DNA from: Pseudoflavitalea sp. G-6-1-2
Lineage (GTDB): Bacteria; Bacteroidota; Bacteroidia; Chitinophagales; Chitinophagaceae
Assembly: GCF_012927185.1 (NCBI RefSeq)
Contig: NZ_JABBGB010000002.1
Coordinates: 1,488,001-1,552,000 of the forward strand
Reading direction: 5' to 3'
Length of the DNA stretch: 64,000 nt
Shown: piece by piece, positions 1 to 64,000 of the stretch
Numbering within the stretch: the first letter of the stretch is position 1
How the letters are laid out: each line of letters begins with the position of its first letter
The notes under the pieces: model-generated
What the model saw: the letters and a program-made list of their open reading frames with translations, nothing else
Told to the model about the DNA's origin: nothing
The model's database searches: none
Program-made: the position numbers and the translations under genes

Positions 1-3000
1 GGCTTCCGAGTACATACCTGGGCCGGTCAGTATTCTGATTTGTGGGCGTCCATCTGTCCATTGCCTTGATGCCGTGATTGGTATAACCTTCCACATATTT
101 GTTCTGCGCATCTGCCAGATACAGCACATCGTTGCCATATGAGTAGGTGAACAGCACCATCAGGTTGAAGTTCCTGTAATCGAAAGTGTTTGTAATGCCG
201 CCGAAGAATTTCGGTTGTGCATGGCCGATTATATCTCGTTTGTAACTGCCTTCGCCATCCATTTCATATTCGGCATCGCCGATTCCCAGATATGGTGTGA
301 AATAAATGTAGTAAGGGTTCACCACCTTATATGCATCCAGCTGTTTCTGATCTCTGATGAGGCCTTTGAACCGGGCTCCGTAGAAAAGGCCGATAGGTTC
401 ACCCTTTCGTACGATGCTGTTGCCCAGATTGTATTCTGCATCGGCAGGGTTTCCTGCAGGGTCAGTAAAATCGGCAGCGATGTCAAGCACTTTGGAACGG
501 TTGCCTGAAATATTCACGGCAGCATTCCAGCGGAAATCTTTTCCACGGATAATGTCTGCACGCAGATCTATTTCAAGCCCCTTGTTGTTGATGGTAGCCA
601 GGTTGGCTATCACACTTCCGTAAGAGGAAGATGGTGGTACCACGGTGGCCATCAGCAATCCATCGGTCTTCTTTTCGTAGTAGCCGATAGCGCCTCTGAG
701 GCGGCCGCGGAAAAGAGTGAAGTCAAGCCCCAGGTCTTTCTGCAGGGTTGATTCCCATTTGATATTATCGTTACCTAGCTGTGTAGGGATCATGGCATTC
801 TGCCTGTTGTAAGAACCCGGAGTATAGAGGGTATAGAACAAGTTGTCGCCGATATTCTGCGTCCCCGTCAAACCTGCACTGGCTCTCAGTTTCAGCTCAT
901 CCAGCCATTTTACTTTTTTCAGGAATTTCTCTTCAGACAATCTCCATGCCACACCACCGGAAGGGAAATATCCCACACGGTTGGTCTTCGGAAATTTGGA
1001 GCTGGCATCAGAGCGCCCGGTGAAAGTGAAGAGATATTTATCCATCAACGAGTAGTTGGCGCGCATGTAGAAGCTCAGCAGGGAGCTTTGTCCGGATGTA
1101 CCTGTTGGCGCCAGCGGAATGGCAGCTGATGAAAGATTGTTGAGAAATTTATCGTCAGGGAAACCTTGCGCACTGGCTGTGAAAGAATTGAAGCGATCTT
1201 TCTGCCAGGTGGTTCCTCCCACTACATTCAGGCGATGATCTTCATTGAATTCTTTATCCCATGTAAGCGTGTTCTCATAGAAGAGGTTGGTTTGTTCGGT
1301 CTGCGACTGAGAACCGGTACCTCCATTAGAGGCAGATATACCGCTGGGAGAAGAGATCATGGCAGAACTGGGAATATAGTTCAGCTGATGGTAATTGGTA
1401 TAGTTCACAGAGACCACACTGCGGAACTTGAGTGATTTGAGTATCTCCAGTTCGGCTGCGAGTGATCCGAGCAATGCAGAGGTCTTGCCTTCATTCTTTC
1501 CCTGCAGCAATGCCATTGGATTCTGGAATCCAACGTAATCATAAGTTCCTATGGTGTTTCCGGTGAACTGATTCACACTTCCATCTGCATTGTAGGGTCT
1601 CTGTGTGGGAGGTGCAAAAAGCGCCTGAGTGTAGATACCGTTGGTGATATTGTTCTTGGTGAATCCGTAATCGAGGTTGGCGATCACGCGGAGGCGGGAA
1701 GTGATCTCATTGTCGAGATTGATCTTTCCGGAGATGCGCTGAAAGTCTGTTCCCATCACTGCACCCTGTTGTTTCTGATAGGCCAGTGATGTGTAGTAGC
1801 GCGATCCGGTTCCACCGCCACGAACGGAGATGTCTGCATTCTGTGTGATGCCGGTACGGAGCACAAGTCCCAGCCAGTCTGTATCCGCATCGCCGAGAAA
1901 ACCTGGATTGTTCAGAATGTTATTGGCTTTTGCGGATGGCGCCAATCCCCGTTTCACTCTCTCTTCATTGAGGTTGGTGGCCGCTTCTTTCAGAACGGTG
2001 AGGTACTGTTCTTTGTTCAGCAATTTCTGTTTGATGGCAGTAGTAACGCCCGTATAATAATTCGCTTCCAGCAATGGCTTCTGGTTGTTCTTGCCTTTTT
2101 TGGTAGTGATGATCACTACGCCATTGGCAGCACGTGAACCATAGATGGCAGTTGCAGATGCATCTTTGAGGATAGTAATACTTTCAATGTCGTTGATGTT
2201 CAAGCCGGCAAGACTGTTGAGGCCGCGCGCAAAGGATCCGGATACAGAATTGTCCACATCTCCCTGTCCGAACCTTTCAATGGGGTTCACGGCTTCGGCC
2301 ATATTCTGGAGATAGCGGTTCTGGATCTGCACCTGCACTCCATCCACAATGTAGAGCGGATCATTGCTTCCCATGAGTGAGGTACCGCCACGGATGCGGA
2401 TCTTGGCCACACCACCGGGTGAACCGTCGGCCTGCACAACCTGCACCCCTGCAGCTTTTCCGGTGAGCGCCTGATCGATGCTCACGAATGGGGCGTCTTT
2501 GATCTCTTTCACATCCACCGTTGATACAGAACCGGTGAGGTCCTTTACTTTGGTAGAGCCATACCCTACAACGATGTAATCATCGAGGGCGGAGATCTTT
2601 TGTTTGAGAGAAATATCGAAGGAAGATTTTCCTTTAACGTTGATGGTTTGCGATTCGTAAGAAACACTGCTGATAACCAGAACGGCATCATCAGGGACTT
2701 CCATGGAGAACTTACCATTGAGATCGGTAGTGGTGGCACGGCTGGTTCCCTTCACCGTAATGCTTACACCGGGAATAGGTGCTCCCTTGTTGTCTGTAAT
2801 TCTTCCTGAAATGGGCTTCAGATCAGGGTCTTCGCCGTACACCATAATCCTGCCTACATCGGCGGCTTTGATGAAAACGGTATTTCCCTTGATGGAAAAT
2901 TTCAGCGGCAGACCTTTCAGCAGTGCCTCGAGGCCTTCGGTAAGCGGAACATTTTTCAGGTCTACTGAAACCGGTTTAACGGTATTCAGGTCTTCTTTTT

Positions 3001-3340
3001 TGAAGAAGAAAAGATAGCCTGTCTGCTTTTCGAAGGCACTCAGTACTACCGGAATAGATACAGACCGGGCTGAGTAAGAAACAGTCTGAGCCGAGGTATA
3101 GGCATTCACCTGAAAAACGGCCAGCAGAAAAATGATCATCAGCTTCATCGCATTCACAGTTGTTCCATCGATGGAACGATAAAAACTTCTGTGTACGCCT
3201 CTATCTTCCACCATGGCAGTTTCGGTATCACATCCCTTGCCGCCATACAGCGTAACGGAAGAGGGATGCATTGGGGCTGCAGTCTCCTGCAGGTTTCCGG
3301 GCATGGATATAATCCTTCGCCCAACAGCATTTAATTGCAT
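1..3340 (-). CDS. SusC/RagA-type TonB-dependent outer-membrane receptor with STN domain (partial, C-terminus beyond window)
   Basis: The frame runs off the left edge, so the end of the beta-barrel is missing; about 1,113 codons are visible. From the ATG at 3340 there is a 64-residue extension, then a signal peptide beginning MKLMIIFLLA (residue 65), an STN domain (about 87-160, FEKQTGYLFFF), a carboxypeptidase-like domain (about 177-250) and a TonB plug with the SusC hallmark ILKDASATAIYGSRA. Such proteins import oligosaccharides or peptides across the outer membrane with a SusD partner; here the partner would lie outside the window. The STN domain normally signals to the FecR protein encoded just upstream. 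The start could instead be the ATG at 3148, directly before the signal peptide; I prefer 3340 because the second STN-type SusC in the window has the same sequence immediately before the equivalent upstream ATG. The substrate is not deducible. Confidence 0.93.
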   Translation of the reverse strand, partial: MQLNAVGRRIISMPGNLQETAAPMHPSSVTLYGGKGCDTETAMVEDRGVHRSFYRSIDGTTVNAMKLMIIFLLAVFQVNAYTSAQTVSYSARSVSIPVVLSAFEKQTGYLFFFKKEDLNTVKPVSVDLKNVPLTEGLEALLKGLPLKFSIKGNTVFIKAADVGRIMVYGEDPDLKPISGRITDNKGAPIPGVSITVKGTSRATTTDLNGKFSMEVPDDAVLVISSVSYESQTINVKGKSSFDISLKQKISALDDYIVVGYGSTKVKDLTGSVSTVDVKEIKDAPFVSIDQALTGKAAGVQVVQADGSPGGVAKIRIRGGTSLMGSNDPLYIVDGVQVQIQNRYLQNMAEAVNPIERFGQGDVDNSVSGSFARGLNSLAGLNINDIESITILKDASATAIYGSRAANGVVIITTKKGKNNQKPLLEANYYTGVTTAIKQKLLNKEQYLTVLKEAATNLNEERVKRGLAPSAKANNILNNPGFLGDADTDWLGLVLRTGITQNADISVRGGGTGSRYYTSLAYQKQQGAVMGTDFQRISGKINLDNEITSRLRVIANLDYGFTKNNITNGIYTQALFAPPTQRPYNADGSVNQFTGNTIGTYDYVGFQNPMALLQGKNEGKTSALLGSLAAELEILKSLKFRSVVSVNYTNYHQLNYIPSSAMISSPSGISASNGGTGSQSQTEQTNLFYENTLTWDKEFNEDHRLNVVGGTTWQKDRFNSFTASAQGFPDDKFLNNLSSAAIPLAPTGTSGQSSLLSFYMRANYSLMDKYLFTFTGRSDASSKFPKTNRVGYFPSGGVAWRLSEEKFLKKVKWLDELKLRASAGLTGTQNIGDNLFYTLYTPGSYNRQNAMIPTQLGNDNIKWESTLQKDLGLDFTLFRGRLRGAIGYYEKKTDGLLMATVVPPSSSYGSVIANLATINNKGLEIDLRADIIRGKDFRWNAAVNISGNRSKVLDIAADFTDPAGNPADAEYNLGNSIVRKGEPIGLFYGARFKGLIRDQKQLDAYKVVNPYYIYFTPYLGIGDAEYEMDGEGSYKRDIIGHAQPKFFGGITNTFDYRNFNLMVLFTYSYGNDVLYLADAQNKYVEGYTNHGIKAMDRWTPTNQNTDRPRYVLGS

Positions 3341-3370
3341 ACTTTTGCAATGTTTTGGTTAAGTGAATAA
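3341..3370 (-). promoter_or_regulatory. Conserved SusC 5' leader motif (copy 1)
   Basis: The 30 nt before the upstream ATG of this susC read TTATTCA, then AACC, AAAAC and finally CAAAAGT directly before ATG. Nearly the same string precedes the other STN-type susC at 31252-31282. It could be a ribosome-loading or RNA-target element; its function is not known to me. A CCGGG...CCCGG hairpin lies about 65 nt further upstream in both copies. Confidence 0.5.
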
Positions 3371-3491
3371 GCAGTCGTACTAATTATGATCTTACCAGAA
3401 TGAGAACCGGGCAAAGGCTTCCAATCTTGCACCCGGTTTTTTCTTTTCTGTTCAGTCAGCTAACAAGTTTGTGAATGGCAATTTTTTTTGG

Positions 3492-4685
3492 TTAGGGTAA
3501 TATGGTGATCTTATTTCCTTCAATTCTGTAATTCAGTTTTTTCTCGGAGATCCCTTCCATCACATCGACAAGGCTGAGACTTCTTCCGATTTTACCTCTG
3601 TACTCTCCATGTGGCACATTGCCTTCGTACACCACTTCTACATTGTACCAGCGGGCGAGCTGACGCATCACAGCGCGCAGATCGGCATCGTTGAAAACAA
3701 AGGCTCCGTCTTTCCAGGCAGTCACTTCGCTGAGGTCTACTTCTTTCACCTGCAACGATGATTGTGCATCGGCAGTTTTCAGACTGGCCTGCTGGCCAGG
3801 ATTGAGTATGTAAGCCACTCCCCTCGGTGAAGTGTGCACCACGCGTACACTTCCATCGATCAGTGTAGCGCTGATCATCGGCTCATCGGCATAGGCATTC
3901 ACATTGAAGCGCGTTCCCATCACCACTACTTCCATCTCGTTATTGATGCTCACTTTAAATGGTTTCTCTGCATTCTTCGCCACATCGAAATAGGCTTCGC
4001 CGGTTACTTCCACCCTGCGTTCGTTGCCTGCAAAGGCCGTGGGGAAGCGGATGGTGCTCTCTGCATTTAGAAAAACCTTTGTACCGTCGGGCAGTGTTAC
4101 ATTGTATTGACGGCCTCGAGGTGTGGTCATGGTATTGTACACCATCTGACCATCGTTTCTGTCGGCAGTGTAGTAATTGAGTTCGCCATCGTTGAGCACT
4201 ACATGCGTGCCGTTCTGAATCACTACCTGGCCATTGTTCATACTGTCGAGCACAAGTTGCGTACCATCTGCCAACGTGAGAATGGCGCCATTCTTTCCCG
4301 GTGGCACATCGCGCTTTACCGGCTTAGACTCTTGCACAATCTGCGTTTTATCACTCTTCGATGAAGGCCAGAAAAGCACAATGCCGGTTGCCAGAACAAC
4401 CGCTGCGGCTGCATACCTGAACCACGCTCTTTTGAAGAGCGGAACCACTTTCGCAGTGGCCTGCCCCTGCTGCTTGTCGGCAGTGGTGATCCTATCGATC
4501 ACGGGTTGCCAGTTTACTGCATCATAGGCGGTATCTGCCTCGCGGCTTTCGAGCCATTGCTGAATGGTCTCCTGCACCTGCAGTTGAGACGTTTCAGAGA
4601 GCTGCTGCAATTCATTCCATTCATCTTCACTCAGCTTACCTGAAATATATCGTTCCAGCAGATACCTGGTTCTTTGCTGTTGCAT
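3492..4685 (-). CDS. FecR family anti-sigma factor
   Basis: 397-residue inner-membrane anti-sigma regulator. An N-terminal cytoplasmic part (about 1-85) that should bind the ECF sigma factor is followed by one transmembrane helix (about 88-106, FRYAAAAVVLATGIVLFW) and a periplasmic FecR domain with the typical 'TTPRGRQYNVTLPDGTKV' and 'GEAYFDVAKN' segments. A C-terminal STN-like 'VYEGNVPHGEYRGKIGRSLS' region should contact the SusC signalling domain. It lies 65 bp downstream of the sigma gene and about 150 bp upstream of susC, the standard order for cell-surface signalling loci in Bacteroidota. Length and domain order are normal for the family. Confidence 0.93.
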   Translation of the reverse strand: MQQQRTRYLLERYISGKLSEDEWNELQQLSETSQLQVQETIQQWLESREADTAYDAVNWQPVIDRITTADKQQGQATAKVVPLFKRAWFRYAAAAVVLATGIVLFWPSSKSDKTQIVQESKPVKRDVPPGKNGAILTLADGTQLVLDSMNNGQVVIQNGTHVVLNDGELNYYTADRNDGQMVYNTMTTPRGRQYNVTLPDGTKVFLNAESTIRFPTAFAGNERRVEVTGEAYFDVAKNAEKPFKVSINNEMEVVVMGTRFNVNAYADEPMISATLIDGSVRVVHTSPRGVAYILNPGQQASLKTADAQSSLQVKEVDLSEVTAWKDGAFVFNDADLRAVMRQLARWYNVEVVYEGNVPHGEYRGKIGRSLSLVDVMEGISEKKLNYRIEGNKITILP

Positions 4686-4750
4686 ATGGGTAGATTGAGA
4701 ACCGGAAATTCCGGCCCTGATTACTTAGTAACCGATAGAAGGAAAAGGTA

Positions 4751-5362
4751 CTATCCGATTCTGGAAGAAATTTTCAGCACAGCTTCCAGCAGACAGAGTG
4801 GAATCCAGAAACCTTTGCTCCGCATGTGTTTGCGAATGATTTCGAGGGATTGGGCAATGGTATTTTTGACAGTAGAAACAGAAATATTGAGTTGGGTGGC
4901 AATCTCGGCCTGCTTCAGTCCCTGATCGCGGTAAAGCTGCCAGATCAGTCTTCGCTGGCCGGATAAATGATCCACTGCATCATGAATAGCTGTCCGGATC
5001 TCTTTGAGTTCCGCATTGGCCGGAGCCTCCGGCGCCACTTCGCTTCCACTCCCTGCCAGTACCCGGAGATGCTTCTCGGTACGCAATTGAGCACGGAGGT
5101 GATTGAAACAGATATTCGAAGCGATGGCGAAGATCCAGGACCGCGGATGCTCGATGCCCGGAAGTTGATCGCGGTTCAGCCAGACACGCAGAAACGTTTC
5201 CTGAATGATCTCTTCCGAAACGGCGGCAGATCGAACGATGCTGGTTACATGCAGGTGCAGGCGTGCTGTATAATGATGAAACACTGCAGCAAAGGCAGTT
5301 TCATCTCCATCTGCAATTCTGATCAGCAATTCCCTTTCATTATGTAGGTTCTCAGCAGGCAC
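4751..5362 (-). CDS. ECF RNA polymerase sigma-70 factor (FecI-like)
   Basis: 203-residue sigma factor with region 2 (RSWIFAIASNICFNHLRAQL) and region 4 helix-turn-helix (AEIATQLNISVSTVKNTI). The frame opens with a GTG at 5362; no ATG lies between it and the conserved N-terminus, so GTG is the likely start. The C-terminus is hydrophobic (FWIPLCLLEAVL), as in the other two sigma factors of this window. It is expected to be held by the adjacent FecR protein and to activate the downstream susC when the receptor is occupied. Confidence 0.92.
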   Translation of the reverse strand: MPAENLHNERELLIRIADGDETAFAAVFHHYTARLHLHVTSIVRSAAVSEEIIQETFLRVWLNRDQLPGIEHPRSWIFAIASNICFNHLRAQLRTEKHLRVLAGSGSEVAPEAPANAELKEIRTAIHDAVDHLSGQRRLIWQLYRDQGLKQAEIATQLNISVSTVKNTIAQSLEIIRKHMRSKGFWIPLCLLEAVLKISSRIG

Positions 5363-5570
5363 TAATACTTCTGGTTGTTTGGTTTATTTAGGCGGGTAAG
5401 GTTCATAAATTTTCATCACACAGGATCGTCTGCGTAAAGGGAAAGGTTGAGATGATTGAACAGGATAAAAATACAAAAATTCAGTAATAAGAAGAGGGAG
5501 GAATTAAAAACACCGGAACAGGTTGGCAGCCTGATTTTCAATTATTGAGATCATGGGACCGGCACCTATG

Positions 5571-5594
5571 CAAAAAGCGGCCAGTGAGGCCGCT
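5571..5594 (-). terminator. Rho-independent terminator of the thioredoxin-like gene
   Basis: Perfect 7-bp inverted repeat AGCGGCC / GGCCGCT with a 5-nt loop at 5576-5594. On the minus strand it is followed by a T-run, 30 bp after the stop codon at 5624. Confidence 0.85.
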
Positions 5595-5623
5595 CCTATT
5601 GAATCAGTTCAAAAATTTGTTGC

Positions 5624-6886
5624 TTAGATCGATTCCCCTTTCTCCATTTTCTCCAGCATGTTCTGGCAGAAGCTCAGCATAAACGACTTCTTTTCGTCTT
5701 TCCCGATCAGCGCCACTGCTTTTTTCATTTCGGTGATCCCCTCGTGTTTCTTACCTGATTTGTACAGTAGAGAAGCATATACTGCCAGGTGACCGGCATC
5801 TCCATTTTCGGTGGACATTTTCGCCCAGCCCAATGCCTGCTTCAGCATTGCAGCATCGTTGCTGAGCATCGCTACTGATCTTGCATAACTGGCCAGTTCC
5901 GCAGGATATGTCTGTTTGCCATATTTCTTCAGCAACTCAGTTACAGCCTTCACCAGCTCTTCTCCTTTTTTGCTGTATTGAAGATGAAGGATGTTCAATC
6001 TCGCCATCAGTACACCGGCATGCTCCGGATATTTCTCTGTGATGCTTTTACGAACAGGTTCCAGCTCTTTTGTACCTTTTGAATTGAGCCAGTCGTAAGC
6101 GCCTTCATCCATGAAGATCAGTTGAGAGATCTTCATTTGCGAATATCCTTTTCCCATGATGGCATCCACCTTTTCAGGCTGATCGAGATAAACCCTGAAA
6201 CCTGCACCCTTGCTGCTTTTCACAATTTCATCCAGAAAAGTGAGGTTGTCTTTGGTGAAGATATTCTTCTCACTTTTCACATAGGCGTCGGCAAGCGTTG
6301 CACCATTTATGCCATCATATTTATTCTTTGCTTCCATGGCAAGGTTTCTCAACGCATCGGCATTACCTGCTGCTGCATTGATCTCCTTTTCCATGCGTGT
6401 GAAATATTGAGTAGCCGGATCGAATGCTTTAACCGATTCGTCGATGAACTCTTTCGCCTCCTTTGTTGATCCCACAAACAGATGCACCAGTTTACCATCG
6501 GGCGTAAAATACAGGAAGGTGGGATAAGCCTGCACATTGAATTCTTTGGCAATGAAAGCCGCATCTTCGTAGAAGCGTTTCACTTCTTCATTATCCTTGT
6601 CGGTTTGATCGATCTGCGCTTTTACGTTGATGAATTTTTCGTTGAAAAGATCACCTACTTCTTTCTGGGGGAAGATGTCTTTACTCATCATTTTACAGGG
6701 ACCGCACCAGGTGGTGAAGCAGTCCATGAAGATGAATTTGTTCTCACGTTTCGCTTTCTCTTTGATCTCTTTCCAGCTGAGGCCATGTTCGAATTTAATT
6801 CCGGTTTCCTGTGCAGAAGCAGTAAAGAACAGACAGCAGAGCAATGCCGTCAGGCAACAGAGGGTGAGTTGTTTCGTGCGTTTCAT
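5624..6886 (-). CDS. Exported thioredoxin-fold protein with CGPC active site
   Basis: 420-residue protein with a signal peptide ending near FTASAQ (about residue 26). A thioredoxin domain (about 30-150) follows with active site TTWCGPCKMM and the cis-proline segment AYPTFLYF. The remaining 270 residues are helical and of unknown role. The Cys pair suggests a periplasmic disulfide reductase or isomerase; the N-terminus resembles the thioredoxin_7 group rather than TlpA. The gene stands alone with its own terminator, and a divergent hydrolase gene begins 182 bp away. The reaction class is fairly sure, the substrate unknown. Confidence 0.88.
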   Translation of the reverse strand: MKRTKQLTLCCLTALLCCLFFTASAQETGIKFEHGLSWKEIKEKAKRENKFIFMDCFTTWCGPCKMMSKDIFPQKEVGDLFNEKFINVKAQIDQTDKDNEEVKRFYEDAAFIAKEFNVQAYPTFLYFTPDGKLVHLFVGSTKEAKEFIDESVKAFDPATQYFTRMEKEINAAAGNADALRNLAMEAKNKYDGINGATLADAYVKSEKNIFTKDNLTFLDEIVKSSKGAGFRVYLDQPEKVDAIMGKGYSQMKISQLIFMDEGAYDWLNSKGTKELEPVRKSITEKYPEHAGVLMARLNILHLQYSKKGEELVKAVTELLKKYGKQTYPAELASYARSVAMLSNDAAMLKQALGWAKMSTENGDAGHLAVYASLLYKSGKKHEGITEMKKAVALIGKDEKKSFMLSFCQNMLEKMEKGESI

Positions 6887-7041
6887 TTGTTTCGTTTGGT
6901 GTTACAACAAGCTTGGATAAACATACAATTTACTTTCGGTTTTGCCCCCACAAGTTTGGATCTTGAAAAGATGAATGCATTTCGACGCAAAACTACCGTA
7001 CGCAGTCGCAATTACCCCCCATCTAAACGATGGCAGAAAAC

Positions 7042-7049
7042 TAAGTTTG
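7042..7049 (+). promoter_or_regulatory. Possible -7 box TAAGTTTG for the downstream hydrolase
   Basis: TAAGTTTG matches the Bacteroidota -7 consensus TAnnTTTG and lies 20 bp before the ATG at 7069. No TTTG is seen at the expected -33 position, so support is partial. Confidence 0.35.
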
Positions 7050-7068
7050 CCGAAACAATTTCCCACAC

Positions 7069-7917
7069 ATGAAAAAACTGGCTTTCCTCATTAACTTAGT
7101 ATTGATTCTACTCAATTGTTCAACTATGAATGCACAGACTTCCCCTGGCAGATATGCCAATGTAAATGGATTGAAATTGTATTATGAGGTCCACGGCAAG
7201 GGCACACCTCTGGTTTTGCTGCATGGCGGCGGATCTACCATCGAAAGCACGTATGGGAGGATATTGCCGCTGCTGGCGAAACACCATCAGGTAATTGCCA
7301 TCGAACTGCAGGCGCATGGTCATACGGCGGATATCGATCGTCCCCTCAGCTTTGAGCAGGATGCGGATGATGTTGCGGAATTATTGAAACAATTGCACAT
7401 TGCACGTGCAGACATTATGGGATTCAGCAATGGCGCCACCACAGCCATGCAGGTCGCCATCCGTAATCCGCAACTGGTGAACAAACTGGTGCTGGTTGCT
7501 GCCCTCACCAAACGCGCAGCGATGCCTGCCGGCTTCTTCGATGGTTTCGAGCACGCCACGCTGAACCATATGCCGAAACCTTTGCAGGATGCCTTCCTCA
7601 AAGCCAACAACGATCCAAAAGCATTACTGGCCAGCTTCAACAGAGATGTTTCCAGAATGAAAGCATTCTCCGATATTCCTGATGAAACAGTGCGTAAAAT
7701 TCAGGCCCCGGCATTGTTCATGGCAGGCGATAAAGATGGCATTCCCGCCGCACATGCGCTTGAACTGAGTCAGCTGCTGCCAAATGGACAACTGGTTATC
7801 CTGCCCGGAATTCATGGAGAACTGCTCGGCGAGATCTGCGCTTACCAGAAAGGAAGCACGCAACCCGCCATCACAGCACAATTGGTGGAGACCTTTCTTC
7901 AACAGCAACCTAAGTAA
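7069..7917 (+). CDS. Exported alpha/beta hydrolase (serine type)
   Basis: 282-residue hydrolase with a signal peptide (about 1-23, ending MNAQ). The fold is marked by the oxyanion segment LLHGGG (about 50-55), nucleophile elbow GFSNGA with Ser120, a likely acid in AGDKDG (Asp221 or Asp223) and His249 in PGIHGE. The family cleaves esters, lactones or related bonds; the substrate cannot be told from the sequence. LLNC in the signal region is a poor lipobox, so secretion by signal peptidase I is more likely. It is monocistronic, with a strong terminator right after its stop and a possible -7 box before it. Confidence 0.9.
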   Translation: MKKLAFLINLVLILLNCSTMNAQTSPGRYANVNGLKLYYEVHGKGTPLVLLHGGGSTIESTYGRILPLLAKHHQVIAIELQAHGHTADIDRPLSFEQDADDVAELLKQLHIARADIMGFSNGATTAMQVAIRNPQLVNKLVLVAALTKRAAMPAGFFDGFEHATLNHMPKPLQDAFLKANNDPKALLASFNRDVSRMKAFSDIPDETVRKIQAPALFMAGDKDGIPAAHALELSQLLPNGQLVILPGIHGELLGEICAYQKGSTQPAITAQLVETFLQQQPK

Positions 7918-7940
7918 CCGATAAGATATATGCAAGGCGA

Positions 7941-7974
7941 ACGCATGCACCCAACCGGTGCATGCGTTTTTTAT
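7941..7974 (+). terminator. Rho-independent terminator after the alpha/beta hydrolase
   Basis: Perfect 11-bp inverted repeat ACGCATGCACC / GGTGCATGCGT with a 5-nt loop (7941-7967), followed by TTTTTATT. It separates the hydrolase from the six-gene operon that begins at 8093. Confidence 0.92.
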
Positions 7975-8030
7975 TGCCCGTACCTGATTGTCCGGTTCAC
8001 CGGTTAATCTGTCCACTTCACGGGATAATG

Positions 8031-8062
8031 TTTAATCAGGGGAATTGTGCGCTGCAATTTTG
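8031..8062 (+). promoter_or_regulatory. Possible promoter of the DoxX-to-LytTR operon
   Basis: TTTA (8031-8034) and CAATTTTG (8055-8062) are separated by 20 bp and resemble the -33/-7 elements TTTG and TAnnTTTG with one mismatch each. The position, 30 bp before the first ATG and after the previous terminator, is right. The match is modest. Confidence 0.3.
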
Positions 8063-8092
8063 TGTTATCAAACAACAATAAACAGATACAAC

Positions 8093-8509
8093 ATGAGCAC
8101 AAAATCAACTACCATTTTTTTCTATGCAGGCATCGCACTAACAAGTTTATGGTTTGGAGCCAGCGGCATATGCGAACTCACAAAGAATGCGCTCGTATGG
8201 GATATCACATTGCAGCTCGGTTATCCTGCTCATTTCATTTACATACTCGGAGTAGCCAAACTCGCAGGAGTAGCAGTGCTGTTAATTCCCAACCGATTGC
8301 TCCGACTGAAAGAATGGGTATTTGCCGGTGTATTCTTCGATATCATTTTTGCTTTCTTCTCCAAACTGGCTGTACTTGGATTTGCAGCAACAGCAGATGC
8401 GATTGTGGCAGCTGTTATCGTAACAGTTACTTACACCCTGTTCAGAAAACTTTATCCTGTGGATTATCGCAGAAAGGAAATTGCCTTTGCACAACCGCGC
8501 AGAGCTTAG
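8093..8509 (+). CDS. DoxX-like small membrane protein
   Basis: 138-residue integral membrane protein with four predicted helices (about 8-28, 45-65, 72-92, 98-118). The layout and the segment YILGVAKLAGVAVLL match the DoxX-like family, often linked to thiol and quinone-related redox stress. I chose the ATG at 8093 (MSTKSTTIFF) because the 16-residue upstream extension is not hydrophobic and falls over the probable promoter. It is the first gene of a six-gene operon and lies 34 bp before the epoxide-hydrolase-like gene. Confidence 0.85.
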   Translation: MSTKSTTIFFYAGIALTSLWFGASGICELTKNALVWDITLQLGYPAHFIYILGVAKLAGVAVLLIPNRLLRLKEWVFAGVFFDIIFAFFSKLAVLGFAATADAIVAAVIVTVTYTLFRKLYPVDYRRKEIAFAQPRRA

Positions 8510-8543
8510 TTAACAAAATACCATCACTACAAATAATTTTCAT

Positions 8544-9566
8544 ATGCAACAAAGTAAGACCGATAGCAGCCGTTGGTGGAGAACCGCATCCTTATTCAGT
8601 TTCATCTTTTTTACAGTCAATCAGTTTGCAGATGCGCAGAACAACTCCGCTTTACAATCCTCTTCCTTCGATACAATCAAACAGGTAAAAACAGCCATCC
8701 TCGATATTGGATACGCAGAAGCAGGACCGGAAAACGGAGAGCCTGTAATACTGCTCCATGGCTGGCCTTACGATATTCATAGTTATACAGAAGTGGCTTC
8801 GATACTGGCAGCAAAAGGTTATCGCGTACTGGTTCCTTATCTGCGAGGATACGGAACTACCCGCTTCCTCCGGGCATCTGCTCCACGCAATGGTCAGCAG
8901 GCGGCCCTTGCGCAGGATCTGATCGATTTCATGGATGCCCTGCATATCGATAAAGCCATACTCGGCGGATTCGACTGGGGAGCAAGAACGGTGGATATTG
9001 TAGCGGCTCTGAAACCAGAGCGGGTGAAGGCGCTTGTTTCTGTAAGCGGGTATCTCATCGGCAGTCAGCAGGCAAATCAAAAACCACTTTCGCCCCAGGC
9101 AGAACTCAGCTGGTGGTATCAGTTCTACTTTGCCACAGAACGCGGAGAGAAAGGATATGCAGCCAATCGCCGGACATTCAACAAACTGATCTGGCAATCG
9201 GCATCTCCGCAATGGAAGTTTTCAGATGCAACATTTGACCGCTCGGCTCAATCGTTCGATAATCCGGATCATGTGGCCATCGTGATCAGCAATTACCGCT
9301 GGCGTCTCGGCCTTGCAAAAGGTGAAGCAAAATACGATGCCCTGGAAAAGCAACTCGCCACATTTCCCGCCATCACAGTGCCAACCGTAACATTGGAAGG
9401 CGATGCCAATGGCGCGCCACATCCGGATCCTGCGGTATATGCCGCAAAATTCAAAGGCCCGTATGTGCATCACAATTTACCTGGCGGCATCGGACACAAT
9501 CCTCCCCAGGAAGCTCCGCTGGCATTCGCCAATGCCATTCTCGAAGCAGCAGCATTAGCTAAATAA
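8544..9566 (+). CDS. Exported epoxide-hydrolase-like alpha/beta hydrolase
   Basis: 340 residues with a signal peptide (about 1-32, ending FADAQ). HGWPYD (72-77) forms the oxyanion site. The nucleophile elbow is GGFDWGAR with Asp144, the aspartate type of epoxide hydrolases and haloalkane dehalogenases rather than a serine. IGHNPPQEAP near the end carries the catalytic His. The predicted reaction is hydrolysis of an epoxide or C-halogen bond; HGWP favours epoxide hydrolase. It sits in an operon with DoxX-like, DUF1223 and Ohr proteins, which suggests detoxification of electrophiles made by peroxidation. A signal peptide is less usual for this enzyme class. Confidence 0.88.
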   Translation: MQQSKTDSSRWWRTASLFSFIFFTVNQFADAQNNSALQSSSFDTIKQVKTAILDIGYAEAGPENGEPVILLHGWPYDIHSYTEVASILAAKGYRVLVPYLRGYGTTRFLRASAPRNGQQAALAQDLIDFMDALHIDKAILGGFDWGARTVDIVAALKPERVKALVSVSGYLIGSQQANQKPLSPQAELSWWYQFYFATERGEKGYAANRRTFNKLIWQSASPQWKFSDATFDRSAQSFDNPDHVAIVISNYRWRLGLAKGEAKYDALEKQLATFPAITVPTVTLEGDANGAPHPDPAVYAAKFKGPYVHHNLPGGIGHNPPQEAPLAFANAILEAAALAK

Positions 9567-9584
9567 ACAATCAAAACAATTTAT

Positions 9585-10358
9585 ATGCAAATCATTAAAC
9601 AGCTCTCCAAACCAATCGCCCTTGCATCGGTATTCATGTATGCATCCTGCACCATGGCACAGCCATCACAACCTGATATGCAGCCCAAACCCGCAACAGG
9701 AAAACCATTCGCAGTGGTTGAATTATTCACTTCGGAAGGTTGCTCCAGTTGTCCGCCGGCGGATCTGCTGATTGAAGAGTTGCAGCAGAACAATACCGAT
9801 GCTCCCCTTTACATCCTCTCCTATCATGTAGATTACTGGGATCATCAGGGATGGAAAGATACATTCAGTGACAGGGCTTACACCATCAGGCAACAGCAAT
9901 ATGCCAGCTGGCTGGGACTGGAAACCATCTACACACCACAGATGATTGTAAACGGACAAAAAGAGCATGTAGGTTCTAATGCACAAGCCAGCGTACAAGC
10001 CATCAATGAGGCTTTGAACAAAGCAGCTGATTACAGTATCACGCTTCATGCAACGCACAACAATCATCAGATCGAACTGCATTATCAATTCGATGGCGAT
10101 ATTTCCGGAAAGAATATCCTGCTCGCACTGGTACAGAAAAAAGGGTCCAGCAAAGTAACAGCCGGAGAGAATGAAGGCCGGATGCTTCCGCATGTTCAGA
10201 TCGTAAGACAACTGATACAGGAAGAAGGTAAACCTGAAGGAAGGCTCCGGATAAAAGCTCCCGCAGGTTTCAGCAATGCAGATTATGAACTGATCGCCTT
10301 TGTACAGAATAAAAAGAATGGGCAGATCATCGCAGCAACAAAATCAATGATCAACTAA
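9585..10358 (+). CDS. DUF1223 family exported thioredoxin-like protein
   Basis: 257 residues, N-terminal signal sequence (about 1-26, ending TMAQ; YASC at 19-22 is a weak lipobox). The DUF1223 signature VELFTSEGCSSCPPAD is present, with Cys53 and Cys56 in a thioredoxin-like CxxC. The downstream segment TPQMIVNGQ carries the cis-proline region. The function of the family is not established; the CxxC and the redox-stress neighbours suggest a thiol role. It starts 18 bp after the epoxide-hydrolase-like gene and ends 13 bp before the Ohr gene, so it is translated from the same message. Confidence 0.87.
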   Translation: MQIIKQLSKPIALASVFMYASCTMAQPSQPDMQPKPATGKPFAVVELFTSEGCSSCPPADLLIEELQQNNTDAPLYILSYHVDYWDHQGWKDTFSDRAYTIRQQQYASWLGLETIYTPQMIVNGQKEHVGSNAQASVQAINEALNKAADYSITLHATHNNHQIELHYQFDGDISGKNILLALVQKKGSSKVTAGENEGRMLPHVQIVRQLIQEEGKPEGRLRIKAPAGFSNADYELIAFVQNKKNGQIIAATKSMIN

Positions 10359-10371
10359 TAAAATTACAATC

Positions 10372-10809
10372 ATGAACAATCAGGTAAGAACAACAGACAA
10401 GGTACTGTACACAGGTAAAACACATACCATCGGAGGCCGTGACGGTTCCGCCAAAAGCACTGACGGAAAACTCGATATCAAACTCTCATCACCCGGCACC
10501 GGCAATGGCACCAACCCTGAACAATTGTTTGCAGCAGGCTGGTCTGCCTGTTTCATCGGAGCCATGAACATAGCCGCACATCAGCTGAAAATAAGGCTGC
10601 CACAGGAAACAGCCGTAGATGCAGAAGTAGATCTCAGCACCACAGACAATGCTTATTTTTTGCAGGCAAGACTGAATATCAGCCTGCCCGGACTGGATGA
10701 AGCCACCGCCTGGTCTGTGATTGAAGCCGCACACCGTACCTGCCCTTACTCGAAAGCCACCAATGGCAACATCAATGTAGAAATACAACTATCTTCGATA
10801 CATTCATGA
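10372..10809 (+). CDS. Organic hydroperoxide resistance protein (Ohr/OsmC family)
   Basis: 145 residues, full length for Ohr. The peroxidatic Cys60 is in the motif FAAGWSACFIGA and the resolving Cys124 in AHRTCPYSKAT, both at the usual Ohr positions. Arg23 in GGRDGSAKS is the conserved active-site arginine. Ohr reduces organic peroxides in the cytoplasm using lipoyl-dependent electrons. The stop codon overlaps the start of the sensor kinase gene by 4 bp (ATGA), so peroxidase and kinase are translationally coupled. Confidence 0.94.
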   Translation: MNNQVRTTDKVLYTGKTHTIGGRDGSAKSTDGKLDIKLSSPGTGNGTNPEQLFAAGWSACFIGAMNIAAHQLKIRLPQETAVDAEVDLSTTDNAYFLQARLNISLPGLDEATAWSVIEAAHRTCPYSKATNGNINVEIQLSSIHS

Positions 10810-11825
10810 AACCACCGCCATTCAAAATATCTCATACGATCATTTGGGGAAGCTCGCTACTGCTGGCCATCATCATAGCGCTTCCCCAACTGGTATCGCG
10901 GCATTTCAATCTGTACGAAATGCTCGCGAACTCCGCTATCACCTTCATATTCTCCATCTTTGTCTGGTACTACAGCGTATACATGCTGCCTGCCTATTCA
11001 TCGAAAGACCTGGCGAAAGGATTCTCCGTTACCAGACTGATGAAAACACTGGGCATAGGCATACTGCTGATGTTCATGCTGGCTTATTTGCAACAGCTGA
11101 TACTGAGCCATCTCGATTTCGGTGCCACCATGCTGATGATTGAAGTACGGGGTATTCTCATCAGCCTCACTTTTTATATGTTCATACACCTGCTATATCA
11201 GAATTACCACAACCAGCAGGTGAGCATTGCACTGGAAAGATCGAAGATGGATAATCTGGCAGCGCAGTACGAACTGCTGCGTCAGCAGGTGAATCCACAC
11301 TTTCTGTTCAACAGCCTCAACACGCTCAAGTACATGGTGGAGAGCAACGACAAACACAGTGTTGAATTTATTCTGAAACTATCAGACTTCTACCGGTTCA
11401 CGCTCGAAAGCCGTAAATCGGACCTGATACCGCTTTCAGAAGAATTGAAAATACTCAACGCATTTATTTTTCTGTTGAAAGCCCGCTTCGAAGAAGGACT
11501 TGAAATAGCTATTCAATTGCAGCCGCAACTGGATAACTGCCGCATCCCTCCATTCACGCTGCAACTGCTGGTGGAAAATGCAGTGAAACATAATATCGTG
11601 AGTACCGACCGGCCATTGCAGATCAGGATCTTTGCAGAAGGGAACAATCTCGTAGTGGAGAACACATTGCAGCTCAAACGCAACCCGGAGGCTGGTACCG
11701 GCATCGGGCTCGACAATATCAATCAACGTTACCAGCATCTCGCGGGTAAAGAAATTCAAATCACTCCTACGGAAAAATACTTCACTGTAAAACTACCTTT
11801 GCTCTATGAAGATCGTGATCGTTGA
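10806..11825 (+). CDS. LytS-family membrane sensor histidine kinase
   Basis: 339 residues with four predicted membrane helices (about 10-30, 40-60, 78-100, 108-130). A short linker is followed by the His_kinase domain: phosphoacceptor His165 in QVNPHFLFNSLNTL, N-box LLVENAVKHN and G-box GTGIGLDN. No extracytoplasmic sensor domain is visible, so the signal may be sensed within the membrane. The gene overlaps the ohr gene by 4 bp and the response regulator by 20 bp, which makes it part of the redox operon and suggests the pair controls that operon. Confidence 0.93.
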   Translation: MKPPPFKISHTIIWGSSLLLAIIIALPQLVSRHFNLYEMLANSAITFIFSIFVWYYSVYMLPAYSSKDLAKGFSVTRLMKTLGIGILLMFMLAYLQQLILSHLDFGATMLMIEVRGILISLTFYMFIHLLYQNYHNQQVSIALERSKMDNLAAQYELLRQQVNPHFLFNSLNTLKYMVESNDKHSVEFILKLSDFYRFTLESRKSDLIPLSEELKILNAFIFLLKARFEEGLEIAIQLQPQLDNCRIPPFTLQLLVENAVKHNIVSTDRPLQIRIFAEGNNLVVENTLQLKRNPEAGTGIGLDNINQRYQHLAGKEIQITPTEKYFTVKLPLLYEDRDR

Positions 11826-12567
11826 AGATGAAATAAAAGCAGCAAAATCGCTGGCAGCGCTGATTGGTCAGCTCAGGCCAGACTGGCAGATTACAGCTCA
11901 GCTGCAAAGTGTGGAAACTGCCATCGGATATTTCAGCAAAGACCATTCAACGGATCTTGTGTTCATGGATGTGCAGCTGGCAGACGGCATCAGCTTCGAT
12001 ATTTTCAAATCGGTGAAACTGGCTTGTCCGGTTATCTTCTGCACGGCCTATGGCGAATATGCCATGGATGCTATCAAAGCCAATGGCATCGATTACATTC
12101 TCAAACCCTTCTCCAAAGAAGATCTTCAGAAAGCCATCGAAAGAGTGGAAGCGCTGGGCAATTTTTTCCAGCGAAATAACCAGACAGATCTCAGTATTCT
12201 TTTCAGCAAAATCGGCAAAGAAGAAGGCAAGAAGAGTTTCCTTGTTTTCCAGAACAACAAATACGTAACGATCCCCACAGATCAGATCGCGTTCTTCTTT
12301 TCGCGCAACGAAAGCACGCAGATCATGAGCTTTCAGAAACAGACATACGCAGTGCAGCAATCGCTCGACCAGTTGCAGGAGCAATTAGCAACTTCGCAAT
12401 TCTACAGATTGAACAGGCAGTACATCATCAACTTCAGCGCAGTGAAAGAAGTAGAGCATTATTATGGAAGGAAGTTGCTGGTGCATTTGCAGGTGCCGGC
12501 ACCGGATGATCTGCTGATCGGCAAAGAAAAATCAACGGCTTTTCTCAGCTGGTTGTCCGAACGATGA
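11806..12567 (+). CDS. LytTR-family response regulator
   Basis: 253 residues: receiver domain (about 1-120) with acidic residues VEDE at the start, phosphorylated Asp55 in LVFMDVQLADG, and Lys in YILKPFSKED. A LytTR DNA-binding domain follows (about 150-250) with FYRLNRQYIIN, typical of the family. It overlaps the kinase gene by 20 bp. Its targets are likely to include the operon that encodes it, but no LytTR site was identified. Confidence 0.94.
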   Translation: MKIVIVEDEIKAAKSLAALIGQLRPDWQITAQLQSVETAIGYFSKDHSTDLVFMDVQLADGISFDIFKSVKLACPVIFCTAYGEYAMDAIKANGIDYILKPFSKEDLQKAIERVEALGNFFQRNNQTDLSILFSKIGKEEGKKSFLVFQNNKYVTIPTDQIAFFFSRNESTQIMSFQKQTYAVQQSLDQLQEQLATSQFYRLNRQYIINFSAVKEVEHYYGRKLLVHLQVPAPDDLLIGKEKSTAFLSWLSER

Positions 12568-12570
12568 GCT

Positions 12571-12604
12571 ACTGCAAAAAAATAGTCCCGGCGCGCACCG
12601 GGAC
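12571..12604 (-). terminator. Terminator of the 59-residue membrane protein gene
   Basis: Perfect 7-bp inverted repeat GTCCCGG / CCGGGAC (12585-12604) with a 6-nt loop. On the minus strand it is followed by TATTTTTTT. It also sits directly after the plus-strand LytTR gene, but has no T-run in that direction. Confidence 0.82.
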
Positions 12605-12634
12605 CAACAATTAACACATCTTATCTATATACTT

Positions 12635-12814
12635 CTACTGAAATAAATGTTCTTTCTTAGGGATCAGGTAGTAAATCCAGCCGCTTACTGCAAGGAAACT
12701 GGAGATGGTGAGTAATGCAGACAACCTGTACACGCCATATTGGAAGAAAACAAAACTGGCGATTCCAATTGCCACAATCAGTATCAGGGCTACTACAGAT
12801 ATCAGGGTTTTCAT
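12635..12814 (-). CDS. Small two-helix membrane protein, unknown function
   Basis: 59-residue protein, ATG at 12814 and TAG at 12635. Two hydrophobic helices (about 4-24 and 30-50) are joined by a short QYGVYR loop, with a charged tail PKKEHLFQ. I recognise no family. Support for a real gene is strong: a promoter matching the Bacteroidota consensus lies at 12893-12923, the frame is open between good start and stop codons, and a terminator follows 30 bp after the stop. It is convergent with the LytTR gene. Confidence 0.7.
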   Translation of the reverse strand: MKTLISVVALILIVAIGIASFVFFQYGVYRLSALLTISSFLAVSGWIYYLIPKKEHLFQ

Positions 12815-12892
12815 AACCTATAATTTATATTGTAAAGGAATGTTGAAGTACTGATGGTATAGAATCAAATGGCGTGCAGAAGTTTACTAAAG

Positions 12893-12923
12893 AAAACTTA
12901 GCGGTTTATTAATGAAATGCAAA
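12893..12923 (-). promoter_or_regulatory. Near-consensus Bacteroidota promoter for the 59-residue protein
   Basis: On the minus strand TTTG (12923-12920) and TAAGTTTT (12900-12893) are separated by 19 bp, matching TTTG-N19-TAnnTTTG with one mismatch in the last base. Transcription would begin about 70 nt before the ATG at 12814. Confidence 0.6.
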
Positions 12924-12993
12924 CGATTCAATGGAACGCAGGCCTGTACTTACATGCACGAACAGGTGAAGAAAATGTTATAGTTCATTTCAA

Positions 12994-13022
12994 CAAAAAA
13001 GCCGCCCCGGAACCGGAACGAC
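12994..13022 (-). terminator. Terminator of the endonuclease/phosphatase-fold gene
   Basis: A stem of about nine pairs, several of them G-T, lies at 13001-13021. On the minus strand it is followed by TTTTTTG, 50 bp after the stop at 13072. It ends the sigma-FecR-SusC-SusD-enzyme transcription unit. Confidence 0.7.
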
Positions 13023-13071
13023 TTTTTGAATGTATCAGCCAGAAATGAGTTTCTATCTGTAATCCCAGGAC

Positions 13072-13908
13072 TTATTTCAATGTAACATCTGCCATCACCG
13101 GAAAGTGATCCGAAGGGAATTTTCCGTGATAGGTATCCGTTAACACACCCCAGCGTTGCACAGTGAAATGTTTGGTCACAAAAATATGATCGATGATGCC
13201 GTTGGCATCGGACTGCCTTCCAAATCCATTGAAAGAAGCATTGTTCTCATAAGGTTCTTTCACATCGCGATAAGTGTCGCGCAGTGTTTTTGAATTGGCG
13301 ATATTGAGGTACCATCCGCTTTTCTGATCGCCGTTGAAATCTCCGGTGAGCATCACTGCTGCATTGCCGGCAATGGTTTTGATCTTCTGCAGAATCAGCG
13401 AACCGCTTTCCTCTCTTGCTTTCACACCCTGATGATCGAAGTGCACATTGAATACAAAGAATTTCTTCTTCGACTTCACATCCTGCAACTGCACCCACGT
13501 GCAAATACGGTTGAGCTTTGCATCCCAGCCAGGTCCTGGTTTCTCAGGTGTTTCAGACAGCCAGAAATCGCCTTTGCCAAGCAGTGTATACTTTTCTTTT
13601 TTCCAGAAGATGGCGGAGTGTTCTCCCGCCGATTTGCCATCATCGCGGCCAAGCCCGTACCAGGTGTAGGCTTTGAGCGAAGCCCCCAATGTATCGAGCT
13701 GATGGCGCAGGCCTTCCTGCGTACCAAAGATGTCGAAATTGTGAAAGCGTATCAGCGCACTGATCACAGGCTGACGGTTCACCCAGAGGTTGCCGCTGTC
13801 TCTCGGATTATCGAAACGGAGATTGTAACTCGCTATGCGTATCTGCTGCGCCTGCAACGCTGTGCTCAGTAAAATCAGCAAGGTTGCGATGGCTGTAATT
13901 CTTTTCAT
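13072..13908 (-). CDS. Secreted endonuclease/exonuclease/phosphatase-fold hydrolase
   Basis: 278 residues with a signal peptide (1-20, ending ALQAQ). The family motifs appear in order: IASYNLRFD (metal-binding Asn), FGTQEG (Glu), NVHFDHQG (His), LTGDFNGD (Asp/Asn), IIDHIFV (Asp) and SDHFPV (Asp-His). All expected catalytic residues are present. The fold cleaves phosphodiester or phosphomonoester bonds in nucleic acids, inositol phosphates or phospholipids; the substrate is open. It lies 28 bp after the susD stop, so it is likely to act on, or release, the ligand imported by this SusCD pair. Confidence 0.9.
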   Translation of the reverse strand: MKRITAIATLLILLSTALQAQQIRIASYNLRFDNPRDSGNLWVNRQPVISALIRFHNFDIFGTQEGLRHQLDTLGASLKAYTWYGLGRDDGKSAGEHSAIFWKKEKYTLLGKGDFWLSETPEKPGPGWDAKLNRICTWVQLQDVKSKKKFFVFNVHFDHQGVKAREESGSLILQKIKTIAGNAAVMLTGDFNGDQKSGWYLNIANSKTLRDTYRDVKEPYENNASFNGFGRQSDANGIIDHIFVTKHFTVQRWGVLTDTYHGKFPSDHFPVMADVTLK

Positions 13909-13936
13909 CAGGGAATGATTGTTATTGATTTTGAAA

Positions 13937-15745
13937 TTACCATTTTGGATTCTGACCGAGTTTCGGATTCATCAGCAGGTCTGCTTCAGGAATGGGATAG
14001 AGATAGTTCTTCTCTTCGTCCCATGATCTTGAAATATTGTTCAGCCAGATCAGCTGACCTTTGGTTCCTTCACTCAGGCGTTGTGGATTCAGTTCACCTT
14101 TTGGCAGTTTTTCTGCAACGTTGATATACGTTACACCTTTGAGCTGCGCTTCTTTAGGTGGCTCTACAATATAGAAACTAACATCCATAATATTATCGCC
14201 ATTCAGGTCCATCGGTACATCGATTGCAGGAACATAGAATCCGTTCCATGTTTTGGTAAGGAGCTTGCCGAGTTTCCAGCGCATGAGATCGTAGAACCGG
14301 AATCCTTCAAAGGCCAGCTCAATGCCGCGCTCACGGCGGATTTCGGACAGAACGGCGCTGAGGCCCGGATAATAAACCGTAGTGAGATAAGGATCTGCTG
14401 CAACAGGTTTGGCTGTTAAGCCACCTGTGATGCCCGCACGCTGACGCAGCGCTCCGATTGTTTTTGCCCAGTCGGCGTCTGAGAAACTTCCTTCTCCCAA
14501 TGTTTCCAGCTCTGCTTTTGCTTCTGCGTAGTTCAGCAGCACTTCTGCATAACGGATCATGGGAATGCTGTTATCGTTGCGGCTGCCTCCATCGAAGTAT
14601 ACATCATCGAGACAGAACTTGATGGGTTGGTATCCTGTGTACGTGTAGGAGAATACCGGTGGCGCCACTTCAGGTTTACCGCCATTGGTTCTTTTGTAAT
14701 CGCCCATGCGGATGGTCTGCTGCAGGCGCAGATCGCGGTTCTTCACTTCATCGGCAAACACCATGGTTTCGTATCCGGCTTTGCCGGTGAATGGCGTTCC
14801 ATCGATATTGAGGTAAGTGTTTACAAAGTCGCGGGTGAAGCTGAGACGCGCTCCGTATGTGGCGCTCGTCCACCACCAGTTGGCATCGTTGAATACTCCG
14901 AGTGCAGGATCTACTACCGCAGCCAGTATCACTTCATTGGCTACCGGCTTCTGACTGATGAAGAGTGTGCGGTACGCGCTGCTCAGCAGGCCGCCACTGT
15001 TGAGTGAATAACTTCCTCCCGTTATTATTTTATCTGCTGCACTGGCAGCTTCTTTGAGCCAGTCGATGGCAGTAGCGCCGAGGTCTTTCGCAAATACATC
15101 GGTGTTGTGGTATTTTCTGAATGTTCCTTCGAACAGGCAGATGCGCGATTTGAATGCATACGCCACATTGCGTGTAATGAGGCTGCGCGTTTTATCGTCT
15201 GTCGCTCTCAGGTTGGCGACTGCATAGTTGAGATCATCGAGCACAGAGTCCATCACAACTTTACGTGAGTCGCGGCCATTGAACAGCGATGGATCGTCGA
15301 TGCGCATAGTGCGGCTGATCCAGGGCACATTACCGAAGCGTTTCACTTTCTCGAAGTAGAATACGGCACGGAAAAAACGGGCCAGGGCATTGTAGTGTGT
15401 GCGTACGTCTGCAGGCACATTCGCATTGTTGTTGTTCTCCAGAAAGTAGTTGATGTTGCGGAGCGGCTTCCAGTCCCAGCCACTGCTCTGGCGTGGCCCG
15501 AATGATCCGTCGCGCAGAAAATCAGGAGCCTGGCTGCGTGCGCCGTAATCACTCATTTCGTCGCTGCGGATGATGGCGTTTGCATCGGGCAGGATATCGT
15601 AAAACGAATTGGCATATACTTCCAGTCCTTTTTCACTGCTGAACACTGCTTCCCTCGAAGCCGTGGCCTGCGGTACCTGATCGAGCTTGGTACATGCTGT
15701 TACCAATGCACCCGATACCAGCAGCAGGAAATAATATCTTTTCAT
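13937..15745 (-). CDS. SusD/RagB family outer-membrane lipoprotein
   Basis: 602 residues from the ATG at 15745 (MKRYYFLLL); the frame extends upstream only to a TTG. Lipoprotein signal with cysteine in LVTACTKLDQ. The TPR-like N-terminal half and the conserved C-terminal RRERGIELAFEGFRFYDLMRW are diagnostic of SusD. It binds the ligand at the cell surface and lids the SusC barrel encoded 36 bp upstream. The ligand cannot be read from the sequence. Confidence 0.95.
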   Translation of the reverse strand: MKRYYFLLLVSGALVTACTKLDQVPQATASREAVFSSEKGLEVYANSFYDILPDANAIIRSDEMSDYGARSQAPDFLRDGSFGPRQSSGWDWKPLRNINYFLENNNNANVPADVRTHYNALARFFRAVFYFEKVKRFGNVPWISRTMRIDDPSLFNGRDSRKVVMDSVLDDLNYAVANLRATDDKTRSLITRNVAYAFKSRICLFEGTFRKYHNTDVFAKDLGATAIDWLKEAASAADKIITGGSYSLNSGGLLSSAYRTLFISQKPVANEVILAAVVDPALGVFNDANWWWTSATYGARLSFTRDFVNTYLNIDGTPFTGKAGYETMVFADEVKNRDLRLQQTIRMGDYKRTNGGKPEVAPPVFSYTYTGYQPIKFCLDDVYFDGGSRNDNSIPMIRYAEVLLNYAEAKAELETLGEGSFSDADWAKTIGALRQRAGITGGLTAKPVAADPYLTTVYYPGLSAVLSEIRRERGIELAFEGFRFYDLMRWKLGKLLTKTWNGFYVPAIDVPMDLNGDNIMDVSFYIVEPPKEAQLKGVTYINVAEKLPKGELNPQRLSEGTKGQLIWLNNISRSWDEEKNYLYPIPEADLLMNPKLGQNPKW

Positions 15746-15781
15746 ATTCTTGTTGTTAATGATGTTGATCAAAGCAATTTC

Positions 15782-18700
15782 TTAAAAGGTAACCGACAGA
15801 CCGAAGGTTACACTCTTCAGCATCGGATAGTTGTTTCCGTTACCATTCCTTCCGTCTGTAAGCACTCTGTCCGATTCGGTGGTGTTCTCGATATCGAGAT
15901 CACGCGTGATGCGATAGAACGGAGACCAGCTCCAGAGGTTCTCTCCCGATACATAGAATCTCGCAGAGGACATGCCGATGCGACCGATCAGTTTTGCAGG
16001 GAGATTGTATCCTACCTGAATATTCTTCATACGGATGTACGCTACATTCTGAAGGTATTTCGTCTGAGGCTCTGCCAATGTTGCTCCACCACTCTGCGCC
16101 GAATATCCACGATATCTTGGCAGGTATGCTTCAGGATTTTCTTCAGACCAGATATTGCCGAGCTGCCATTTGGGGATCTTGTTGTATGGTCGGTTGTATT
16201 GTCCCCAGAATGTTGCTGCTTCTTTGCCGGGCCACCAATCCTGCCTGCCTACGCCCTGGAAGAAAGTAGAGAAGAAGAAACCATTCCAGTCGAGATCGAT
16301 ATTGATGCCGAATGAATAACGTGGTGTTGAATTACCGATCACTTTTCTATCGCCGGGATTGAATACGGTATTCGCTCCTGTGTTGATGGTATCATTTCCA
16401 TCGAGGTCTTTGAATTTGATGTCGCCGGGCTTGAACTGTCCGCTGGTAGAGCCTTTGTACAGTTTCATGTATTTGGCATCGCCGATATTCTTTTCAGTGA
16501 AATATCCTTCGGTTACAAATCCCCAGATCTCGCCGAGTTTTTGTCCTTCGTAATAGTTATCTGTTCCGGTGAGTTTCTTGTCGGGATTATTAAAGCGGGT
16601 TACTTCAGACTGATAATCGGAGAGGATAACACGGATCTGATACGACAATGGTTTTGATGCTACATTGAATTTATCTCTCCATGCAAGTGAGATCTCCCAG
16701 CCTTTGGTACGGAGGTCTGCATAGTTTCCTTTAGGCACATCGGTTCCGAATACATTCGGCAGTGGCATGCCGAGCGTGAACATATCTTTCGTATTGCGGA
16801 TATAAGCATCGCCGGAGAAAGAAAGGCGACCGGAGAGGAAAGCCATATCCAGACCAAGGTTCTGCGTGGTAGCGGTTTCCCAGGTAAGGCCATCGGGGAT
16901 CACGCCCGGTTGTCCGGTCTTTTGAGGACGAACACCATTGAGCACTCTTCCTGACTGCTCAATTCTGAGTTGTTCGAGGAATGAATAAGGTCTGATGTTT
17001 CCGTTACCGAGCGAACCGTAGCTGGCGCGGATCTTCACATCTGTGATGATGGTGCGCGGTACATTCCAGAAGTTTTCGTTGCTCAGTCTCCATCCCGCAG
17101 AGATGGATGGGAAGAAAGCATAACGCTCATTGGAAGGGAATTTGGAGCTGCCATCGTAGCGGCCGTTAACTTCGAGCAGATAGCGGTCTTTGAAACCGTA
17201 GTTCACACGGAAGAATCCGCCATTGATGGCCCATCTTTCATACTCACCTTTGGTGGTGATGGATTGACCGAGTGCAAGGTTGATATCCTGCGCATCTCTG
17301 TTGATGAGATCATTTCTGTTGGCTTCTACCATTTTGTAGGTCGATTGCTCGTAGTTGTAACCTACCATGGCTTTGAGCCAGTGATCGCGTTTGATCTTCG
17401 TTTCGTATTCTGCGTAGATATTCGAAGCGAGGTATTGTGTTTCGCGCGTGGTCTCCTGCAGATCGTTAGTGTTGGTTCCTACATACTCTATCACTCCCGG
17501 TTTGCGGCTGTACGGCACCGGTACACGTGTTCTCTTTTCGTTGTTATCTGTATTGCGCACGGTGAAGTCGCCTTTGATGCGCAGTTTGTTGTTGAGAAAA
17601 CTGGCAGTGAAACCCGATGTATTGCGGATCACTCTGCGCGTCATATCGATGCCGTTTTTGCCATACCAGAAATCGCCCACGGTGTAGGCTGCAGAATAGG
17701 TAAGGGTTCCGTCGGGGTTGAACATGGGAGCCATGTTATGGCCTTCGTCTCCGATATTGCGCCAGATACCTCCACCTTCGCCTACGTTGAGCGGGTTATG
17801 GTAGGTCATGTTGGAGTAGTCGGTATTGTTATCGATCGTGAGCCAGGGATAGAGCTGAATAGATCCCTTGGCGCGGAAGTTGTACATTTTGTAGTCGTCA
17901 GAATTGTAGCGGAACAATCCTTCCTGACCAAAGTAACGGCCGGTAACCATGAAGCTGCTCTTGCCGCTGCTTCCGCTGAAAGCAACATTGTGCTCCATGG
18001 AGCTGTTGCGGTTCTTATAGAGTTCTTTGTACCAGTCGGTGCTTTCGTAATACACGTATTCACCATTGGCTCCTACTTCTGTTTTGGGAAGACTGGGATC
18101 TTTGGAGCGTCTTTCAAACTCTGCGAGATAAGCGGGTGAGAACTTAACAGTTTTGTTTACGTTCTGCGGTGTTTGAGAATAATCGTTCCAGGCCGTCCAG
18201 GATTCATTGAACATTTTGGCGAACGTGTAGCCATCAGTAACAAAATCAGGGACAGTGGTGGGTTGCTTGATGCTGTAATTGGCAGAGTAGGTTACGCTGG
18301 TTTTGTCTTTGCTGGCATTGCGGGTGGTGATCAGCACCACGCCGAACACACCTCTTGCACCGTAGATGGCAGCAGATGCTGCATCTTTCAAAACAGTAAC
18401 GCTTGCGATGTCTGCGGGATTCAGCATTGCAGGATCGCCTTCTACCCCATCTATCAGCACCAGGGCGCTGCCCTGCTGTCCGATAGAAGTATTACCGCGG
18501 ATATTGAACGAGGGCGACTGAATAGGTTTACCATCACCCATAATGATATTGAGGTTGGGCAGCACACCCTGCAATCCCTGTGAACTGTTGGGGACAGAGC
18601 GGTTGTCGAACACATCGCCACTCACCTGATCCACAGCCCCTGTAAGGTTTACTTTTTTCTGTGTACCATAACCAACTACCACCACATCATTCATGGAAGA

Positions 18701-19054
18701 AGCAGCAGGTTGCAGCTTCACGGCGATAGTGATCATTTCATTTTTCCTGTACTGATAACCGGAGAGCACTTTCTTTTCGTGCCCCACATATGTGAAGGTG
18801 AAAGCGTATGGACCACCTTCGGGAAGTACGTTGAAAACAAACAATCCTTTATCATTGGTTTGCGTTGAAGCGCTGAATGGATTGGACTCTCCTTTGCCCT
18901 GCACCATTACAGAAACGCCTTCGAGCGGTTCGCCTTTCGGATTGCTGACAATACCTTTTACGGCGGGTTGTTTTTCCTGCGCCATGGCAAGCTGGGTCAC
19001 CAGCAGCAACAGCAGCAGACTGATTGGTTGTAAGTATCGATACATTTGTTTCAT
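15782..19054 (-). CDS. SusC/RagA-type TonB-dependent receptor without STN domain
   Basis: 1,090 residues from the ATG at 19054 (MKQMYRYLQP); an upstream TTG would add eight residues. Signal peptide to about TQLAMAQ, then directly a carboxypeptidase-like domain (KGIVSNPKGEPLEGVSV), the TonB box region VVVVGYGTQKK, the plug with VTVLKDAASAAIYGARG, and the barrel ending in FGLSVTF. It forms the outer-membrane importer with the SusD encoded next. Unlike the other two SusC proteins in the window it has no STN domain, although a sigma/FecR pair lies directly upstream; see findings. Confidence 0.95.
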   Translation of the reverse strand: MKQMYRYLQPISLLLLLLVTQLAMAQEKQPAVKGIVSNPKGEPLEGVSVMVQGKGESNPFSASTQTNDKGLFVFNVLPEGGPYAFTFTYVGHEKKVLSGYQYRKNEMITIAVKLQPAASSMNDVVVVGYGTQKKVNLTGAVDQVSGDVFDNRSVPNSSQGLQGVLPNLNIIMGDGKPIQSPSFNIRGNTSIGQQGSALVLIDGVEGDPAMLNPADIASVTVLKDAASAAIYGARGVFGVVLITTRNASKDKTSVTYSANYSIKQPTTVPDFVTDGYTFAKMFNESWTAWNDYSQTPQNVNKTVKFSPAYLAEFERRSKDPSLPKTEVGANGEYVYYESTDWYKELYKNRNSSMEHNVAFSGSSGKSSFMVTGRYFGQEGLFRYNSDDYKMYNFRAKGSIQLYPWLTIDNNTDYSNMTYHNPLNVGEGGGIWRNIGDEGHNMAPMFNPDGTLTYSAAYTVGDFWYGKNGIDMTRRVIRNTSGFTASFLNNKLRIKGDFTVRNTDNNEKRTRVPVPYSRKPGVIEYVGTNTNDLQETTRETQYLASNIYAEYETKIKRDHWLKAMVGYNYEQSTYKMVEANRNDLINRDAQDINLALGQSITTKGEYERWAINGGFFRVNYGFKDRYLLEVNGRYDGSSKFPSNERYAFFPSISAGWRLSNENFWNVPRTIITDVKIRASYGSLGNGNIRPYSFLEQLRIEQSGRVLNGVRPQKTGQPGVIPDGLTWETATTQNLGLDMAFLSGRLSFSGDAYIRNTKDMFTLGMPLPNVFGTDVPKGNYADLRTKGWEISLAWRDKFNVASKPLSYQIRVILSDYQSEVTRFNNPDKKLTGTDNYYEGQKLGEIWGFVTEGYFTEKNIGDAKYMKLYKGSTSGQFKPGDIKFKDLDGNDTINTGANTVFNPGDRKVIGNSTPRYSFGINIDLDWNGFFFSTFFQGVGRQDWWPGKEAATFWGQYNRPYNKIPKWQLGNIWSEENPEAYLPRYRGYSAQSGGATLAEPQTKYLQNVAYIRMKNIQVGYNLPAKLIGRIGMSSARFYVSGENLWSWSPFYRITRDLDIENTTESDRVLTDGRNGNGNNYPMLKSVTFGLSVTF

Positions 19055-19125
19055 ACAAGGTTGTTTTGAGCAATACAATGCCTGCTCCCCTTCGGGAGAT
19101 TTTTTTATGGCAGACTAATTTGATT

Positions 19126-20175
19126 TTAAGGGTTGCCCAATGTATACACTGAGCCCTGATGCAGCACTTTGAAATTATTGAGTGCAGCAATGGTAGACAG
19201 CACATCTTCGATGGGCTGATCTTTGGCAAATGATCCGGTGAATGTTCTGCCTGTCAGTGAAACCTGGCTGGCATCGATAGTCACCTGATAGAGATCGCCG
19301 AGTTTCAGCAGCACTTCTTCGAGTGCACTGTTGCTGAAACTGATCTCATTGTTCTCAGCCGGGCGTGTGGCGGGTTTCATGGATATCTTCGGTACGCGTA
19401 CAACCTCTTCTTCGAATTCATTGCTGAGCAATAAACGGTTGTCTTTGTTGCTGAACCTGCATTCTTCACCCGGATGAAGAAATACCGGAACAGATTTTTT
19501 TCCGAGATCCTTTACCACCACTTTACCGCTGATCAGTTTCACGGAGCTCAGGTTCTGATGGTTAATGGCTTTGATACGGAATACGGTTCCCAGCGCTGTA
19601 GTTGAAAATTTATGTGTGTATACGGTAAAGGGACGGTCTTTGTCTTTGGCAACATGAAATACGGCTTCGCCTTCGAGATGTATATCGCGCTTGTTGCTAT
19701 CGAGCGGCTGCATAAAAACAATTTCGCTGCCGGGCGACAGATCAACGCGCGACTGATCTTCGAGAATATGCGTAATTATTTGGCTGCTATTGTTGCTGAT
19801 ATGTTGCTCCTTTTGCTTTGCAGCAATTGCCTCTGCAGGCATTGCAGCACGCTGTTGCTGTGTTGCCGGAAGCAGCAACCGGTACAAAGAAAAAGCGCCG
19901 GCCAGCAGCACAACAGCCGCAGCAACACGCATCCACCCTCTGCTGAACAAAGGTTTTACCACACCCGGCATTTCATTTCTGATAGTTGCATACCACTGCT
20001 CAGCAACAGTTTCCTCTACCTGCGGTGCAGCGGGCGTTTGCTCCCACTCGGCTACGGGCAACAACTGATCCATTGCATCAGGATGTTCGGTCAGATATGC
20101 CGACACCAGTTCCGCTTCTTCACGGGTACATTTGTTTTCGAGGAATTTTCTGATCAGTTCAATTGTTACTTCCAT
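19126..20175 (-). CDS. FecR family anti-sigma factor
   Basis: 349 residues from the ATG at 20175 (MEVTIELIRKF); the frame extends to a GTG at 20223, but the ATG fits the family N-terminus. Cytoplasmic N-terminal part, one transmembrane helix (MRVAAAVVLLAGAFSLY), then a periplasmic FecR domain with LEGEAVFHVAKDKDRPF. A C-terminal STN-like part is present (ALEEVLLKLGDLYQVTI). It should hold the upstream sigma factor inactive until the receptor signals. It ends about 70 bp before susC. Confidence 0.92.
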   Translation of the reverse strand: MEVTIELIRKFLENKCTREEAELVSAYLTEHPDAMDQLLPVAEWEQTPAAPQVEETVAEQWYATIRNEMPGVVKPLFSRGWMRVAAAVVLLAGAFSLYRLLLPATQQQRAAMPAEAIAAKQKEQHISNNSSQIITHILEDQSRVDLSPGSEIVFMQPLDSNKRDIHLEGEAVFHVAKDKDRPFTVYTHKFSTTALGTVFRIKAINHQNLSSVKLISGKVVVKDLGKKSVPVFLHPGEECRFSNKDNRLLLSNEFEEEVVRVPKISMKPATRPAENNEISFSNSALEEVLLKLGDLYQVTIDASQVSLTGRTFTGSFAKDQPIEDVLSTIAALNNFKVLHQGSVYTLGNP

Positions 20176-20240
20176 GTTTTCATCCGTATACACCAGTATT
20201 ACGATGCTGCTGAAAGTTTGCACCCACTGGTAACAATCAG

Positions 20241-20792
20241 TTAATACAGAGTGAGCACCAATGCCACGAGTGAGGCTTCTGCATTGAACTTGCGAAGATC
20301 GCGCAATGCACGGTTGAGTTGGTTCTCCACTGTTTTTTTGGAGATGTGAAGCTGATGGGCGATCTCAGAATTGGTGAGACCTTCGAGACGCCATGCAACG
20401 ATCCTGCGGCGTTCGGGAGGAAGTTGGGAAATAGATTCGCGGATCACTTCGAGCGGATCATCGCCTTCCAGCAAAGCAGGTTCTTCCACTTCTTCAGGTT
20501 GCGGCACCACTTCGAGCGAAACAATGCGCAATGCCGCTTTCTGGCGCAGCAGATCTATCATGCTGGTTTTTGCGATGCGGAATAGTTGGGGAGATACAGG
20601 CAATTCGATATTGAGGTTGGCGCGAAAACGCCAGAGCTTGATGAAGGTGAGCTGAACCAGTTCACCGCTGAGGTCGGTACTGCGGGTCTTTTGCAGAAAA
20701 TACCCGTACAATTTCTGGTGGAACGTATCATACACCTGGCGGAAAGCAGTTTCGGAGCCGCTTTGAATACTACTGATCAATGCCCTGTCCAT
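20241..20792 (-). CDS. ECF RNA polymerase sigma-70 factor
   Basis: 183 residues from the ATG at 20792 (MDRALISSI); a TTG two codons upstream is less likely. Region 2 spans FRIAKTSMIDLLRQKAAL, and region 4 has PPERRRIVAWRLEGLTN and the helix-turn-helix EIAHQLHISKKTVENQLNR. The C-terminus is hydrophobic (ASLVALVLTLY). First gene of the second signalling locus, with FecR, SusC, SusD and a phosphodiesterase-fold enzyme downstream. Confidence 0.92.
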   Translation of the reverse strand: MDRALISSIQSGSETAFRQVYDTFHQKLYGYFLQKTRSTDLSGELVQLTFIKLWRFRANLNIELPVSPQLFRIAKTSMIDLLRQKAALRIVSLEVVPQPEEVEEPALLEGDDPLEVIRESISQLPPERRRIVAWRLEGLTNSEIAHQLHISKKTVENQLNRALRDLRKFNAEASLVALVLTLY

Positions 20793-20879
20793 AACCAAAT
20801 TGTATTACCGGCGCAATTTACCCCGGATAGATTCACGACAAGATTAAGAGATTGTTACCTGTATATGTTGCAACAATTC

Positions 20880-22805
20880 TTACTTTCCGCTTCCTTCCCA
20901 TACATTATTGCTTCTGGTGTAATCAGGCAGATTCCTGTCCGGATCGAGTTTGATGCGTACAATGGGCGAAGTGCTGGCATACAGGAATGTCCATTCCCTG
21001 TGCTTCGACCACACCTCCGCAGGCAGGCGCATGCGCGCTGTTTTGCCGTTTTCTTCCTGCACTTCCACTTCAACGGGCATGGCCATTTTATCTCTGTTCT
21101 TTATGGTGATATAGGCGCCATTATCCGGACTGTTGTTCAGGTATTCCACTTTTTCGATGCTCTGATCGAGCCTCCAGTTATTTCTGAACCATCCGTTCCA
21201 GAACCAGCTGAGATCTTCACCACAATGATCTTCCATGAAACGGAAGAAGTTCTCTCCGCTGGGATGTTTGAATGCCCAGGTGCGCATATAGTCTCTGAAT
21301 GCAGCATCGAATTTTTCTGAACCCAATACTTGTGTACGCAGCAGATGCAGCGCCAGTGCAGGCTTTACATAAGCATGCAATGCAAAATTATCGTAGAGAA
21401 TCAGTTCATATGGTTCGGTGAGCGGTTGAAATTCTTTTGTACGGGCTACCCAGCTTGTGGCGTCCTTGATGGTGAATGCTGCCGGTTCGTTGAAATGTTT
21501 GCCACTGAGATCATTGATGAAAGAATTGAGTCCTTCGCACATCCAGTTCTGGCGGGCGCTTCCGGTGATCATGATATTGAACCAGCTATGTCCCAGTTCA
21601 TGATTCAGTTTGGACCATAATCCATTCGACCCGAATGTGGACGTATATTGAATAAAGGAAACTCCGCAACTGGCGAGTCCGGTTACTCCCCCACCGATCA
21701 CGGCCATTGTTTTGTAGGGATAGGGTATCCATTGCCTGGAGTAATATTCCAGTATTTTTTTGGCGTGTGCAGTGGCATTGCTCCATGCAGCTGCGCTGGA
21801 TTCTACGGGATAGAGTGTCATGGCAGTGGCAGTGCGGTTGCCGCCCAGATCCACTTTTACGGCGTCCCAGATAAAAGCTGCGGAGGCCGCCCACATGGCA
21901 TCGCCCACATTGTCTGCATGGAATCGCCATGTGCGGGTTTTCTTTCCTTCGTCGCGGGGCTGTTGTATAGATCCGGCTGAACGGATGGTTATTACAGAAT
22001 CACTTTTCATTGCACGAAGCAATTGCTGCTGTTCTTTGGCGGTAAGCGTTTCGGCAGGGTTCATCAACTCACCGGTTCCCTGAACAATGAGGTTAGCCGG
22101 CGCAGTGATGCTGTAATCGAGTTTGCCGGGTTCTATGTAGTAGCCGTTTGTAAAGATGTTCCATCCCAGTATATCGTCATAGACAGATATTTTCGGAAAC
22201 CATTGTGATACCTGATAAACAGCTCCGTTTTTTGTATTCAGCACACCCATGTAATCCGAACCATTGCGTGGAAGCAGGAAAGAGAAATCCATCCCCAATG
22301 AAACAGATGTTCCGGGCTTGAGAGGTGCAGCCAGATTGATTTTCATGTATTCGTCCGTAATCATATACAGACTGCTGTCGCTGTTCTTTTTTGGATCTCC
22401 TGTCCAGACCTTGCTGATCGAAAATCCATCTGTATTCTCCTGAACACCGAACCTTGTTCCGTTCACCGGAGTGAGGGCTGCTGTTTTGGAGTCTTTGCGA
22501 AAGCGGTTCTGAGGAAGCTTGAGCCAGAGGTAAGGCAATGTTTCCGGACTATTATTGAAGTACTGAATAGAAACCTTACCTGCAATGATTCTCGTTAGCG
22601 TGTCGAAACTCACCGTCACCTTGTAATCTGCCCGGTTCTGCCAGTAAGCAGCTCCCGGCCTTCCGGTGGCTGTTCTTGTGGCCGAGCTGGCCAGCCAGCT
22701 ATTGGGTTTAAAAGTCTCTGAAGGACTGTATTCATTCCCGCTTTGTGCAATGGCCATCAGCGATGCGCCGCTCAGCAAACAACAACTTAGAAGCTGCTTA
22801 AACAT
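20880..22805 (-). CDS. M1-like exported zinc metallopeptidase with altered exopeptidase motif
   Basis: 641 residues, signal peptide ending near LMAIAQ. The M1 zinc site is present: HELGHSW with His402, Glu403 and His406, and Glu424 in WMCEGLNSF as third ligand. I count 17 residues between His406 and Glu424, one fewer than the usual 18. The segment that should be GxMEN reads GGGVTGLASCGVSF, lacking the glutamate that binds the free N-terminus in aminopeptidases. It may therefore be an endopeptidase, a protease with other specificity, or inactive. Last gene of the region that follows the third SusCD pair; a terminator separates it from the thioredoxin gene upstream. Confidence 0.88.
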   Translation of the reverse strand: MFKQLLSCCLLSGASLMAIAQSGNEYSPSETFKPNSWLASSATRTATGRPGAAYWQNRADYKVTVSFDTLTRIIAGKVSIQYFNNSPETLPYLWLKLPQNRFRKDSKTAALTPVNGTRFGVQENTDGFSISKVWTGDPKKNSDSSLYMITDEYMKINLAAPLKPGTSVSLGMDFSFLLPRNGSDYMGVLNTKNGAVYQVSQWFPKISVYDDILGWNIFTNGYYIEPGKLDYSITAPANLIVQGTGELMNPAETLTAKEQQQLLRAMKSDSVITIRSAGSIQQPRDEGKKTRTWRFHADNVGDAMWAASAAFIWDAVKVDLGGNRTATAMTLYPVESSAAAWSNATAHAKKILEYYSRQWIPYPYKTMAVIGGGVTGLASCGVSFIQYTSTFGSNGLWSKLNHELGHSWFNIMITGSARQNWMCEGLNSFINDLSGKHFNEPAAFTIKDATSWVARTKEFQPLTEPYELILYDNFALHAYVKPALALHLLRTQVLGSEKFDAAFRDYMRTWAFKHPSGENFFRFMEDHCGEDLSWFWNGWFRNNWRLDQSIEKVEYLNNSPDNGAYITIKNRDKMAMPVEVEVQEENGKTARMRLPAEVWSKHREWTFLYASTSPIVRIKLDPDRNLPDYTRSNNVWEGSGK

Positions 22806-22830
22806 AGTACAATTGGTTTCCGGTATTTCA

Positions 22831-22863
22831 AAAAACTGCCCCGCCTGAAATGCAGACAGGGCA
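22831..22863 (-). terminator. Terminator between thioredoxin-like and M1-like peptidase genes
   Basis: An 11-pair stem with two G-T pairs at 22837-22863 and loop AAATG, followed on the minus strand by GTTTTTTG. It lies 24 bp after the stop at 22887 and 26 bp before the peptidase ATG, so the peptidase needs its own promoter or read-through. Confidence 0.75.
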
Positions 22864-22886
22864 AAGGAAATATGACGATGAGAAAA

Positions 22887-24299
22887 CTACTTGCCCGATT
22901 GATAGAATTCATTCACCAGCTTTTCGAACACAGGTTCTGAAGGGCTTGGTGCATAAGGTGTATGAAAATTCCCCTGCTTATCGATGAGCATGTAACGGGG
23001 AACGCCAATAAGTTGATAATCGGCGCTCCTGAACATGATGGCTTGCTCATGTTCATTTTTGAAAGGAAGATTCAGGTTGGTATAACTTTCCATTTTCTTA
23101 TTCTTCAGAAAATCCATCCATTCAGGAGAGTCGGGATTATCGAAGGATATGTTGAGGAAAACAATGCCTGTGCTGTCTTTGTACTTATCGGCCAGTTGCA
23201 GAAAATAAGGAAGTGCCTTCACACATCCGCCGCACCAGGTAGCCCAGAGATCCACTACTACCAGTTTTCCTCTGTAATCAGTGAGTTGATGTGTATTGCC
23301 TTTATCATCCTTCAATGCAAAGTTTTTCGCGGGTTTACCGGGAAGCACTTTCTGCCAGTCGCCATACAGCTGTGCCATATGTTCTATAGCTGCTTTATCG
23401 GAAAAGGAAGACCTGATCAGCGGATACAGTGCTGCAAATTCAGGAGTGATGCCTTTGAAGCGGAACTCAGACAGCACTCTATGTGATACGAACAGGAATT
23501 TCAGGCGGTCTGCTTTTGCATTTTGCAGCATCCACTTACACTGATCTGCATATGACCAGTTGGCTTCATCTTTTCCTTTTACCTGCAGCAACTGATGTAC
23601 ATAATTGCTCAACAGCATTTCACTGCTGATGAGGGCAAGGTTTTCGTTTTGCAGATCCTGACCTTCGAGCAGCCATTGTTTTGTATCGGCGGGAAGATCG
23701 GTGGCTTTGCTCGAATCGAGATAAGCCACACGCAGATTGAGTTTGCGCATCTGCATAAATGCATTCAGCAGTGCTGTATTTGATTCATTGAGTGCAGCAG
23801 TTTTCTTAATCAACTGATTCACCTGCTTCACACGATCTGCATACCAGTTGCTGAATGCAGCAAACGACATGGTAGAAAACTTTTTTCTGCTGATATTGAG
23901 AATGCTGTCGATGCGATAAGGCAGGCTCACACGGGAAGCAACTTTACTCAGATCGGGGATTACATAGTGATCGAGTACACCATCTTTGAATGGTATCCTT
24001 TTGAGATCCAGGTCTATCTTATCTCCGGCATTGATGAGCAGTGGCAGATCGTTTACGTAGGCAATCTGTGAAATGGCGGGAAGGTTTTCCGTCCAGAAAT
24101 CCATCGCCGAACCCACTTTTTGAAGTTTGATCAACTGGGATGCACCGGCACTTTTCATGAACATAACATCCTGCATGCCCATCGCCCCCTTAGGGTTTCT
24201 GGCTTTGATTACAGTCTGTGGATCGGAAGGAGCAGCGTGAGCGGACTGCTGCAATAGGCCAAGGCCCATCAGCATAACATAGCGGAGCACTGATTTCAT
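22887..24299 (-). CDS. Exported TlpA/AhpC-type thioredoxin-fold protein with CGGC motif
   Basis: 470 residues with a signal peptide (about 1-22, ending QSAHA). A long helical N-terminal part (about 30-325) has no family I recognise. The C-terminal thioredoxin domain (about 330-465) has active site WATWCGGCVKALPYF and cis-proline in GVPRYML. The residue before the second cysteine is Gly instead of the usual Pro, which should alter the redox potential. Likely a periplasmic disulfide reductase. It follows the TlpA gene of the third SusCD locus, but a terminator and the 11-bp repeat array lie between them. Confidence 0.88.
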   Translation of the reverse strand: MKSVLRYVMLMGLGLLQQSAHAAPSDPQTVIKARNPKGAMGMQDVMFMKSAGASQLIKLQKVGSAMDFWTENLPAISQIAYVNDLPLLINAGDKIDLDLKRIPFKDGVLDHYVIPDLSKVASRVSLPYRIDSILNISRKKFSTMSFAAFSNWYADRVKQVNQLIKKTAALNESNTALLNAFMQMRKLNLRVAYLDSSKATDLPADTKQWLLEGQDLQNENLALISSEMLLSNYVHQLLQVKGKDEANWSYADQCKWMLQNAKADRLKFLFVSHRVLSEFRFKGITPEFAALYPLIRSSFSDKAAIEHMAQLYGDWQKVLPGKPAKNFALKDDKGNTHQLTDYRGKLVVVDLWATWCGGCVKALPYFLQLADKYKDSTGIVFLNISFDNPDSPEWMDFLKNKKMESYTNLNLPFKNEHEQAIMFRSADYQLIGVPRYMLIDKQGNFHTPYAPSPSEPVFEKLVNEFYQSGK

Positions 24300-24412
24300 A
24301 ATTCAGTTTTTTTGGTGAATGGAGAACCTGCTACAGATAAAAGCCTGTTTTTGGGAAAAAGGGTGAAGGCCCGTGGCTATTTATTTTCAGATAGTGTAAA
24401 ACATACATGCGA

Positions 24413-24542
24413 CAGCGCTTTCACAGCGCTTTTTCAGCGCTTTTCAGGCGGTTTTAAACGGGAGGTCAGCACTTCCGCAGCCATTACACAGGCAGTAATC
24501 AGCCATTTTCAGGCTATTCCCAGCCTTTCAACAGCCAGTATA
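24413..24542. repeat. 11-bp phased CAG-S-containing repeat array
   Basis: On the plus strand CAG starts at 24413, 24424, 24435, 24445, 24467, 24478, 24489, 24500, 24510, 24521 and 24532, so steps are 10 or 11 bp with one empty period. The first three units share CAGCGCTTT; later ones are CAGCC or CAGGC plus a T-rich tail. On the minus (transcribed) strand units read ...GGCTG. One turn of DNA per unit would place every copy on one face of the helix. Function unknown. Confidence 0.75.
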
Positions 24543-24545
24543 CAT

Positions 24546-24576
24546 AAAAAGAATCCCCGGCCAACAGACCGGGGAT
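24546..24576 (-). terminator. Terminator of the TPR-TlpA gene
   Basis: Perfect 8-bp inverted repeat ATCCCCGG / CCGGGGAT (24553-24576) with an 8-nt loop. On the minus strand it is followed by TCTTTTTA, 50 bp after the stop at 24627. It closes the third SusCD transcription unit. Confidence 0.85.
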
Positions 24577-24626
24577 CTTTCTAAAACAACCCTACTTAGG
24601 TGCATTAAAAATGGTAAGGAAACAGT

Positions 24627-26138
24627 TTATGATTTTTTCAGCAATGATTCAATCATCAGTTCAAGCATGCGTTGATTATTGCTGTTGATCATGAAATTGG
24701 AATACACAATATTGCCTTCCTGATCGATGAGGAAATTGGTAGGCTGGCCACGCACTTTGTATACATCCCATGCCCATTCCGCTGTAGATCGAAGCGGTGT
24801 GAATGTATAACCGGTTCCACGCATGAAGGGAACTACATAACCATCCTGCTCAGGAAATACGTTGATGCCGAGATAGGCCAGTTGTTTATTATCGTATTTA
24901 TTCACCACTTCCTGAAAGTGCGGGAACTCACCGCGGCATGGGCCACAGCCAGGGAACCAGAATGTGAGCAACACTACTTTGCCTTTGTAATCGGCAAGCG
25001 ATGCTTTGCGTTTTTCGGTGTACATATCGAGACTGAATGCAGGAGCCGCATACGTGCTTTTCTTTCTCAGGTTATCGATATCAGCATTTACCTGTGCTGC
25101 GCTGAGTGAAAGCTTCGTTGCATATTTGTTGATCGCCTGCTGCAGTTGATCACCCGGTGTTTTTGCCTGCATCACCAGCAGACTGTCGTAGGCAGCTCTT
25201 GTTCCACCGGAAGCATCCGCCAGCTCGGCTTTGATCAATGCAATGAATTCCGAAGCACCGGAATATCGTGGCGCTTTCACATCTTTTACCAGCAACAGCG
25301 CTTCATAATTCTTCCCTTCTTCTTTCAGTTGTTTTGCCTGCAGCAAAGTTTGGGCGAGCGTTGCTTTGCTCTTCCATTCTTCTTTCGCATTCAGTCTGGT
25401 AGCGAGTTCCAGTGCTTTCGCAGGCTCATTGCTGCTGAGATAGAAATCGTAGAGGCCCGAAGCGCCGCTGGCAGACCAGTTGAATTTCAGCGGAGAATAC
25501 AATTGCAGCAGTTTTTCATAAACAGTGCGCTTCTCCTGCTGATCGGTTGTTCTTGTGGCAAGCCAGTACAATCCCTGAGCGCCACGCTCGTTATCGGGGA
25601 AACGGTTGGCCAGTTCATAGAGTGCTTCCCTCCAGAGCTTCGGATCGGTATGTTCGTAATCCATCGCATAATAAAATGCGTAGGATGGATCATCGGGAGC
25701 AGCATTCTTTGCATTAGCCATGTATTCATGCGCCTGCTTTTCGTTACCCCAGCGCTCTGCATCGATAGAAAGCATCTGCCACACTTCTGCTTTCTTCGGA
25801 TTCATTTCCGCCACCTTTTTAAGATAGGGTGATGCTTCAGGATATTCTTTATTGTAGTAAGCAGCACCAATAGCGTAAGGCACTTTCCATGATGTCGGGA
25901 ACTGCTTCATCCATTTATCGTACTGTGCTTTCAGTACCGGACTATTCAGCTCGAATGCCTTGATGTATTCAGTGTGCAAAGGCAGGCTGTCGGGATATTT
26001 CTCCACCTGCTTTTTTATGTTCGCGATCAGTTTGGGATCTACCGGTGCAGGATTTTTTTTCTCCTGTGCATAGCCACTCATCATTACAGGAATGGTAAGC
26101 AGACCGGCGATAGTGCGGATAAGCATTTTATTTTTCAT
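24627..26138 (-). CDS. Exported TPR and TlpA-like thioredoxin protein
   Basis: 503 residues, signal peptide ending SGYAQ (about residue 25). TPR-like helical repeats fill about 30-340 (for example PYAIGAAYYNKEYPEASPYL), and a TlpA domain about 350-500 has active site FWFPGCGPCRGEFPHF and cis-proline in GQPTNFLID. Such proteins reduce disulfides in the periplasm. It starts 15 bp after the susD stop, so it belongs to the third SusCD operon; this hints that the imported substrate is a disulfide-containing peptide, or that an imported-peptide-handling enzyme needs reduction (inference). Confidence 0.9.
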   Translation of the reverse strand: MKNKMLIRTIAGLLTIPVMMSGYAQEKKNPAPVDPKLIANIKKQVEKYPDSLPLHTEYIKAFELNSPVLKAQYDKWMKQFPTSWKVPYAIGAAYYNKEYPEASPYLKKVAEMNPKKAEVWQMLSIDAERWGNEKQAHEYMANAKNAAPDDPSYAFYYAMDYEHTDPKLWREALYELANRFPDNERGAQGLYWLATRTTDQQEKRTVYEKLLQLYSPLKFNWSASGASGLYDFYLSSNEPAKALELATRLNAKEEWKSKATLAQTLLQAKQLKEEGKNYEALLLVKDVKAPRYSGASEFIALIKAELADASGGTRAAYDSLLVMQAKTPGDQLQQAINKYATKLSLSAAQVNADIDNLRKKSTYAAPAFSLDMYTEKRKASLADYKGKVVLLTFWFPGCGPCRGEFPHFQEVVNKYDNKQLAYLGINVFPEQDGYVVPFMRGTGYTFTPLRSTAEWAWDVYKVRGQPTNFLIDQEGNIVYSNFMINSNNQRMLELMIESLLKKS

Positions 26139-26152
26139 GTGCGTGAAATTTA

Positions 26153-27625
26153 TCAGTAATCGTTTTGTTCCAATTGTCCTCTTGCAGCATCGAGCTCAAC
26201 TCCGTTGATGGGAACAGCATAGCGTTTGCTGCCGACAGGCAAAGTATAGGTTTGTGGCACTTCCGTATTAACTACAGATCCGTTGATCTGGAAGAAGTTT
26301 CTCGTTATAACCACATCGTCTGCAGGGTAATCATTTACACTGAAACGGCGGATATCGTACCATCGCATAACGAAAGGCATTTCTCTTCTGCGCTCTTCCA
26401 GCACTTTCTGAATGGCTTCTTCTTTGGTGGAAGCAGCAAGAGGGCTGACAGTGTTCATTCGTTTATCGCGCAGCAGATTTACTGCACTCATGGCTCCGGC
26501 AGCATCGTTTTTTCTTGCGAGTGCTTCTGCTTTATTCAGCAGTACTTCTGCAATCGTGGGAGCAGATGGCAGATAACTCATGTCCTGAAACATCCCATAA
26601 CGGTACAGGTTAGCTGTTCCGGGAGAGAAATATCTTCCTCCCTGCGGAAACATGAGCCACTTGAACCGAAGGTCGTTCGACTGATCGTAGAGCGATACCA
26701 GCGAAGCGCTTGGCAGATACCACCATCCCGGCGTATATGCAAACCGGAGATAGAAGAACTCGGGCCAGTAATAGTATTTGGCGGCAGTCCAGTCGTTCAG
26801 TTCTGAGAAATTGATGAGCACATCGGGATTCTTATAATTCACCGGCGTACCTGCTGCCAGTGTTTTGAAATCTTTCAGTTTCACTGTGGAGGTAGACAGC
26901 GCCAGATCAGCTTGCTCAATTGCCTTGTCGTAATTGCCAAGGAAAAGATAATACCTGCTGAGAAATGCAGCAATGGCTTTTTTGCTTGCACGCCAGGGTG
27001 CTTTGGGATCTACATCGTCCACATTGGTCTTCTGCGCTTCGGCAATGTCGGCCAGAATGAAATCATAGGTTTCTTTCAGTGTAGCGCGTTTCAGAGACTC
27101 GGTGTATCCGATGGTTTTCTTCAGCGGCAATCCTTTGGAACCTTCATTGGCAGCTGTGTATGGAAGGCAATAATAGTTTGCCAGAACCCAGTTGGAATAA
27201 GCACGGATGAAATGCGCATCAGCCTTCAATCTTTGCTTTGCTTCTTCTGAACCAGACACTTTATCGATATACGACAGCGTGAGATTCACATTGAAGATCT
27301 TTGAAAACTCACCGCTCCACAGCGGATCGGATGCCATATTGTTCTGCATCTGATCGGTAGTGAAAAGATAACTGTAGATAGTTTCCGGAGTGAACTGACC
27401 TGAACTTGCCTTATAAGCAGAAGCCGGGATTTCAGCATCATCGGTTGACCAGGTGGAAGTATAATTATTTTCTGTTACGAACCTGCCTGCATTGTTGAGC
27501 AATGCCTCCAGCTGATCTACACTTTTGATGGAAGCAACCCTGCTCGGTTCTTCTTCCAGATATTTTTTGCAGCCTCCTGCGGAAAGCAATGCTGTAGCTG
27601 CTACTATGATGGATAATTTTTTCAT
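26153..27625 (-). CDS. SusD/RagB family outer-membrane lipoprotein
   Basis: 490 residues from the ATG at 27625 (MKKLSIIVA), 12 bp after the susC stop. Lipoprotein signal with cysteine in LLSAGGCKKYLEEEP, the classical SusD N-terminus. C-terminal EERRREMPFVMRWYDIRRF matches the family. It is the surface ligand-binding partner of the preceding SusC. An apparent 25-residue extension overlaps susC and is not used here. Confidence 0.94.
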   Translation of the reverse strand: MKKLSIIVAATALLSAGGCKKYLEEEPSRVASIKSVDQLEALLNNAGRFVTENNYTSTWSTDDAEIPASAYKASSGQFTPETIYSYLFTTDQMQNNMASDPLWSGEFSKIFNVNLTLSYIDKVSGSEEAKQRLKADAHFIRAYSNWVLANYYCLPYTAANEGSKGLPLKKTIGYTESLKRATLKETYDFILADIAEAQKTNVDDVDPKAPWRASKKAIAAFLSRYYLFLGNYDKAIEQADLALSTSTVKLKDFKTLAAGTPVNYKNPDVLINFSELNDWTAAKYYYWPEFFYLRFAYTPGWWYLPSASLVSLYDQSNDLRFKWLMFPQGGRYFSPGTANLYRYGMFQDMSYLPSAPTIAEVLLNKAEALARKNDAAGAMSAVNLLRDKRMNTVSPLAASTKEEAIQKVLEERRREMPFVMRWYDIRRFSVNDYPADDVVITRNFFQINGSVVNTEVPQTYTLPVGSKRYAVPINGVELDAARGQLEQNDY

Positions 27626-27636
27626 GATCTCCTTTT

Positions 27637-30600
27637 TTAGAATTGAAGGTTGCAACCCAATGTGATTGTACGTAGCGGTCTGTTTGTACCTGGCAGCCAT
27701 TCAGGATGATATCCTTTGCTGTTGGCTTTGTATACGAGGCCGAGATTTCGGGCCTGTGCATATACTCTCAATCCATTGATGCCTGCTTTTCTGATCACAC
27801 GCGCTGGCAGTGAGTAATCGATCATCAGTTCTTTCCATTCGATGTAAGAAGAACTTTCGATCAACCCTTCCAGATTGGGCGCATAGCGGTTCCAGCGATA
27901 AGAGCCGGCGTCATTGGCAACAGGGAATGAAGGAATGTCGGGGTTCCCAGCAAAAACATCTGAAACAAAACGGTCAACAAATGTTTTGCCGCTTCCTACC
28001 GTTGTACCATAGTTGAATATAGGATTTCGATACACACCGCCCATTGTTCCGGTGAACAGTACAGTAAGGCCGAAATTGCCGTACCTGAAATTGTTCAGCC
28101 ATGTAAGCGTGTGTGGCGGAATGCTGGTTCCTTCATAATTCAGGTACTGCAGACCAAGCCCTCTGTTATGCAATGCCAGATCATCAAAACGATTAGGTAC
28201 ACCTTTCACTCCTGCCACATATGGTTCACCATCTTTCATGCCGAGATAGGTGTAGGAATATACCGGTGCAATGGGACGCCCCTGTACAAATGCATTTCCT
28301 TCGAGCATGTTGAAACCAAATACGGATGGAAAATACAGATCGGTGATCTTGTTTTTGTTGTACGCATAGGTAGCAAGGGTATTGTACTCGAACTTAGTGC
28401 CGGGGATGGTCAACCTTGTTCCAAGTGAAAGCTCAATACCATTGTTCTCCATCTTCGCATTATTGAAACGCTGGCTCGATGTACCTGTAGCTGTAGGCAG
28501 GGTAACCAAACCAACCAGATCGGATCCTTTCTTATTGTAGTAATCGATCTTACCGGTAATTTTGCCTTTGAAAAGTGCAAAGTCAATTCCGATATTGGTA
28601 GTGGTAGTTACTTCCCACCTCAGTGTTGGGTTGCCATAATCGAGTATCGAAGCAGTAATGGTGCCAGTGGTGGCACTGATGCCAGAACTCATATTCAGCA
28701 AGGGTTCGGTTGAAATGGTAGTGATGGCATTACCATTCCGGCCATAGGTGGCGCGCATAGTAAGTGCATCCACAAAAGAAACTTTATCGAGGAATTTCTC
28801 GCGGCTTGCCTGCCAACTTGCACCAACCGACCAGAAGGGACTCCAGCGGCGACTGGCATCTTCTGTGATGTAGTTCGATCCATCGCCTCTCACACTTCCT
28901 GAAATGGTATACTTGCGATCGAAAGTGTAAGATGCATTGCCGTAAAACGACAGATATCTTTCAAGCCTGTAATACAGCAGGGTATTGCCTCCCTGAAGTG
29001 TAACACCTGAAGACCCCACGATATTCTTGAATGTGTTGCCTGCACTGCCAAATCCGAATGGGGGCACAGAGCTGAGATTTTTGTCAGGAAAATATCCGAA
29101 CTGCCATGGGTTGCCTCGTGATTCCTGTTTACTCTGCGTTACTTCCGTACCAGCGATGGCCACTATCTGATGGCGTTTGCCGATATTTCTGTCGAAGTTC
29201 AGCTGATTTCTGAACACATATGCATCCAGCTTTGTATTGCTGTACCAGTTGTTGCCAAACTGATAAGGTGTTTCAATGCCTCCTTTGGGAAACAGCTGTT
29301 TGGTAACGGCTTTGGTTGCCTGATTATATTCAACATAGTAATTCACCATGTCTCTTACGAAGTAGGTTTCTTCGCTGTAATATTTGCTGTAATCTGTATT
29401 TCTTTTTTCATACTGGAATTTGGAATCGAAGCTGAGACCACGCATAAGGTTGAGTGTAAGGCCTGCCTGCAGTCTTGCATTCAGGTCCTGACTGGAGAAT
29501 TTGCGGCCACGCACTTCGCGGAGCAGATTGTAGCTCCAGTCGTTATAAGGCATGCCGGTCTTGGGCAATGTGGCTGCCAGTTCGCGGTTCAATCCTCTGA
29601 GATTCACACTGTAGCTTCCATCTGAATTCAGCAGGGTTTCATATGGAGAAAGCTGCTCGATCTCATCGATCGTAGCGCCGCTTGCTTTCTGATCGGTATA
29701 ACTCATGGTAGCTCCAACAAAAAAGCTCAGCACTTTATTGGGTCTGTACTGATTATTGAAGTTGAGCATGTAACGGTTGTATTGATTGCCTACAAAACCA
29801 TCTTTGTTCTTTTCGTACATCAATGATCCGTAGCTACGTGTTTTTTCGTTTCCTCCCGAAAGATTGAGGCTGTATTGAGTAAGTACAGGGCGTTGCAGCA
29901 GCAGGTTTTCGATCTGACCTCTGTTGTTGATTCCTCTTAGACTGTCGAGTCCGCGGTTCATCGCATCCAGACTGATCTTTCCGGTTTCCTGTGCATAGAG
30001 ATATTCCTGTGCCAGGGTGAGAGATGTTTTCAGCTGATTGAATGATCCGGCGAATTTGGAGAGATACCAGTTGTTTTTCCATGCGAGTTCCTCGAAACGA
30101 AGGAAATCAGCAGTGGATGCAGTTCTCGTAACCTGATCGAGATCGATTTTATTGCCGATGCGTGTAAATACATTCATTTCCATTTTCAATCCCTGTGAGG
30201 CCCTGCCCTGTTTTGTGGTGATCACTATCACCCCATTGGCAGATTTGGCACCCCAGATAGAAGCTGCAGCCGCATCTTTCAGAACGGTAACAGATTCAAC
30301 GTCATTGGGATTGATAGAATTGAAGGCAGTATCTGTGATGGGAAATCCATCCACTACCATCAATGGCCGGGCATTGGCGTACATAGAACTGGTGCCGCGT
30401 ATGAGGAAGTTGAATGTACCATCGGATTTTTCTTTGCCCTGCATTCCCGGCACCATTCCCATCAGGGTTGAAGAGAGATCGGAGAAGGGACGTTTAGTGA
30501 GCATGTCTTTATTCACCACATCGTAAGCACCGGTAGCGCGTTCTTTGGAGATCTTCTGATAACCGGTATTTACCACGATGGTGGCTTCTTCCATTACCGT

Positions 30601-31251
30601 TACTTCGGGAAGCAGTGTTATCACCATGAATACGGTAGTGATTTTTACCTCCACAGCAGCATATCCCACAAAGCTTACTTCGAGTACATCGCCAATCTCG
30701 GCCCTGATATTGAAAGCCCCCCTGTCGGAGGTTATGGCAGTAATGGATTTGCCTTTTACTTTTACGGTAGCTCCGGCCAAAGGTTTACGGGCGCCATCCT
30801 GCACAAAACCACCAATCTCTTTGGCTACAAAAAGATTCTCTGCATCAAACAGCCTGGCTCTTGCTGCAGGCTTCTCTTTGACGAAAATAGTTTTGCTTCT
30901 GATCTCAAAATCGAAACTGCGTCCGAATACGAGATTCAGAAAAGATTGAAGCTCCATGTTCTTCACATCGAGTGTAATGCGCTCAGCATTGCTGATGCCG
31001 GAAGCACTTCCGATCACCACATAGCCGGTCTGTTTTTCGATTACAGACAATACCTTATCCAGCGGCACATTCTTTCCTGAAAATGTAACGGTCTGGGAAG
31101 AGGTTTCGGCACTGAGAGACAAACAGAACAACAGTAGCAGCAATGCGGTTAGTTTCATAACTCGCAAAGTTTTAATGATGAACCAGTGAGACTTCTGCCG
31201 GTTTTTCAGCATAGCAGAAGACCGCCGGTTACAATAAGCAGTCAATAACAT
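27637..31251 (-). CDS. SusC/RagA-type TonB-dependent receptor with STN domain
   Basis: 1,204 residues from the ATG at 31251 (MLLTAYCNRR). After about 35 residues comes the signal peptide (MKLTALLLLLFCLSLSAE), an STN domain (VLSVIEKQTGYVVIG), a carboxypeptidase-like domain (VQDGARKPLAGATVKVKG), the plug with VTVLKDAAAASIWGAKS and the barrel ending LGCNLQF. The start is uncertain: the frame is open further, and the ATG before MKLTALL also works; 31251 is favoured by the leader shared with the first susC. It imports an unknown ligand with the SusD encoded 12 bp downstream, and signals through FecR. Confidence 0.94.
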   Translation of the reverse strand: MLLTAYCNRRSSAMLKNRQKSHWFIIKTLRVMKLTALLLLLFCLSLSAETSSQTVTFSGKNVPLDKVLSVIEKQTGYVVIGSASGISNAERITLDVKNMELQSFLNLVFGRSFDFEIRSKTIFVKEKPAARARLFDAENLFVAKEIGGFVQDGARKPLAGATVKVKGKSITAITSDRGAFNIRAEIGDVLEVSFVGYAAVEVKITTVFMVITLLPEVTVMEEATIVVNTGYQKISKERATGAYDVVNKDMLTKRPFSDLSSTLMGMVPGMQGKEKSDGTFNFLIRGTSSMYANARPLMVVDGFPITDTAFNSINPNDVESVTVLKDAAAASIWGAKSANGVIVITTKQGRASQGLKMEMNVFTRIGNKIDLDQVTRTASTADFLRFEELAWKNNWYLSKFAGSFNQLKTSLTLAQEYLYAQETGKISLDAMNRGLDSLRGINNRGQIENLLLQRPVLTQYSLNLSGGNEKTRSYGSLMYEKNKDGFVGNQYNRYMLNFNNQYRPNKVLSFFVGATMSYTDQKASGATIDEIEQLSPYETLLNSDGSYSVNLRGLNRELAATLPKTGMPYNDWSYNLLREVRGRKFSSQDLNARLQAGLTLNLMRGLSFDSKFQYEKRNTDYSKYYSEETYFVRDMVNYYVEYNQATKAVTKQLFPKGGIETPYQFGNNWYSNTKLDAYVFRNQLNFDRNIGKRHQIVAIAGTEVTQSKQESRGNPWQFGYFPDKNLSSVPPFGFGSAGNTFKNIVGSSGVTLQGGNTLLYYRLERYLSFYGNASYTFDRKYTISGSVRGDGSNYITEDASRRWSPFWSVGASWQASREKFLDKVSFVDALTMRATYGRNGNAITTISTEPLLNMSSGISATTGTITASILDYGNPTLRWEVTTTTNIGIDFALFKGKITGKIDYYNKKGSDLVGLVTLPTATGTSSQRFNNAKMENNGIELSLGTRLTIPGTKFEYNTLATYAYNKNKITDLYFPSVFGFNMLEGNAFVQGRPIAPVYSYTYLGMKDGEPYVAGVKGVPNRFDDLALHNRGLGLQYLNYEGTSIPPHTLTWLNNFRYGNFGLTVLFTGTMGGVYRNPIFNYGTTVGSGKTFVDRFVSDVFAGNPDIPSFPVANDAGSYRWNRYAPNLEGLIESSSYIEWKELMIDYSLPARVIRKAGINGLRVYAQARNLGLVYKANSKGYHPEWLPGTNRPLRTITLGCNLQF

Positions 31252-31282
31252 ACTTTTGTAACAGTTTTGGGTTGATGAATAA
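31252..31282 (-). promoter_or_regulatory. Conserved SusC 5' leader motif (copy 2)
   Basis: 31 nt before the ATG at 31251 share TTATTCA, AACC, AAAAC and CAAAAGT with 3341-3370. As in the first copy, a CCGGG...CCCGG hairpin lies about 70 nt upstream, after the fecR stop, with no T-run on the minus strand. Confidence 0.5.
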
Positions 31283-31400
31283 ACTACAGACAAAGGTTTT
31301 TCAACGCTATCCCGAAACGTTCGCCGGGGATGTTGCAGCATTCCCGGTTTTTGTTTCAGCACAGACGCGGCTATACTGATCGAATTTGTAAGATGAGGTT

Positions 31401-32579
31401 TTACCTGAGTATGGACTTCACAAGGATGGTCCTGTTTTCCAGCCTGACTTTTACATTGGCAAGCATACCGTTCAGGCCGGCAATTGCATCGGTTAAGGTC
31501 ATATTGCGTTCCATCTTCCCCTTCAAAAGATCGCGGGGAGCTTCATTTTGATACACTATTTGTAAGTCGTACCATCTGGCCAGCTGACGCAGGGCCTGGT
31601 CGAATGGCAGACCTGTAAAGTCGAAATATCCTGCCTTCCAGGCGATATCCTGCTGCACGTTTGCAGCAATGATTTTTCCATCTACACTCGCCTGTCCGGG
31701 TTTGAGCAGCTGCTCGTTCACCTTCACAGAACCCTCCACCAGTGTGGTTTTGGTGGCAGGTTCATCGGAATAACTATTTACATTGAAAGCCGTTCCGAGT
31801 ACAGTGATCTGGTCTTTCACAGTGTTCACAATGAAGGGCCTGTTCTTATCGGTACTTACTTCAAAATAAACTTCTCCTTTGATGCTCACTGTTCTGGTGC
31901 TGCCGGTAAATGCAGCGGGATAGGTAATGCTGCTGCCGGCATTCAGCCATACTTTGGTGCCATCGGATAGCAGCAACTGGTACTGTCCTCCATTAGGCGT
32001 AGTGATGGTATTTGTTACATCGGCTGCCACGCTGTTCTTGCCGTAGATCAGCTGCCCGTCTACCTGCTGAATAGCCAGGGAACCATCGTTGATGGTACCT
32101 GCTGCATTATTCTCCAAACTTACCTGCTGACCATTGGAAAGCGTAAGCACTGCTTTGTTGCCTGCTGGCAGAATCGGTTTTGCAGGCAGTTCCTTTTGTT
32201 CAGCAATCTCATTCGAAGGAACTGATGCCGGCTGCGATCTGTTCATCAGATAAAGCATACCCGCCGTCACCAAAACCAGTACTGCTGCGGCATAGCGGAA
32301 CCACGCCTTATTGTAGAATGGTTTTCGGGTCAATGAAATACTTTGATTGCCAATGCCGCCTTGTCTCAATATCCGCTGATACAATTCATCTCCCTGCTGA
32401 CTGTTTGCCCAACCATGAAAAGCAGTTTTCAGCAACTCTGTATCGATATGCTCTCCATAATGTGCACGAAAATCTTCCTGCTCCAGAAAAAGAAAGAACT
32501 GGTCCACTTGTTCGGGTAACAGATGATCCGTGACAAACTGATGGATCAGCTGGTCATATGATGCAGGCGTTGATGACAT
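31401..32579 (-). CDS. FecR family anti-sigma factor
   Basis: 392 residues from the ATG at 32579 (MSSTPASYDQL); the frame reaches a GTG seven codons upstream. One transmembrane helix (about 85-105, FRYAAAVLVLVTAGMLYLM) separates the cytoplasmic sigma-binding part from the periplasmic FecR domain (TTPNGGQYQLLLSDGTKV, GEVYFEVSTDKNRPF). The C-terminal SWARW-type LARWYDLQIVYQNEAPRDLL region should meet the SusC STN domain. Same order and spacing as the first locus. Confidence 0.93.
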   Translation of the reverse strand: MSSTPASYDQLIHQFVTDHLLPEQVDQFFLFLEQEDFRAHYGEHIDTELLKTAFHGWANSQQGDELYQRILRQGGIGNQSISLTRKPFYNKAWFRYAAAVLVLVTAGMLYLMNRSQPASVPSNEIAEQKELPAKPILPAGNKAVLTLSNGQQVSLENNAAGTINDGSLAIQQVDGQLIYGKNSVAADVTNTITTPNGGQYQLLLSDGTKVWLNAGSSITYPAAFTGSTRTVSIKGEVYFEVSTDKNRPFIVNTVKDQITVLGTAFNVNSYSDEPATKTTLVEGSVKVNEQLLKPGQASVDGKIIAANVQQDIAWKAGYFDFTGLPFDQALRQLARWYDLQIVYQNEAPRDLLKGKMERNMTLTDAIAGLNGMLANVKVRLENRTILVKSILR

Positions 32580-32633
32580 ACCTATTGATAGTCGCGCCAC
32601 TTCAAAGAAAGTATTAGCGCGTTTAACATTTTT

Positions 32634-33248
32634 TTAGAAAATATTTTTATCCATCAGCAAAAAGGGAAGCAGACAGGCAACCGCAATGCTGTCTTTACTG
32701 TGCTGCATCACATAATTACGGATAGATTCCATGGCTTTGTACAAATGCACTTTCACCGTATTGGTGGCAATCCCCATCTGCTTGCCGATGGCTTCGTAAC
32801 TGAGCCCTTCTTCGCGCTGCAACTGAAAAGCAGTACGTTGCTGAGGACTAAGTTGCGCCACAGCTTCCCTGATCAGCGTAACCTGTTCTTTTTTGAGCAA
32901 TTGCAGTTCAGGACTGTCGTGAGAGATCTCCATCCGCTCTTTGAGGTAGTTGCGATACGTATCGATACTCCCCTGCTTGCGGAGTGCGCTGATAATGGAA
33001 TTGCGGGTGATAGTATAAAACCAGGAAGCGAAATGTTGAATGGATAAGACTTCTGAGCGATTCTCCCACAGCTTGAGAAACACAGATTGCACGATATCTT
33101 CAGCCAGATGAGGCAGCTTGAGGTGTTGCAGCGCCACAGCATAAACGCCGGGAGCATAACCTTCGTAGAGTTGCCTGAATGCCGGTTCGTGGTTCTCTGA
33201 AAGTTGCCGCAGCAAGATCACTTCGTTATGTAGGGGTCGCAGGATCAA
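32634..33248 (-). CDS. ECF RNA polymerase sigma-70 factor (probable TTG start)
   Basis: 204 residues from TTG at 33248 (LILRPLHNEVILLRQL). Region 2 includes ASWFYTITRNSIISAL; region 4 has SPQQRTAFQLQREEGLS and YEAIGKQMGIATNTVKVHL. No ATG lies in frame before the conserved domain. The frame is open back to a GTG at 33431, but that would lie beyond the terminator of the preceding metalloprotease gene, so a TTG (or the GTG at about 33221) is likelier. The C-terminus is hydrophobic (AVACLLPFLLM). It heads the third signalling locus. Confidence 0.88.
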   Translation of the reverse strand: MILRPLHNEVILLRQLSENHEPAFRQLYEGYAPGVYAVALQHLKLPHLAEDIVQSVFLKLWENRSEVLSIQHFASWFYTITRNSIISALRKQGSIDTYRNYLKERMEISHDSPELQLLKKEQVTLIREAVAQLSPQQRTAFQLQREEGLSYEAIGKQMGIATNTVKVHLYKAMESIRNYVMQHSKDSIAVACLLPFLLMDKNIF

Positions 33249-33389
33249 TTCTGCATTATTTATCAGTAAAGATAAAAGTTTTGAGGGGAAAGGCTGATTT
33301 CGTAGCTGAGGAATATCGTTTGGTAGATATTTTTCATTGCGCAATCGTTTGTGTGATGAACGATTTAATGAAGAAGTTAAACAGGCATT

Positions 33390-33420
33390 AAAAAGAACAG
33401 GCCCGCAAATGCAGGCCTGT
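33390..33420 (-). terminator. Terminator of the zinc metalloprotease gene
   Basis: Inverted repeat ACAGGCC / GGCCTGT at 33397-33420, followed on the minus strand by TCTTTTTAA. It lies 47 bp after the stop at 33467 and insulates the protease from the sigma gene. Confidence 0.82.
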
Positions 33421-33466
33421 CCTTTATGCACCGATACATGGTATCGGCGGCTGATTATATTGCTCC

Positions 33467-36025
33467 TTATTTAGGATCGAGCATTTTGTTGATTCTTTCA
33501 ACCAGGTCTTCGAGGTGAGCACGGCTTGCTTTGTCTGCAGTTGCAGGCAGCGCGGCTTTGATCTCGGAACGCAGTTGCTTCATGTTAGACTTGAGTATAG
33601 AGAATGCATCGCTTCTGTCGCTCACTGCAGGAGGAGGTCCGAACATAGCACCCATCTGATTTCCCTGAGCTGAAGGTGCAGCAGCAGGAGGATTCAGGAT
33701 CTTTCCGATTCTGCTCACATAGTTCTTCTGCAGATTACGACGATAGATATCGATCGGCTTCTGTGTTTTCAACTCGGTGAATACTGCATTGCGGAGATCT
33801 GTTGTGAGATCCGATGCTGTGTAAGCAGCAGCTCCTGATTCGGCTTCGCCGGCAATGAGTTTGTCGTAAGTACGGCTGCTGAGGCAACGCTCCAGCGCCA
33901 TATCCTGCAGTCTGCCAACCAGGGTGATCTGATCTACACCTGTTTTTTCAGCGATCTCTTTGTTGAACAGCCATGTTGGAGTAGTGAATACATTTTTCTT
34001 CAGCCATTCCATTGCTTCTTTCTGACGCTCTTTCGATACGCGCTCATATACAACACCTGCCTGCTCTACAGTTTTAGGTGTCTCCATGATGCCGCCGATA
34101 TTCTTAGAAACGTGTCCGATATAACGGCTGAACTGGCCGGTGATCTGACCGTACATGGTAGAAAGACTTTTGTATCCTTCGTTCGGAGTTGCAGTCCATT
34201 TGGGCAACTCAGGCAGAATACGCTGAAGGTTCTTTATACCATAGGTGCTTGCGAGCATGGCATTGTCGCCGAGATCTTCGCTCTGTGAACGTGGATCATC
34301 GGGGTTTGATTCGGTTCCGAACCAGAGGCGTTTGTTGCTTGCTTTTTCGGTAGTGAGTTTGGCGAGGATGGCTGTTTCTTCATCAACAGATTTGTTGTCG
34401 AACCATTTGTATCCCCACTCGATTGCCCATGTATCGTAATCGCCGATGCGAGGGAAAATACCTTTCTCGGAGATATTGTCTTCCGGCTGCGCTACATAGT
34501 TGAAACGTGCATAGTCCATGATAGAAGGAGTATGTCCGTTTTCTTCTACCCATTTCTTATCGCGCATTTTTTCTACGGGAACAGATGAGCTGCTGCCGAA
34601 GTTATGGCGAAGACCAAGTGTGTGGCCTACTTCGTGAGAAGATACGAAACGGATCAGTTGCCCCATCAGTTCATCGTCGAATTTGTTTTTGCGTGCACGT
34701 GGATCTACAGTTGATGCCTGTACCATGTACCAGTCGTGCAGCAGTTCCATTACGTTATGGTACCAGTTGATATGTGTTTCGAGGATCTCTCCGGAACGTG
34801 GGTCAGCTGTACTTGGACCGCTGGCATTAGGAACGGAAGATGGTTTGTAAACGATCACGGAGTTGCGTGCATCGTCCATGCTCCAGGTAGGATCTTCCTG
34901 TGGAGTGGGCGCTTTTTTAGCAACGATGGCGTTTTTGAAACCGGCCTGCTCGAAAGCTTTCTGCCAGTCGTTCACACCCTGAATGAGATATGGAACCCAT
35001 TTAGCAGGAGTTGCAGGGTCGATGTAGATCACAATCGGCTTAGCTGGTTCAACCAGTTCACCTTTTTTGTACTTCTCGATGTCCGCAGGTTTTGGCTCAA
35101 GTCTCCAGCGCTTAGCCATCACCACTTTCTTAACACCTTGTGGATTCTGATCGAAATCTGTGTATCCTTCAGCGAAGTAACCTACGCGTGGATCGAAGTA
35201 ACGTGCCTGCATCGGAACCTTTGGCAGCACTACAAAAGAAGTAGTGAGCTCAACAGTAACGGTACCGCCGCCAGGGCCGCCGCCCATTGGTCCCATCATT
35301 GGGTTGCCAGCTGCGCGTGCATATGTTTTTACCGCTTTGATATTCGTATTGAGCGGGAAAGATTTGATTTCGCTGATATAGCTTTTATCTGGCTGGTATC
35401 CGCCGAGTTTCCATCCGCCTTTCTCGTTGTTGTCGAAATGCAGAATGTCGTTGTCGCCGGAAATATAATCGGTAAGATCGATCACTACGCCATTGGAGTC
35501 GGATGCCGCTGACTTCACATCGAAGCTGGCTGCAATAGGCTGCATGTTGGAACGGGTAACAGCCATGAACATTTCACGGGTAGAATCGCTGGAGAATTCA
35601 GAGAACGATTTCTTGAGCAGGAACACTTTATTGTTGGGTCCTTTCTCGAAGCTGATCACATTCGAATTCACTTCGTCACCTGCATATCCGCTCATGGAAT
35701 TGCTTCCTCTGAGATCAACACCAGCTCTGGCTACGTGTGTCATTACCAGAAACTCCCTGTTGAACAGTGAATCGGGGATCTCGAATAAATAACGGTCGTC
35801 TACTTTGTGTACCAGGAAAAGTCCTTTTTGTGTTTTGGCTTTTCCTACCACTTCACTGTAGGGTTTAGGGCCCGGTTTCGCGGGGGCTGGCATAGCAGGT
35901 GCGTTGCCTGGAGTCGCTGGCGGCTGGCCATTCTTTCCAGGGCGTTGCTGAGCCATCGCAACCGTACTGGCAGATACCAGCACTCCGGTATACAACCAAT
36001 GTCTCAGACTAGATGATCTTGTCAT
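33467..36025 (-). CDS. Exported zinc-dependent metalloprotease (DUF5117/DUF5118 type)
   Basis: 852 residues; signal peptide ends near TVAMAQ. The extended zinc motif SHEVGHTLGLRHNFG has His464, Glu465, His468 and a third His, as in metzincins. The N-terminal Pro-rich stretch (PPATPGNAPAMPAPAKP) is followed by the domains usually named DUF5118 and DUF5117 and a C-terminal DUF4953-like part. These large Bacteroidota proteases are commonly found near SusCD pairs and TlpA proteins, as here. It probably degrades proteins in the periplasm or at the surface; no substrate is evident. The gene stands alone, ended by a terminator. Confidence 0.93.
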   Translation of the reverse strand: MTRSSSLRHWLYTGVLVSASTVAMAQQRPGKNGQPPATPGNAPAMPAPAKPGPKPYSEVVGKAKTQKGLFLVHKVDDRYLFEIPDSLFNREFLVMTHVARAGVDLRGSNSMSGYAGDEVNSNVISFEKGPNNKVFLLKKSFSEFSSDSTREMFMAVTRSNMQPIAASFDVKSAASDSNGVVIDLTDYISGDNDILHFDNNEKGGWKLGGYQPDKSYISEIKSFPLNTNIKAVKTYARAAGNPMMGPMGGGPGGGTVTVELTTSFVVLPKVPMQARYFDPRVGYFAEGYTDFDQNPQGVKKVVMAKRWRLEPKPADIEKYKKGELVEPAKPIVIYIDPATPAKWVPYLIQGVNDWQKAFEQAGFKNAIVAKKAPTPQEDPTWSMDDARNSVIVYKPSSVPNASGPSTADPRSGEILETHINWYHNVMELLHDWYMVQASTVDPRARKNKFDDELMGQLIRFVSSHEVGHTLGLRHNFGSSSSVPVEKMRDKKWVEENGHTPSIMDYARFNYVAQPEDNISEKGIFPRIGDYDTWAIEWGYKWFDNKSVDEETAILAKLTTEKASNKRLWFGTESNPDDPRSQSEDLGDNAMLASTYGIKNLQRILPELPKWTATPNEGYKSLSTMYGQITGQFSRYIGHVSKNIGGIMETPKTVEQAGVVYERVSKERQKEAMEWLKKNVFTTPTWLFNKEIAEKTGVDQITLVGRLQDMALERCLSSRTYDKLIAGEAESGAAAYTASDLTTDLRNAVFTELKTQKPIDIYRRNLQKNYVSRIGKILNPPAAAPSAQGNQMGAMFGPPPAVSDRSDAFSILKSNMKQLRSEIKAALPATADKASRAHLEDLVERINKMLDPK

Positions 36026-36135
36026 TGCAATTAAAAGTTTAGGAATCAGAAAAACAACTTCATGTTCGCATTATTCATGCGTGTGCAGAGTTAATCAATT
36101 ATTGTAAATCACTTCTCTTTTTTACTCCAACGGTT

Positions 36136-36153
36136 TGTATAAGCACTTATACA
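36136..36153. promoter_or_regulatory. Perfect 18-bp palindrome, possible operator
   Basis: TGTATAAG, two central bases, then CTTATACA: 8-bp arms match exactly. It lies 111 bp upstream of the metalloprotease ATG (minus strand), a reasonable place for a dimeric regulator to bind. No T-run follows, so it is not a terminator. Confidence 0.45.
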
Positions 36154-36473
36154 TGGAAGTTTTTGTGATAAAACAATCAATTGACCTTCTGCCGGAGATA
36201 TGAGACGGAATCAGCATCGTTTTTCCTGCGGCCGTTCATCACATATCTTCTGAAACACAGTACAGATAAGGGGTTCATTGCAGCAGTAACACGATTGCGG
36301 GAAGTAGTATGCAGCGCCGGGCATTTCAGATACCCAATCACCTTTATGGACGAACGCCGTTTTTTGAATTACAAACAAGAGCAGTTGCGATGTGAAATCG
36401 ACGCCCCGGAAAGAAGGCCATGCCCATGCACTTATTTTTTTTCAGAAAGAAAATCGGATGGATGGCAGTTATA

Positions 36474-36496
36474 AAAAATCCCGGGCTTACCGGGAT
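36474..36496 (-). terminator. Terminator of the 74-residue protein gene
   Basis: Perfect 7-bp inverted repeat ATCCCGG / CCGGGAT (36478-36496) with a 5-nt loop, followed on the minus strand by TTTTTATA. It begins only 5 bp after the stop at 36502. Confidence 0.85.
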
Positions 36497-36501
36497 ATAT
36501 C

Positions 36502-36726
36502 TTACAGGAACCTGAAAACCCGGTTGCGGTATTCTTCAAAATCCTGTTCATTGGAGAAACGGTCAAAGGGTTGCTGGTTGCCCGAACGGTCTTCACGCAC
36601 CAGCACCACTTCGCAGCCACCGATGATGGTGCGGCGGGCCCGCTCGAAAATCAGTTCCAACTCCTGCTGGTCGCGGATGGTCTGCAACTCTTCCACGCGG
36701 TTCACTACAATTATATAATCTTCCAT
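36502..36726 (-). CDS. Small charged protein, unknown function
   Basis: 74 residues from the ATG at 36726 (MEDYIIVVNRVEEL). Highly charged with an Arg/Glu-rich middle (LELIFERARRTIIGG) and a C-terminal EEYRNRVFRFL; predicted soluble with no signal. I recognise no family. A terminator immediately follows, and the tricorn terminator precedes it, so it is probably transcribed alone. The frame extends 29 codons upstream through that terminator, which argues for the internal ATG. Confidence 0.6.
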   Translation of the reverse strand: MEDYIIVVNRVEELQTIRDQQELELIFERARRTIIGGCEVVLVREDRSGNQQPFDRFSNEQDFEEYRNRVFRFL

Positions 36727-36761
36727 ATTGTTTGCTTGCGGCAAATGTACAACCTGCCCAT

Positions 36762-36794
36762 AAAAAAGGCGCTCCGAAATTATCGGAGCGCCTT
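36762..36794 (-). terminator. Terminator of the tricorn-like protease gene
   Basis: Perfect 12-bp inverted repeat AAGGCGCTCCGA / TCGGAGCGCCTT (36766-36794) with a 5-nt loop and a following T-run on the minus strand, 22 bp after the stop at 36816. Confidence 0.92.
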
Positions 36795-36815
36795 CCTGAT
36801 TATGCATAGACATTT

Positions 36816-39800
36816 CTATTTCTTCAGCAATTCTTTCACAGCTGCTTCCAGCTGCGGATCGCGACCCGAAAGGAACGCTTCGTAATTAAGCGGCACAAGA
36901 ATATCCGGATCGAGTTGAAGGTTCTCAACCGGACGGTTTTCTTTTCCGATCACACCAATCTGCGGAATACCAAACACAATCGTAGGATCGATCTGAGTCT
37001 CCCACCACACTGCAGTTCCAGTTCCGGGCACCGGCATACCCACCAGTTTGCCGATTCCATTGTTCTTGTACGCATAAGGGAAAAGATGCGCATCACTGTA
37101 ATTGCCTTCTCCCATGATCACGATGCTGGGCTTAGACCAGCGATCCACCGGTTCAGTCACCGGCAATCTGTTGCCCTGTGGTGCAAATGTGAAATACGAT
37201 TTTCCACTCAGGAATGTATTGAGATCGTTGTGCAACCAGCCGCCACCGTTGAAGCGCGTGTCTACCACCAGCGCCTGCTTGTTGCGGTGTTTGCCCATCA
37301 CTTCATCGATCACAGTTCTGTAACTGCCATCGTTCATTCCCTGCACGTGTACGTATCCGAGTTTGCCACCGCTGAGACTGTCTACCATATCACTCATTTT
37401 CTTTACCCAGCGTTTGTAGAGCAGGTTGGCTTCATCTCCTGCATTGATAGGTTTTACCGATTCATCCCATCTTGTGCCTTTTGCAGGATCGAATACACTC
37501 AGCAATATCTCCTGATCCATTTTTCTGTTCAGCAACTGATCCCAGTCTGTTTGTGGAGTGATAGCTACCCCGTCGATCTTCTCGATGATGTTACCCGCGC
37601 GCACTTTGCTCGATGCTTTGTACAGCGGCCCGCCTTTGATCACCTCTCCTACTTTCACTCCATTGCCGGTGAAGGTTTCGTCCCAGAGAACACCGATGCT
37701 GGCAGTGTTGTCGCCACTCGGATTCTGTGGACTGTATCTTCCACCGGTATGTGAGCCGTTCAGCTCTCCCAGCATCTCACTCAGCAACTCCTGAAAATCG
37801 TAGTTGTTGGAAATATGCGGAAGGAAAACTGCATAGTCTTTTTTGTACTGCGCCCAGTTGACGCCATGGATAGCGGGATCATAGAATTTCGCTTTCACCT
37901 GACGCCATGCGTGATTGAAAATATAATCGCGCTCGGCGGCATTGTTCACAATCATTTCGGTGTTGATATTGATGGGCGAGATTTTTCCGGTCTCATCCAC
38001 CTTTATCAGGCTGCCACGATTGTTGAGGAATACAGCTTTCCCATCTTTGCTTATCTCCATGCCACTTCCACCACTGCCCAGTTTGGCCAGCAGCCTGGTT
38101 TGTTTGGTACGCGGCTCGGTTACCCAGAGATCGAATCCTTTTTCTACATATGCAAGCGTGTATATTTTGCTGCCGTCTGGTGTGATGGCATAATCGGAAA
38201 TAGTAGCGCTGGCGATGCTCAGTTTCAGCATGCGGCTTTCGAGATCGTTGAGATCGGGGCTCCAGGTTTTGAGCGCCGAATCGCGCTTCTCTCCTGCTTT
38301 CTTCACTGCCGAATCACCGGCAGATTTGTTTTTGGTGATGCGCTCTTCCTTTTCTTTCAGCAGATCGAAATCTTCTTTACTGAGCTGATATCTGTCGTAT
38401 GCTTCCTGATCGAAGAAGATGGCGTAGATATCCACTTCCCTTGAACCCTGGAATGCAAGCGACTTGCGGCCTTCCTTATAGTTGTTCCATGTGATGGCTT
38501 TTCCGTTCATGGCCCATTTGGCATTGCCTTCTCCGAATCCGCTTTTCACCGGATAGAACATGGAACCTGTTCCGTCGGATTTGATCATCACAACATTGCC
38601 GGCGCTGAATCCGAAATAACCATCAGGTGCGAGCAGGTACTTGCTGTCGGGGCTCCAGGCAAAATCGATATCGCCATCGGCGTAGCTGTAGTTGCGCCCC
38701 TGCGGAATGAGTGTGCGTGATTTTTTGGAAGCAAGATTGTATACTTTCAGAATATTTCTGTTCTCCCAGTAAGCCACTTCTTTTCCATCGGGAGAATATT
38801 TTGGATTGAACTCTTCAGCCGCTGTTCCGAGCAGCAGCTCTTCTTTCAGTACAGTGGATGCATAGAAATAAGGCTCTTCACTGCGCGTGAGGGTGCTGGT
38901 GTAGATATCCCAGTTGTCATTACGCTCTGCAGCATAGATAAGGGTTCTGCCATCGGGCGACCATTCTACCATTCGTTCCTGCTGTGGCGTATTGGTGATG
39001 CGTTTTGTTTGTGATCCTTCCACACTGGTTACGAAGATTTCACCATGTGTAACAAAGGCAATTTCTTTTCCGTTAGGACTCAATGAGAATTCGGTTACGT
39101 TGCCGTTGATGCGAACGTTCTTTTCTACCGCTTCGCGTCCGTCGTTGAAAATGCTTACGGCTATTTTCTTTGGCTGACCACCTTCGTTCAGCGTATAGAT
39201 CTCACCATTGTAAGTAAAGCAGAGCGTGTTGTTAGCAGACTTCGACAAATGACGCACCGGATGATCTTTGAACTTTGTCAGCTGCTCCGATTTTGCAGGA
39301 TCGCTGAGCGATACTTTGAAAATATTCTGAGCGCCGCCACCTTTCTCACTGAGCCAGTAAGCCTGATCGTCCGTTGCGAAAAGCGGATTATGGTCTTCTC
39401 CATTATAGTCAGATACTTTTTTATAGGTGCCTCCTTTGATATTGAACACCCATATATCGCGCGTTACGGAAGAGGTATGATGTTTCCTCAATGGATCTTC
39501 ATATCCTTTCCTGTCTTCAAAAATGATCTGCGATCCATCGCTGTTGTATTTGGCAGCATCCATGCCTGCAGCGCTCACCAGTATCGACTTTCCGCCGGTT
39601 ACAGGAACCTGATACAGATTGCGGAACATTCTGGAAGCGAAACGCACGCTGGTAGCGGGAGCATTTCTGGAGCTTCCGAAAAGCACGAATTTATTGTCTT
39701 TGGAAAAATCGTAGGGATAATCCGCGGAGCTGTTGGACGTAAGTCTCACGGGTGTTCCACCGGTTGCAGGCATTACAAAAACATCGAAGTTGCCGTAGCG

Positions 39801-40049
39801 GTCGCTGGCAAAAGCGATCTGCTTTCCATCGTTACTCCAGATGGGCATCATGTCGTGCGCTTCGTGAATGGTGAGCGGAGTAGCCACACCACCGGTTGCA
39901 TCCACACGATAGATGTCTCCTTTGTAGCCGAATACAATCGATTTACCGTCGGGGGAAATAGCCGGGTAGCGCAGCCATAGGGCATTGCCCTGTGCCTGAG
40001 CCGAAGTGTATAACCCCAGCAAAAAGAGCATAGATAGTAGGTTTCGCAT
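36816..40049 (-). CDS. Exported tricorn-like S41 family protease
   Basis: 1,077 residues, signal peptide ending SAQAQ (about residue 19). Beta-propeller repeats of the TolB/WD type run through about 25-560 (for example YPAISPDGKSIVFGY, PIWSNDGKQIAFASD). A helical tail-like region, a PDZ domain (GPLYKASSKVRAGNIIEKIDG) and a C-terminal S41 domain follow, with the nucleophile near Ser985 in GEGNYSDAHLFPYAY. Architecture and length match tricorn core homologues that finish peptide breakdown. Together with the metalloprotease and M1-like gene it suggests a protein-degrading region. A single gene with its own terminator. Confidence 0.93.
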   Translation of the reverse strand: MRNLLSMLFLLGLYTSAQAQGNALWLRYPAISPDGKSIVFGYKGDIYRVDATGGVATPLTIHEAHDMMPIWSNDGKQIAFASDRYGNFDVFVMPATGGTPVRLTSNSSADYPYDFSKDNKFVLFGSSRNAPATSVRFASRMFRNLYQVPVTGGKSILVSAAGMDAAKYNSDGSQIIFEDRKGYEDPLRKHHTSSVTRDIWVFNIKGGTYKKVSDYNGEDHNPLFATDDQAYWLSEKGGGAQNIFKVSLSDPAKSEQLTKFKDHPVRHLSKSANNTLCFTYNGEIYTLNEGGQPKKIAVSIFNDGREAVEKNVRINGNVTEFSLSPNGKEIAFVTHGEIFVTSVEGSQTKRITNTPQQERMVEWSPDGRTLIYAAERNDNWDIYTSTLTRSEEPYFYASTVLKEELLLGTAAEEFNPKYSPDGKEVAYWENRNILKVYNLASKKSRTLIPQGRNYSYADGDIDFAWSPDSKYLLAPDGYFGFSAGNVVMIKSDGTGSMFYPVKSGFGEGNAKWAMNGKAITWNNYKEGRKSLAFQGSREVDIYAIFFDQEAYDRYQLSKEDFDLLKEKEERITKNKSAGDSAVKKAGEKRDSALKTWSPDLNDLESRMLKLSIASATISDYAITPDGSKIYTLAYVEKGFDLWVTEPRTKQTRLLAKLGSGGSGMEISKDGKAVFLNNRGSLIKVDETGKISPININTEMIVNNAAERDYIFNHAWRQVKAKFYDPAIHGVNWAQYKKDYAVFLPHISNNYDFQELLSEMLGELNGSHTGGRYSPQNPSGDNTASIGVLWDETFTGNGVKVGEVIKGGPLYKASSKVRAGNIIEKIDGVAITPQTDWDQLLNRKMDQEILLSVFDPAKGTRWDESVKPINAGDEANLLYKRWVKKMSDMVDSLSGGKLGYVHVQGMNDGSYRTVIDEVMGKHRNKQALVVDTRFNGGGWLHNDLNTFLSGKSYFTFAPQGNRLPVTEPVDRWSKPSIVIMGEGNYSDAHLFPYAYKNNGIGKLVGMPVPGTGTAVWWETQIDPTIVFGIPQIGVIGKENRPVENLQLDPDILVPLNYEAFLSGRDPQLEAAVKELLKK

Positions 40050-40243
40050 GTGTTTAGTTGGTTTTCTTCATTTAAAGTAAGAAAAGATATGGTCTGAACA
40101 GTTTCATTTATGTATTAACGGGCATTAACCCGTGATGAATGAATTCGTCCGGGTCAAGATCGTTGAATGATAAGCCAATATCCCATTTCAAAGACACTAT
40201 ATTTATGCTTTAGTTGCAGGTTCATTATCAAAATCTTTTGGCT

Positions 40244-41683
40244 ATGTCCGCGAAAAAATATTCCATCGTATTGGCAGCGCTGCTTGCAGCGAATCTGGCA
40301 GGAGCACAGGAGGCGCCCAGGCCCGATGCTGCGAAAGACAAACGCATGAAATGGTGGCGTGAGGCCCGTTTCGGCATGTTCATTCACTGGGGCGTTTATT
40401 CGCAGTGGGGCGGCGTTTATCATGGTCACAATCAGGCAAGAGGTGGTGCGGAGTGGATCATGAACCGTTGCAAGATACCTGTTGCAGAATATCAGGAACG
40501 TGCAAAATCTTTCAATCCCACTCAGTACAACCCCGATGCATGGGTAAAGATGGCGAAAGAGGCAGGCATGAAATACATAGTGATCACCGCCAAACACCAC
40601 GATGGCTTTGCACTGTTCGATTCCAAGGCCAGCCAATGGGATATCACCGATGCCACTGCTTACAAAAAAGATCTGCTGAAGCCTCTTGCCGAAGCATGTA
40701 AAAAATATGGTGTGAAACTCGGCTTCTATTATTCGCAGGCGCAGGACTGGAACAATCCCGGCGGCTCTGTAGGAAGAAAGGAAATGCGCGAGGGATGGCC
40801 CAACCCCGACTCCGCAAAGATCGATGCATATACCAAAGATCATAGCGGACACTGGGATCCCATACAGGAAACAAAAACATTCGATCAGTATATCGATGAT
40901 GTTTCTGTACCACAGGTGAAAGAGCTGATGAGCAATTACGGAGACATCGCCGTACTCTGGTGGGATACACCCACTGCCATGACTGATGAAGCTGCCATCA
41001 AGTTGCAGGATGCACTTAAAACGCAGCCCAATATCATCACCAACGACAGGCTGAAGCGCCCAAACTTCCCCGGAGACACCAAAACGCCCGAACAGAAAAT
41101 CCCAAGCCTCGCCGAACTCGATGGCAAAGACTGGGAAACCTGCATGACCATGAACGGCAGCTGGGGCTACAAAAGCTGGGACAATAACTGGAAATCTACA
41201 GAAACGCTCATCCGCAACCTGGTGGACATTGCATCCAAAGGCGGCAACTATCTGCTGAATATCGGACCCAAAGAAGATGGAAGCCTTCCGCATGAAACCA
41301 TCGACCGCCTCCAGCAGATCAGCAAGTGGATGAAGACCAATCAGGAAGCCATCCATGCTACAAAAGCAAGCCCGCTCGCACCTGTGCAATGGGGAAGAGT
41401 AACCAGAAAAGACAACGGCGCAAACACTACTCTTTACTTCTCTGTATTCGAGTGGCCGAAAGATGGCAAACTCACCATCCCCGGACTCACCAACAAAGTA
41501 GTGAGTGCAAAAATACTGGGAGGAAAATCAGTGAAAACGGCTACAGCAAAGGATCTCGTGATCTCCCTGCCTGCTACTGCACCGGATGCCATTGCAACAG
41601 TGATCAGGGTTGACCTGAAAGGAAAAGTAGCAAATGCCAATACCGAATCGAAAGGAAAGATGAAGAGCGGCGAACTCGATTAA
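40244..41683 (+). CDS. Exported alpha-L-fucosidase (GH29)
   Basis: 479 residues from the ATG at 40244 (MSAKKYSIVLAALL); a start ten codons earlier would spoil the signal peptide, which ends GAQEA. GH29 hallmarks are present: FGMFIHWGVYSQWGG, KHHDGFALF, and the nucleophile at about Asp241 in VLWWDTP, followed by YLLNIGPKEDG and a C-terminal beta-sandwich (about 385-465). It hydrolyses alpha-L-fucosides from glycans in the periplasm. It is divergent from the tricorn gene, with 194 bp between, and is not linked to a SusCD pair in the window. Confidence 0.95.
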   Translation: MSAKKYSIVLAALLAANLAGAQEAPRPDAAKDKRMKWWREARFGMFIHWGVYSQWGGVYHGHNQARGGAEWIMNRCKIPVAEYQERAKSFNPTQYNPDAWVKMAKEAGMKYIVITAKHHDGFALFDSKASQWDITDATAYKKDLLKPLAEACKKYGVKLGFYYSQAQDWNNPGGSVGRKEMREGWPNPDSAKIDAYTKDHSGHWDPIQETKTFDQYIDDVSVPQVKELMSNYGDIAVLWWDTPTAMTDEAAIKLQDALKTQPNIITNDRLKRPNFPGDTKTPEQKIPSLAELDGKDWETCMTMNGSWGYKSWDNNWKSTETLIRNLVDIASKGGNYLLNIGPKEDGSLPHETIDRLQQISKWMKTNQEAIHATKASPLAPVQWGRVTRKDNGANTTLYFSVFEWPKDGKLTIPGLTNKVVSAKILGGKSVKTATAKDLVISLPATAPDAIATVIRVDLKGKVANANTESKGKMKSGELD

Positions 41684-41703
41684 GTTCACCTTTCACATAA
41701 TAC

Positions 41704-41747
41704 AAAACGCCGGTCCATTCTGAGTGGACCGGCGTTTTGATTTTTTA
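41704..41747. terminator. Bidirectional terminator between fucosidase and the 254-residue gene
   Basis: Perfect 14-bp inverted repeat from AAAACGCCGGTCCA to TGGACCGGCGTTTT (41704-41738), 7-nt loop, with T-runs on both strands. It serves the convergent genes ending at 41683 (plus) and 41752 (minus). Confidence 0.92.
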
Positions 41748-41751
41748 TCAA

Positions 41752-42516
41752 CTAGTTTATTTTAGAAACAAGTTTAGCCTTGCACCAATCGATGAGTACC
41801 AATTCATTCTTTGCAGCGAGCTTCAGCAACCCCTCGCTCGCTTCATCGAAATTTTGCAGGCATAATTCTCTGATGATGCCATTGGTAAAAGTTCCGTAGA
41901 AAGTGAACTGAGCTGAACGCAAAGCAAATCCATCCTGCACATACCCTGTATTGCCGGCAAAGGTAATAGCGCCGCGTTCTTTGATGCCTGCTGCATCACA
42001 GAACTTCTCAAAGTTAAGCGCGAGGTTACTGCGGTTGATCTCTCTTACATGGATGGCGCCGTAACCAGGAAGTTCAGGGGCTTTCCCATCGGGGAACAAC
42101 ACCGCTCCTACCGACACCAATTCAACCTGAATCAGCGGAAGCAATATTTCCGGCAGAAATTCAACCTGCCTCCAATCGTCTTCGCGCAGCTCCAATGTAA
42201 AATCATCGAACAGGGAAATATCTGTCAGTGCCGGCAATTCATTCGATATGGTAGGAAGTGAAAAACGGATCTTGTTGGGATCGAGATGATCGATGCTGAC
42301 CATTCGCAGCGTAAGTTTTCCGGTCTGTGAAAACTCCGACGCATAGATTGGATCTGCTTTCGCGATCTCCCACTTCTTTCCTGAAATGGTCAGCGTGGTC
42401 TGTTTGTCGAATGCTGCAGGAAGCTGCTCCAACGGCAGCTTGGTAGCGCCCATTACTTCACCTGTGGCTTCATTGATGAAGGTCACTTCAACTTCTGAGT
42501 TCTGTGGATTTGCCAT
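41752..42516 (-). CDS. Uncharacterised cytoplasmic protein
   Basis: 254 residues, no signal or membrane segment. The N-terminal half is beta-rich (VEVTFINEATGEVMGATKL, LTISGKKWEIAKADPIYA); the C-terminal half mixes helix and strand (NFEKFCDAAGIKERGAI). I recognise no family with confidence. It is the last gene of the long minus-strand run, 24 bp after the acetyltransferase gene, and ends at a strong terminator. Confidence 0.8.
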   Translation of the reverse strand: MANPQNSEVEVTFINEATGEVMGATKLPLEQLPAAFDKQTTLTISGKKWEIAKADPIYASEFSQTGKLTLRMVSIDHLDPNKIRFSLPTISNELPALTDISLFDDFTLELREDDWRQVEFLPEILLPLIQVELVSVGAVLFPDGKAPELPGYGAIHVREINRSNLALNFEKFCDAAGIKERGAITFAGNTGYVQDGFALRSAQFTFYGTFTNGIIRELCLQNFDEASEGLLKLAAKNELVLIDWCKAKLVSKIN

Positions 42517-42540
42517 GGGCCGAAGGTAGAAAAAAACTGT

Positions 42541-43050
42541 TTACTGCAATTGCTTCTGCAATTCCATGAAACCGAAATCGCCTTTTGCAGAAGATGATTT
42601 ATTGGAAAAAGGTTCCCAGTTACCGGTTGGAGCAAAGCCTTTGCGGCGATACCAATCGATCAGTTCTGCGCGAACGTCGATCACGGTAATGGTGAGTGTG
42701 GAGTAATTGTTTTCTTTCGCTAAGTTTTCGCCGAATTGCAGGAGCAATTTGCCGATTCCACCGGCCTGCGCATCAGGGGATACCGAGAGCATGCCCAGGT
42801 AGAGGGTTTCAGGTTTCTCTTCTATCAATACACATCCGAGTACTGTCGATTGCTCATCGCAGCATTTGTACATGCGTACACCGGGCTTTTGGATGAGATC
42901 GCTGAGCAGCGATTCGCTGGTTCTTTGTCCTTCCACGAGATGGCCTTCGGAGGTCCAGCTTTTTGATCCGGGTTTGCCTTCATATGCGCTGTTGATCACT
43001 GTTGTAACAGCAGCAATATCGGCGTCGGTAATCAGTGAAATTGTATACAT
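42541..43050 (-). CDS. GNAT family N-acetyltransferase
   Basis: 169 residues. The acetyl-CoA-binding motif A is clear: LSVSPDAQAGGIGKLLLQFGE (about 92-112), preceded by the beta-4 strand YLGMLSV, and followed by YRRKGFAPTG, the usual C-terminal strand. It transfers an acetyl group to an amine; the substrate is unknown. A 114-bp gap to the lipoprotein gene upstream is the longest in this run, so a separate promoter is possible. Confidence 0.92.
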   Translation of the reverse strand: MYTISLITDADIAAVTTVINSAYEGKPGSKSWTSEGHLVEGQRTSESLLSDLIQKPGVRMYKCCDEQSTVLGCVLIEEKPETLYLGMLSVSPDAQAGGIGKLLLQFGENLAKENNYSTLTITVIDVRAELIDWYRRKGFAPTGNWEPFSNKSSSAKGDFGFMELQKQLQ

Positions 43051-43164
43051 GCAATGTTTGGTTGGTACTGCAAGATACTGCCTCCTTCAATAAATTTATC
43101 ACCAACTTTTTGATGCTGTACCTTTGAAAGCCTTTGCAGCACGCGGTTACTACTGCTGGCCTCA

Positions 43165-43608
43165 TTAATTTGCACCCGGAGTAATGATGGCTTCTTTGCC
43201 GGTGCAGGGATTGGTCACTACCAGCTCATCTCCTTTGCCAGGTCGGAGGTGCAGCGTTATGAATGCCCGGTAAGGTGTTCCTGCATCGTTGATGAACTCG
43301 CCTTCAAAAGTTACGATCACAGTCCCGAACTGACTGCTGCGATTATCGATAGCGGTGGCAGCGACGAATTCGCTGATCGCACGTTTGTTATCGGTCACTT
43401 CTTTGGGGAGTATCAGTTTGCGGTCTTTGAACAAAACCTCAAAGTGGCTGTAAGTGCCAACAGAGAAATGGGATTTCTTTACGTAGTACACTTTCCAATG
43501 GTATACCCTGTTTTCAAACAGCAGCGTTTTTCTGGTGCCGTAACAGGATGTGAACAACACCACACACACCAGCACTATGATGGCAAGAAGAATAAGTTTC
43601 CAGGTCAT
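43165..43608 (-). CDS. Small predicted lipoprotein, unknown function
   Basis: 147 residues with a hydrophobic signal and lipobox LFTSC (Cys22). The mature part is beta-rich with a Ser/Thr-Gly character (FGTVIVTFEGEFINDAGTPYRAF). No family recognised. The start overlaps the stop of the beta-helix gene upstream by 4 bp (ATGA), which shows co-translation with it. Confidence 0.78.
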   Translation of the reverse strand: MTWKLILLAIIVLVCVVLFTSCYGTRKTLLFENRVYHWKVYYVKKSHFSVGTYSHFEVLFKDRKLILPKEVTDNKRAISEFVAATAIDNRSSQFGTVIVTFEGEFINDAGTPYRAFITLHLRPGKGDELVVTNPCTGKEAIITPGAN

Positions 43609-44882
43609 TTAAGTAAGGATTTATGTTGCAGGATATACTCGATCGCATTGCCAGGGCCTTCTTCTTTCAGTACTGCAAATCCTTCCTCATCCGTAATGCA
43701 TACTTCGGCCCGGAATACATCTTCGATGCTATGTGTGGCAGGTTGCTGCAACCATTCACTACCGGTATTGAGGTAGATGTTCATCCCCATTAAACTGATA
43801 GTGGCGCCTATTTCTCCGGCTTTCCGAATGAATACGCTCATATCATCTGCGAGAATCACTTTTGCATTGATGTTTGCATCGATATACAACTCGCCATGAT
43901 TGTACTTTGTCCAGAGCAGCTCTGTATTTACGGTGCCTCCGAAATAATGTACGTTGCCAAACAAATGGATGCACGGGCATTCCACTTTTCCATGCACAAC
44001 CAATGCAGGTGAATTGTCTGTATCGAAAGCCATGATGTATGAGGCTACCTGCAGGTTTTGAAGAAAGATGAAACCGAGTACAGTAATGCCTTCGGTTCCG
44101 GGCACAGCATAATCGAGCCGGAGCTTTTCAGTTGTAACAGCTGTTTCTGCGAGTAAGAAAAAAGCGTTCTCATGCCAGGTGGGGAAACGCCATTCATCCC
44201 ATACATCATACAAACGGTCTACACCGGGAATATCAGTGATATTGGGAAGATATGCCGCAGCCTCGCTGCGTGTAATCACTTTGAACCGGATGCCATCATA
44301 GTCGACGGTTTCCATGGGCGGCCGCGGTTCATTCGCACGAAGTGATTTTCGTTGTTGTTCCAATTGCTGCTCAGCTTGTTCGAGCATAGATTCTACAGCG
44401 GCAAATTTTTCTTTAAGCGTATCGTCCCATGCGTGGAGGTTCACCACTGCGTATTGTAAATTTTCCGTAGCCTGCTGCCGGATATTATCAGGCAGGGCTG
44501 CATTAACAGCAATGCCACGCATCGTATCGAGATAGTGAGCCTGACGTGGATCGTTGCTATCCTGCAGTAGCGTATCGAGCAGACTTAATGTATACAGTGT
44601 GGGCTTTCGTTGCAGTGATTGCAGCAGGCTTTCTTCAAAGATCCCGCCATCAAACGATTCGAGGAATTGACCGATTGGTCCGGGGCCTCCGTAATCAATA
44701 TCCGGGCTGCTCTCTATCAAGCGGAACAAAGGTTCCATAGCTTCCGCCGGATTCTCTAGTTCTTCGAGCTCCTCACAGAGAGGATATGCCGGATCAATGA
44801 AATCATATTTATTGCCGGATTGGTGTGCTTTCTGAATGCATTCTTCCAATTGCCGTATGATAGTTGAAACACCTGTATCCAT
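43605..44882 (-). CDS. Beta-helix-rung protein, paralogue A, unknown function
   Basis: 425 residues, cytoplasmic. An N-terminal helical domain (about 1-150) contains FEESLLQSLQRKPTLYTLSL, and a second part (about 260-350) has repeated short strands ending in Gly (ALVVHGKVEC, HLFGNVHYFGG, KYNHGELYIDANIN) as in stacked beta-helix rungs. Both parts resemble the genes at 44914-46053 and, for the rungs, 48447-50792. Context with a SMI1/KNR4-like gene suggests an immunity-like role; this is inference. It begins 31 bp after its paralogue. Confidence 0.78.
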   Translation of the reverse strand: MDTGVSTIIRQLEECIQKAHQSGNKYDFIDPAYPLCEELEELENPAEAMEPLFRLIESSPDIDYGGPGPIGQFLESFDGGIFEESLLQSLQRKPTLYTLSLLDTLLQDSNDPRQAHYLDTMRGIAVNAALPDNIRQQATENLQYAVVNLHAWDDTLKEKFAAVESMLEQAEQQLEQQRKSLRANEPRPPMETVDYDGIRFKVITRSEAAAYLPNITDIPGVDRLYDVWDEWRFPTWHENAFFLLAETAVTTEKLRLDYAVPGTEGITVLGFIFLQNLQVASYIMAFDTDNSPALVVHGKVECPCIHLFGNVHYFGGTVNTELLWTKYNHGELYIDANINAKVILADDMSVFIRKAGEIGATISLMGMNIYLNTGSEWLQQPATHSIEDVFRAEVCITDEEGFAVLKEEGPGNAIEYILQHKSLLK

Positions 44883-44913
44883 GTTTTTATTTTAGTTTAC
44901 CCTTTCGGTATGT

Positions 44914-46053
44914 TTACCAGATACTATCGGTTAAGTGTTGCTCAGGTTCGAGTACTTCATCTTCGGCAAATTCATCTCCGCTGCCTGCAGCCCAGTTCAG
45001 ATGGCTTAACCGCATATACCATGTCTGCACGCGCGGAGCAAAAGCTGCTCCCGATACACGGGCGGCTCTGGCCCCTTTTTCTTCGAGAAAGCCATCATCG
45101 TCGCTGTCAGCACATCCCAGTATGGCCTTGGATGCCGACAGGTTTCCTTTTATCCATGTGGTATGATGTTCGTAGAAAGTGATTTTTTCACATTCTACGT
45201 TTCCGAAAACAAACAGGCAATCGATGTTTCGCATATCGATTATTGGAACTGTAAGATTTCCGTTGATGATCAGAATGCGATTCTGATATGCATGGTTTCC
45301 AAGCAGCAATTTGTGAAAATCGCTGACGGGCGGTGTACCAAATTCAGACAAGCTGCGCAACATATCGGAACTCAGGCGAATGTCTTCTTTCAATTCGGTG
45401 TCGCCATCAAACACAATTACCAGTGGGTCGGCGTAGGTGTCTGCGAGTGTGTCCGGATCGAAAGCAGATTGTTTATCTTCTTCCCGCAGGTATATGTTTT
45501 CGAGATCGAACCGTAGGATAGCATCCTGCAAACTCACTATCTGGTACTGAACGTTTTTTAAATCCAAAGGTCTTTCCTGCTCTTCGATATGAGCTACCCT
45601 CTCCGCAGCATCCGCTCTGATGGCAGCAGGATATTTCTCGCCTTGCGCAATCCGGTTCAGCAATGAGCGTGCAGCAGCATAATGCGGGCCCGTTGTATCA
45701 TTGATAACTCCGTGCAGCAGGTGCAATGTATATGCAATTGGACAACGTTCTACCGATTGAAGCAGCAGTTCTTCGTATCCCTTACCCCGATAATGCTCAA
45801 AGTACAGGCCGAGGTAATCCGGCTCGTAGAAGTAATGATTATCAGGGAAATGCTCAATCAGCTCCAGCATCGCAGCCACGCCTTCCAGTGGATCTTCCAG
45901 CGTTTTCAATTGTCTGTCCGGCGTATTTTCAGGATCGATAAAACTATAGGAGAACGCTGTCTGGAACAACATATCGTTGTTTGTTTCCTGCGCTTTCAGC
46001 AAACTCCTTTCGAGTTTTGAAATGATCTGCTTCAGTTTTTCCGAACGCTCCAT
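44914..46053 (-). CDS. Beta-helix-rung protein, paralogue B, unknown function
   Basis: 379 residues, cytoplasmic. The N-terminal domain matches paralogue A in pattern (YEELLLQSVERCPIAYTLHLL, FSYSFIDPENTPD). The rung region (about 270-320) reads ILIINGNLTVPIIDMRN, LFVFGNVECEKITFY and WIKGNLSASKAIL. An acidic stretch (DSDDDGFLEEKG) follows. Gene order and spacing (5 bp to the hydrolase gene upstream, 31 bp to paralogue A) point to one message and an origin by tandem duplication. The function is unknown. Confidence 0.78.
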   Translation of the reverse strand: MERSEKLKQIISKLERSLLKAQETNNDMLFQTAFSYSFIDPENTPDRQLKTLEDPLEGVAAMLELIEHFPDNHYFYEPDYLGLYFEHYRGKGYEELLLQSVERCPIAYTLHLLHGVINDTTGPHYAAARSLLNRIAQGEKYPAAIRADAAERVAHIEEQERPLDLKNVQYQIVSLQDAILRFDLENIYLREEDKQSAFDPDTLADTYADPLVIVFDGDTELKEDIRLSSDMLRSLSEFGTPPVSDFHKLLLGNHAYQNRILIINGNLTVPIIDMRNIDCLFVFGNVECEKITFYEHHTTWIKGNLSASKAILGCADSDDDGFLEEKGARAARVSGAAFAPRVQTWYMRLSHLNWAAGSGDEFAEDEVLEPEQHLTDSIW

Positions 46054-46058
46054 AGTTG

Positions 46059-47759
46059 CTATTTTTTTGTTTCATTACTGCCCCCGTTCACCGGGATAGT
46101 GATGAAACTGTTATTGTACCATTTGATCTGCATCGGCTCACCCGCATCTTTGATTGTTTCAGCAGACACATCCTTTCCTGATCCATAGTTGACGATTTCA
46201 AACGGATGCTTGTTGATGTTCAGCAATACTACCAGTTTCGATCCTGCACCGATATTCTTGCTGACAAATCTTGTATTGGAGAAGGGAATGCTGCTCACTT
46301 TGCCCGGTTGAAGCAATTGCCTTTTGCGATTGTTTTTTGCATAGCTCGCACGCCCAACATACCGCGTAAGAAAGAAGTATCCGCCATTTGGCATCAGCTC
46401 ATACAGCGCCAGCGACACATCCATATCTTTCTTATTGATGCTCGCAAACAGTTGCCCGCCAAATGAACCATTGATGGTGATTGCATTTCCAAAAGGCGCA
46501 GTGGAGAAGATCAGCCCATTGCCCGCATCGAGCGAATCAAAAACAATGTTAGGAGTGTAATAATTGTTTTGATTTTCCCTGTCCTTAAAATCCACCGTTT
46601 GTTTTTCATAGCTATACTGGCCGGGCTTGTACGGCAACAATGATTTTTTATCGAGGTAAAAAGTGAGCGTATCGTTGTTGATGTTTTCCAGGCTGGGTGC
46701 GTGTATCCATTCATTGCTGCCCATCACCTGATAATTGATCTTATCTTCAAGGATTGCGGGCATGGGAGCGCCTTTCAGAATATGATCGAGCCATTGATAA
46801 GCCAGTTCCATCAAGTCGATATTGGCTACGCTGTCAATTTCATATCCCATTAAGTTCTTTGCCGGTTTGCGTTGTGCACCCCTATGATCCCAGGGACCAA
46901 TCACCAGATAATGATTTGCCTTTTTATTGTACTTATTGTGCAGTCTGAAATATTGAAGCGCTCCGATCTGCGAGCCATCATAATAACCAGTGGTGGTTAA
47001 TATGGGTATATTGATCTTTGCATATTCTTCCGGAGTGGGCACCATCGATTGCCAATAGTTGTCATAAGCAGGATGTGAAAGCCATTGCTGGAAAATTGGA
47101 TTCTGCACTCCTGCCAGACTATCCATTTTGTTGTAGGCTGTGCCGTTGTTGAAGTAATCGAAGGGCAGGCTGTTTGGCAGCCGTTTGTTCTTGTAAATAT
47201 TATCGTTGCTCCAGCTGAGGATATGCGATAGAGGTACATTGTTCTCCATGGGAAAATCATACCCCGGCATCACAGCTACCTGCGGAACGATGGTCTTCAG
47301 TGCAGGATGAATATTCTTTACAGTAGCCCATTGCGCATAACCTGTATAACTTCCGCTGTACATTCCTACGCTTCCGTTACACCAGCTTTGCTTGCTGATC
47401 CAGTCGATGATATCGTACACATCTGTGCCTTCGTGCTCAAAGGGTGTGTAGTTTTTGAGGTTGGCTCTGATACCACGGGCGTATGCAACAATTCCCACAT
47501 AACCTCTTTCGGCAGATTTCTTTCCAAAGAACGCATCCGCAAAACTCTGGTAGTAAGTGGTATAAAACAGCACAGCCGGAACCGGCGTGGTAATATTCTT
47601 ATTACGCACAATGATCGCTGTAATGTCGATGCCGCTTCTGGTGGTGATCAGTACAGAGTCCTGAATTACATAGTTATCGTCAGCAACCGGCGCCTGCTGG
47701 CAAAATGCAGCTTCAAGAGATGCCAGTACTATGCAAGCCGCCAAAAAAAGATGCTTCAT
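46059..47759 (-). CDS. Exported CocE/NonD family hydrolase
   Basis: 566 residues with a signal peptide ending AAFCQQ (about residue 21). The alpha/beta-hydrolase nucleophile is Ser137 in GMYSGSYTGYAQW (GxSYxG), and the His in WDHRGAQ is a likely triad member. The C-terminal jelly-roll part (about 360-566) fits the X-Pro dipeptidyl-peptidase C-terminal domain. Members hydrolyse esters or acyl-peptide bonds (cocaine esterase, glutaryl-acylase and X-Pro peptidases). Its substrate is not evident. It is an odd enzyme among the cytoplasmic proteins of this run. Confidence 0.9.
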   Translation of the reverse strand: MKHLFLAACIVLASLEAAFCQQAPVADDNYVIQDSVLITTRSGIDITAIIVRNKNITTPVPAVLFYTTYYQSFADAFFGKKSAERGYVGIVAYARGIRANLKNYTPFEHEGTDVYDIIDWISKQSWCNGSVGMYSGSYTGYAQWATVKNIHPALKTIVPQVAVMPGYDFPMENNVPLSHILSWSNDNIYKNKRLPNSLPFDYFNNGTAYNKMDSLAGVQNPIFQQWLSHPAYDNYWQSMVPTPEEYAKINIPILTTTGYYDGSQIGALQYFRLHNKYNKKANHYLVIGPWDHRGAQRKPAKNLMGYEIDSVANIDLMELAYQWLDHILKGAPMPAILEDKINYQVMGSNEWIHAPSLENINNDTLTFYLDKKSLLPYKPGQYSYEKQTVDFKDRENQNNYYTPNIVFDSLDAGNGLIFSTAPFGNAITINGSFGGQLFASINKKDMDVSLALYELMPNGGYFFLTRYVGRASYAKNNRKRQLLQPGKVSSIPFSNTRFVSKNIGAGSKLVVLLNINKHPFEIVNYGSGKDVSAETIKDAGEPMQIKWYNNSFITIPVNGGSNETKK

Positions 47760-47786
47760 TCTTTTGTATTGTTTAACACTGAAAAG

Positions 47787-48446
47787 TTACATTTCCGAAA
47801 GGTCTACTACATTAAATTCTGCTTCCCCTGTATCTGCATCATAGGTTCGAACCCTGATCTGTTTCTTTCCAATCTTTTTTATCAGATCAAAGGTTTTCTC
47901 CTTGTTATTGTTGCAGGGCAGTGATGGCAACCAGTTTTCTGCAATATCGAAACTATAACGGTAAGTCCATTTTCCGTTTCGCACCGACAAGATAAAGCAG
48001 ACATTGATATTTGAGTAATCCGCGGCATCGATCACGTAACTTAATTCATCGGCTCCATCGTTATCGAGATCCCCTTCGTTCTTCAGATAGCGGAAACCAA
48101 GTGGTCGCAGGTTGTCTCCGATAAACAATGTATCGGTTTGACGATTGTCTGAAACCAGCATCAGTACTGGCTTCTGGGATAATACTTTATTCAGGGCTGC
48201 ATCATCATTCAATCCCTTATACCATTTTGCGGCTTCCTGTTTTGTTTTTTTGCTGAGAAATACTTCTTTGACAGTATCGTGCTTTCCATCTCCATTGAAG
48301 TCCCCGGAAATGGAGAAACGATGCCCCCTCACCGATTTTACCTGTCCGGCAGTTACAGATTGTGCCTGGCTCTGCAATTGAATGCAGCATGCCATCAAGG
48401 TTAATGCACTGGTGATCCTGATCAAAGATTTCATAAAGATTTTCAT
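47787..48446 (-). CDS. Exported EF-hand/VCBS-like protein, unknown function
   Basis: 219 residues with an N-terminal signal (MKSLIRITSALTLMACC, ending SQAQS). Two short acidic loops, DFNGDGKHDT and EGDLDNDGADEL, look like calcium-binding EF-hand or VCBS repeats. No enzyme motif. Its ATG at 48446 directly follows the stop of the 781-residue gene (stop at 48447), so the two are coupled; an alternative ATG lies four codons in. Confidence 0.78.
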   Translation of the reverse strand: MKIFMKSLIRITSALTLMACCIQLQSQAQSVTAGQVKSVRGHRFSISGDFNGDGKHDTVKEVFLSKKTKQEAAKWYKGLNDDAALNKVLSQKPVLMLVSDNRQTDTLFIGDNLRPLGFRYLKNEGDLDNDGADELSYVIDAADYSNINVCFILSVRNGKWTYRYSFDIAENWLPSLPCNNNKEKTFDLIKKIGKKQIRVRTYDADTGEAEFNVVDLSEM

Positions 48447-50792
48447 TTATCTGCTGGCATCCCATTCGCCTTTTTCAAATCGTTCGTTGTCCGCAGGGAA
48501 CTGCTCTTCAAAATAACGCCAGAGATTCAGCGCTTTCTTGTAATGATGAACATCGAGCGGCGTAAGCTGATAACTCCCCCGCACATCATGTGGCAAATAC
48601 CGGACAGACACCGACTGATTGTTGTGCCCATCTGTTTCCAGATCGTACTGATAGCCTCTGATATCATAGTTGCCAGTTACAGACGGGAAGAGTTTCAACT
48701 GGTGCGCCGGCCGGGGCATCACTATTTGTATCCTGCCTTTGTTATTGTTGATATTTTGCCTGAAGGAAAAATGCAGTTCATCGCTCCAATACCCCATCCG
48801 GTCGCTGTTGTAATAATCATTGTAAAGATCGGTGACAATGGGTTTGCTGAGATAATCACTGATCTTTGAAGGGGTGATAATCTGCTGAATCAATTGTTGA
48901 CAGGATTCAATGTCCTGCGCCGTCAGCTGATCCATCTCTTCCATTGCCTGTAATGTCAACGGCCAGAAATTGCGAAGCAGCTGTTGTTCTTCCTGCGGTG
49001 TCTGGTGATCCATTTCATACCATTCACCATCCGGCGCTTTCCATGTTATTTTCAAATGATACCGGGCGCTTTGATGAGGTCTGTTGAACAGCTTATCCAT
49101 GAACGATTTTTTCTCTTCCTCGCGTTTCGCGTAGATGAATACCCGTTGATTGTCTTGCCGCAGCAGTATTGAATGCAGTGATCCTTCTTCATCATTCTCT
49201 CTGTTGGCTACCACTATCACATCTTCTACATGAAACAAAAAATGTGGGGTGGTCACCAGTTTGAGCTGAGTGAATGTGAGCAGGTTTTCAATGTTGCAAT
49301 CATAATTGTCAAAAATCCTTTTTGTTTTATTGTCGTTCTCCTTCAATACAGAAAGGCCATTGGAGAGCCTGTTCAACATTTCAATTTTGTTGAGGCGGCT
49401 TATGAGACCGCCGCCGGATTGTGATAAAATTTCTTCACAGAAAATATCGGCCAGCGGTGAGTCCGACTCGAATCTGCAGTCATCGAAATAATGGCCGATC
49501 AGCTGCGCACCTGCAATTGAAACACCGTAATCAGACTGAACCAGTACGCCTGCTTCCATATTGCCTTTTACAGTGAGGTTGCCATGATTATATTCGCCCC
49601 AATACAGCTGTTTTACATGGAGATTGTTTTGCACATAGATCTCCTGTCCGCCAACAATGATGTTCTCACAATTCAGGTTACCCAGTACAACAAGGCCTGC
49701 CGCTCCGTCGATGCAGGTGTTTGAAATGTATCGTTTGACAGTAAGATTGCCCGCAACAAAAACCATGTAGATCGCCTGACGCTCGTACTCTTCGTCCAGC
49801 TGCTGCCTTGCAGCTGCATCCTTCGCATCAACGGCGGCCACATATCGTTCCATCCAATCGGGCTTTAAGGTGCTGAACGGATTATCGAGATCGAGGGTAT
49901 CGAGTACAGTATCCTGCTCAAAACATATGGCTCTTTCGGTAGTGTAACGATCCGTCTGATATTTTCGGATGATCGAATCTTCGGGAAGCTGCGCCATCAG
50001 CATCACCATGGGAACCAGCCATGCTTGTTGTCCATCGATGATAATGGACTCACGTACATTTTGGTTGGCTTCCGTCCTCAGTTCAATGGTGGCGCCTAAT
50101 TGCAGCAGATCAGTCTCGTATTTTTTCAGGTGCGCGATATAGCCGTCGGCCAGTGTCAACTCTGCTTCCGATAAACGGGCGAGCGCTTCCTGCGGACCAA
50201 TATGCCAGATCCTTCTGAGATACTGAGCCACTTTCACTCTATTGGCACCTGCATCGATCAGTATCAATTGCCCTCTTGTCCATAGTGCAGGATCAGACCC
50301 ATTGCCACTCTCCTCTTCGTTTTCATCCGGCTTTTCCGCAAGGCTTTCACAAACTTCCACCCAGAATGGATTGGGTGAATTTTCATCGAACTGATGCATC
50401 AGTTGAATATACTGAAGACTCGCCTGAGCATCATTCTTCAACGCTTCCAGGCCTGTAAGCAACATGCCAAACCTGACGATATCCTGTGCTACCAGCTGCG
50501 GCTTCCATACACCAGCACCATGTTCCGCATAATACACAGGAAAACCGGCTGCTTCTTCTTCCAGATCAATGAAGAACGGATCATCGAGGCCATTCAATGC
50601 AATCACATACCAGCCTGGCTGCCAATCGCCGGCCTTGGTGGAGGTAAGATCCTCTCCGGTAAGGCCATGATAGCGGAATGCACTCTGGAAGCCCATCCAA
50701 TGTTCCGGTGCCGGATAATGGAAAGGCAGCAGCATGGGGCCTGCAACTGTTTTGCTTTGGATGAAATGAAGAATGAGTTCAGGTATATTCAT
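48447..50792 (-). CDS. Large beta-helix-rung protein, paralogue C, unknown function
   Basis: 781 residues, no signal peptide. The N-terminal part (about 1-290) is mixed and includes QLPEDSIIRKYQ. The middle (about 335-440) is a run of rungs: VFVAGNLTVKRYISN, LVVLGNLNCENIIVGG, IYVQNNLHVKQL and HGNLTVKGNMEAGVL. The C-terminal part carries no motif I recognise. The rungs match paralogues A and B, and the bactofilin-like pattern suggests a beta-helix. It begins 73 bp after the SMI1/KNR4-like gene. Confidence 0.8.
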   Translation of the reverse strand: MNIPELILHFIQSKTVAGPMLLPFHYPAPEHWMGFQSAFRYHGLTGEDLTSTKAGDWQPGWYVIALNGLDDPFFIDLEEEAAGFPVYYAEHGAGVWKPQLVAQDIVRFGMLLTGLEALKNDAQASLQYIQLMHQFDENSPNPFWVEVCESLAEKPDENEEESGNGSDPALWTRGQLILIDAGANRVKVAQYLRRIWHIGPQEALARLSEAELTLADGYIAHLKKYETDLLQLGATIELRTEANQNVRESIIIDGQQAWLVPMVMLMAQLPEDSIIRKYQTDRYTTERAICFEQDTVLDTLDLDNPFSTLKPDWMERYVAAVDAKDAAARQQLDEEYERQAIYMVFVAGNLTVKRYISNTCIDGAAGLVVLGNLNCENIIVGGQEIYVQNNLHVKQLYWGEYNHGNLTVKGNMEAGVLVQSDYGVSIAGAQLIGHYFDDCRFESDSPLADIFCEEILSQSGGGLISRLNKIEMLNRLSNGLSVLKENDNKTKRIFDNYDCNIENLLTFTQLKLVTTPHFLFHVEDVIVVANRENDEEGSLHSILLRQDNQRVFIYAKREEEKKSFMDKLFNRPHQSARYHLKITWKAPDGEWYEMDHQTPQEEQQLLRNFWPLTLQAMEEMDQLTAQDIESCQQLIQQIITPSKISDYLSKPIVTDLYNDYYNSDRMGYWSDELHFSFRQNINNNKGRIQIVMPRPAHQLKLFPSVTGNYDIRGYQYDLETDGHNNQSVSVRYLPHDVRGSYQLTPLDVHHYKKALNLWRYFEEQFPADNERFEKGEWDASR

Positions 50793-50865
50793 GATTGCCT
50801 TTTATTAGAATTCGGTTTGGGATATGCGATTCGATGACTAATGCAAACGAACTGATAACTGATCA

Positions 50866-51537
50866 TTAATTGGTCTGGTACGGAAATGTTGTATCCAGGC
50901 GATCCCAGGCGATTTCTTTTTGGATGATATCTTCCAGCTCCTCTTCGCTAATCAGCGGATTACGGTTCTTGTCTTTGGAATAAATCGCAGCTATTATTTG
51001 ATATTGCCGGGGGCTTAGATATGGCTGATGGCTGCTCAAAAAATTACCGAGGTCTTCCCGGAAATTTTCTTCTTCCAAAAGGCCATATTCAGGTTCTTCA
51101 ATATCGGCTACAGCTTCCAGCATAGAACGGAAAATAAAATCCTGCAGGTTCTTTGCTTTGCAAACTGCCCGGTTAGCATCATGCCAGAGAAATGCGATGG
51201 GCATGTTTTCCTGATTGCCTTCTTCCTGCAAAAAGCAAAACATATCTCCTGCGCCATTCTGTGCGAAGGGAATAAAATGTAATGCCGGGTTTATGTTCAT
51301 CCAATAGTCAGGATCAGCAAATTCTTCGAGCTGGCTTTGAATATCCTTAATGGGCATCAATTCAAATTCATTGGCAAAGAGCAGCAGTGGCGGGCGTTTC
51401 CGAAGCTCCGGAAATTGTTTGGTGATCCATTCCGGACCGAAAGTTCCCCAATCGAGCATGCCATCTGCATACAGCTGGTGATATAATGAAGGGTAAGCAA
51501 AACCGAATTGTTCTTGTATTTGCAATAGTGGGTTCAT
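50866..51537 (-). CDS. SMI1/KNR4 (SUKH) family protein
   Basis: 223 residues, cytoplasmic. Resembles the SMI1/KNR4 fold: a start like LQIQEQFGFAYPSLYHQLY, the strand-helix LLLFANEFELMPIKDIQ, and FIPFAQNGAGDMFCF. The SUKH superfamily is the classical immunity family of polymorphic toxin systems, and also occurs in housekeeping roles. The match is by pattern only; motif conservation is moderate. It lies within the minus-strand run and is 10 bp downstream of the propeller-like gene. Confidence 0.72.
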   Translation of the reverse strand: MNPLLQIQEQFGFAYPSLYHQLYADGMLDWGTFGPEWITKQFPELRKRPPLLLFANEFELMPIKDIQSQLEEFADPDYWMNINPALHFIPFAQNGAGDMFCFLQEEGNQENMPIAFLWHDANRAVCKAKNLQDFIFRSMLEAVADIEEPEYGLLEEENFREDLGNFLSSHQPYLSPRQYQIIAAIYSKDKNRNPLISEEELEDIIQKEIAWDRLDTTFPYQTN

Positions 51538-51547
51538 CGTCGGATCA

Positions 51548-52582
51548 TTATTGATTTGTGTTTATTTCAAGCGCATTGAAAAGTACCTGCCAGCTGGTTC
51601 CATCAAACAACGACGCTCCATGTTTGCCGGCAGAAAGCAACTGACTGTTATCGGAGGACAGGCTCAACTTTCCGGTAGTGAGCTGTACTGAAGGGTCTAC
51701 ATCTGCCGGCAGAATAACATTGCCTTCGAGTGTGTAAAGCGCGTAATCGTTGGCCAGCCAGAGTTTGCCGGCAAACCAGACAGTATCGTTGAAAGAAACA
51801 ATGTATTTCCCTTCAGTGATGCGTGTCCACTCATCTCCACGGCCAACCCAAAGCGATCCCATTGTGCCGGAGACATACACTTCTCCATTGCCGGAACAGC
51901 AAACGGTTTCGAGCGATTCCTTTGATGGAAAGTTGCAGTGACGCCATGCGGATCCGTTGTACTGCCAAACATCACCACCGCCACCCACTGCGTAGAGATC
52001 GGTTTCGCTGAAAGCATCCATATCGGAGAATCCAAAGTCGTGCATCATCACTTTGGTATCTCCACTAATTCTTTCCGCAGGCCGCTCCAGGGCGGGAAAC
52101 TCGTTCCACTGGCCGGTTCCCTTGCGTTCGAGAATACGTCTGTCCTGACAAATGGCGTACAGTTTTCCGTTTACACGTTTCACACGATTTACCGGAGCAC
52201 TCCGGTCGTGACGCCATCGGGTGGTGATGCCGGGGTCTTCCAATCCTACTTTGTCAACAACATCATTGTACGTCATTATTGTTCCGCGCATGTCTACTCC
52301 AATGAATTCATCGATGCCACCGGTAGTTCCAGCTGCGATGCTGACATACTCCACACCGGAGAACCCAACTCTGAAGAAACGCCTTTCGGGTGGACGTTCC
52401 ATTCGAACGTAGAGCAGCCGTATCAATGGAATTTCATCTAGTTCTACCTCGCTATCTGGCTGTTGCAGTATGAAGCAATAACGGGAGTTATCAAAGCCGA
52501 TAGCTCCGCCTCTTACATGATAGCCGTCAATGAACTGATCCCATTGTGTTTTATTAAGAATCATTGAATAGTTTTTATACAT
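51548..52582 (-). CDS. Beta-propeller-like protein, unknown function
   Basis: 344 residues from the ATG at 52582 (the frame opens one codon earlier with TTG; an ATG at 52564 is possible). Repeating strands such as YAVGGGGDVWQYNGSAWRHC, VYVSGTMGSLWVGRGDEWT and LWLANDYALYTL are spaced about 45 residues apart as in propeller blades. No signal peptide, so it is cytoplasmic. Similar proteins occur beside immunity genes, but I know of no assigned function. Confidence 0.78.
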   Translation of the reverse strand: MYKNYSMILNKTQWDQFIDGYHVRGGAIGFDNSRYCFILQQPDSEVELDEIPLIRLLYVRMERPPERRFFRVGFSGVEYVSIAAGTTGGIDEFIGVDMRGTIMTYNDVVDKVGLEDPGITTRWRHDRSAPVNRVKRVNGKLYAICQDRRILERKGTGQWNEFPALERPAERISGDTKVMMHDFGFSDMDAFSETDLYAVGGGGDVWQYNGSAWRHCNFPSKESLETVCCSGNGEVYVSGTMGSLWVGRGDEWTRITEGKYIVSFNDTVWFAGKLWLANDYALYTLEGNVILPADVDPSVQLTTGKLSLSSDNSQLLSAGKHGASLFDGTSWQVLFNALEINTNQ

Positions 52583-52611
52583 CAAGAGCTTGCACTAATT
52601 CTCAAACCTTA

Positions 52612-53358
52612 TCAGGAAGTATATTCAACCATGTAGACGATATCCTTTTCTGCATCGAGCAAAGCAAATACCACACTGCTTCCGGCAAGAGCCGTGAAGC
52701 GGCGGCTTTCGGTTCCTCCGGCAAACATGCCGGTGGTAATGCCGTATTCGTTTTCCGTGTCTTCTTCAAAACCTTCGAGCCATTCTTCCAGCATATCCTG
52801 TGCATCTGCTTCGTCCAGCAGAAACGGATCTGTATTCTTTGCCCATTGTTCCGTTACTACAGAAATATGTCGATGGACGCCGTATTTACGGAAATAGTAC
52901 TTCGTAAATTCATAGCTGTAAAACGAGCGGGCATAAATTTCGGCATAGATGAATTCGCCGAAACGGGATGCCTCTCCCAGCTCCTTCCGAATGGCTTCGA
53001 GATATTCTTTTACAGTGGTTTTGTTTTTCAGGTATTCATCTTTCTTTGCATCGAAGTCTTGTTGCAAGAACTGATGAAGTGCAGGCAGCTTTCCCGTTTC
53101 CTCGAATACCTGCAGGTCTCCAAGAAATTCATACCTGCCCTGGTTGTACCTGAATCCAAAACAATAGCTTTCTGAATATTGGTAGACGGGTTCTTCTTTG
53201 CAGATCAATCCATCCCTGCTGAAGAGATGAATCTGGTAAGATGTATTGTTAACCTGTACAGTGTGCGTCAGCAGTGGTTTGAAGTAGCGCGCAAGTGCCG
53301 GATCTTTGAATATAGCCGAAGGCTCCGGATAGAGAATGATATTTTCAGTTTGAGACAT
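52612..53358 (-). CDS. Uncharacterised protein
   Basis: 248 residues, cytoplasmic, acidic. It has a mixed N-terminal part (NTSYQIHLFSRDGLICKEE), a helical, charged middle (DFDAKKDEYLKNKTTVKEY) and a C-terminal strand-rich end. No recognisable domain. It begins 10 bp after the 181-residue gene and ends 29 bp before the propeller-like gene, so it is part of the same message. Confidence 0.75.
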   Translation of the reverse strand: MSQTENIILYPEPSAIFKDPALARYFKPLLTHTVQVNNTSYQIHLFSRDGLICKEEPVYQYSESYCFGFRYNQGRYEFLGDLQVFEETGKLPALHQFLQQDFDAKKDEYLKNKTTVKEYLEAIRKELGEASRFGEFIYAEIYARSFYSYEFTKYYFRKYGVHRHISVVTEQWAKNTDPFLLDEADAQDMLEEWLEGFEEDTENEYGITTGMFAGGTESRRFTALAGSSVVFALLDAEKDIVYMVEYTS

Positions 53359-53368
53359 ATATCACCAA

Positions 53369-53914
53369 TTAATGGTTTTCAATATTGGGTGGAGTTATTT
53401 CCTGATCGAACTCCATGAAATCTTCGTGCAGTCCGTCGATACCTTTGAGCATTTCATCGGTTTCCGGATTTGTTTTCATCAGTCTCCAGCTGAAGCCATC
53501 CCGTTCCGATTCGACATTTCCTTCGTCGAAAACACCCATCAGCTGATAGAGCAGCCCTTTGCCATAACTACGGAGGAAATGATCCAATTGTTCTTTGCCT
53601 GCGGCTGCTGTCAATTGCTGATAGGCTTTTCCGATAGTGGCATCGAAGTCGTGCGCACAGTCTACATTCCCGTTTACGTCGTAAGCTGTCATGTATAATT
53701 CCTGCAAAAATCTGAAACGGGCGAACTGCGGAATACCTTCATTTATTTCACTCCATGCCCATTGCAGTGGTCTGCTAGCGCCTGCGAGTGCCAGCTTTTC
53801 GGTGAGATTGCCCAGCGATTCGATTTGCGACTCATTCAATTCTTTCAGCCAGTGGCGATAATATTTTTGATCTTTCTCACTCAGTTGGCCGATGTATTTC
53901 TCGATTGCTTTCAT
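53369..53914 (-). CDS. Uncharacterised helical protein
   Basis: 181 residues from the ATG at 53914 (MKAIEKYIGQL); the frame reaches back to a TTG inside the upstream gene. Mostly helical: HWLKELNESQIESLGNLTEKL, EINEGIPQFARFRFLQELY, and an acidic C-terminus (GLHEDFMEFDQEITPP). Not recognised. Neighbouring genes and the charged, soluble character are typical of the immunity-like run. Confidence 0.75.
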   Translation of the reverse strand: MKAIEKYIGQLSEKDQKYYRHWLKELNESQIESLGNLTEKLALAGASRPLQWAWSEINEGIPQFARFRFLQELYMTAYDVNGNVDCAHDFDATIGKAYQQLTAAAGKEQLDHFLRSYGKGLLYQLMGVFDEGNVESERDGFSWRLMKTNPETDEMLKGIDGLHEDFMEFDQEITPPNIENH

Positions 53915-53943
53915 AGAGAGATTATTTTTTGAATTGGGTACGA

Positions 53944-54417
53944 TCAACTTTTTTTGAGATCCGCTGTCAGAAATTGTGAAGGTTCCAGCGGTGTGGTGTA
54001 TTGTTGATAATGCATTTGAGGAGGCGCATCGGAATAAGGCACATGCTTCACCAGCAGATAATCCAGATTTTTTGCTTTGTGCTTTCGGATGAAAGGCAAT
54101 AGCAGATTGAAATATACAGGCCCGCCACTCCAGTTGGCAACGGCGCTTATACTGTTGCCCGCCTGCAGTTCTTCATCCAGCACCTTTGCAAGTATGGGAT
54201 GTATGCTATCGAGTTGTTGCAGCGTGTACTGTATCAGCATTCCCTGGGTGTTTATTTCAGGAGGCAGCGCGGCGAGTTGCTGGTATTGCTTCATCTTCTG
54301 ATTGAAGTTCAGCAGAAAGGCCACATCGAGGTGTGTGATATTGTATCGATTCATCTGTTCTGCATCAGGCGTTTTGCACATATCTTCTGAAAAGCAAGCC
54401 AGGCCCATGATTGCCAT
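53944..54417 (-). CDS. Uncharacterised small protein
   Basis: 157 residues. The N-terminus MAIMGLACFSEDM is a short hydrophobic stub with a cysteine; it is too short for a sure lipoprotein signal, and no in-frame ATG lies upstream before a stop. The rest is helical (HLDVAFLLNFNQKMKQYQQLAAL). No family recognised. It lies 26 bp after the DUF4870-like gene. Confidence 0.65.
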   Translation of the reverse strand: MAIMGLACFSEDMCKTPDAEQMNRYNITHLDVAFLLNFNQKMKQYQQLAALPPEINTQGMLIQYTLQQLDSIHPILAKVLDEELQAGNSISAVANWSGGPVYFNLLLPFIRKHKAKNLDYLLVKHVPYSDAPPQMHYQQYTTPLEPSQFLTADLKKS

Positions 54418-54443
54418 TACAATAATGGGCCTGCTATTGTGAC

Positions 54444-54767
54444 CTAATTAATGAAATTCAGATTTTTGTCTGCAAAAGCTCCGATCACCGGCAATTCTTT
54501 CTGAGCGCCATTCACTGCATTGATGATTCCGAAGATCCAAAGGATCAATACCAGCAGATTCACCAATCCTAAAAAGCCCAGCGCCGGCATGATCATGGTA
54601 ACTATCATCAGCGCAATGCCAAGAACAATTCCGAGAATCATTACACCGAGCGATTGTTTCAGGTGAAAACGAACGGCCGGATCTTTTTCTTTATTGTATT
54701 GAAGCAATGCAATGATCCATCCGATGATTGTGATGTAGGCTACGATTGATTGTGTTTTCTTGTCCAT
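54444..54767 (-). CDS. DUF4870-like small membrane protein
   Basis: 107 residues with three predicted helices (about 8-23, 42-66, 68-86). YITIIGWIIALLQYNKEKD and RFHLKQSLGVMI match the DUF4870 family of small membrane proteins of unknown function. It is the first gene of the long minus-strand run; the 279 bp upstream, shared with the divergent DUF4303-like gene, should hold the promoter, though no consensus box was found for this direction. Confidence 0.82.
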   Translation of the reverse strand: MDKKTQSIVAYITIIGWIIALLQYNKEKDPAVRFHLKQSLGVMILGIVLGIALMIVTMIMPALGFLGLVNLLVLILWIFGIINAVNGAQKELPVIGAFADKNLNFIN

Positions 54768-54870
54768 GTCTTTTTGTTTATGTAAGAGTAAATAATGAGG
54801 GCGGGGTCGTCTGCTGAAATCTATTGGGGTGTTGGAATGCTCATATTACATAATTATCTTGTGCGTAAAC

Positions 54871-54886
54871 TACCCGTAACCGGGTA
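54871..54886. promoter_or_regulatory. Small hairpin TACCCG-TAAC-CGGGTA in the divergent promoter region
   Basis: Perfect 6-bp inverted repeat with a 4-nt loop between the two divergent genes. It is too short, and lacks a T-run, to be a terminator; it may be an operator half-site pair. Chance occurrence is quite possible. Confidence 0.2.
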
Positions 54887-54937
54887 TCACAAAATTGTAA
54901 CAGCGCGGAGGCGATTCCAAATTTCCGGAGACACAAA

Positions 54938-54981
54938 GCGTCTACAACCGTTGAAACAGAGCGTCTACAATGTGTCTACAA
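54938..54981. repeat. Three direct repeats of G(C/T)GTCTACAA
   Basis: GCGTCTACAA at 54938 and 54961, and GTGTCTACAA at 54972; steps of 23 and 11 bp. A related inverted copy, TTTGTAGTC, overlaps the -7-like box at 55011-55019. The set lies in the divergent promoter region between the immunity-like run and the DUF4303-like gene, so it is a candidate regulator-binding site. Confidence 0.5.
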
Positions 54982-55006
54982 GCATAAACTGAGATTCAAA
55001 AAAATC

Positions 55007-55014
55007 TAAGTTTG
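55007..55014 (+). promoter_or_regulatory. Possible -7 box TAAGTTTG
   Basis: Matches TAnnTTTG exactly and lies 32 bp before the ATG at 55047. No TTTG is present about 19 bp upstream; a bound activator at the direct repeats could compensate. Confidence 0.4.
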
Positions 55015-55046
55015 TAGTCGCCATTGTTACAATCAAAACCTGAAAA

Positions 55047-55571
55047 ATGGAATCAGTAGCTATTTTATCAGCGGCCATAGAAACCGCTACACGCAAGGCC
55101 TTTGCAGAATTGGCAGACCGCTGTGGCGGGGAGCAGCTGTATGCATTTGCGCTGTACAGCGATGAAGATGCTATCACACTTTGTCCGTCTGCCAACACAC
55201 TGGAGCACCTCGAAGCAGGGGGCGACAAAGACGATTGGGCCTATTACCAGTTCGAACCCGCTGAATGGAAGTATGAGATGGAGGGAGCAGAAAAGGAGTT
55301 CAATCAGATCAGTGCGCAGCTCCGCCATGCTGCACAAAAAACGGTCGGTACAGAAAAGCGGAGCCGCCAACTCAGGGAGCTGGCTGTTTCGGTGCTGGCC
55401 AAACTGAAAGAGGAAGGATTTTTCAACTCACTGGCAAAAAGGGAGGTCTTTCTCACCTGGTCTGTAAGTGATTCGGATATGGACCCTGAAATTATTGAAC
55501 CGATCATCCGGCTGCTGAACGGCCCGTTCTATGCGCAGCAATATATCGATTGGATGAAAACCTGGGACTAG
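55047..55571 (+). CDS. DUF4303-like protein
   Basis: 174 residues, cytoplasmic. YAFALYSDEDAITLCPSANT and the pattern of a strand-rich N-terminus with a helical C-terminus match DUF4303, a family of unknown function often near SUKH-type genes. The C-terminal VFLTWSVSDSDMD is also typical. It is 30 bp before the TPR-HTH gene and probably in one operon with it. Not part of the minus-strand run, but divergent from it. Confidence 0.75.
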   Translation: MESVAILSAAIETATRKAFAELADRCGGEQLYAFALYSDEDAITLCPSANTLEHLEAGGDKDDWAYYQFEPAEWKYEMEGAEKEFNQISAQLRHAAQKTVGTEKRSRQLRELAVSVLAKLKEEGFFNSLAKREVFLTWSVSDSDMDPEIIEPIIRLLNGPFYAQQYIDWMKTWD

Positions 55572-55601
55572 CCACATACATACCATTAATCGTATCGATA
55601 C

Positions 55602-57563
55602 ATGAAGATATTCTCCATCCTTATTGTTTTTACAACGCTGCTGCTGACTTCACCTGAACAGGCCGGCGCTCAGAACCGGTATACCGATAGTTTGTACAGC
55701 CTGCTCAAACAGGGGAAAATAAGTGATGAAGAGAAAGTGCGCATCCAAAGCCACCTCTCTGATATAGTTCGGTTTTACGATACAAAAGAAGCGCTTCAAC
55801 TCACTGAAGCTGCCGTGGCGCTGGCCAATAAACTGAAGGATCCCATCAGCCAGACCTATGCATACGAAAGCAGGTCGGCAGTTTATCTGCGCATGCAGGA
55901 ATCGGAAAAAGCTCATCGCGATACAGACAGCTGCCTGATGTTTGCAGAAAAAAGCAAAGACCCCATCGCCTTATCCTGGGCCTGGTACAGAAAAGGGCGG
56001 GAGCTCGATTATGAAAATGCGTCAAAGGAGGCAGTCAGTGCACAGCTCAAAGCATTGAATTATATTAAAGGAAGAGGTCAGTGGAAAGAAGAAGCGTCGA
56101 TCTACTACGCACTCTTCGGCATTTTTGCCGGCTGGGAAGATATCGTCAATTCGGGTAAGTATGCACATCTTGCGCTGGACGCAGCCATCAAAAGCGGCAA
56201 CCCCAACAATATCTGTGAATCGTGGCAGGCAGTGGCCACGGCGGCCCATGATCATTTCGAGAAGGGCGGAGAAAAGGATCGGCAACTGCTCGATTCCAGT
56301 CTGAATGCATATCGCCAATCCATCAATACATTCCTGCAAAATGAGCAGTACATGAATATGTTTCAGCTCATCACTATTCCCTGCATCAATATGGCGGATG
56401 CATACAGCAGGCATTTCCCACCGTCGAAAACCACTTCAGATTCTTTGCGGCATTATGCAACACTCGCATTCAACTATGCCACCAAAGGCAAAGACAAAAG
56501 ATTGCAGGCAGCCTCCTTTGGATTAATGAATGAAGACGCCAAAAGAAACGGAGATTACGAACTGGCAGAAACCTATCTGATGCAGGCTTTGACCTTATTC
56601 GATATTCCCAACGAAGCCGCTGTCGATTACGATATCCGTTCCAATGTCTATCACGATCTCGCAGAACTGGCGGAACGCAAAAAGGATTATGCCAAAGCAT
56701 TGCAATTTCAGAAGCTGTTCATAGAAGACTATAAAAAAGTATTCGATGCAGAACAGAACAACACAGCCAAAAAACTGGAAGCACAATATCAGGCGAAAGA
56801 ACAGGAGCAGGAGATCAAGTTCCTGAAAGAGAAAGAAAGCCTGCACCGGATGCAAAAATATCTTTATGCCGGGATCGGACTTGCATTGCTGACGGTGCTG
56901 ATATTTATGTTCCGCTCCTATCATTTCAAGATACGCTACTCCATGCAGCGCGAAGAGCTGCTGAAAAAAGATAAAGAAGAAGCAGACCTCCTCGCTCAAC
57001 TCAAAATCGAAGAGAACCTTGCATTGGAAGCGGAGAAACGCAATGCGGAACTGCATGCACAATTGCAGGAAGAACAACTGAAACTCAAGGCTGAAGAAAC
57101 CGCCCGCCTTCAAACCGAACAGCAGGTGATACTGGCACAAAAGGAAATTCTGCAGAAGGAAGTGATCGCAGGAAGATTGCACGTAGAGCAAAAAAACAAG
57201 ATCCTGAAAGGCGTTAAGGAACATCTGAGCCAGCACAAAAACCCGTTACATAGGGATTCGGAATTGAGCAAACTGCTGAAGCAGGAAAAACATATCGATA
57301 ACGAATTCGAAGAAGTAGCAGCAGATCTTACGGAAACACATCCTGCTTTTTACAAAACTCTGAGGGAGAAATCGGACAATAAACTTACAGACCTCGACCT
57401 GAAATATTGCTCCTACATTCTGCTGAAACGCAATAATTCGGACATAGCGCGATTACTTAGCGTGGAACCCAAAAGCGTACGCATGACCAAATACAGATTG
57501 AAGCAAAAACTAGGACTGGGAAAAGAAGAAGACCTGGATCTGTTCATCAGCAGTCTTGTCTGA
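55602..57563 (+). CDS. Membrane-anchored TPR protein with C-terminal HTH
   Basis: 653 residues. A signal sequence (1-24, ending QAGAQ) is followed by a periplasmic TPR domain (about 40-385), a transmembrane helix near residue 420 (YLYAGIGLALLTVLIFMF), a long coiled coil (about 440-545, rich in Glu, Leu and Lys) and a helix-turn-helix (LKRNNSDIARLLSVEPKSVRMTKYRLKQ). This is a known Bacteroidota layout for one-component regulators that sense outside and bind DNA inside. Its targets are unknown. Confidence 0.88.
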   Translation: MKIFSILIVFTTLLLTSPEQAGAQNRYTDSLYSLLKQGKISDEEKVRIQSHLSDIVRFYDTKEALQLTEAAVALANKLKDPISQTYAYESRSAVYLRMQESEKAHRDTDSCLMFAEKSKDPIALSWAWYRKGRELDYENASKEAVSAQLKALNYIKGRGQWKEEASIYYALFGIFAGWEDIVNSGKYAHLALDAAIKSGNPNNICESWQAVATAAHDHFEKGGEKDRQLLDSSLNAYRQSINTFLQNEQYMNMFQLITIPCINMADAYSRHFPPSKTTSDSLRHYATLAFNYATKGKDKRLQAASFGLMNEDAKRNGDYELAETYLMQALTLFDIPNEAAVDYDIRSNVYHDLAELAERKKDYAKALQFQKLFIEDYKKVFDAEQNNTAKKLEAQYQAKEQEQEIKFLKEKESLHRMQKYLYAGIGLALLTVLIFMFRSYHFKIRYSMQREELLKKDKEEADLLAQLKIEENLALEAEKRNAELHAQLQEEQLKLKAEETARLQTEQQVILAQKEILQKEVIAGRLHVEQKNKILKGVKEHLSQHKNPLHRDSELSKLLKQEKHIDNEFEEVAADLTETHPAFYKTLREKSDNKLTDLDLKYCSYILLKRNNSDIARLLSVEPKSVRMTKYRLKQKLGLGKEEDLDLFISSLV

Positions 57564-57594
57564 GAACAAACTCAAGTCTTGTCCTTAAAAAATA

Positions 57595-58398
57595 TTACCA
57601 GCCTTTTACAGCGCCACCTTTGAAAACCTTTGCTGCGGCTTGCGCTACAGCTTCGGACTGATAGGCTTTTACGAAATTCTTTACTTTCTCTTCGTCTTTG
57701 TTATCCTGCCTGGCAGCGATCACATTTACGTAAGGAGATTCTTTTTCTTCTTTCAGCAATCCGGTTTCTGCATCGAGACCGGCCTGAGCTGCGAAGTTAT
57801 TGTTGATGATGGCCAGCACCACTTCTTTATCGTCGAGTACCCGCGGCAGCTGAGGCGCTTCGATCTCCAGGATCTTCAGGTTCTTCGGATTTTCAACGAT
57901 GTCCGTTACTTTGGGAAGAAGCCCTACTCCATCTTTCAGTTTCAGCAATCCGTTTTTCTGCAACAGCAGCAATGAGCGTCCGCCATTGGTAGGATCATTG
58001 GGAATAGCAATGGTATTGCCGTCTGCGAGTTCGCTGATATTTTTGATCTTTCTCGAATAAGCTACAATCGGATACACGAATGTATTGCCTACCACCGCCA
58101 GTTTGTATCCGCGCTGTTTCGATTGTGCTTCGAGATAAGGCACATGCTGAAATGCATTCACATCGATATCACCCTGATTCAGCGCTTCGTTGGGAACTAC
58201 ATAATCGTTGAAGGCAACCAGCTCCACATCGAGGTTGTATTTTTCTTTTGCTTCTTTTTTTGCTGCCTCGGCAATCTCGCGCTCCGGTCCGGAAGTGATG
58301 CCAACTTTGATATGATTGGGGTCGCTTTTACTGGCGGCGCCTCCGCAGGATGCGAGTGACACCAATGCAGCCAGCGCTATAAATTGAAACGTTTTCAT
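57595..58398 (-). CDS. metQ: Methionine ABC transporter substrate-binding lipoprotein
   Basis: 267 residues, NlpA/MetQ family. Lipobox LASC with Cys18, then IKVGITSGPEREI, the first strand of the fold. Conserved segments include FNDYVVPNEALNQGDIDVNAFQH, IAIPNDPTNGGRSL and NNFAAQAGL. It captures methionine and hands it to MetI/MetN. Third gene of metN-metI-metQ, 17 bp after metI. The gene ends 31 bp from a convergent gene. Confidence 0.96.
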   Translation of the reverse strand: MKTFQFIALAALVSLASCGGAASKSDPNHIKVGITSGPEREIAEAAKKEAKEKYNLDVELVAFNDYVVPNEALNQGDIDVNAFQHVPYLEAQSKQRGYKLAVVGNTFVYPIVAYSRKIKNISELADGNTIAIPNDPTNGGRSLLLLQKNGLLKLKDGVGLLPKVTDIVENPKNLKILEIEAPQLPRVLDDKEVVLAIINNNFAAQAGLDAETGLLKEEKESPYVNVIAARQDNKDEEKVKNFVKAYQSEAVAQAAAKVFKGGAVKGW

Positions 58399-58415
58399 TG
58401 TTTGTTGTTTATGAT

Positions 58416-59069
58416 TTATCTGTGATTAAACTTTTTCGAGAGGCGGTCGCCTGCAAACTGAATGATGAACACCAACGCCACCAGCAATACCAATACCGAA
58501 TTCATGATAAAGTGGTCGTAGCCCACATATCCGTACTGATAACCGATCTGTCCTAATCCACCTGCTCCTACTGCACCGCCCATGGCTGAATATCCCACCA
58601 GCGTAATCAAGGTAATGGTGGCATTATTGATCAGCGAGGGCAATGCTTCTGGCAGCAACACTTTAGTTACGATCTGAAACGGACTTGCACCCATTGCTCT
58701 GGCAGTCTCAATTAAACCATGTGGTACTTCGAGCAAACTGTTCTCTACCAGCCTCGCTATGAACGGCGCAGCTCCGATGCTCAGCGGCACCAGTGCAGCC
58801 CAAACTCCAATGGAAGTGCCCACTATGGCGCGTGTGAATGGGATCATCCACACAATAAGGATGATGAAGGGAATAGACCGGAACACATTCACCATTGCCG
58901 ACATGGTCCGGTGATAAACTCCGTTTTCCAGCAGTTGTCCCTTTCTGGTTAAGAAGAGCAGGATGCCTGCAGGCAGTCCCAATACAAATCCGAAGAAGCC
59001 GGAAGTAAAAGTCATGAAAATGGTTTCCCATAATCCTTTCAGTAAAAGCGGGGCCGTTGTATCAAGCAT
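58416..59069 (-). CDS. metI: Methionine ABC transporter permease
   Basis: 217 residues with five to six predicted helices. The EAA loop GLIETARAMGASPFQIV followed by LPEALPSLINNATITLI is conserved, as is the C-terminal GYSAMGGAVGAGGLGQIG. It forms the inner-membrane channel with MetN. It overlaps the end of metN by 8 bp, consistent with translational coupling. Confidence 0.96.
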   Translation of the reverse strand: MLDTTAPLLLKGLWETIFMTFTSGFFGFVLGLPAGILLFLTRKGQLLENGVYHRTMSAMVNVFRSIPFIILIVWMIPFTRAIVGTSIGVWAALVPLSIGAAPFIARLVENSLLEVPHGLIETARAMGASPFQIVTKVLLPEALPSLINNATITLITLVGYSAMGGAVGAGGLGQIGYQYGYVGYDHFIMNSVLVLLVALVFIIQFAGDRLSKKFNHR

Positions 59070-60090
59070 ATCCTTTCAGTTCGTTTTTTATTTTACGCTG
59101 GTTGAAATACTCTACCGCTCTGTCGTTGGTTTCTTTGTTTCCTTTCAGATGCAACAGCAGTTTCCCGAAACTGGCTCTTCCGAGATATTCGATATCTGCT
59201 TTGATCAGTTTGTAAGGGATTTTGAATTTGTTGTACACCGTGTCGATCAACTCATCGAAGGCGATGTTCCCGGTAAGCTCCAGTTCTATGAGCGGGGTTA
59301 ATCCTTCTGCCTGTTCCTGTTTCATGTTTATATAAATTTCATGGGGTAATGTGATAGTACCTGTATTGATGAACCGGTTGATCACCGGATGATTTCTGTC
59401 TGTGAGCAATTGCTCCAAAGTGCCCTCTGCTACCAGCTTTCCGTGATCGATCACTGCTATCTGGTTACAGATCGATTTCACTACATCCATTTCGTGCGTA
59501 ATGAGCAGTATAGTCAGTTTCAATCTCCGGTTGATATCGCGCAGCAGTTCCAGAATGCTTTGCGTGGTAGCGGGATCCAGTGCACTCGTTGCTTCATCGC
59601 AGAGCAACAGATAAGGATCGTTCGCGAGTGCGCGGGCGATAGCCACTCTTTGTTTCTGTCCACCGGAAAGACTGCGTGGATATTCGTTTGCCTTTTCTTC
59701 CAATCCTACTATCTGCAACAGTTCCGTAACTTTTTCGCGGATGATATGTTGCGGCACATTATCCAGTTCGAGCGGCAATGCGATATTGCCATAGACCGTG
59801 CGCGATGAGAGCAGGTTGAAATGCTGAAAGATCATTCCGATCTTCTTTCGTTGCGCAGCCAGTTGCTTTGAAGGCAGCACCGTAAGATCGATCCCGTTTA
59901 CGATGATCTGTCCGGTATCTGGCTTTTCCAGCAGGTTCACGCATCGGATCAGCGTGCTCTTTCCCGCACCGGAACTTCCGATGATGCCTACGATATCGCC
60001 TTCTGAAATTTGGAGATTGATATTGTCCAGCGCCTTGAATGGCTGATCTTTCTGCCTGAACGTTTTCGATATATTCCTGATCTGAATCAT
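59062..60090 (-). CDS. metN: Methionine ABC transporter ATP-binding protein
   Basis: 342 residues. Walker A GSSGAGKST (about 38-46), Q-loop, signature LSGGQKQRVAIARAL, Walker B LLLCDEATSALD and a C-terminal NIL domain (about 265-342) that senses methionine. First gene of metN-metI-metQ. Its 5' region is cut short: an IS3 element starts 31 bp upstream of the ATG, and the pre-insertion neighbour was an attenuator-like terminator; see findings. Confidence 0.96.
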   Translation of the reverse strand: MIQIRNISKTFRQKDQPFKALDNINLQISEGDIVGIIGSSGAGKSTLIRCVNLLEKPDTGQIIVNGIDLTVLPSKQLAAQRKKIGMIFQHFNLLSSRTVYGNIALPLELDNVPQHIIREKVTELLQIVGLEEKANEYPRSLSGGQKQRVAIARALANDPYLLLCDEATSALDPATTQSILELLRDINRRLKLTILLITHEMDVVKSICNQIAVIDHGKLVAEGTLEQLLTDRNHPVINRFINTGTITLPHEIYINMKQEQAEGLTPLIELELTGNIAFDELIDTVYNKFKIPYKLIKADIEYLGRASFGKLLLHLKGNKETNDRAVEYFNQRKIKNELKGYA

Positions 60091-60118
60091 GGATGGATGC
60101 CGTTAACTATTGATAAAC

Positions 60119-60121
60119 CTG
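60119..60121. repeat. Left target-site duplication CTG of the IS3 element
   Basis: CTG at 60119-60121 is repeated at 61475-61477 just outside the other inverted repeat. A 3-bp duplication is normal for the IS3 family. Confidence 0.8.
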
Positions 60122-60146
60122 TGTCTTGTCCTAAAAAAAGTTGACT
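60122..60146. repeat. IS3 element left inverted repeat
   Basis: 25 bp starting TGTCTTGTCC and ending GTTGACT. It matches the right repeat at 23 of 25 positions by eye. Confidence 0.88.
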
Positions 60147-60184
60147 GATTATAAAAATCGAAGCTATATAAGCACTTGGGCAAA

Positions 60185-61063
60185 TTAAAGCTCAGGTGCT
60201 TTTTTCTTCCAGCTTCTGGATTTGATTTTTCTTTGCTGATGCATTTGATTGGGAGTTAGCATTTCACAACTCATGTGAGGCCTTTTTTCGTTATACAAAT
60301 AAATAGCCTGACGCACCTGTAAGTTTACTTGTTCAATATCTTCAAAGCTTTCATCCAACCCAAATTCGTCTTTCAATATTCCATTAACCCGCTCAGCCAG
60401 AGCGTTATCATAGGGGCTACCATCTTCAGTCATGCTAATCAATATTTTACTTGATTTCAGCTGGTTCACATAGGCAGTACTGCAGTATTGCAAACCACGG
60501 TCTGAATGATGGATCAACTTCCCTTTGTATTGTCTACTCCTGACTGCATCCTGCAAGGCTTTTACGGTATGTCCTGAAGAGAGGTCCTTACTTACATTGT
60601 AACCCACTATCTTTCGGGAATAAGCGTCAGTGAGTAAATGCAAATAGCAATAACCAGCACCTACACTCAGATAAGTTATATCAGCGGCCCAGACCTGTTC
60701 AGGACGTTTTATTTCCAAGCCTTTTAACAGGTTGGGATGCTTACGCATCCAGTGTCGGGAGTCTGTTGTTTTTACATACCGCTTTTTTCGACTGACTAAC
60801 AAGCCTGTGCTGCGCAATAACGAAAAAAGTTTGTCACGACCTAAACCTAATTGTTCTTTCTGCAATTCAGGCTTTAGGATCTTATACAATTTCCTGGTTC
60901 CCAAACGGGGCATTTGTGCACGGATAGCCAATACCTTACTTTTTACTACCGATTCATGACAGGCTTTTAAATGCCTGTTACGAATCGACTTGTAATAAGC
61001 CTGTTTGCTATAGCCTAGTTGCCGGCAAACTGCCGTAAGATTTATTTCTTTTTCTGCTGCCAA
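60185..61063 (-). CDS. IS3 family transposase OrfB (DDE integrase core)
   Basis: 292 residues in the -1 frame relative to orfA; the frame opens with a TTG, so production through frameshifting is more likely than an independent start. HTH_21-like N-terminal region, then the rve core with the catalytic triad Asp in VWAADITYLS, Asp in IHHSDRGLQY and Glu in LAERVNGILKDEFG. Complete, without internal stops. Confidence 0.94.
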   Translation of the reverse strand: MAAEKEINLTAVCRQLGYSKQAYYKSIRNRHLKACHESVVKSKVLAIRAQMPRLGTRKLYKILKPELQKEQLGLGRDKLFSLLRSTGLLVSRKKRYVKTTDSRHWMRKHPNLLKGLEIKRPEQVWAADITYLSVGAGYCYLHLLTDAYSRKIVGYNVSKDLSSGHTVKALQDAVRSRQYKGKLIHHSDRGLQYCSTAYVNQLKSSKILISMTEDGSPYDNALAERVNGILKDEFGLDESFEDIEQVNLQVRQAIYLYNEKRPHMSCEMLTPNQMHQQRKIKSRSWKKKAPEL

Positions 61064-61434
61064 CTCCTGGACAACTCGGCCTCGATTTTTTTTATGACAT
61101 CTGTTTCCAACTCCCGATTAGTTATTTCGATCAGCTTATCATAAACCTTTAACTTCAGCTCTGCTGCTTCCAGTTGCTTTTCCAATTCCTTGATTCGTTG
61201 TTTTTGAGGATCTTTCATGGGACGACCAATACTTGAAGGTGACTCATAGGCAAATTTACCATACTTCCGACACCAATCAAGAACCCGACTTTTTCCCTTA
61301 ATCCCGTACTTAACCTGGAGTGCGTCCTTACTCACGCCCCCGCGCTCAAACTCACGCACTACTTGCCTTTTAAAACTTTCGCTGTACCGTGCTACGGGGA
61401 CACTTACTTTCAATTTAACTCGTACCTGTTTCAT
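61042..61434 (-). CDS. IS3 family transposase OrfA (HTH)
   Basis: 130 residues from the ATG at 61434 (MKQVRVKLKV); an upstream TTG lies in the inverted repeat. The helix-turn-helix RYSESFKRQVVREFERGGVSKDALQVKYG binds the ends, and a leucine-zipper-like RIKELEKQLEAAELKLKVYDKL follows. It overlaps orfB by 22 bp; the run GAAAAAG near the end of orfA is a likely -1 frameshift site making the OrfAB fusion transposase. Confidence 0.92.
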   Translation of the reverse strand: MKQVRVKLKVSVPVARYSESFKRQVVREFERGGVSKDALQVKYGIKGKSRVLDWCRKYGKFAYESPSSIGRPMKDPQKQRIKELEKQLEAAELKLKVYDKLIEITNRELETDVIKKIEAELSRSWQQKKK

Positions 61435-61449
61435 TATTGAACAATTTAT

Positions 61450-61474
61450 AGTCAACTTTTTTCAGGACGAGACA
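61450..61474. repeat. IS3 element right inverted repeat
   Basis: 25 bp; read on the minus strand it begins TGTCTCGTCCTG. The CTG duplication follows at 61475-61477, directly next to the T-run of the attenuator-like terminator. Confidence 0.88.
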
Positions 61475-61478
61475 CTGT

Positions 61479-61509
61479 AAAAAAAATCCCCGGTAGAATG
61501 TACCGGGGA
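61479..61509 (-). terminator. Strong terminator after the 37-codon ORF, likely attenuator of metNIQ
   Basis: Perfect 9-bp inverted repeat TCCCCGGTA / TACCGGGGA (61487-61509) with 5-nt loop, followed by eight T on the minus strand. It starts 27 bp after the small ORF stop. A short segment in the ORF (ACCGG in the Lys-Thr-Gly codons) can pair with its 5' arm, a possible antiterminator. In the uninterrupted sequence it would sit 30-40 bp upstream of metN. Confidence 0.88.
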
Positions 61510-61535
61510 CGAGTTCAATATTGTTGATATAACTG

Positions 61536-61649
61536 TCATTTACCCAATACACCGGTTTTGTTTGTCCAGCAGCAATACATCATCATCTTCATCTTCGGAG
61601 AAGAAGTGACTGCATTGCAGTTACGGGTAATATTGAAGTTAGTGCTCAT
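61536..61649 (-). CDS. 37-residue Met/Cys-rich leader peptide (probable metNIQ attenuator)
   Basis: ATG at 61649, TGA at 61536, preceded by the A-rich run AAAAAGAA typical of Bacteroidota starts. Residues 20-27 read MKMMMYCC: four Met and two Cys codons in eight, right where a ribosome would stall under Met/Cys shortage. A consensus promoter lies upstream and a strong terminator downstream. Without the IS3 element, the next gene would be metN. No similarity to a functional protein is seen. The leader-peptide reading is inference from position and composition; a free-standing small peptide cannot be excluded. Confidence 0.75.
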   Translation of the reverse strand: MSTNFNITRNCNAVTSSPKMKMMMYCCWTNKTGVLGK

Positions 61650-61671
61650 TTCTTTTTCTAAAAGTCCACCG

Positions 61672-61702
61672 CAAAAGTAGGGTAATAAATGAACCAGCCA
61701 AA
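61672..61702 (-). promoter_or_regulatory. Consensus Bacteroidota promoter of the leader ORF
   Basis: On the minus strand TTTG (61702-61699) and TACTTTTG (61679-61672) are separated by 19 bp, an exact match to TTTG-N19-TAnnTTTG. Transcription would begin about 15 nt before the ATG at 61649. Confidence 0.75.
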
Positions 61703-61863
61703 ATCAGAATGTCAGAGAATTGTTAACATTTATGCATACCAGCCTCAGTTTCAGCCTGGAGAGCCGTTCAAAAACATGCCACTAAACCGTCAAAACCGGA
61801 AAGAATTGCCCTGAAATTTAGTCTGGATGGTGGTTTTGGCGTTTCTTTGCACAAAACAGATCA

Positions 61864-62709
61864 ATGGCAGAAAGCAACATCAGGGTTGGAGACTACAATA
61901 CATTAAAGGTGGCCCGTTCATTCGATTTCGGCATGTACCTCGGAGAAGGCAAAGATGTTGTGCTGCTGCCCAAACGTTTTATTCCCGAAGGATTGCAGGT
62001 GGGCGACGATGTAAAAGTATTTGTGTACCACGATTCCGAAGATCGCCTGATCGCCACCACACAAACCCCGCTGGGTATTGTGGGCGAGATTGTTAAACTC
62101 AGGGTTGTATCGGTTACTACTCAGGGAGCCTTCATGGATTGGGGATTGATGAAAGACCTCTTCGTTCCCAAATCGCAGCAGCGCATGGGCATGCGCGTAG
62201 GTGGTGAATACCTCGTACTCATTTATATCGACGAACAGACAGGCCGCGCAGCTGCTACTGAAAAAATCGATAAGTTCCTCAGCAATGATGTGCTCACTGT
62301 AAAAGAACTGCAACAGGTAGATCTGCTGGTTTATCGCAGAACCGATATCGGCTATGTGGTGATCATCAACAATCAGCACACCGGCGTATTGCACAGAAAT
62401 GATATCTATCAGCAGATCACCGAAGGGGATCGCATCAAAGGATACATCAAGAATATTCTCGAAGACAACAAGATCGATGTGGCCATCGGCAAACCTGGCT
62501 ACCAACGTGTGGAAGACGAAACCGCCAAAGTGCTTCGCCTGCTGCAGGAGAATAATGGATATCTTCCTTACAACGATAAATCCAGTCCGGAAGACATCTA
62601 CGAGTTCTTCGGCATGAGTAAGAAAACCTTCAAAATGACTACCGGCGGGCTTTTCAAGAACCGCAAGATCGAATTCACACAAACAGGCATCAAGCAGATA
62701 GAAGACTAA
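61864..62709 (+). CDS. cvfB: S1-like RNA-binding protein (CvfB family)
   Basis: 281 residues, full length for CvfB. Three S1-type OB-fold domains (about 1-65, 70-130, 140-215; RVVSVTTQGAFMDWGLMKDLFVP is typical) and a C-terminal winged-helix-like part (about 220-281, PEDIYEFFGMSKKTFKMTTGGLFK). The family binds RNA and affects virulence factor expression in firmicutes; its Bacteroidota role is unknown. The gene is divergent from the leader ORF. Confidence 0.92.
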   Translation: MAESNIRVGDYNTLKVARSFDFGMYLGEGKDVVLLPKRFIPEGLQVGDDVKVFVYHDSEDRLIATTQTPLGIVGEIVKLRVVSVTTQGAFMDWGLMKDLFVPKSQQRMGMRVGGEYLVLIYIDEQTGRAAATEKIDKFLSNDVLTVKELQQVDLLVYRRTDIGYVVIINNQHTGVLHRNDIYQQITEGDRIKGYIKNILEDNKIDVAIGKPGYQRVEDETAKVLRLLQENNGYLPYNDKSSPEDIYEFFGMSKKTFKMTTGGLFKNRKIEFTQTGIKQIED

Positions 62710-62737
62710 TCAGTAATTATTTCAATACAACAATAAG

Positions 62738-62770
62738 AAAGCTGGATCTCACAATCCGGCTTTTGTTTTA
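62738..62770 (+). terminator. Terminator of the CvfB-like gene
   Basis: 10-bp inverted repeat with one G-T pair (AAAGCTGGAT / ATCCGGCTTT) at 62738-62763, followed by TTGTTTTA. It lies between two convergent genes and may serve both. Confidence 0.75.
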
Positions 62771-63841
62771 TCAGCTGGTAAGATTTCTTCTGAAACCGAT
62801 CACTTCAGTTCGTACAACAGGTTGCGCCTTCTCATTCGGATTAGCGATCTCCGCAATGGTCATCGGTTCCTGGATCTCGGTTTTGAAACCCAAATGATTG
62901 CTGAGCCGCTGGGCTTTTTCCTTGCTCAGTTTGCCGAATTCGTAGCGGGCAATCAATCTACCCTTTCGCATCAGTGCATTATCGATGAGGGTAACAGAAC
63001 TGTTGAAAGTGCAGATGATCTGAACGTTCAGAAAGTCGGCCATCAATCCATCTGAAATATTCAGCAGATTGGAAACGGCTGATCCGGAATTGTACCGCCT
63101 GTCCATGATGATGTTTTCCGCATCTTCGATCACCAGCACCGAATTGGGATTATCTACCAGCAGTTCGATGAACTCCGGGTTCATCAGATTGCCGGCAATG
63201 GCGGGCGACAGAAACAATACCCGCTTTTTGATCTTGCCAACCAGGTAACGCAGGTAAGTTGTTTTGCCTGTACCCGGAAGGCCGTGCAGCAGCACCAATC
63301 CTTTGTCCTTTTTCCGGTTAAGCCTCGTTCGGATGATCTCATCGGTTTCTTTGAAATCATCTTCATAGTAAAGATCGATATCGAGTTTGGTGCGATTGAT
63401 CTCCATGGCTTTCAGTTCCATGCCATAACTGTTTTGCACAACCAGGTTGATCTCCAGCGGTTGTCTGCGCTGGCGTTCCTTGAATTCATTCACGAAGACG
63501 GTCATCTCTTCGAGAAATTCAGGTTGTAAACCGTTGTGCAGGATGCCACAAACAGTTTCGCGCAGCTCAAGGATACAGTTGTTGTTCAGGATCAGCACTG
63601 TTTCGCTGAACTCGTATTTCTTTTTCCTTCTTGTGTATCTGCGATACTGGTGGATATCACGGATTGAAGTACTGAATTTTTCTTTCATGGCAGTAAACAA
63701 CTTTTCGCCATCGATGCCATAGATATAGTTAATGCTCGGCACTGCATTGAAATAGTGCAGATACAAAGCTCTGGGGTCCAGAAAGTGGCGGGAAAACACA
63801 TCGCCCGCTGTTAGCACTTTCTGTGCATTTATATTGTCCAT
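62771..63841 (-). CDS. AAA family ATPase, unknown substrate
   Basis: 356 residues, cytoplasmic. The Walker A motif is HGLPGTGKTTYLRYL (about 186-193) and Walker B VLVIEDAENII, followed by the sensor-1-like CTFNSSVTLID and an arginine finger-like RKGRLIARYEF. The N-terminal 160 residues have no family I recognise (SINYIYGIDGEKLFTAMKEK). The core resembles the BCS1/CDC48-type AAA fold. Substrate unknown. It is separated from its convergent neighbour by a terminator. Confidence 0.85.
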   Translation of the reverse strand: MDNINAQKVLTAGDVFSRHFLDPRALYLHYFNAVPSINYIYGIDGEKLFTAMKEKFSTSIRDIHQYRRYTRRKKKYEFSETVLILNNNCILELRETVCGILHNGLQPEFLEEMTVFVNEFKERQRRQPLEINLVVQNSYGMELKAMEINRTKLDIDLYYEDDFKETDEIIRTRLNRKKDKGLVLLHGLPGTGKTTYLRYLVGKIKKRVLFLSPAIAGNLMNPEFIELLVDNPNSVLVIEDAENIIMDRRYNSGSAVSNLLNISDGLMADFLNVQIICTFNSSVTLIDNALMRKGRLIARYEFGKLSKEKAQRLSNHLGFKTEIQEPMTIAEIANPNEKAQPVVRTEVIGFRRNLTS

Positions 63842-63972
63842 ACTTATTTTTAAATAGTCAACAGATTGATTCTTTCAGAAAAACTGCATTAACTATTTCA
63901 TTGCAAGAGTGCGCATAACCCAAAGTTTAATGGATGATAGTGGAGAGTAAATTCGGGGACGATATAAAACAA

Positions 63973-64000
63973 CAAGCCCCGCAATGCTTGCGGGGTTTGT
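63973..64000. terminator. Hairpin at the right edge, probable terminator
   Basis: CCCCGCAA / TTGCGGGG (63977-63995) with a 3-nt loop, extended by ACAAG/TTTGT pairing, followed by TTTGT at the window end. Its gene lies outside the window or on the other strand. Confidence 0.6.

Follow-up and report, generated by a model that had tools for sequence, protein, structure and literature searches.

How is a methionine importer operon controlled when a mobile element lies between its leader and its first gene? In the window (the whole 64,000-nucleotide stretch of DNA that was analysed, from Pseudoflavitalea sp. G-6-1-2), a short reading frame with a cluster of Met and Cys codons stands behind its own promoter and is followed by an intrinsic terminator, an IS3-family element and then metN, metI and metQ. 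Leader-peptide attenuation is textbook knowledge for tryptophan, histidine and the branched-chain amino acids. We read the metNIQ leader as a ribosome-mediated transcription attenuator, with a probability of roughly 0.85 judged from sequence comparisons. It most likely senses cysteine and probably methionine, because similar leaders recur, an antiterminator is predicted, and the leaders of metN operons contrast in their Met codons with those of cysM-like operons.

The leader region and the interrupted operon

A preliminary description of this DNA had proposed a 37-codon ORF with an exact TTTG-N19-TACTTTTG promoter and a terminator with eight T residues, all of which hold on re-reading and recomputation (Table 1). 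The promoter is the sole 10/10 match between 61720 and 60060 to a consensus that we take to be the Bacteroidota type; base shuffles of the same segment give an expectation of 0.64 matches at 9/10 or better. The arrangement resembles a trp-type attenuator in several respects: the control codons are clustered (MKMMMYCC here, with Cys and Met in the cores of 25/25 metN leaders), an intrinsic terminator lies between the ORF and the first structural gene (set by hand in 2 of the 25), and a mutually exclusive antiterminator is predicted, several single cases being weak. No second copy of the leader was found in a search of the own genome, where the next match reached only E 0.18 and has an internal stop.

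Table 1. Features of the metNIQ locus, in window coordinates
Feature	Position	Strand	Basis or remark
Promoter TTTG (61702-61699) N19 TACTTTTG (61679-61672)	61702-61672	minus	sequence read, recomputed
21-bp palindromic operator-like site ACCCTAC-TTTTGCG-GTGGACT	61663..61683	minus	overlaps -7 box
Leader-peptide ORF, 37 aa, MSTNFNITRNCNAVTSSPKMKMMMYCCWTNKTGVLGK*	61649-61536	minus	sequence read; similar leaders in relatives
Control codons MKMMMYCC	61592-61569	minus	Cys/Met core in 23-row alignments A1 and A2
Predicted antiterminator strand (GGUGUAUUGGG ... GACAGU), over stop codon	61553-61532	minus	pairs with terminator 5' arm and loop
Intrinsic terminator, stem TCCCCGGTA-CATTC-TACCGGGGA (61509-61487) and T8 (61486-61479)	61509-61479	minus	recomputed
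Target-site duplication CAG, leader side	61477-61475	minus (CTG on plus)	
IS3-family element, 1353 bp	61474-60122	minus	Pfam, NCBIfam, recomputation
IS3 orfA	61042..61434	minus	NCBIfam NF033516 partial, 35.7 bits (cut-off 160); no Pfam match
IS3 orfB, transposase with rve domain	60185..61063	minus	Pfam PF00665; NCBIfam NF033516, 255.8 bits, above cut-off
Target-site duplication CAG, metN side	60121-60119	minus (CTG on plus)	
metN	59062..60090	minus	Pfam ABC_tran and NIL; NCBIfam best match TIGR02314, 438.7 bits (cut-off 499.7)
metI	58416..59069	minus	NCBIfam NF008049, above cut-off
metQ	57595..58398	minus	NCBIfam NF008285, above cut-off; Pfam NlpA lipoprotein

Terminator-based control ahead of methionine genes is typical of riboswitches, and a ligand-binding element, for example of the SAM type, might overlap the leader. 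Such an overlap is extremely improbable, however: the 64-kb window gave no match at the gathering threshold to any Rfam family, leader or riboswitch, and the terminator and antiterminator sequences differ from lineage to lineage.

The reading frames of metN, metI and metQ are all still open. The intervening element belongs to the IS3 family by its two overlapping ORFs (orfA scoring below the cut-off), its rve transposase, its short target duplication and its inverted ends, which are imperfect (TGTCTCGTCCTGAAAAAAGTTGACT / TGTCTTGTCCTAAAAAAAGTTGACT). When the own genome was queried with it, one copy was found, itself. The earlier account of it also stands: the element is flanked by CTG duplications (CAG on the minus strand), metN begins 31 bp past its end, and removal of the element with one duplication leaves 32 bp between the last T and metN, within the 30 to 40 bp that had been proposed for the empty site.

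The element is co-directional with metN and was placed 3' of T8, leaving the attenuator intact. Because it sits between the T run and metN, transcription of the gene now depends either on read-through of the terminator and of 1.35 kb beyond it, or on a promoter within the element. Close to the end that faces metN, no outward promoter-like site of 9/10 or better was found; a single 9/10 site lies further inside the element (61281-61251). To judge from this layout, control of metN may have been weakened, or the element itself may now be under the attenuator, its transcription dependent on sulfur starvation; the view in the preliminary description that the insertion has broken control goes further than the sequence does. 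No such element was seen between leader and operon at the other loci read. For the study of operon regulation, the insertion is a natural experiment.

Recurrence of the leader in Bacteroidota

The leader recurs ahead of metN in relatives. Among 394 genomes of the family, 13 (own included) contain a close MetN at E<=1e-90, and in nine of these (own, G001, G002, G345, G112, G063, G151, G303 and G126) a short Cys/Met-rich ORF with a terminator heads the metN operon. The terminator of G063, some 260 bp upstream of metN, escaped the detector and was placed manually. In G001, G002, G345 and G112 metN starts 20-22 bp past the first T run of the terminator, near the 32 bp of the window's empty site. 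An EamA transporter gene (by Pfam in G151, by likeness in G303 and G126) is first in the operons of G151, G303 and G126, with the leader upstream of it and DUF4395-like genes ahead of metN. Upstream of the leaders of G001, G002 and G004, TACTTTTGCGGTGGACT is shared without change; G004, of the same genus, keeps the leader and, by sequence, has only the NIL part of metN downstream.

The expectation that a short Met/Cys ORF and terminator would precede metN in other Chitinophagaceae thus holds in 9 of the 13 and fails in four: no leader was found at the metN loci of G019, G210 and G364, and G188 keeps promoter and terminator and has no ORF. The ORF is mostly present among the 13, and the objection that relatives free of the IS3 element lack it does not fit cleanly.

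The pattern extends to other families. Among the best 80 MetN loci of a scan of named genomes, 20 are Bacteroidota by title and 19 of these are testable, the contig of the remaining Flavobacterium locus beginning 21 bp 5' of metN. Leader and terminator are present at 15 of the 19, namely 11/11 Chryseobacterium and four Flavobacterium loci (in F. pectinovorum the leader was found by eye, and the terminator, which the detector overlooked, was placed manually), and no leader was found at one Dyadobacter, two Pedobacter and one Apibacter locus. A leader profile run against 395 genomes sampled across the phylum matched 13 genomes at E<=0.01, seven of them with leader and terminator: the own genome; L199, L200, L201, L203 and L204, where by sequence metN comes next, either directly or behind an EamA-like gene; and L202, whose contig ends beyond the terminator. 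The other six matches, weaker at E 0.0027 to 0.0095, yielded no leader-terminator pair by the detector.

A strict detector (at least 5 Cys+Met in 10 residues, ORF of at most 60 aa, terminator within 60 nt) was applied to 117 Bacteroidota loci comprising 1281 strand-kb, in which overlapping loci are counted repeatedly. Many of these loci entered the set on account of a leader, so that their flanks serve as the control. All 45 of its matches coincide with leaders that head metN operons (in one case with a degraded metN) or cysM operons; a looser version (4 in 10, 150 nt) gave one match elsewhere in 20 loci (L001, plus strand). The arrangement of leader and terminator is not due to chance.

Several weaker signals were set aside. 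Profile A1 matched 30 of the 394 family genomes at E<=0.05 (a second match in G343, which had no locus, is excluded), and the leader was taken as real in nine; the best matches in the other 21 were taken as chance because neither the strict nor the looser detector found a Cys/Met ORF with terminator there. At E<=10, the same profile run on 16 genomes gave extra weak matches without leader and terminator. Matches to the promoter-proximal TACTTTTGCNGTRGACT with up to 2 mismatches were about as frequent in 7 genomes as in the reversed control; its exact matches there number four, all leaders. A Dyadobacter ORF with MMYCCMP (L153) has no terminator.

As the peptides diverge among relatives, the Met/Cys core persists. 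The 23-row alignments A1 and A2 have two nearly invariant columns, the start Met and one Cys, and runs of MM or MMM immediately 5' of Cys occur in several lineages' metN leaders; L202 has Val in place of Met after Cys (ICVP).

The palindrome over the promoter has two mismatches to the AGTCTAY-N7-RTRGACT form of relatives, and similar palindromes lie 5' of leaders in many relatives and also at leaderless metN operons (a Pedobacter, G364). A repressor acting at AGTCTAC-N7-GTAGACT-like sites might then be the main control and the leader a minor or decayed layer, in keeping with the overlap of palindrome and -7 box here. We consider this unlikely: a repressor leaves the leader, its core codons, the terminator and the antiterminator unexplained, and palindrome matches exceed the reversed control only in G418 (17 vs 7) and G345 (10 vs 6), not in the own genome (19 vs 25), G303 (5 vs 5) or G424 (16 vs 31). 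The own site was missed by the genome search at 1 mismatch.

cysM-like operons and the amino acids probably sensed

One leader-profile match drew attention to a different operon, which supplied an internal control. In G307, two leaders and two terminators stand in series ahead of a PALP enzyme whose best NCBIfam match is cysM (TIGR01138, below cut-off), followed by JAB, ThiS/ThiF-rhodanese, AhpC and DUF4395 genes. A search of 388 family genomes with this CysM-like protein gave 29 loci in 28 genomes at E<=1e-110, and a Cys-rich leader with terminator is present at 29/29. Single Cys-run leaders, some of them interrupted (CCCTCCC, CVHVCCC), account for 26 of these, and tandem Met/Cys sets of one genus (G307 twice, G223) for the other three. 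The own genome is among the carriers, with MLNTHTNKSCCCCCCKTHARVIWVGCSLGLS and a terminator before a cysM-like gene and JAB-like and MoeB-like ORFs, these last two assigned from their resemblance to G307. In cysM leaders, GGGTGGAGG and comparable stretches 3' of the Cys run pair with GCTCCACC of the terminator; in a shuffle test of such duplexes p was below 0.05 in 7/26 and below 0.1 in 10/26, with a median of 0.18.

Outside metN operons, the Met/Cys type of leader was found only at this cysteine-synthase-like operon of one genus, which is itself sulfur-related, and the concern that the ORF might turn up beside unrelated genes is not cleanly borne out. Met is present in the 12-residue core of 25/25 metN leaders and of 3/26 cysM leaders (Fisher p 1.5e-11, which kinship makes too small); the latter count leaves out L241, L269 and L243 and takes G223 (L242) with a shortened start, its full-length leader containing MMM. 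With all rows counted the contrast is 25/25 against 6/29. The metN leaders were found by a Cys+Met detector, which favours Met; the Met-poor cysM leaders nevertheless turned up with a detector of that kind. Judged by the genes that follow, Cys codons go with putative cysteine synthesis, and Met plus Cys codons with putative methionine uptake. The number of Met codons varies among homologues, as might be held against a role for methionine, yet at least one core Met is kept in 25/25 metN leaders.

It is possible, if rather doubtful, that the attenuator senses cysteine alone, the Met codons being incidental or serving re-initiation. A Cys column is nearly invariant alongside the start Met, Cys-run leaders precede cysM-like operons (one in the own genome), the stall geometry described below suits a Cys codon, and L202 lacks the Met after Cys. 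The presence of Met in all 25 metN cores, the MM or MMM that abuts Cys in several lineages and the identity of metNIQ as a methionine importer by its families all argue the other way. The preliminary description had named methionine, and perhaps cysteine, as controlling metNIQ by leader attenuation. Attenuation is well supported, because IS-free relatives keep the arrangement, the Met/Cys core persists and the predicted antiterminator recurs; as to the primacy of methionine, the sequences suggest that the cysteine signal is at least as important.

A broader proposal, to which we give even odds, is that sulfur amino-acid attenuators form a family in Bacteroidota, their codons serving as an "address": a Cys run for cysM-JAB-MoeB synthesis operons, and Met/Cys, single or in tandem, for methionine uptake. 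If true, a single RNA element would integrate two amino acids, and the Met/Cys attenuator at metNIQ beside the Cys run at cysM would offer a direct test of one RNA reading both. The pair of leaders could then provide parts for biosensors, and attenuators of this kind would account for small ORFs ahead of sulfur operons in Bacteroidota.

Predicted antiterminator and known attenuators

The preliminary description had called for folding of the leader in search of antiterminator alternatives, and a candidate was found: a strand over the stop codon is predicted to pair with the 5' arm of the terminator, and a similar arrangement recurs in relatives. For the own leader the duplex has -16.2 kcal/mol (p 0.022 vs dinucleotide shuffles). 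In 25 metN leaders, the 24 nt to the end of the stop codon plus up to 12 nt after it were paired with the 5' arm and loop of the leader's own terminator, windows that had been fixed after inspection of the sequences. The mean duplex is -11.6 kcal/mol with the own terminator and -7.9 with those of other clades, and over 12 clades, each represented by one median dinucleotide-shuffle p, Fisher's method gives p = 1.0e-5, the clades not being independent draws. Single p-values are often weak (G112 0.39, G303 0.38, G126b 0.61); the complementarity is present in most lineages.

For nascent transcripts, a ribosome was assumed to stall with a Cys codon of the densest Cys/Met stretch in its A site, and folding covered the RNA between a point 13 nt beyond that codon's first base and the end of the loop of the terminator. 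Between 40 and 100% of the terminator 5' arm is paired in 25/25 of these folds, and 100% in the own leader. At equilibrium the complete terminator beats the antiterminator in 25/25 (hand-set G063: 4/5 pairs). Because the completed terminator is the more stable fold, antitermination must be kinetic and co-transcriptional, as it is in classical attenuators.

The end of the ORF looks like an RNA feature. Three Flavobacterium leaders have the complementary tail within the ORF, where it reads ELAYI or KLAYI ahead of the stop, and in F. pectinovorum a similar complementary RNA lies 3' of an earlier stop. Between G004 and G001 a stretch ending in GUACC is in a different frame and the next GGUAAU is back in frame, the RNA being kept. 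Variation by codon position in ten equal-length Chryseobacterium-type leaders is 0.18, 0.28 and 0.39 in the N-terminal part, a third-position excess that suggests translation; there is no such excess in their core (0.13, 0.18, 0.10) or tail (0.32, 0.29, 0.35).

Might the ORF instead encode a functional small peptide, rich in Cys and Met and perhaps metal-binding, with the terminator merely its 3' end? Composition and the N-terminal third positions (0.39 against 0.18 for first positions in the ten leaders) would suit this. It is very unlikely given that core and tail have no third-position excess, that besides the core it is mainly the RNA-complementary tail that recurs, after the stop in F. 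pectinovorum, and that 45/45 strict-detector matches precede metN or cysM operons.

Translation, stalling, antitermination and signal are inferred for the attenuator, and would run as follows. Transcription would start just 3' of the -7 box, and a ribosome would translate the 37-codon ORF. With ample charged tRNA-Cys and/or tRNA-Met it would reach the stop codon and mask the antiterminator strand, the terminator would form and transcription would end. A shortage of Cys or Met would make the ribosome stall within MKMMMYCC. If one or the other Cys codon occupied the A site, the leading edge of the ribosome, assumed to lie 13 nt past the codon's first base, would fall short of GGUGUAUUGGG; this strand would remain available for pairing with the loop and 5' arm of the terminator, letting RNA polymerase continue into metNIQ. 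In this genome, antiterminated transcripts would have to cross the co-directional 1.35 kb of the IS before reaching metN.

The proposed device shares with the classical trp, his and leu attenuators its control codons, an antiterminator near the leader stop and an intrinsic terminator, and differs from them in being controlled by two sulfur amino acids, in having an importer as its target and in the serial units of some genomes. In mycobacteria, poly-Cys attenuators have reportedly been described by Canestrari et al. in 2020. A close parallel is in Streptomyces lividans TK24, where, in the accessible portion of the report, a leader termed metL precedes metNIQ and is proposed as an attenuator with no typical Rho-independent terminator (PMC8079986). 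Like ours, it has a short Met/Cys-containing leader peptide (MSTTSDRTPATEATTTPGARCMCRRMCAF) ahead of metNIQ; as far as that portion goes, it differs in its phylum (Actinobacteria), in a leaderless start and in the stress laid on Met and Thr, and the window's leader has an intrinsic terminator and a predicted complementary antiterminator strand. Cys-run leaders before Actinobacterial cys genes, without terminator hairpins and with Rho suggested, are described in the available text of PMC1262725, which gives no conserved RNA structures for methionine operons of that phylum. The Bacteroidota cysM leaders resemble these in having a short ORF with consecutive Cys codons; on the same text, the Bacteroidota leaders differ in their intrinsic terminators and, at metN, in mixing Met with Cys.

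Within the phylum, the consulted part of a study of F. psychrophilum suggests leader-peptide attenuation before amino-acid biosynthesis operons and names no Met/Cys leader or metN (PMC9723704); the corresponding part of PMC7366714 likewise treats attenuation in Bacteroidota in general terms, and that of PMC2965389 does not mention Bacteroid- or Flavobacter-. Met/Cys or poly-Cys attenuators in Bacteroidota were not found in searches of one open-access library (main texts), where the accessible descriptions of sulfur amino-acid leader attenuation are Actinobacterial and without intrinsic terminators. The leaders are real, recurrent and attenuator-like; the general kind is known, and the phylum and the mix of residues, together with intrinsic terminators and tandem forms, are new as far as we have found.

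The tandem forms comprise two leader-terminator units in series, in G151, G126, G307 (two loci) and G223, and might sharpen the response. In G151, G307 and G223 the first terminator begins with TCCACCG and the second with GGCTTT; the terminators of G126 are unlike these. There is a loose resemblance between the single leaders found in the window's genus and the first tandem kind, and likewise between those of Chryseobacterium and the second.

Cys-run leader of the cysM-like gene

The genome that carries the window also encodes, upstream of a cysM-like gene, a leader peptide with a run of cysteines, MLNTHTNKSCCCCCCKTHARVIWVGCSLGLS, followed by an intrinsic terminator (loci L267 and L270). Across the Chitinophagaceae genomes compared, a Cys-rich leader was found at 29 of the 29 loci of this gene.

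A 21-bp palindrome near leader promoters

The promoters of many leader-bearing operons are overlapped or preceded by a palindrome resembling AGTCTAC-N7-GTAGACT, as are those of some metN operons that have no leader. The window contains a 21-bp palindrome of this kind, and similar ones lie at leaders in relatives. Five exact sites occur in the window's own genome, one lying between a siroheme-synthase-like gene, itself adjoining a sulfite-reductase-like gene, and a receptor-like gene (all names assigned by eye); in a pattern search of that genome, matches were not enriched relative to a reversed control. The palindrome is possibly the operator of a sulfur repressor.

Operon decay, the IS3 element and tandem leaders

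In genome G004 (L018/L170) an intact leader and terminator are followed by just the C-terminal NIL part of metN; this is a degraded operon. In G188 (L007/L058), metN is preceded by a promoter and terminator with no leader ORF in between. Searched against the 6.1 Mb (6 contigs) of its own genome, the IS3 element matched only itself. Two complete leader-terminator units, one after the other, head sulfur operons at five loci in four genomes.

Positions of the features discussed
Feature	Genome	Position or locus
Palindrome	window	61663-61683 (-)
IS3 element	window	60122-61474 (-)
Cys-run leader	G000	C1:2021144 region
Exact palindromes	G000	C1:225080, C1:896878, C1:2242116, C3:350829, C4:67839
Tandem units	G307	L195, L196
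Tandem units	G223	L242
Tandem units	G151	L051
Tandem units	G126	L053
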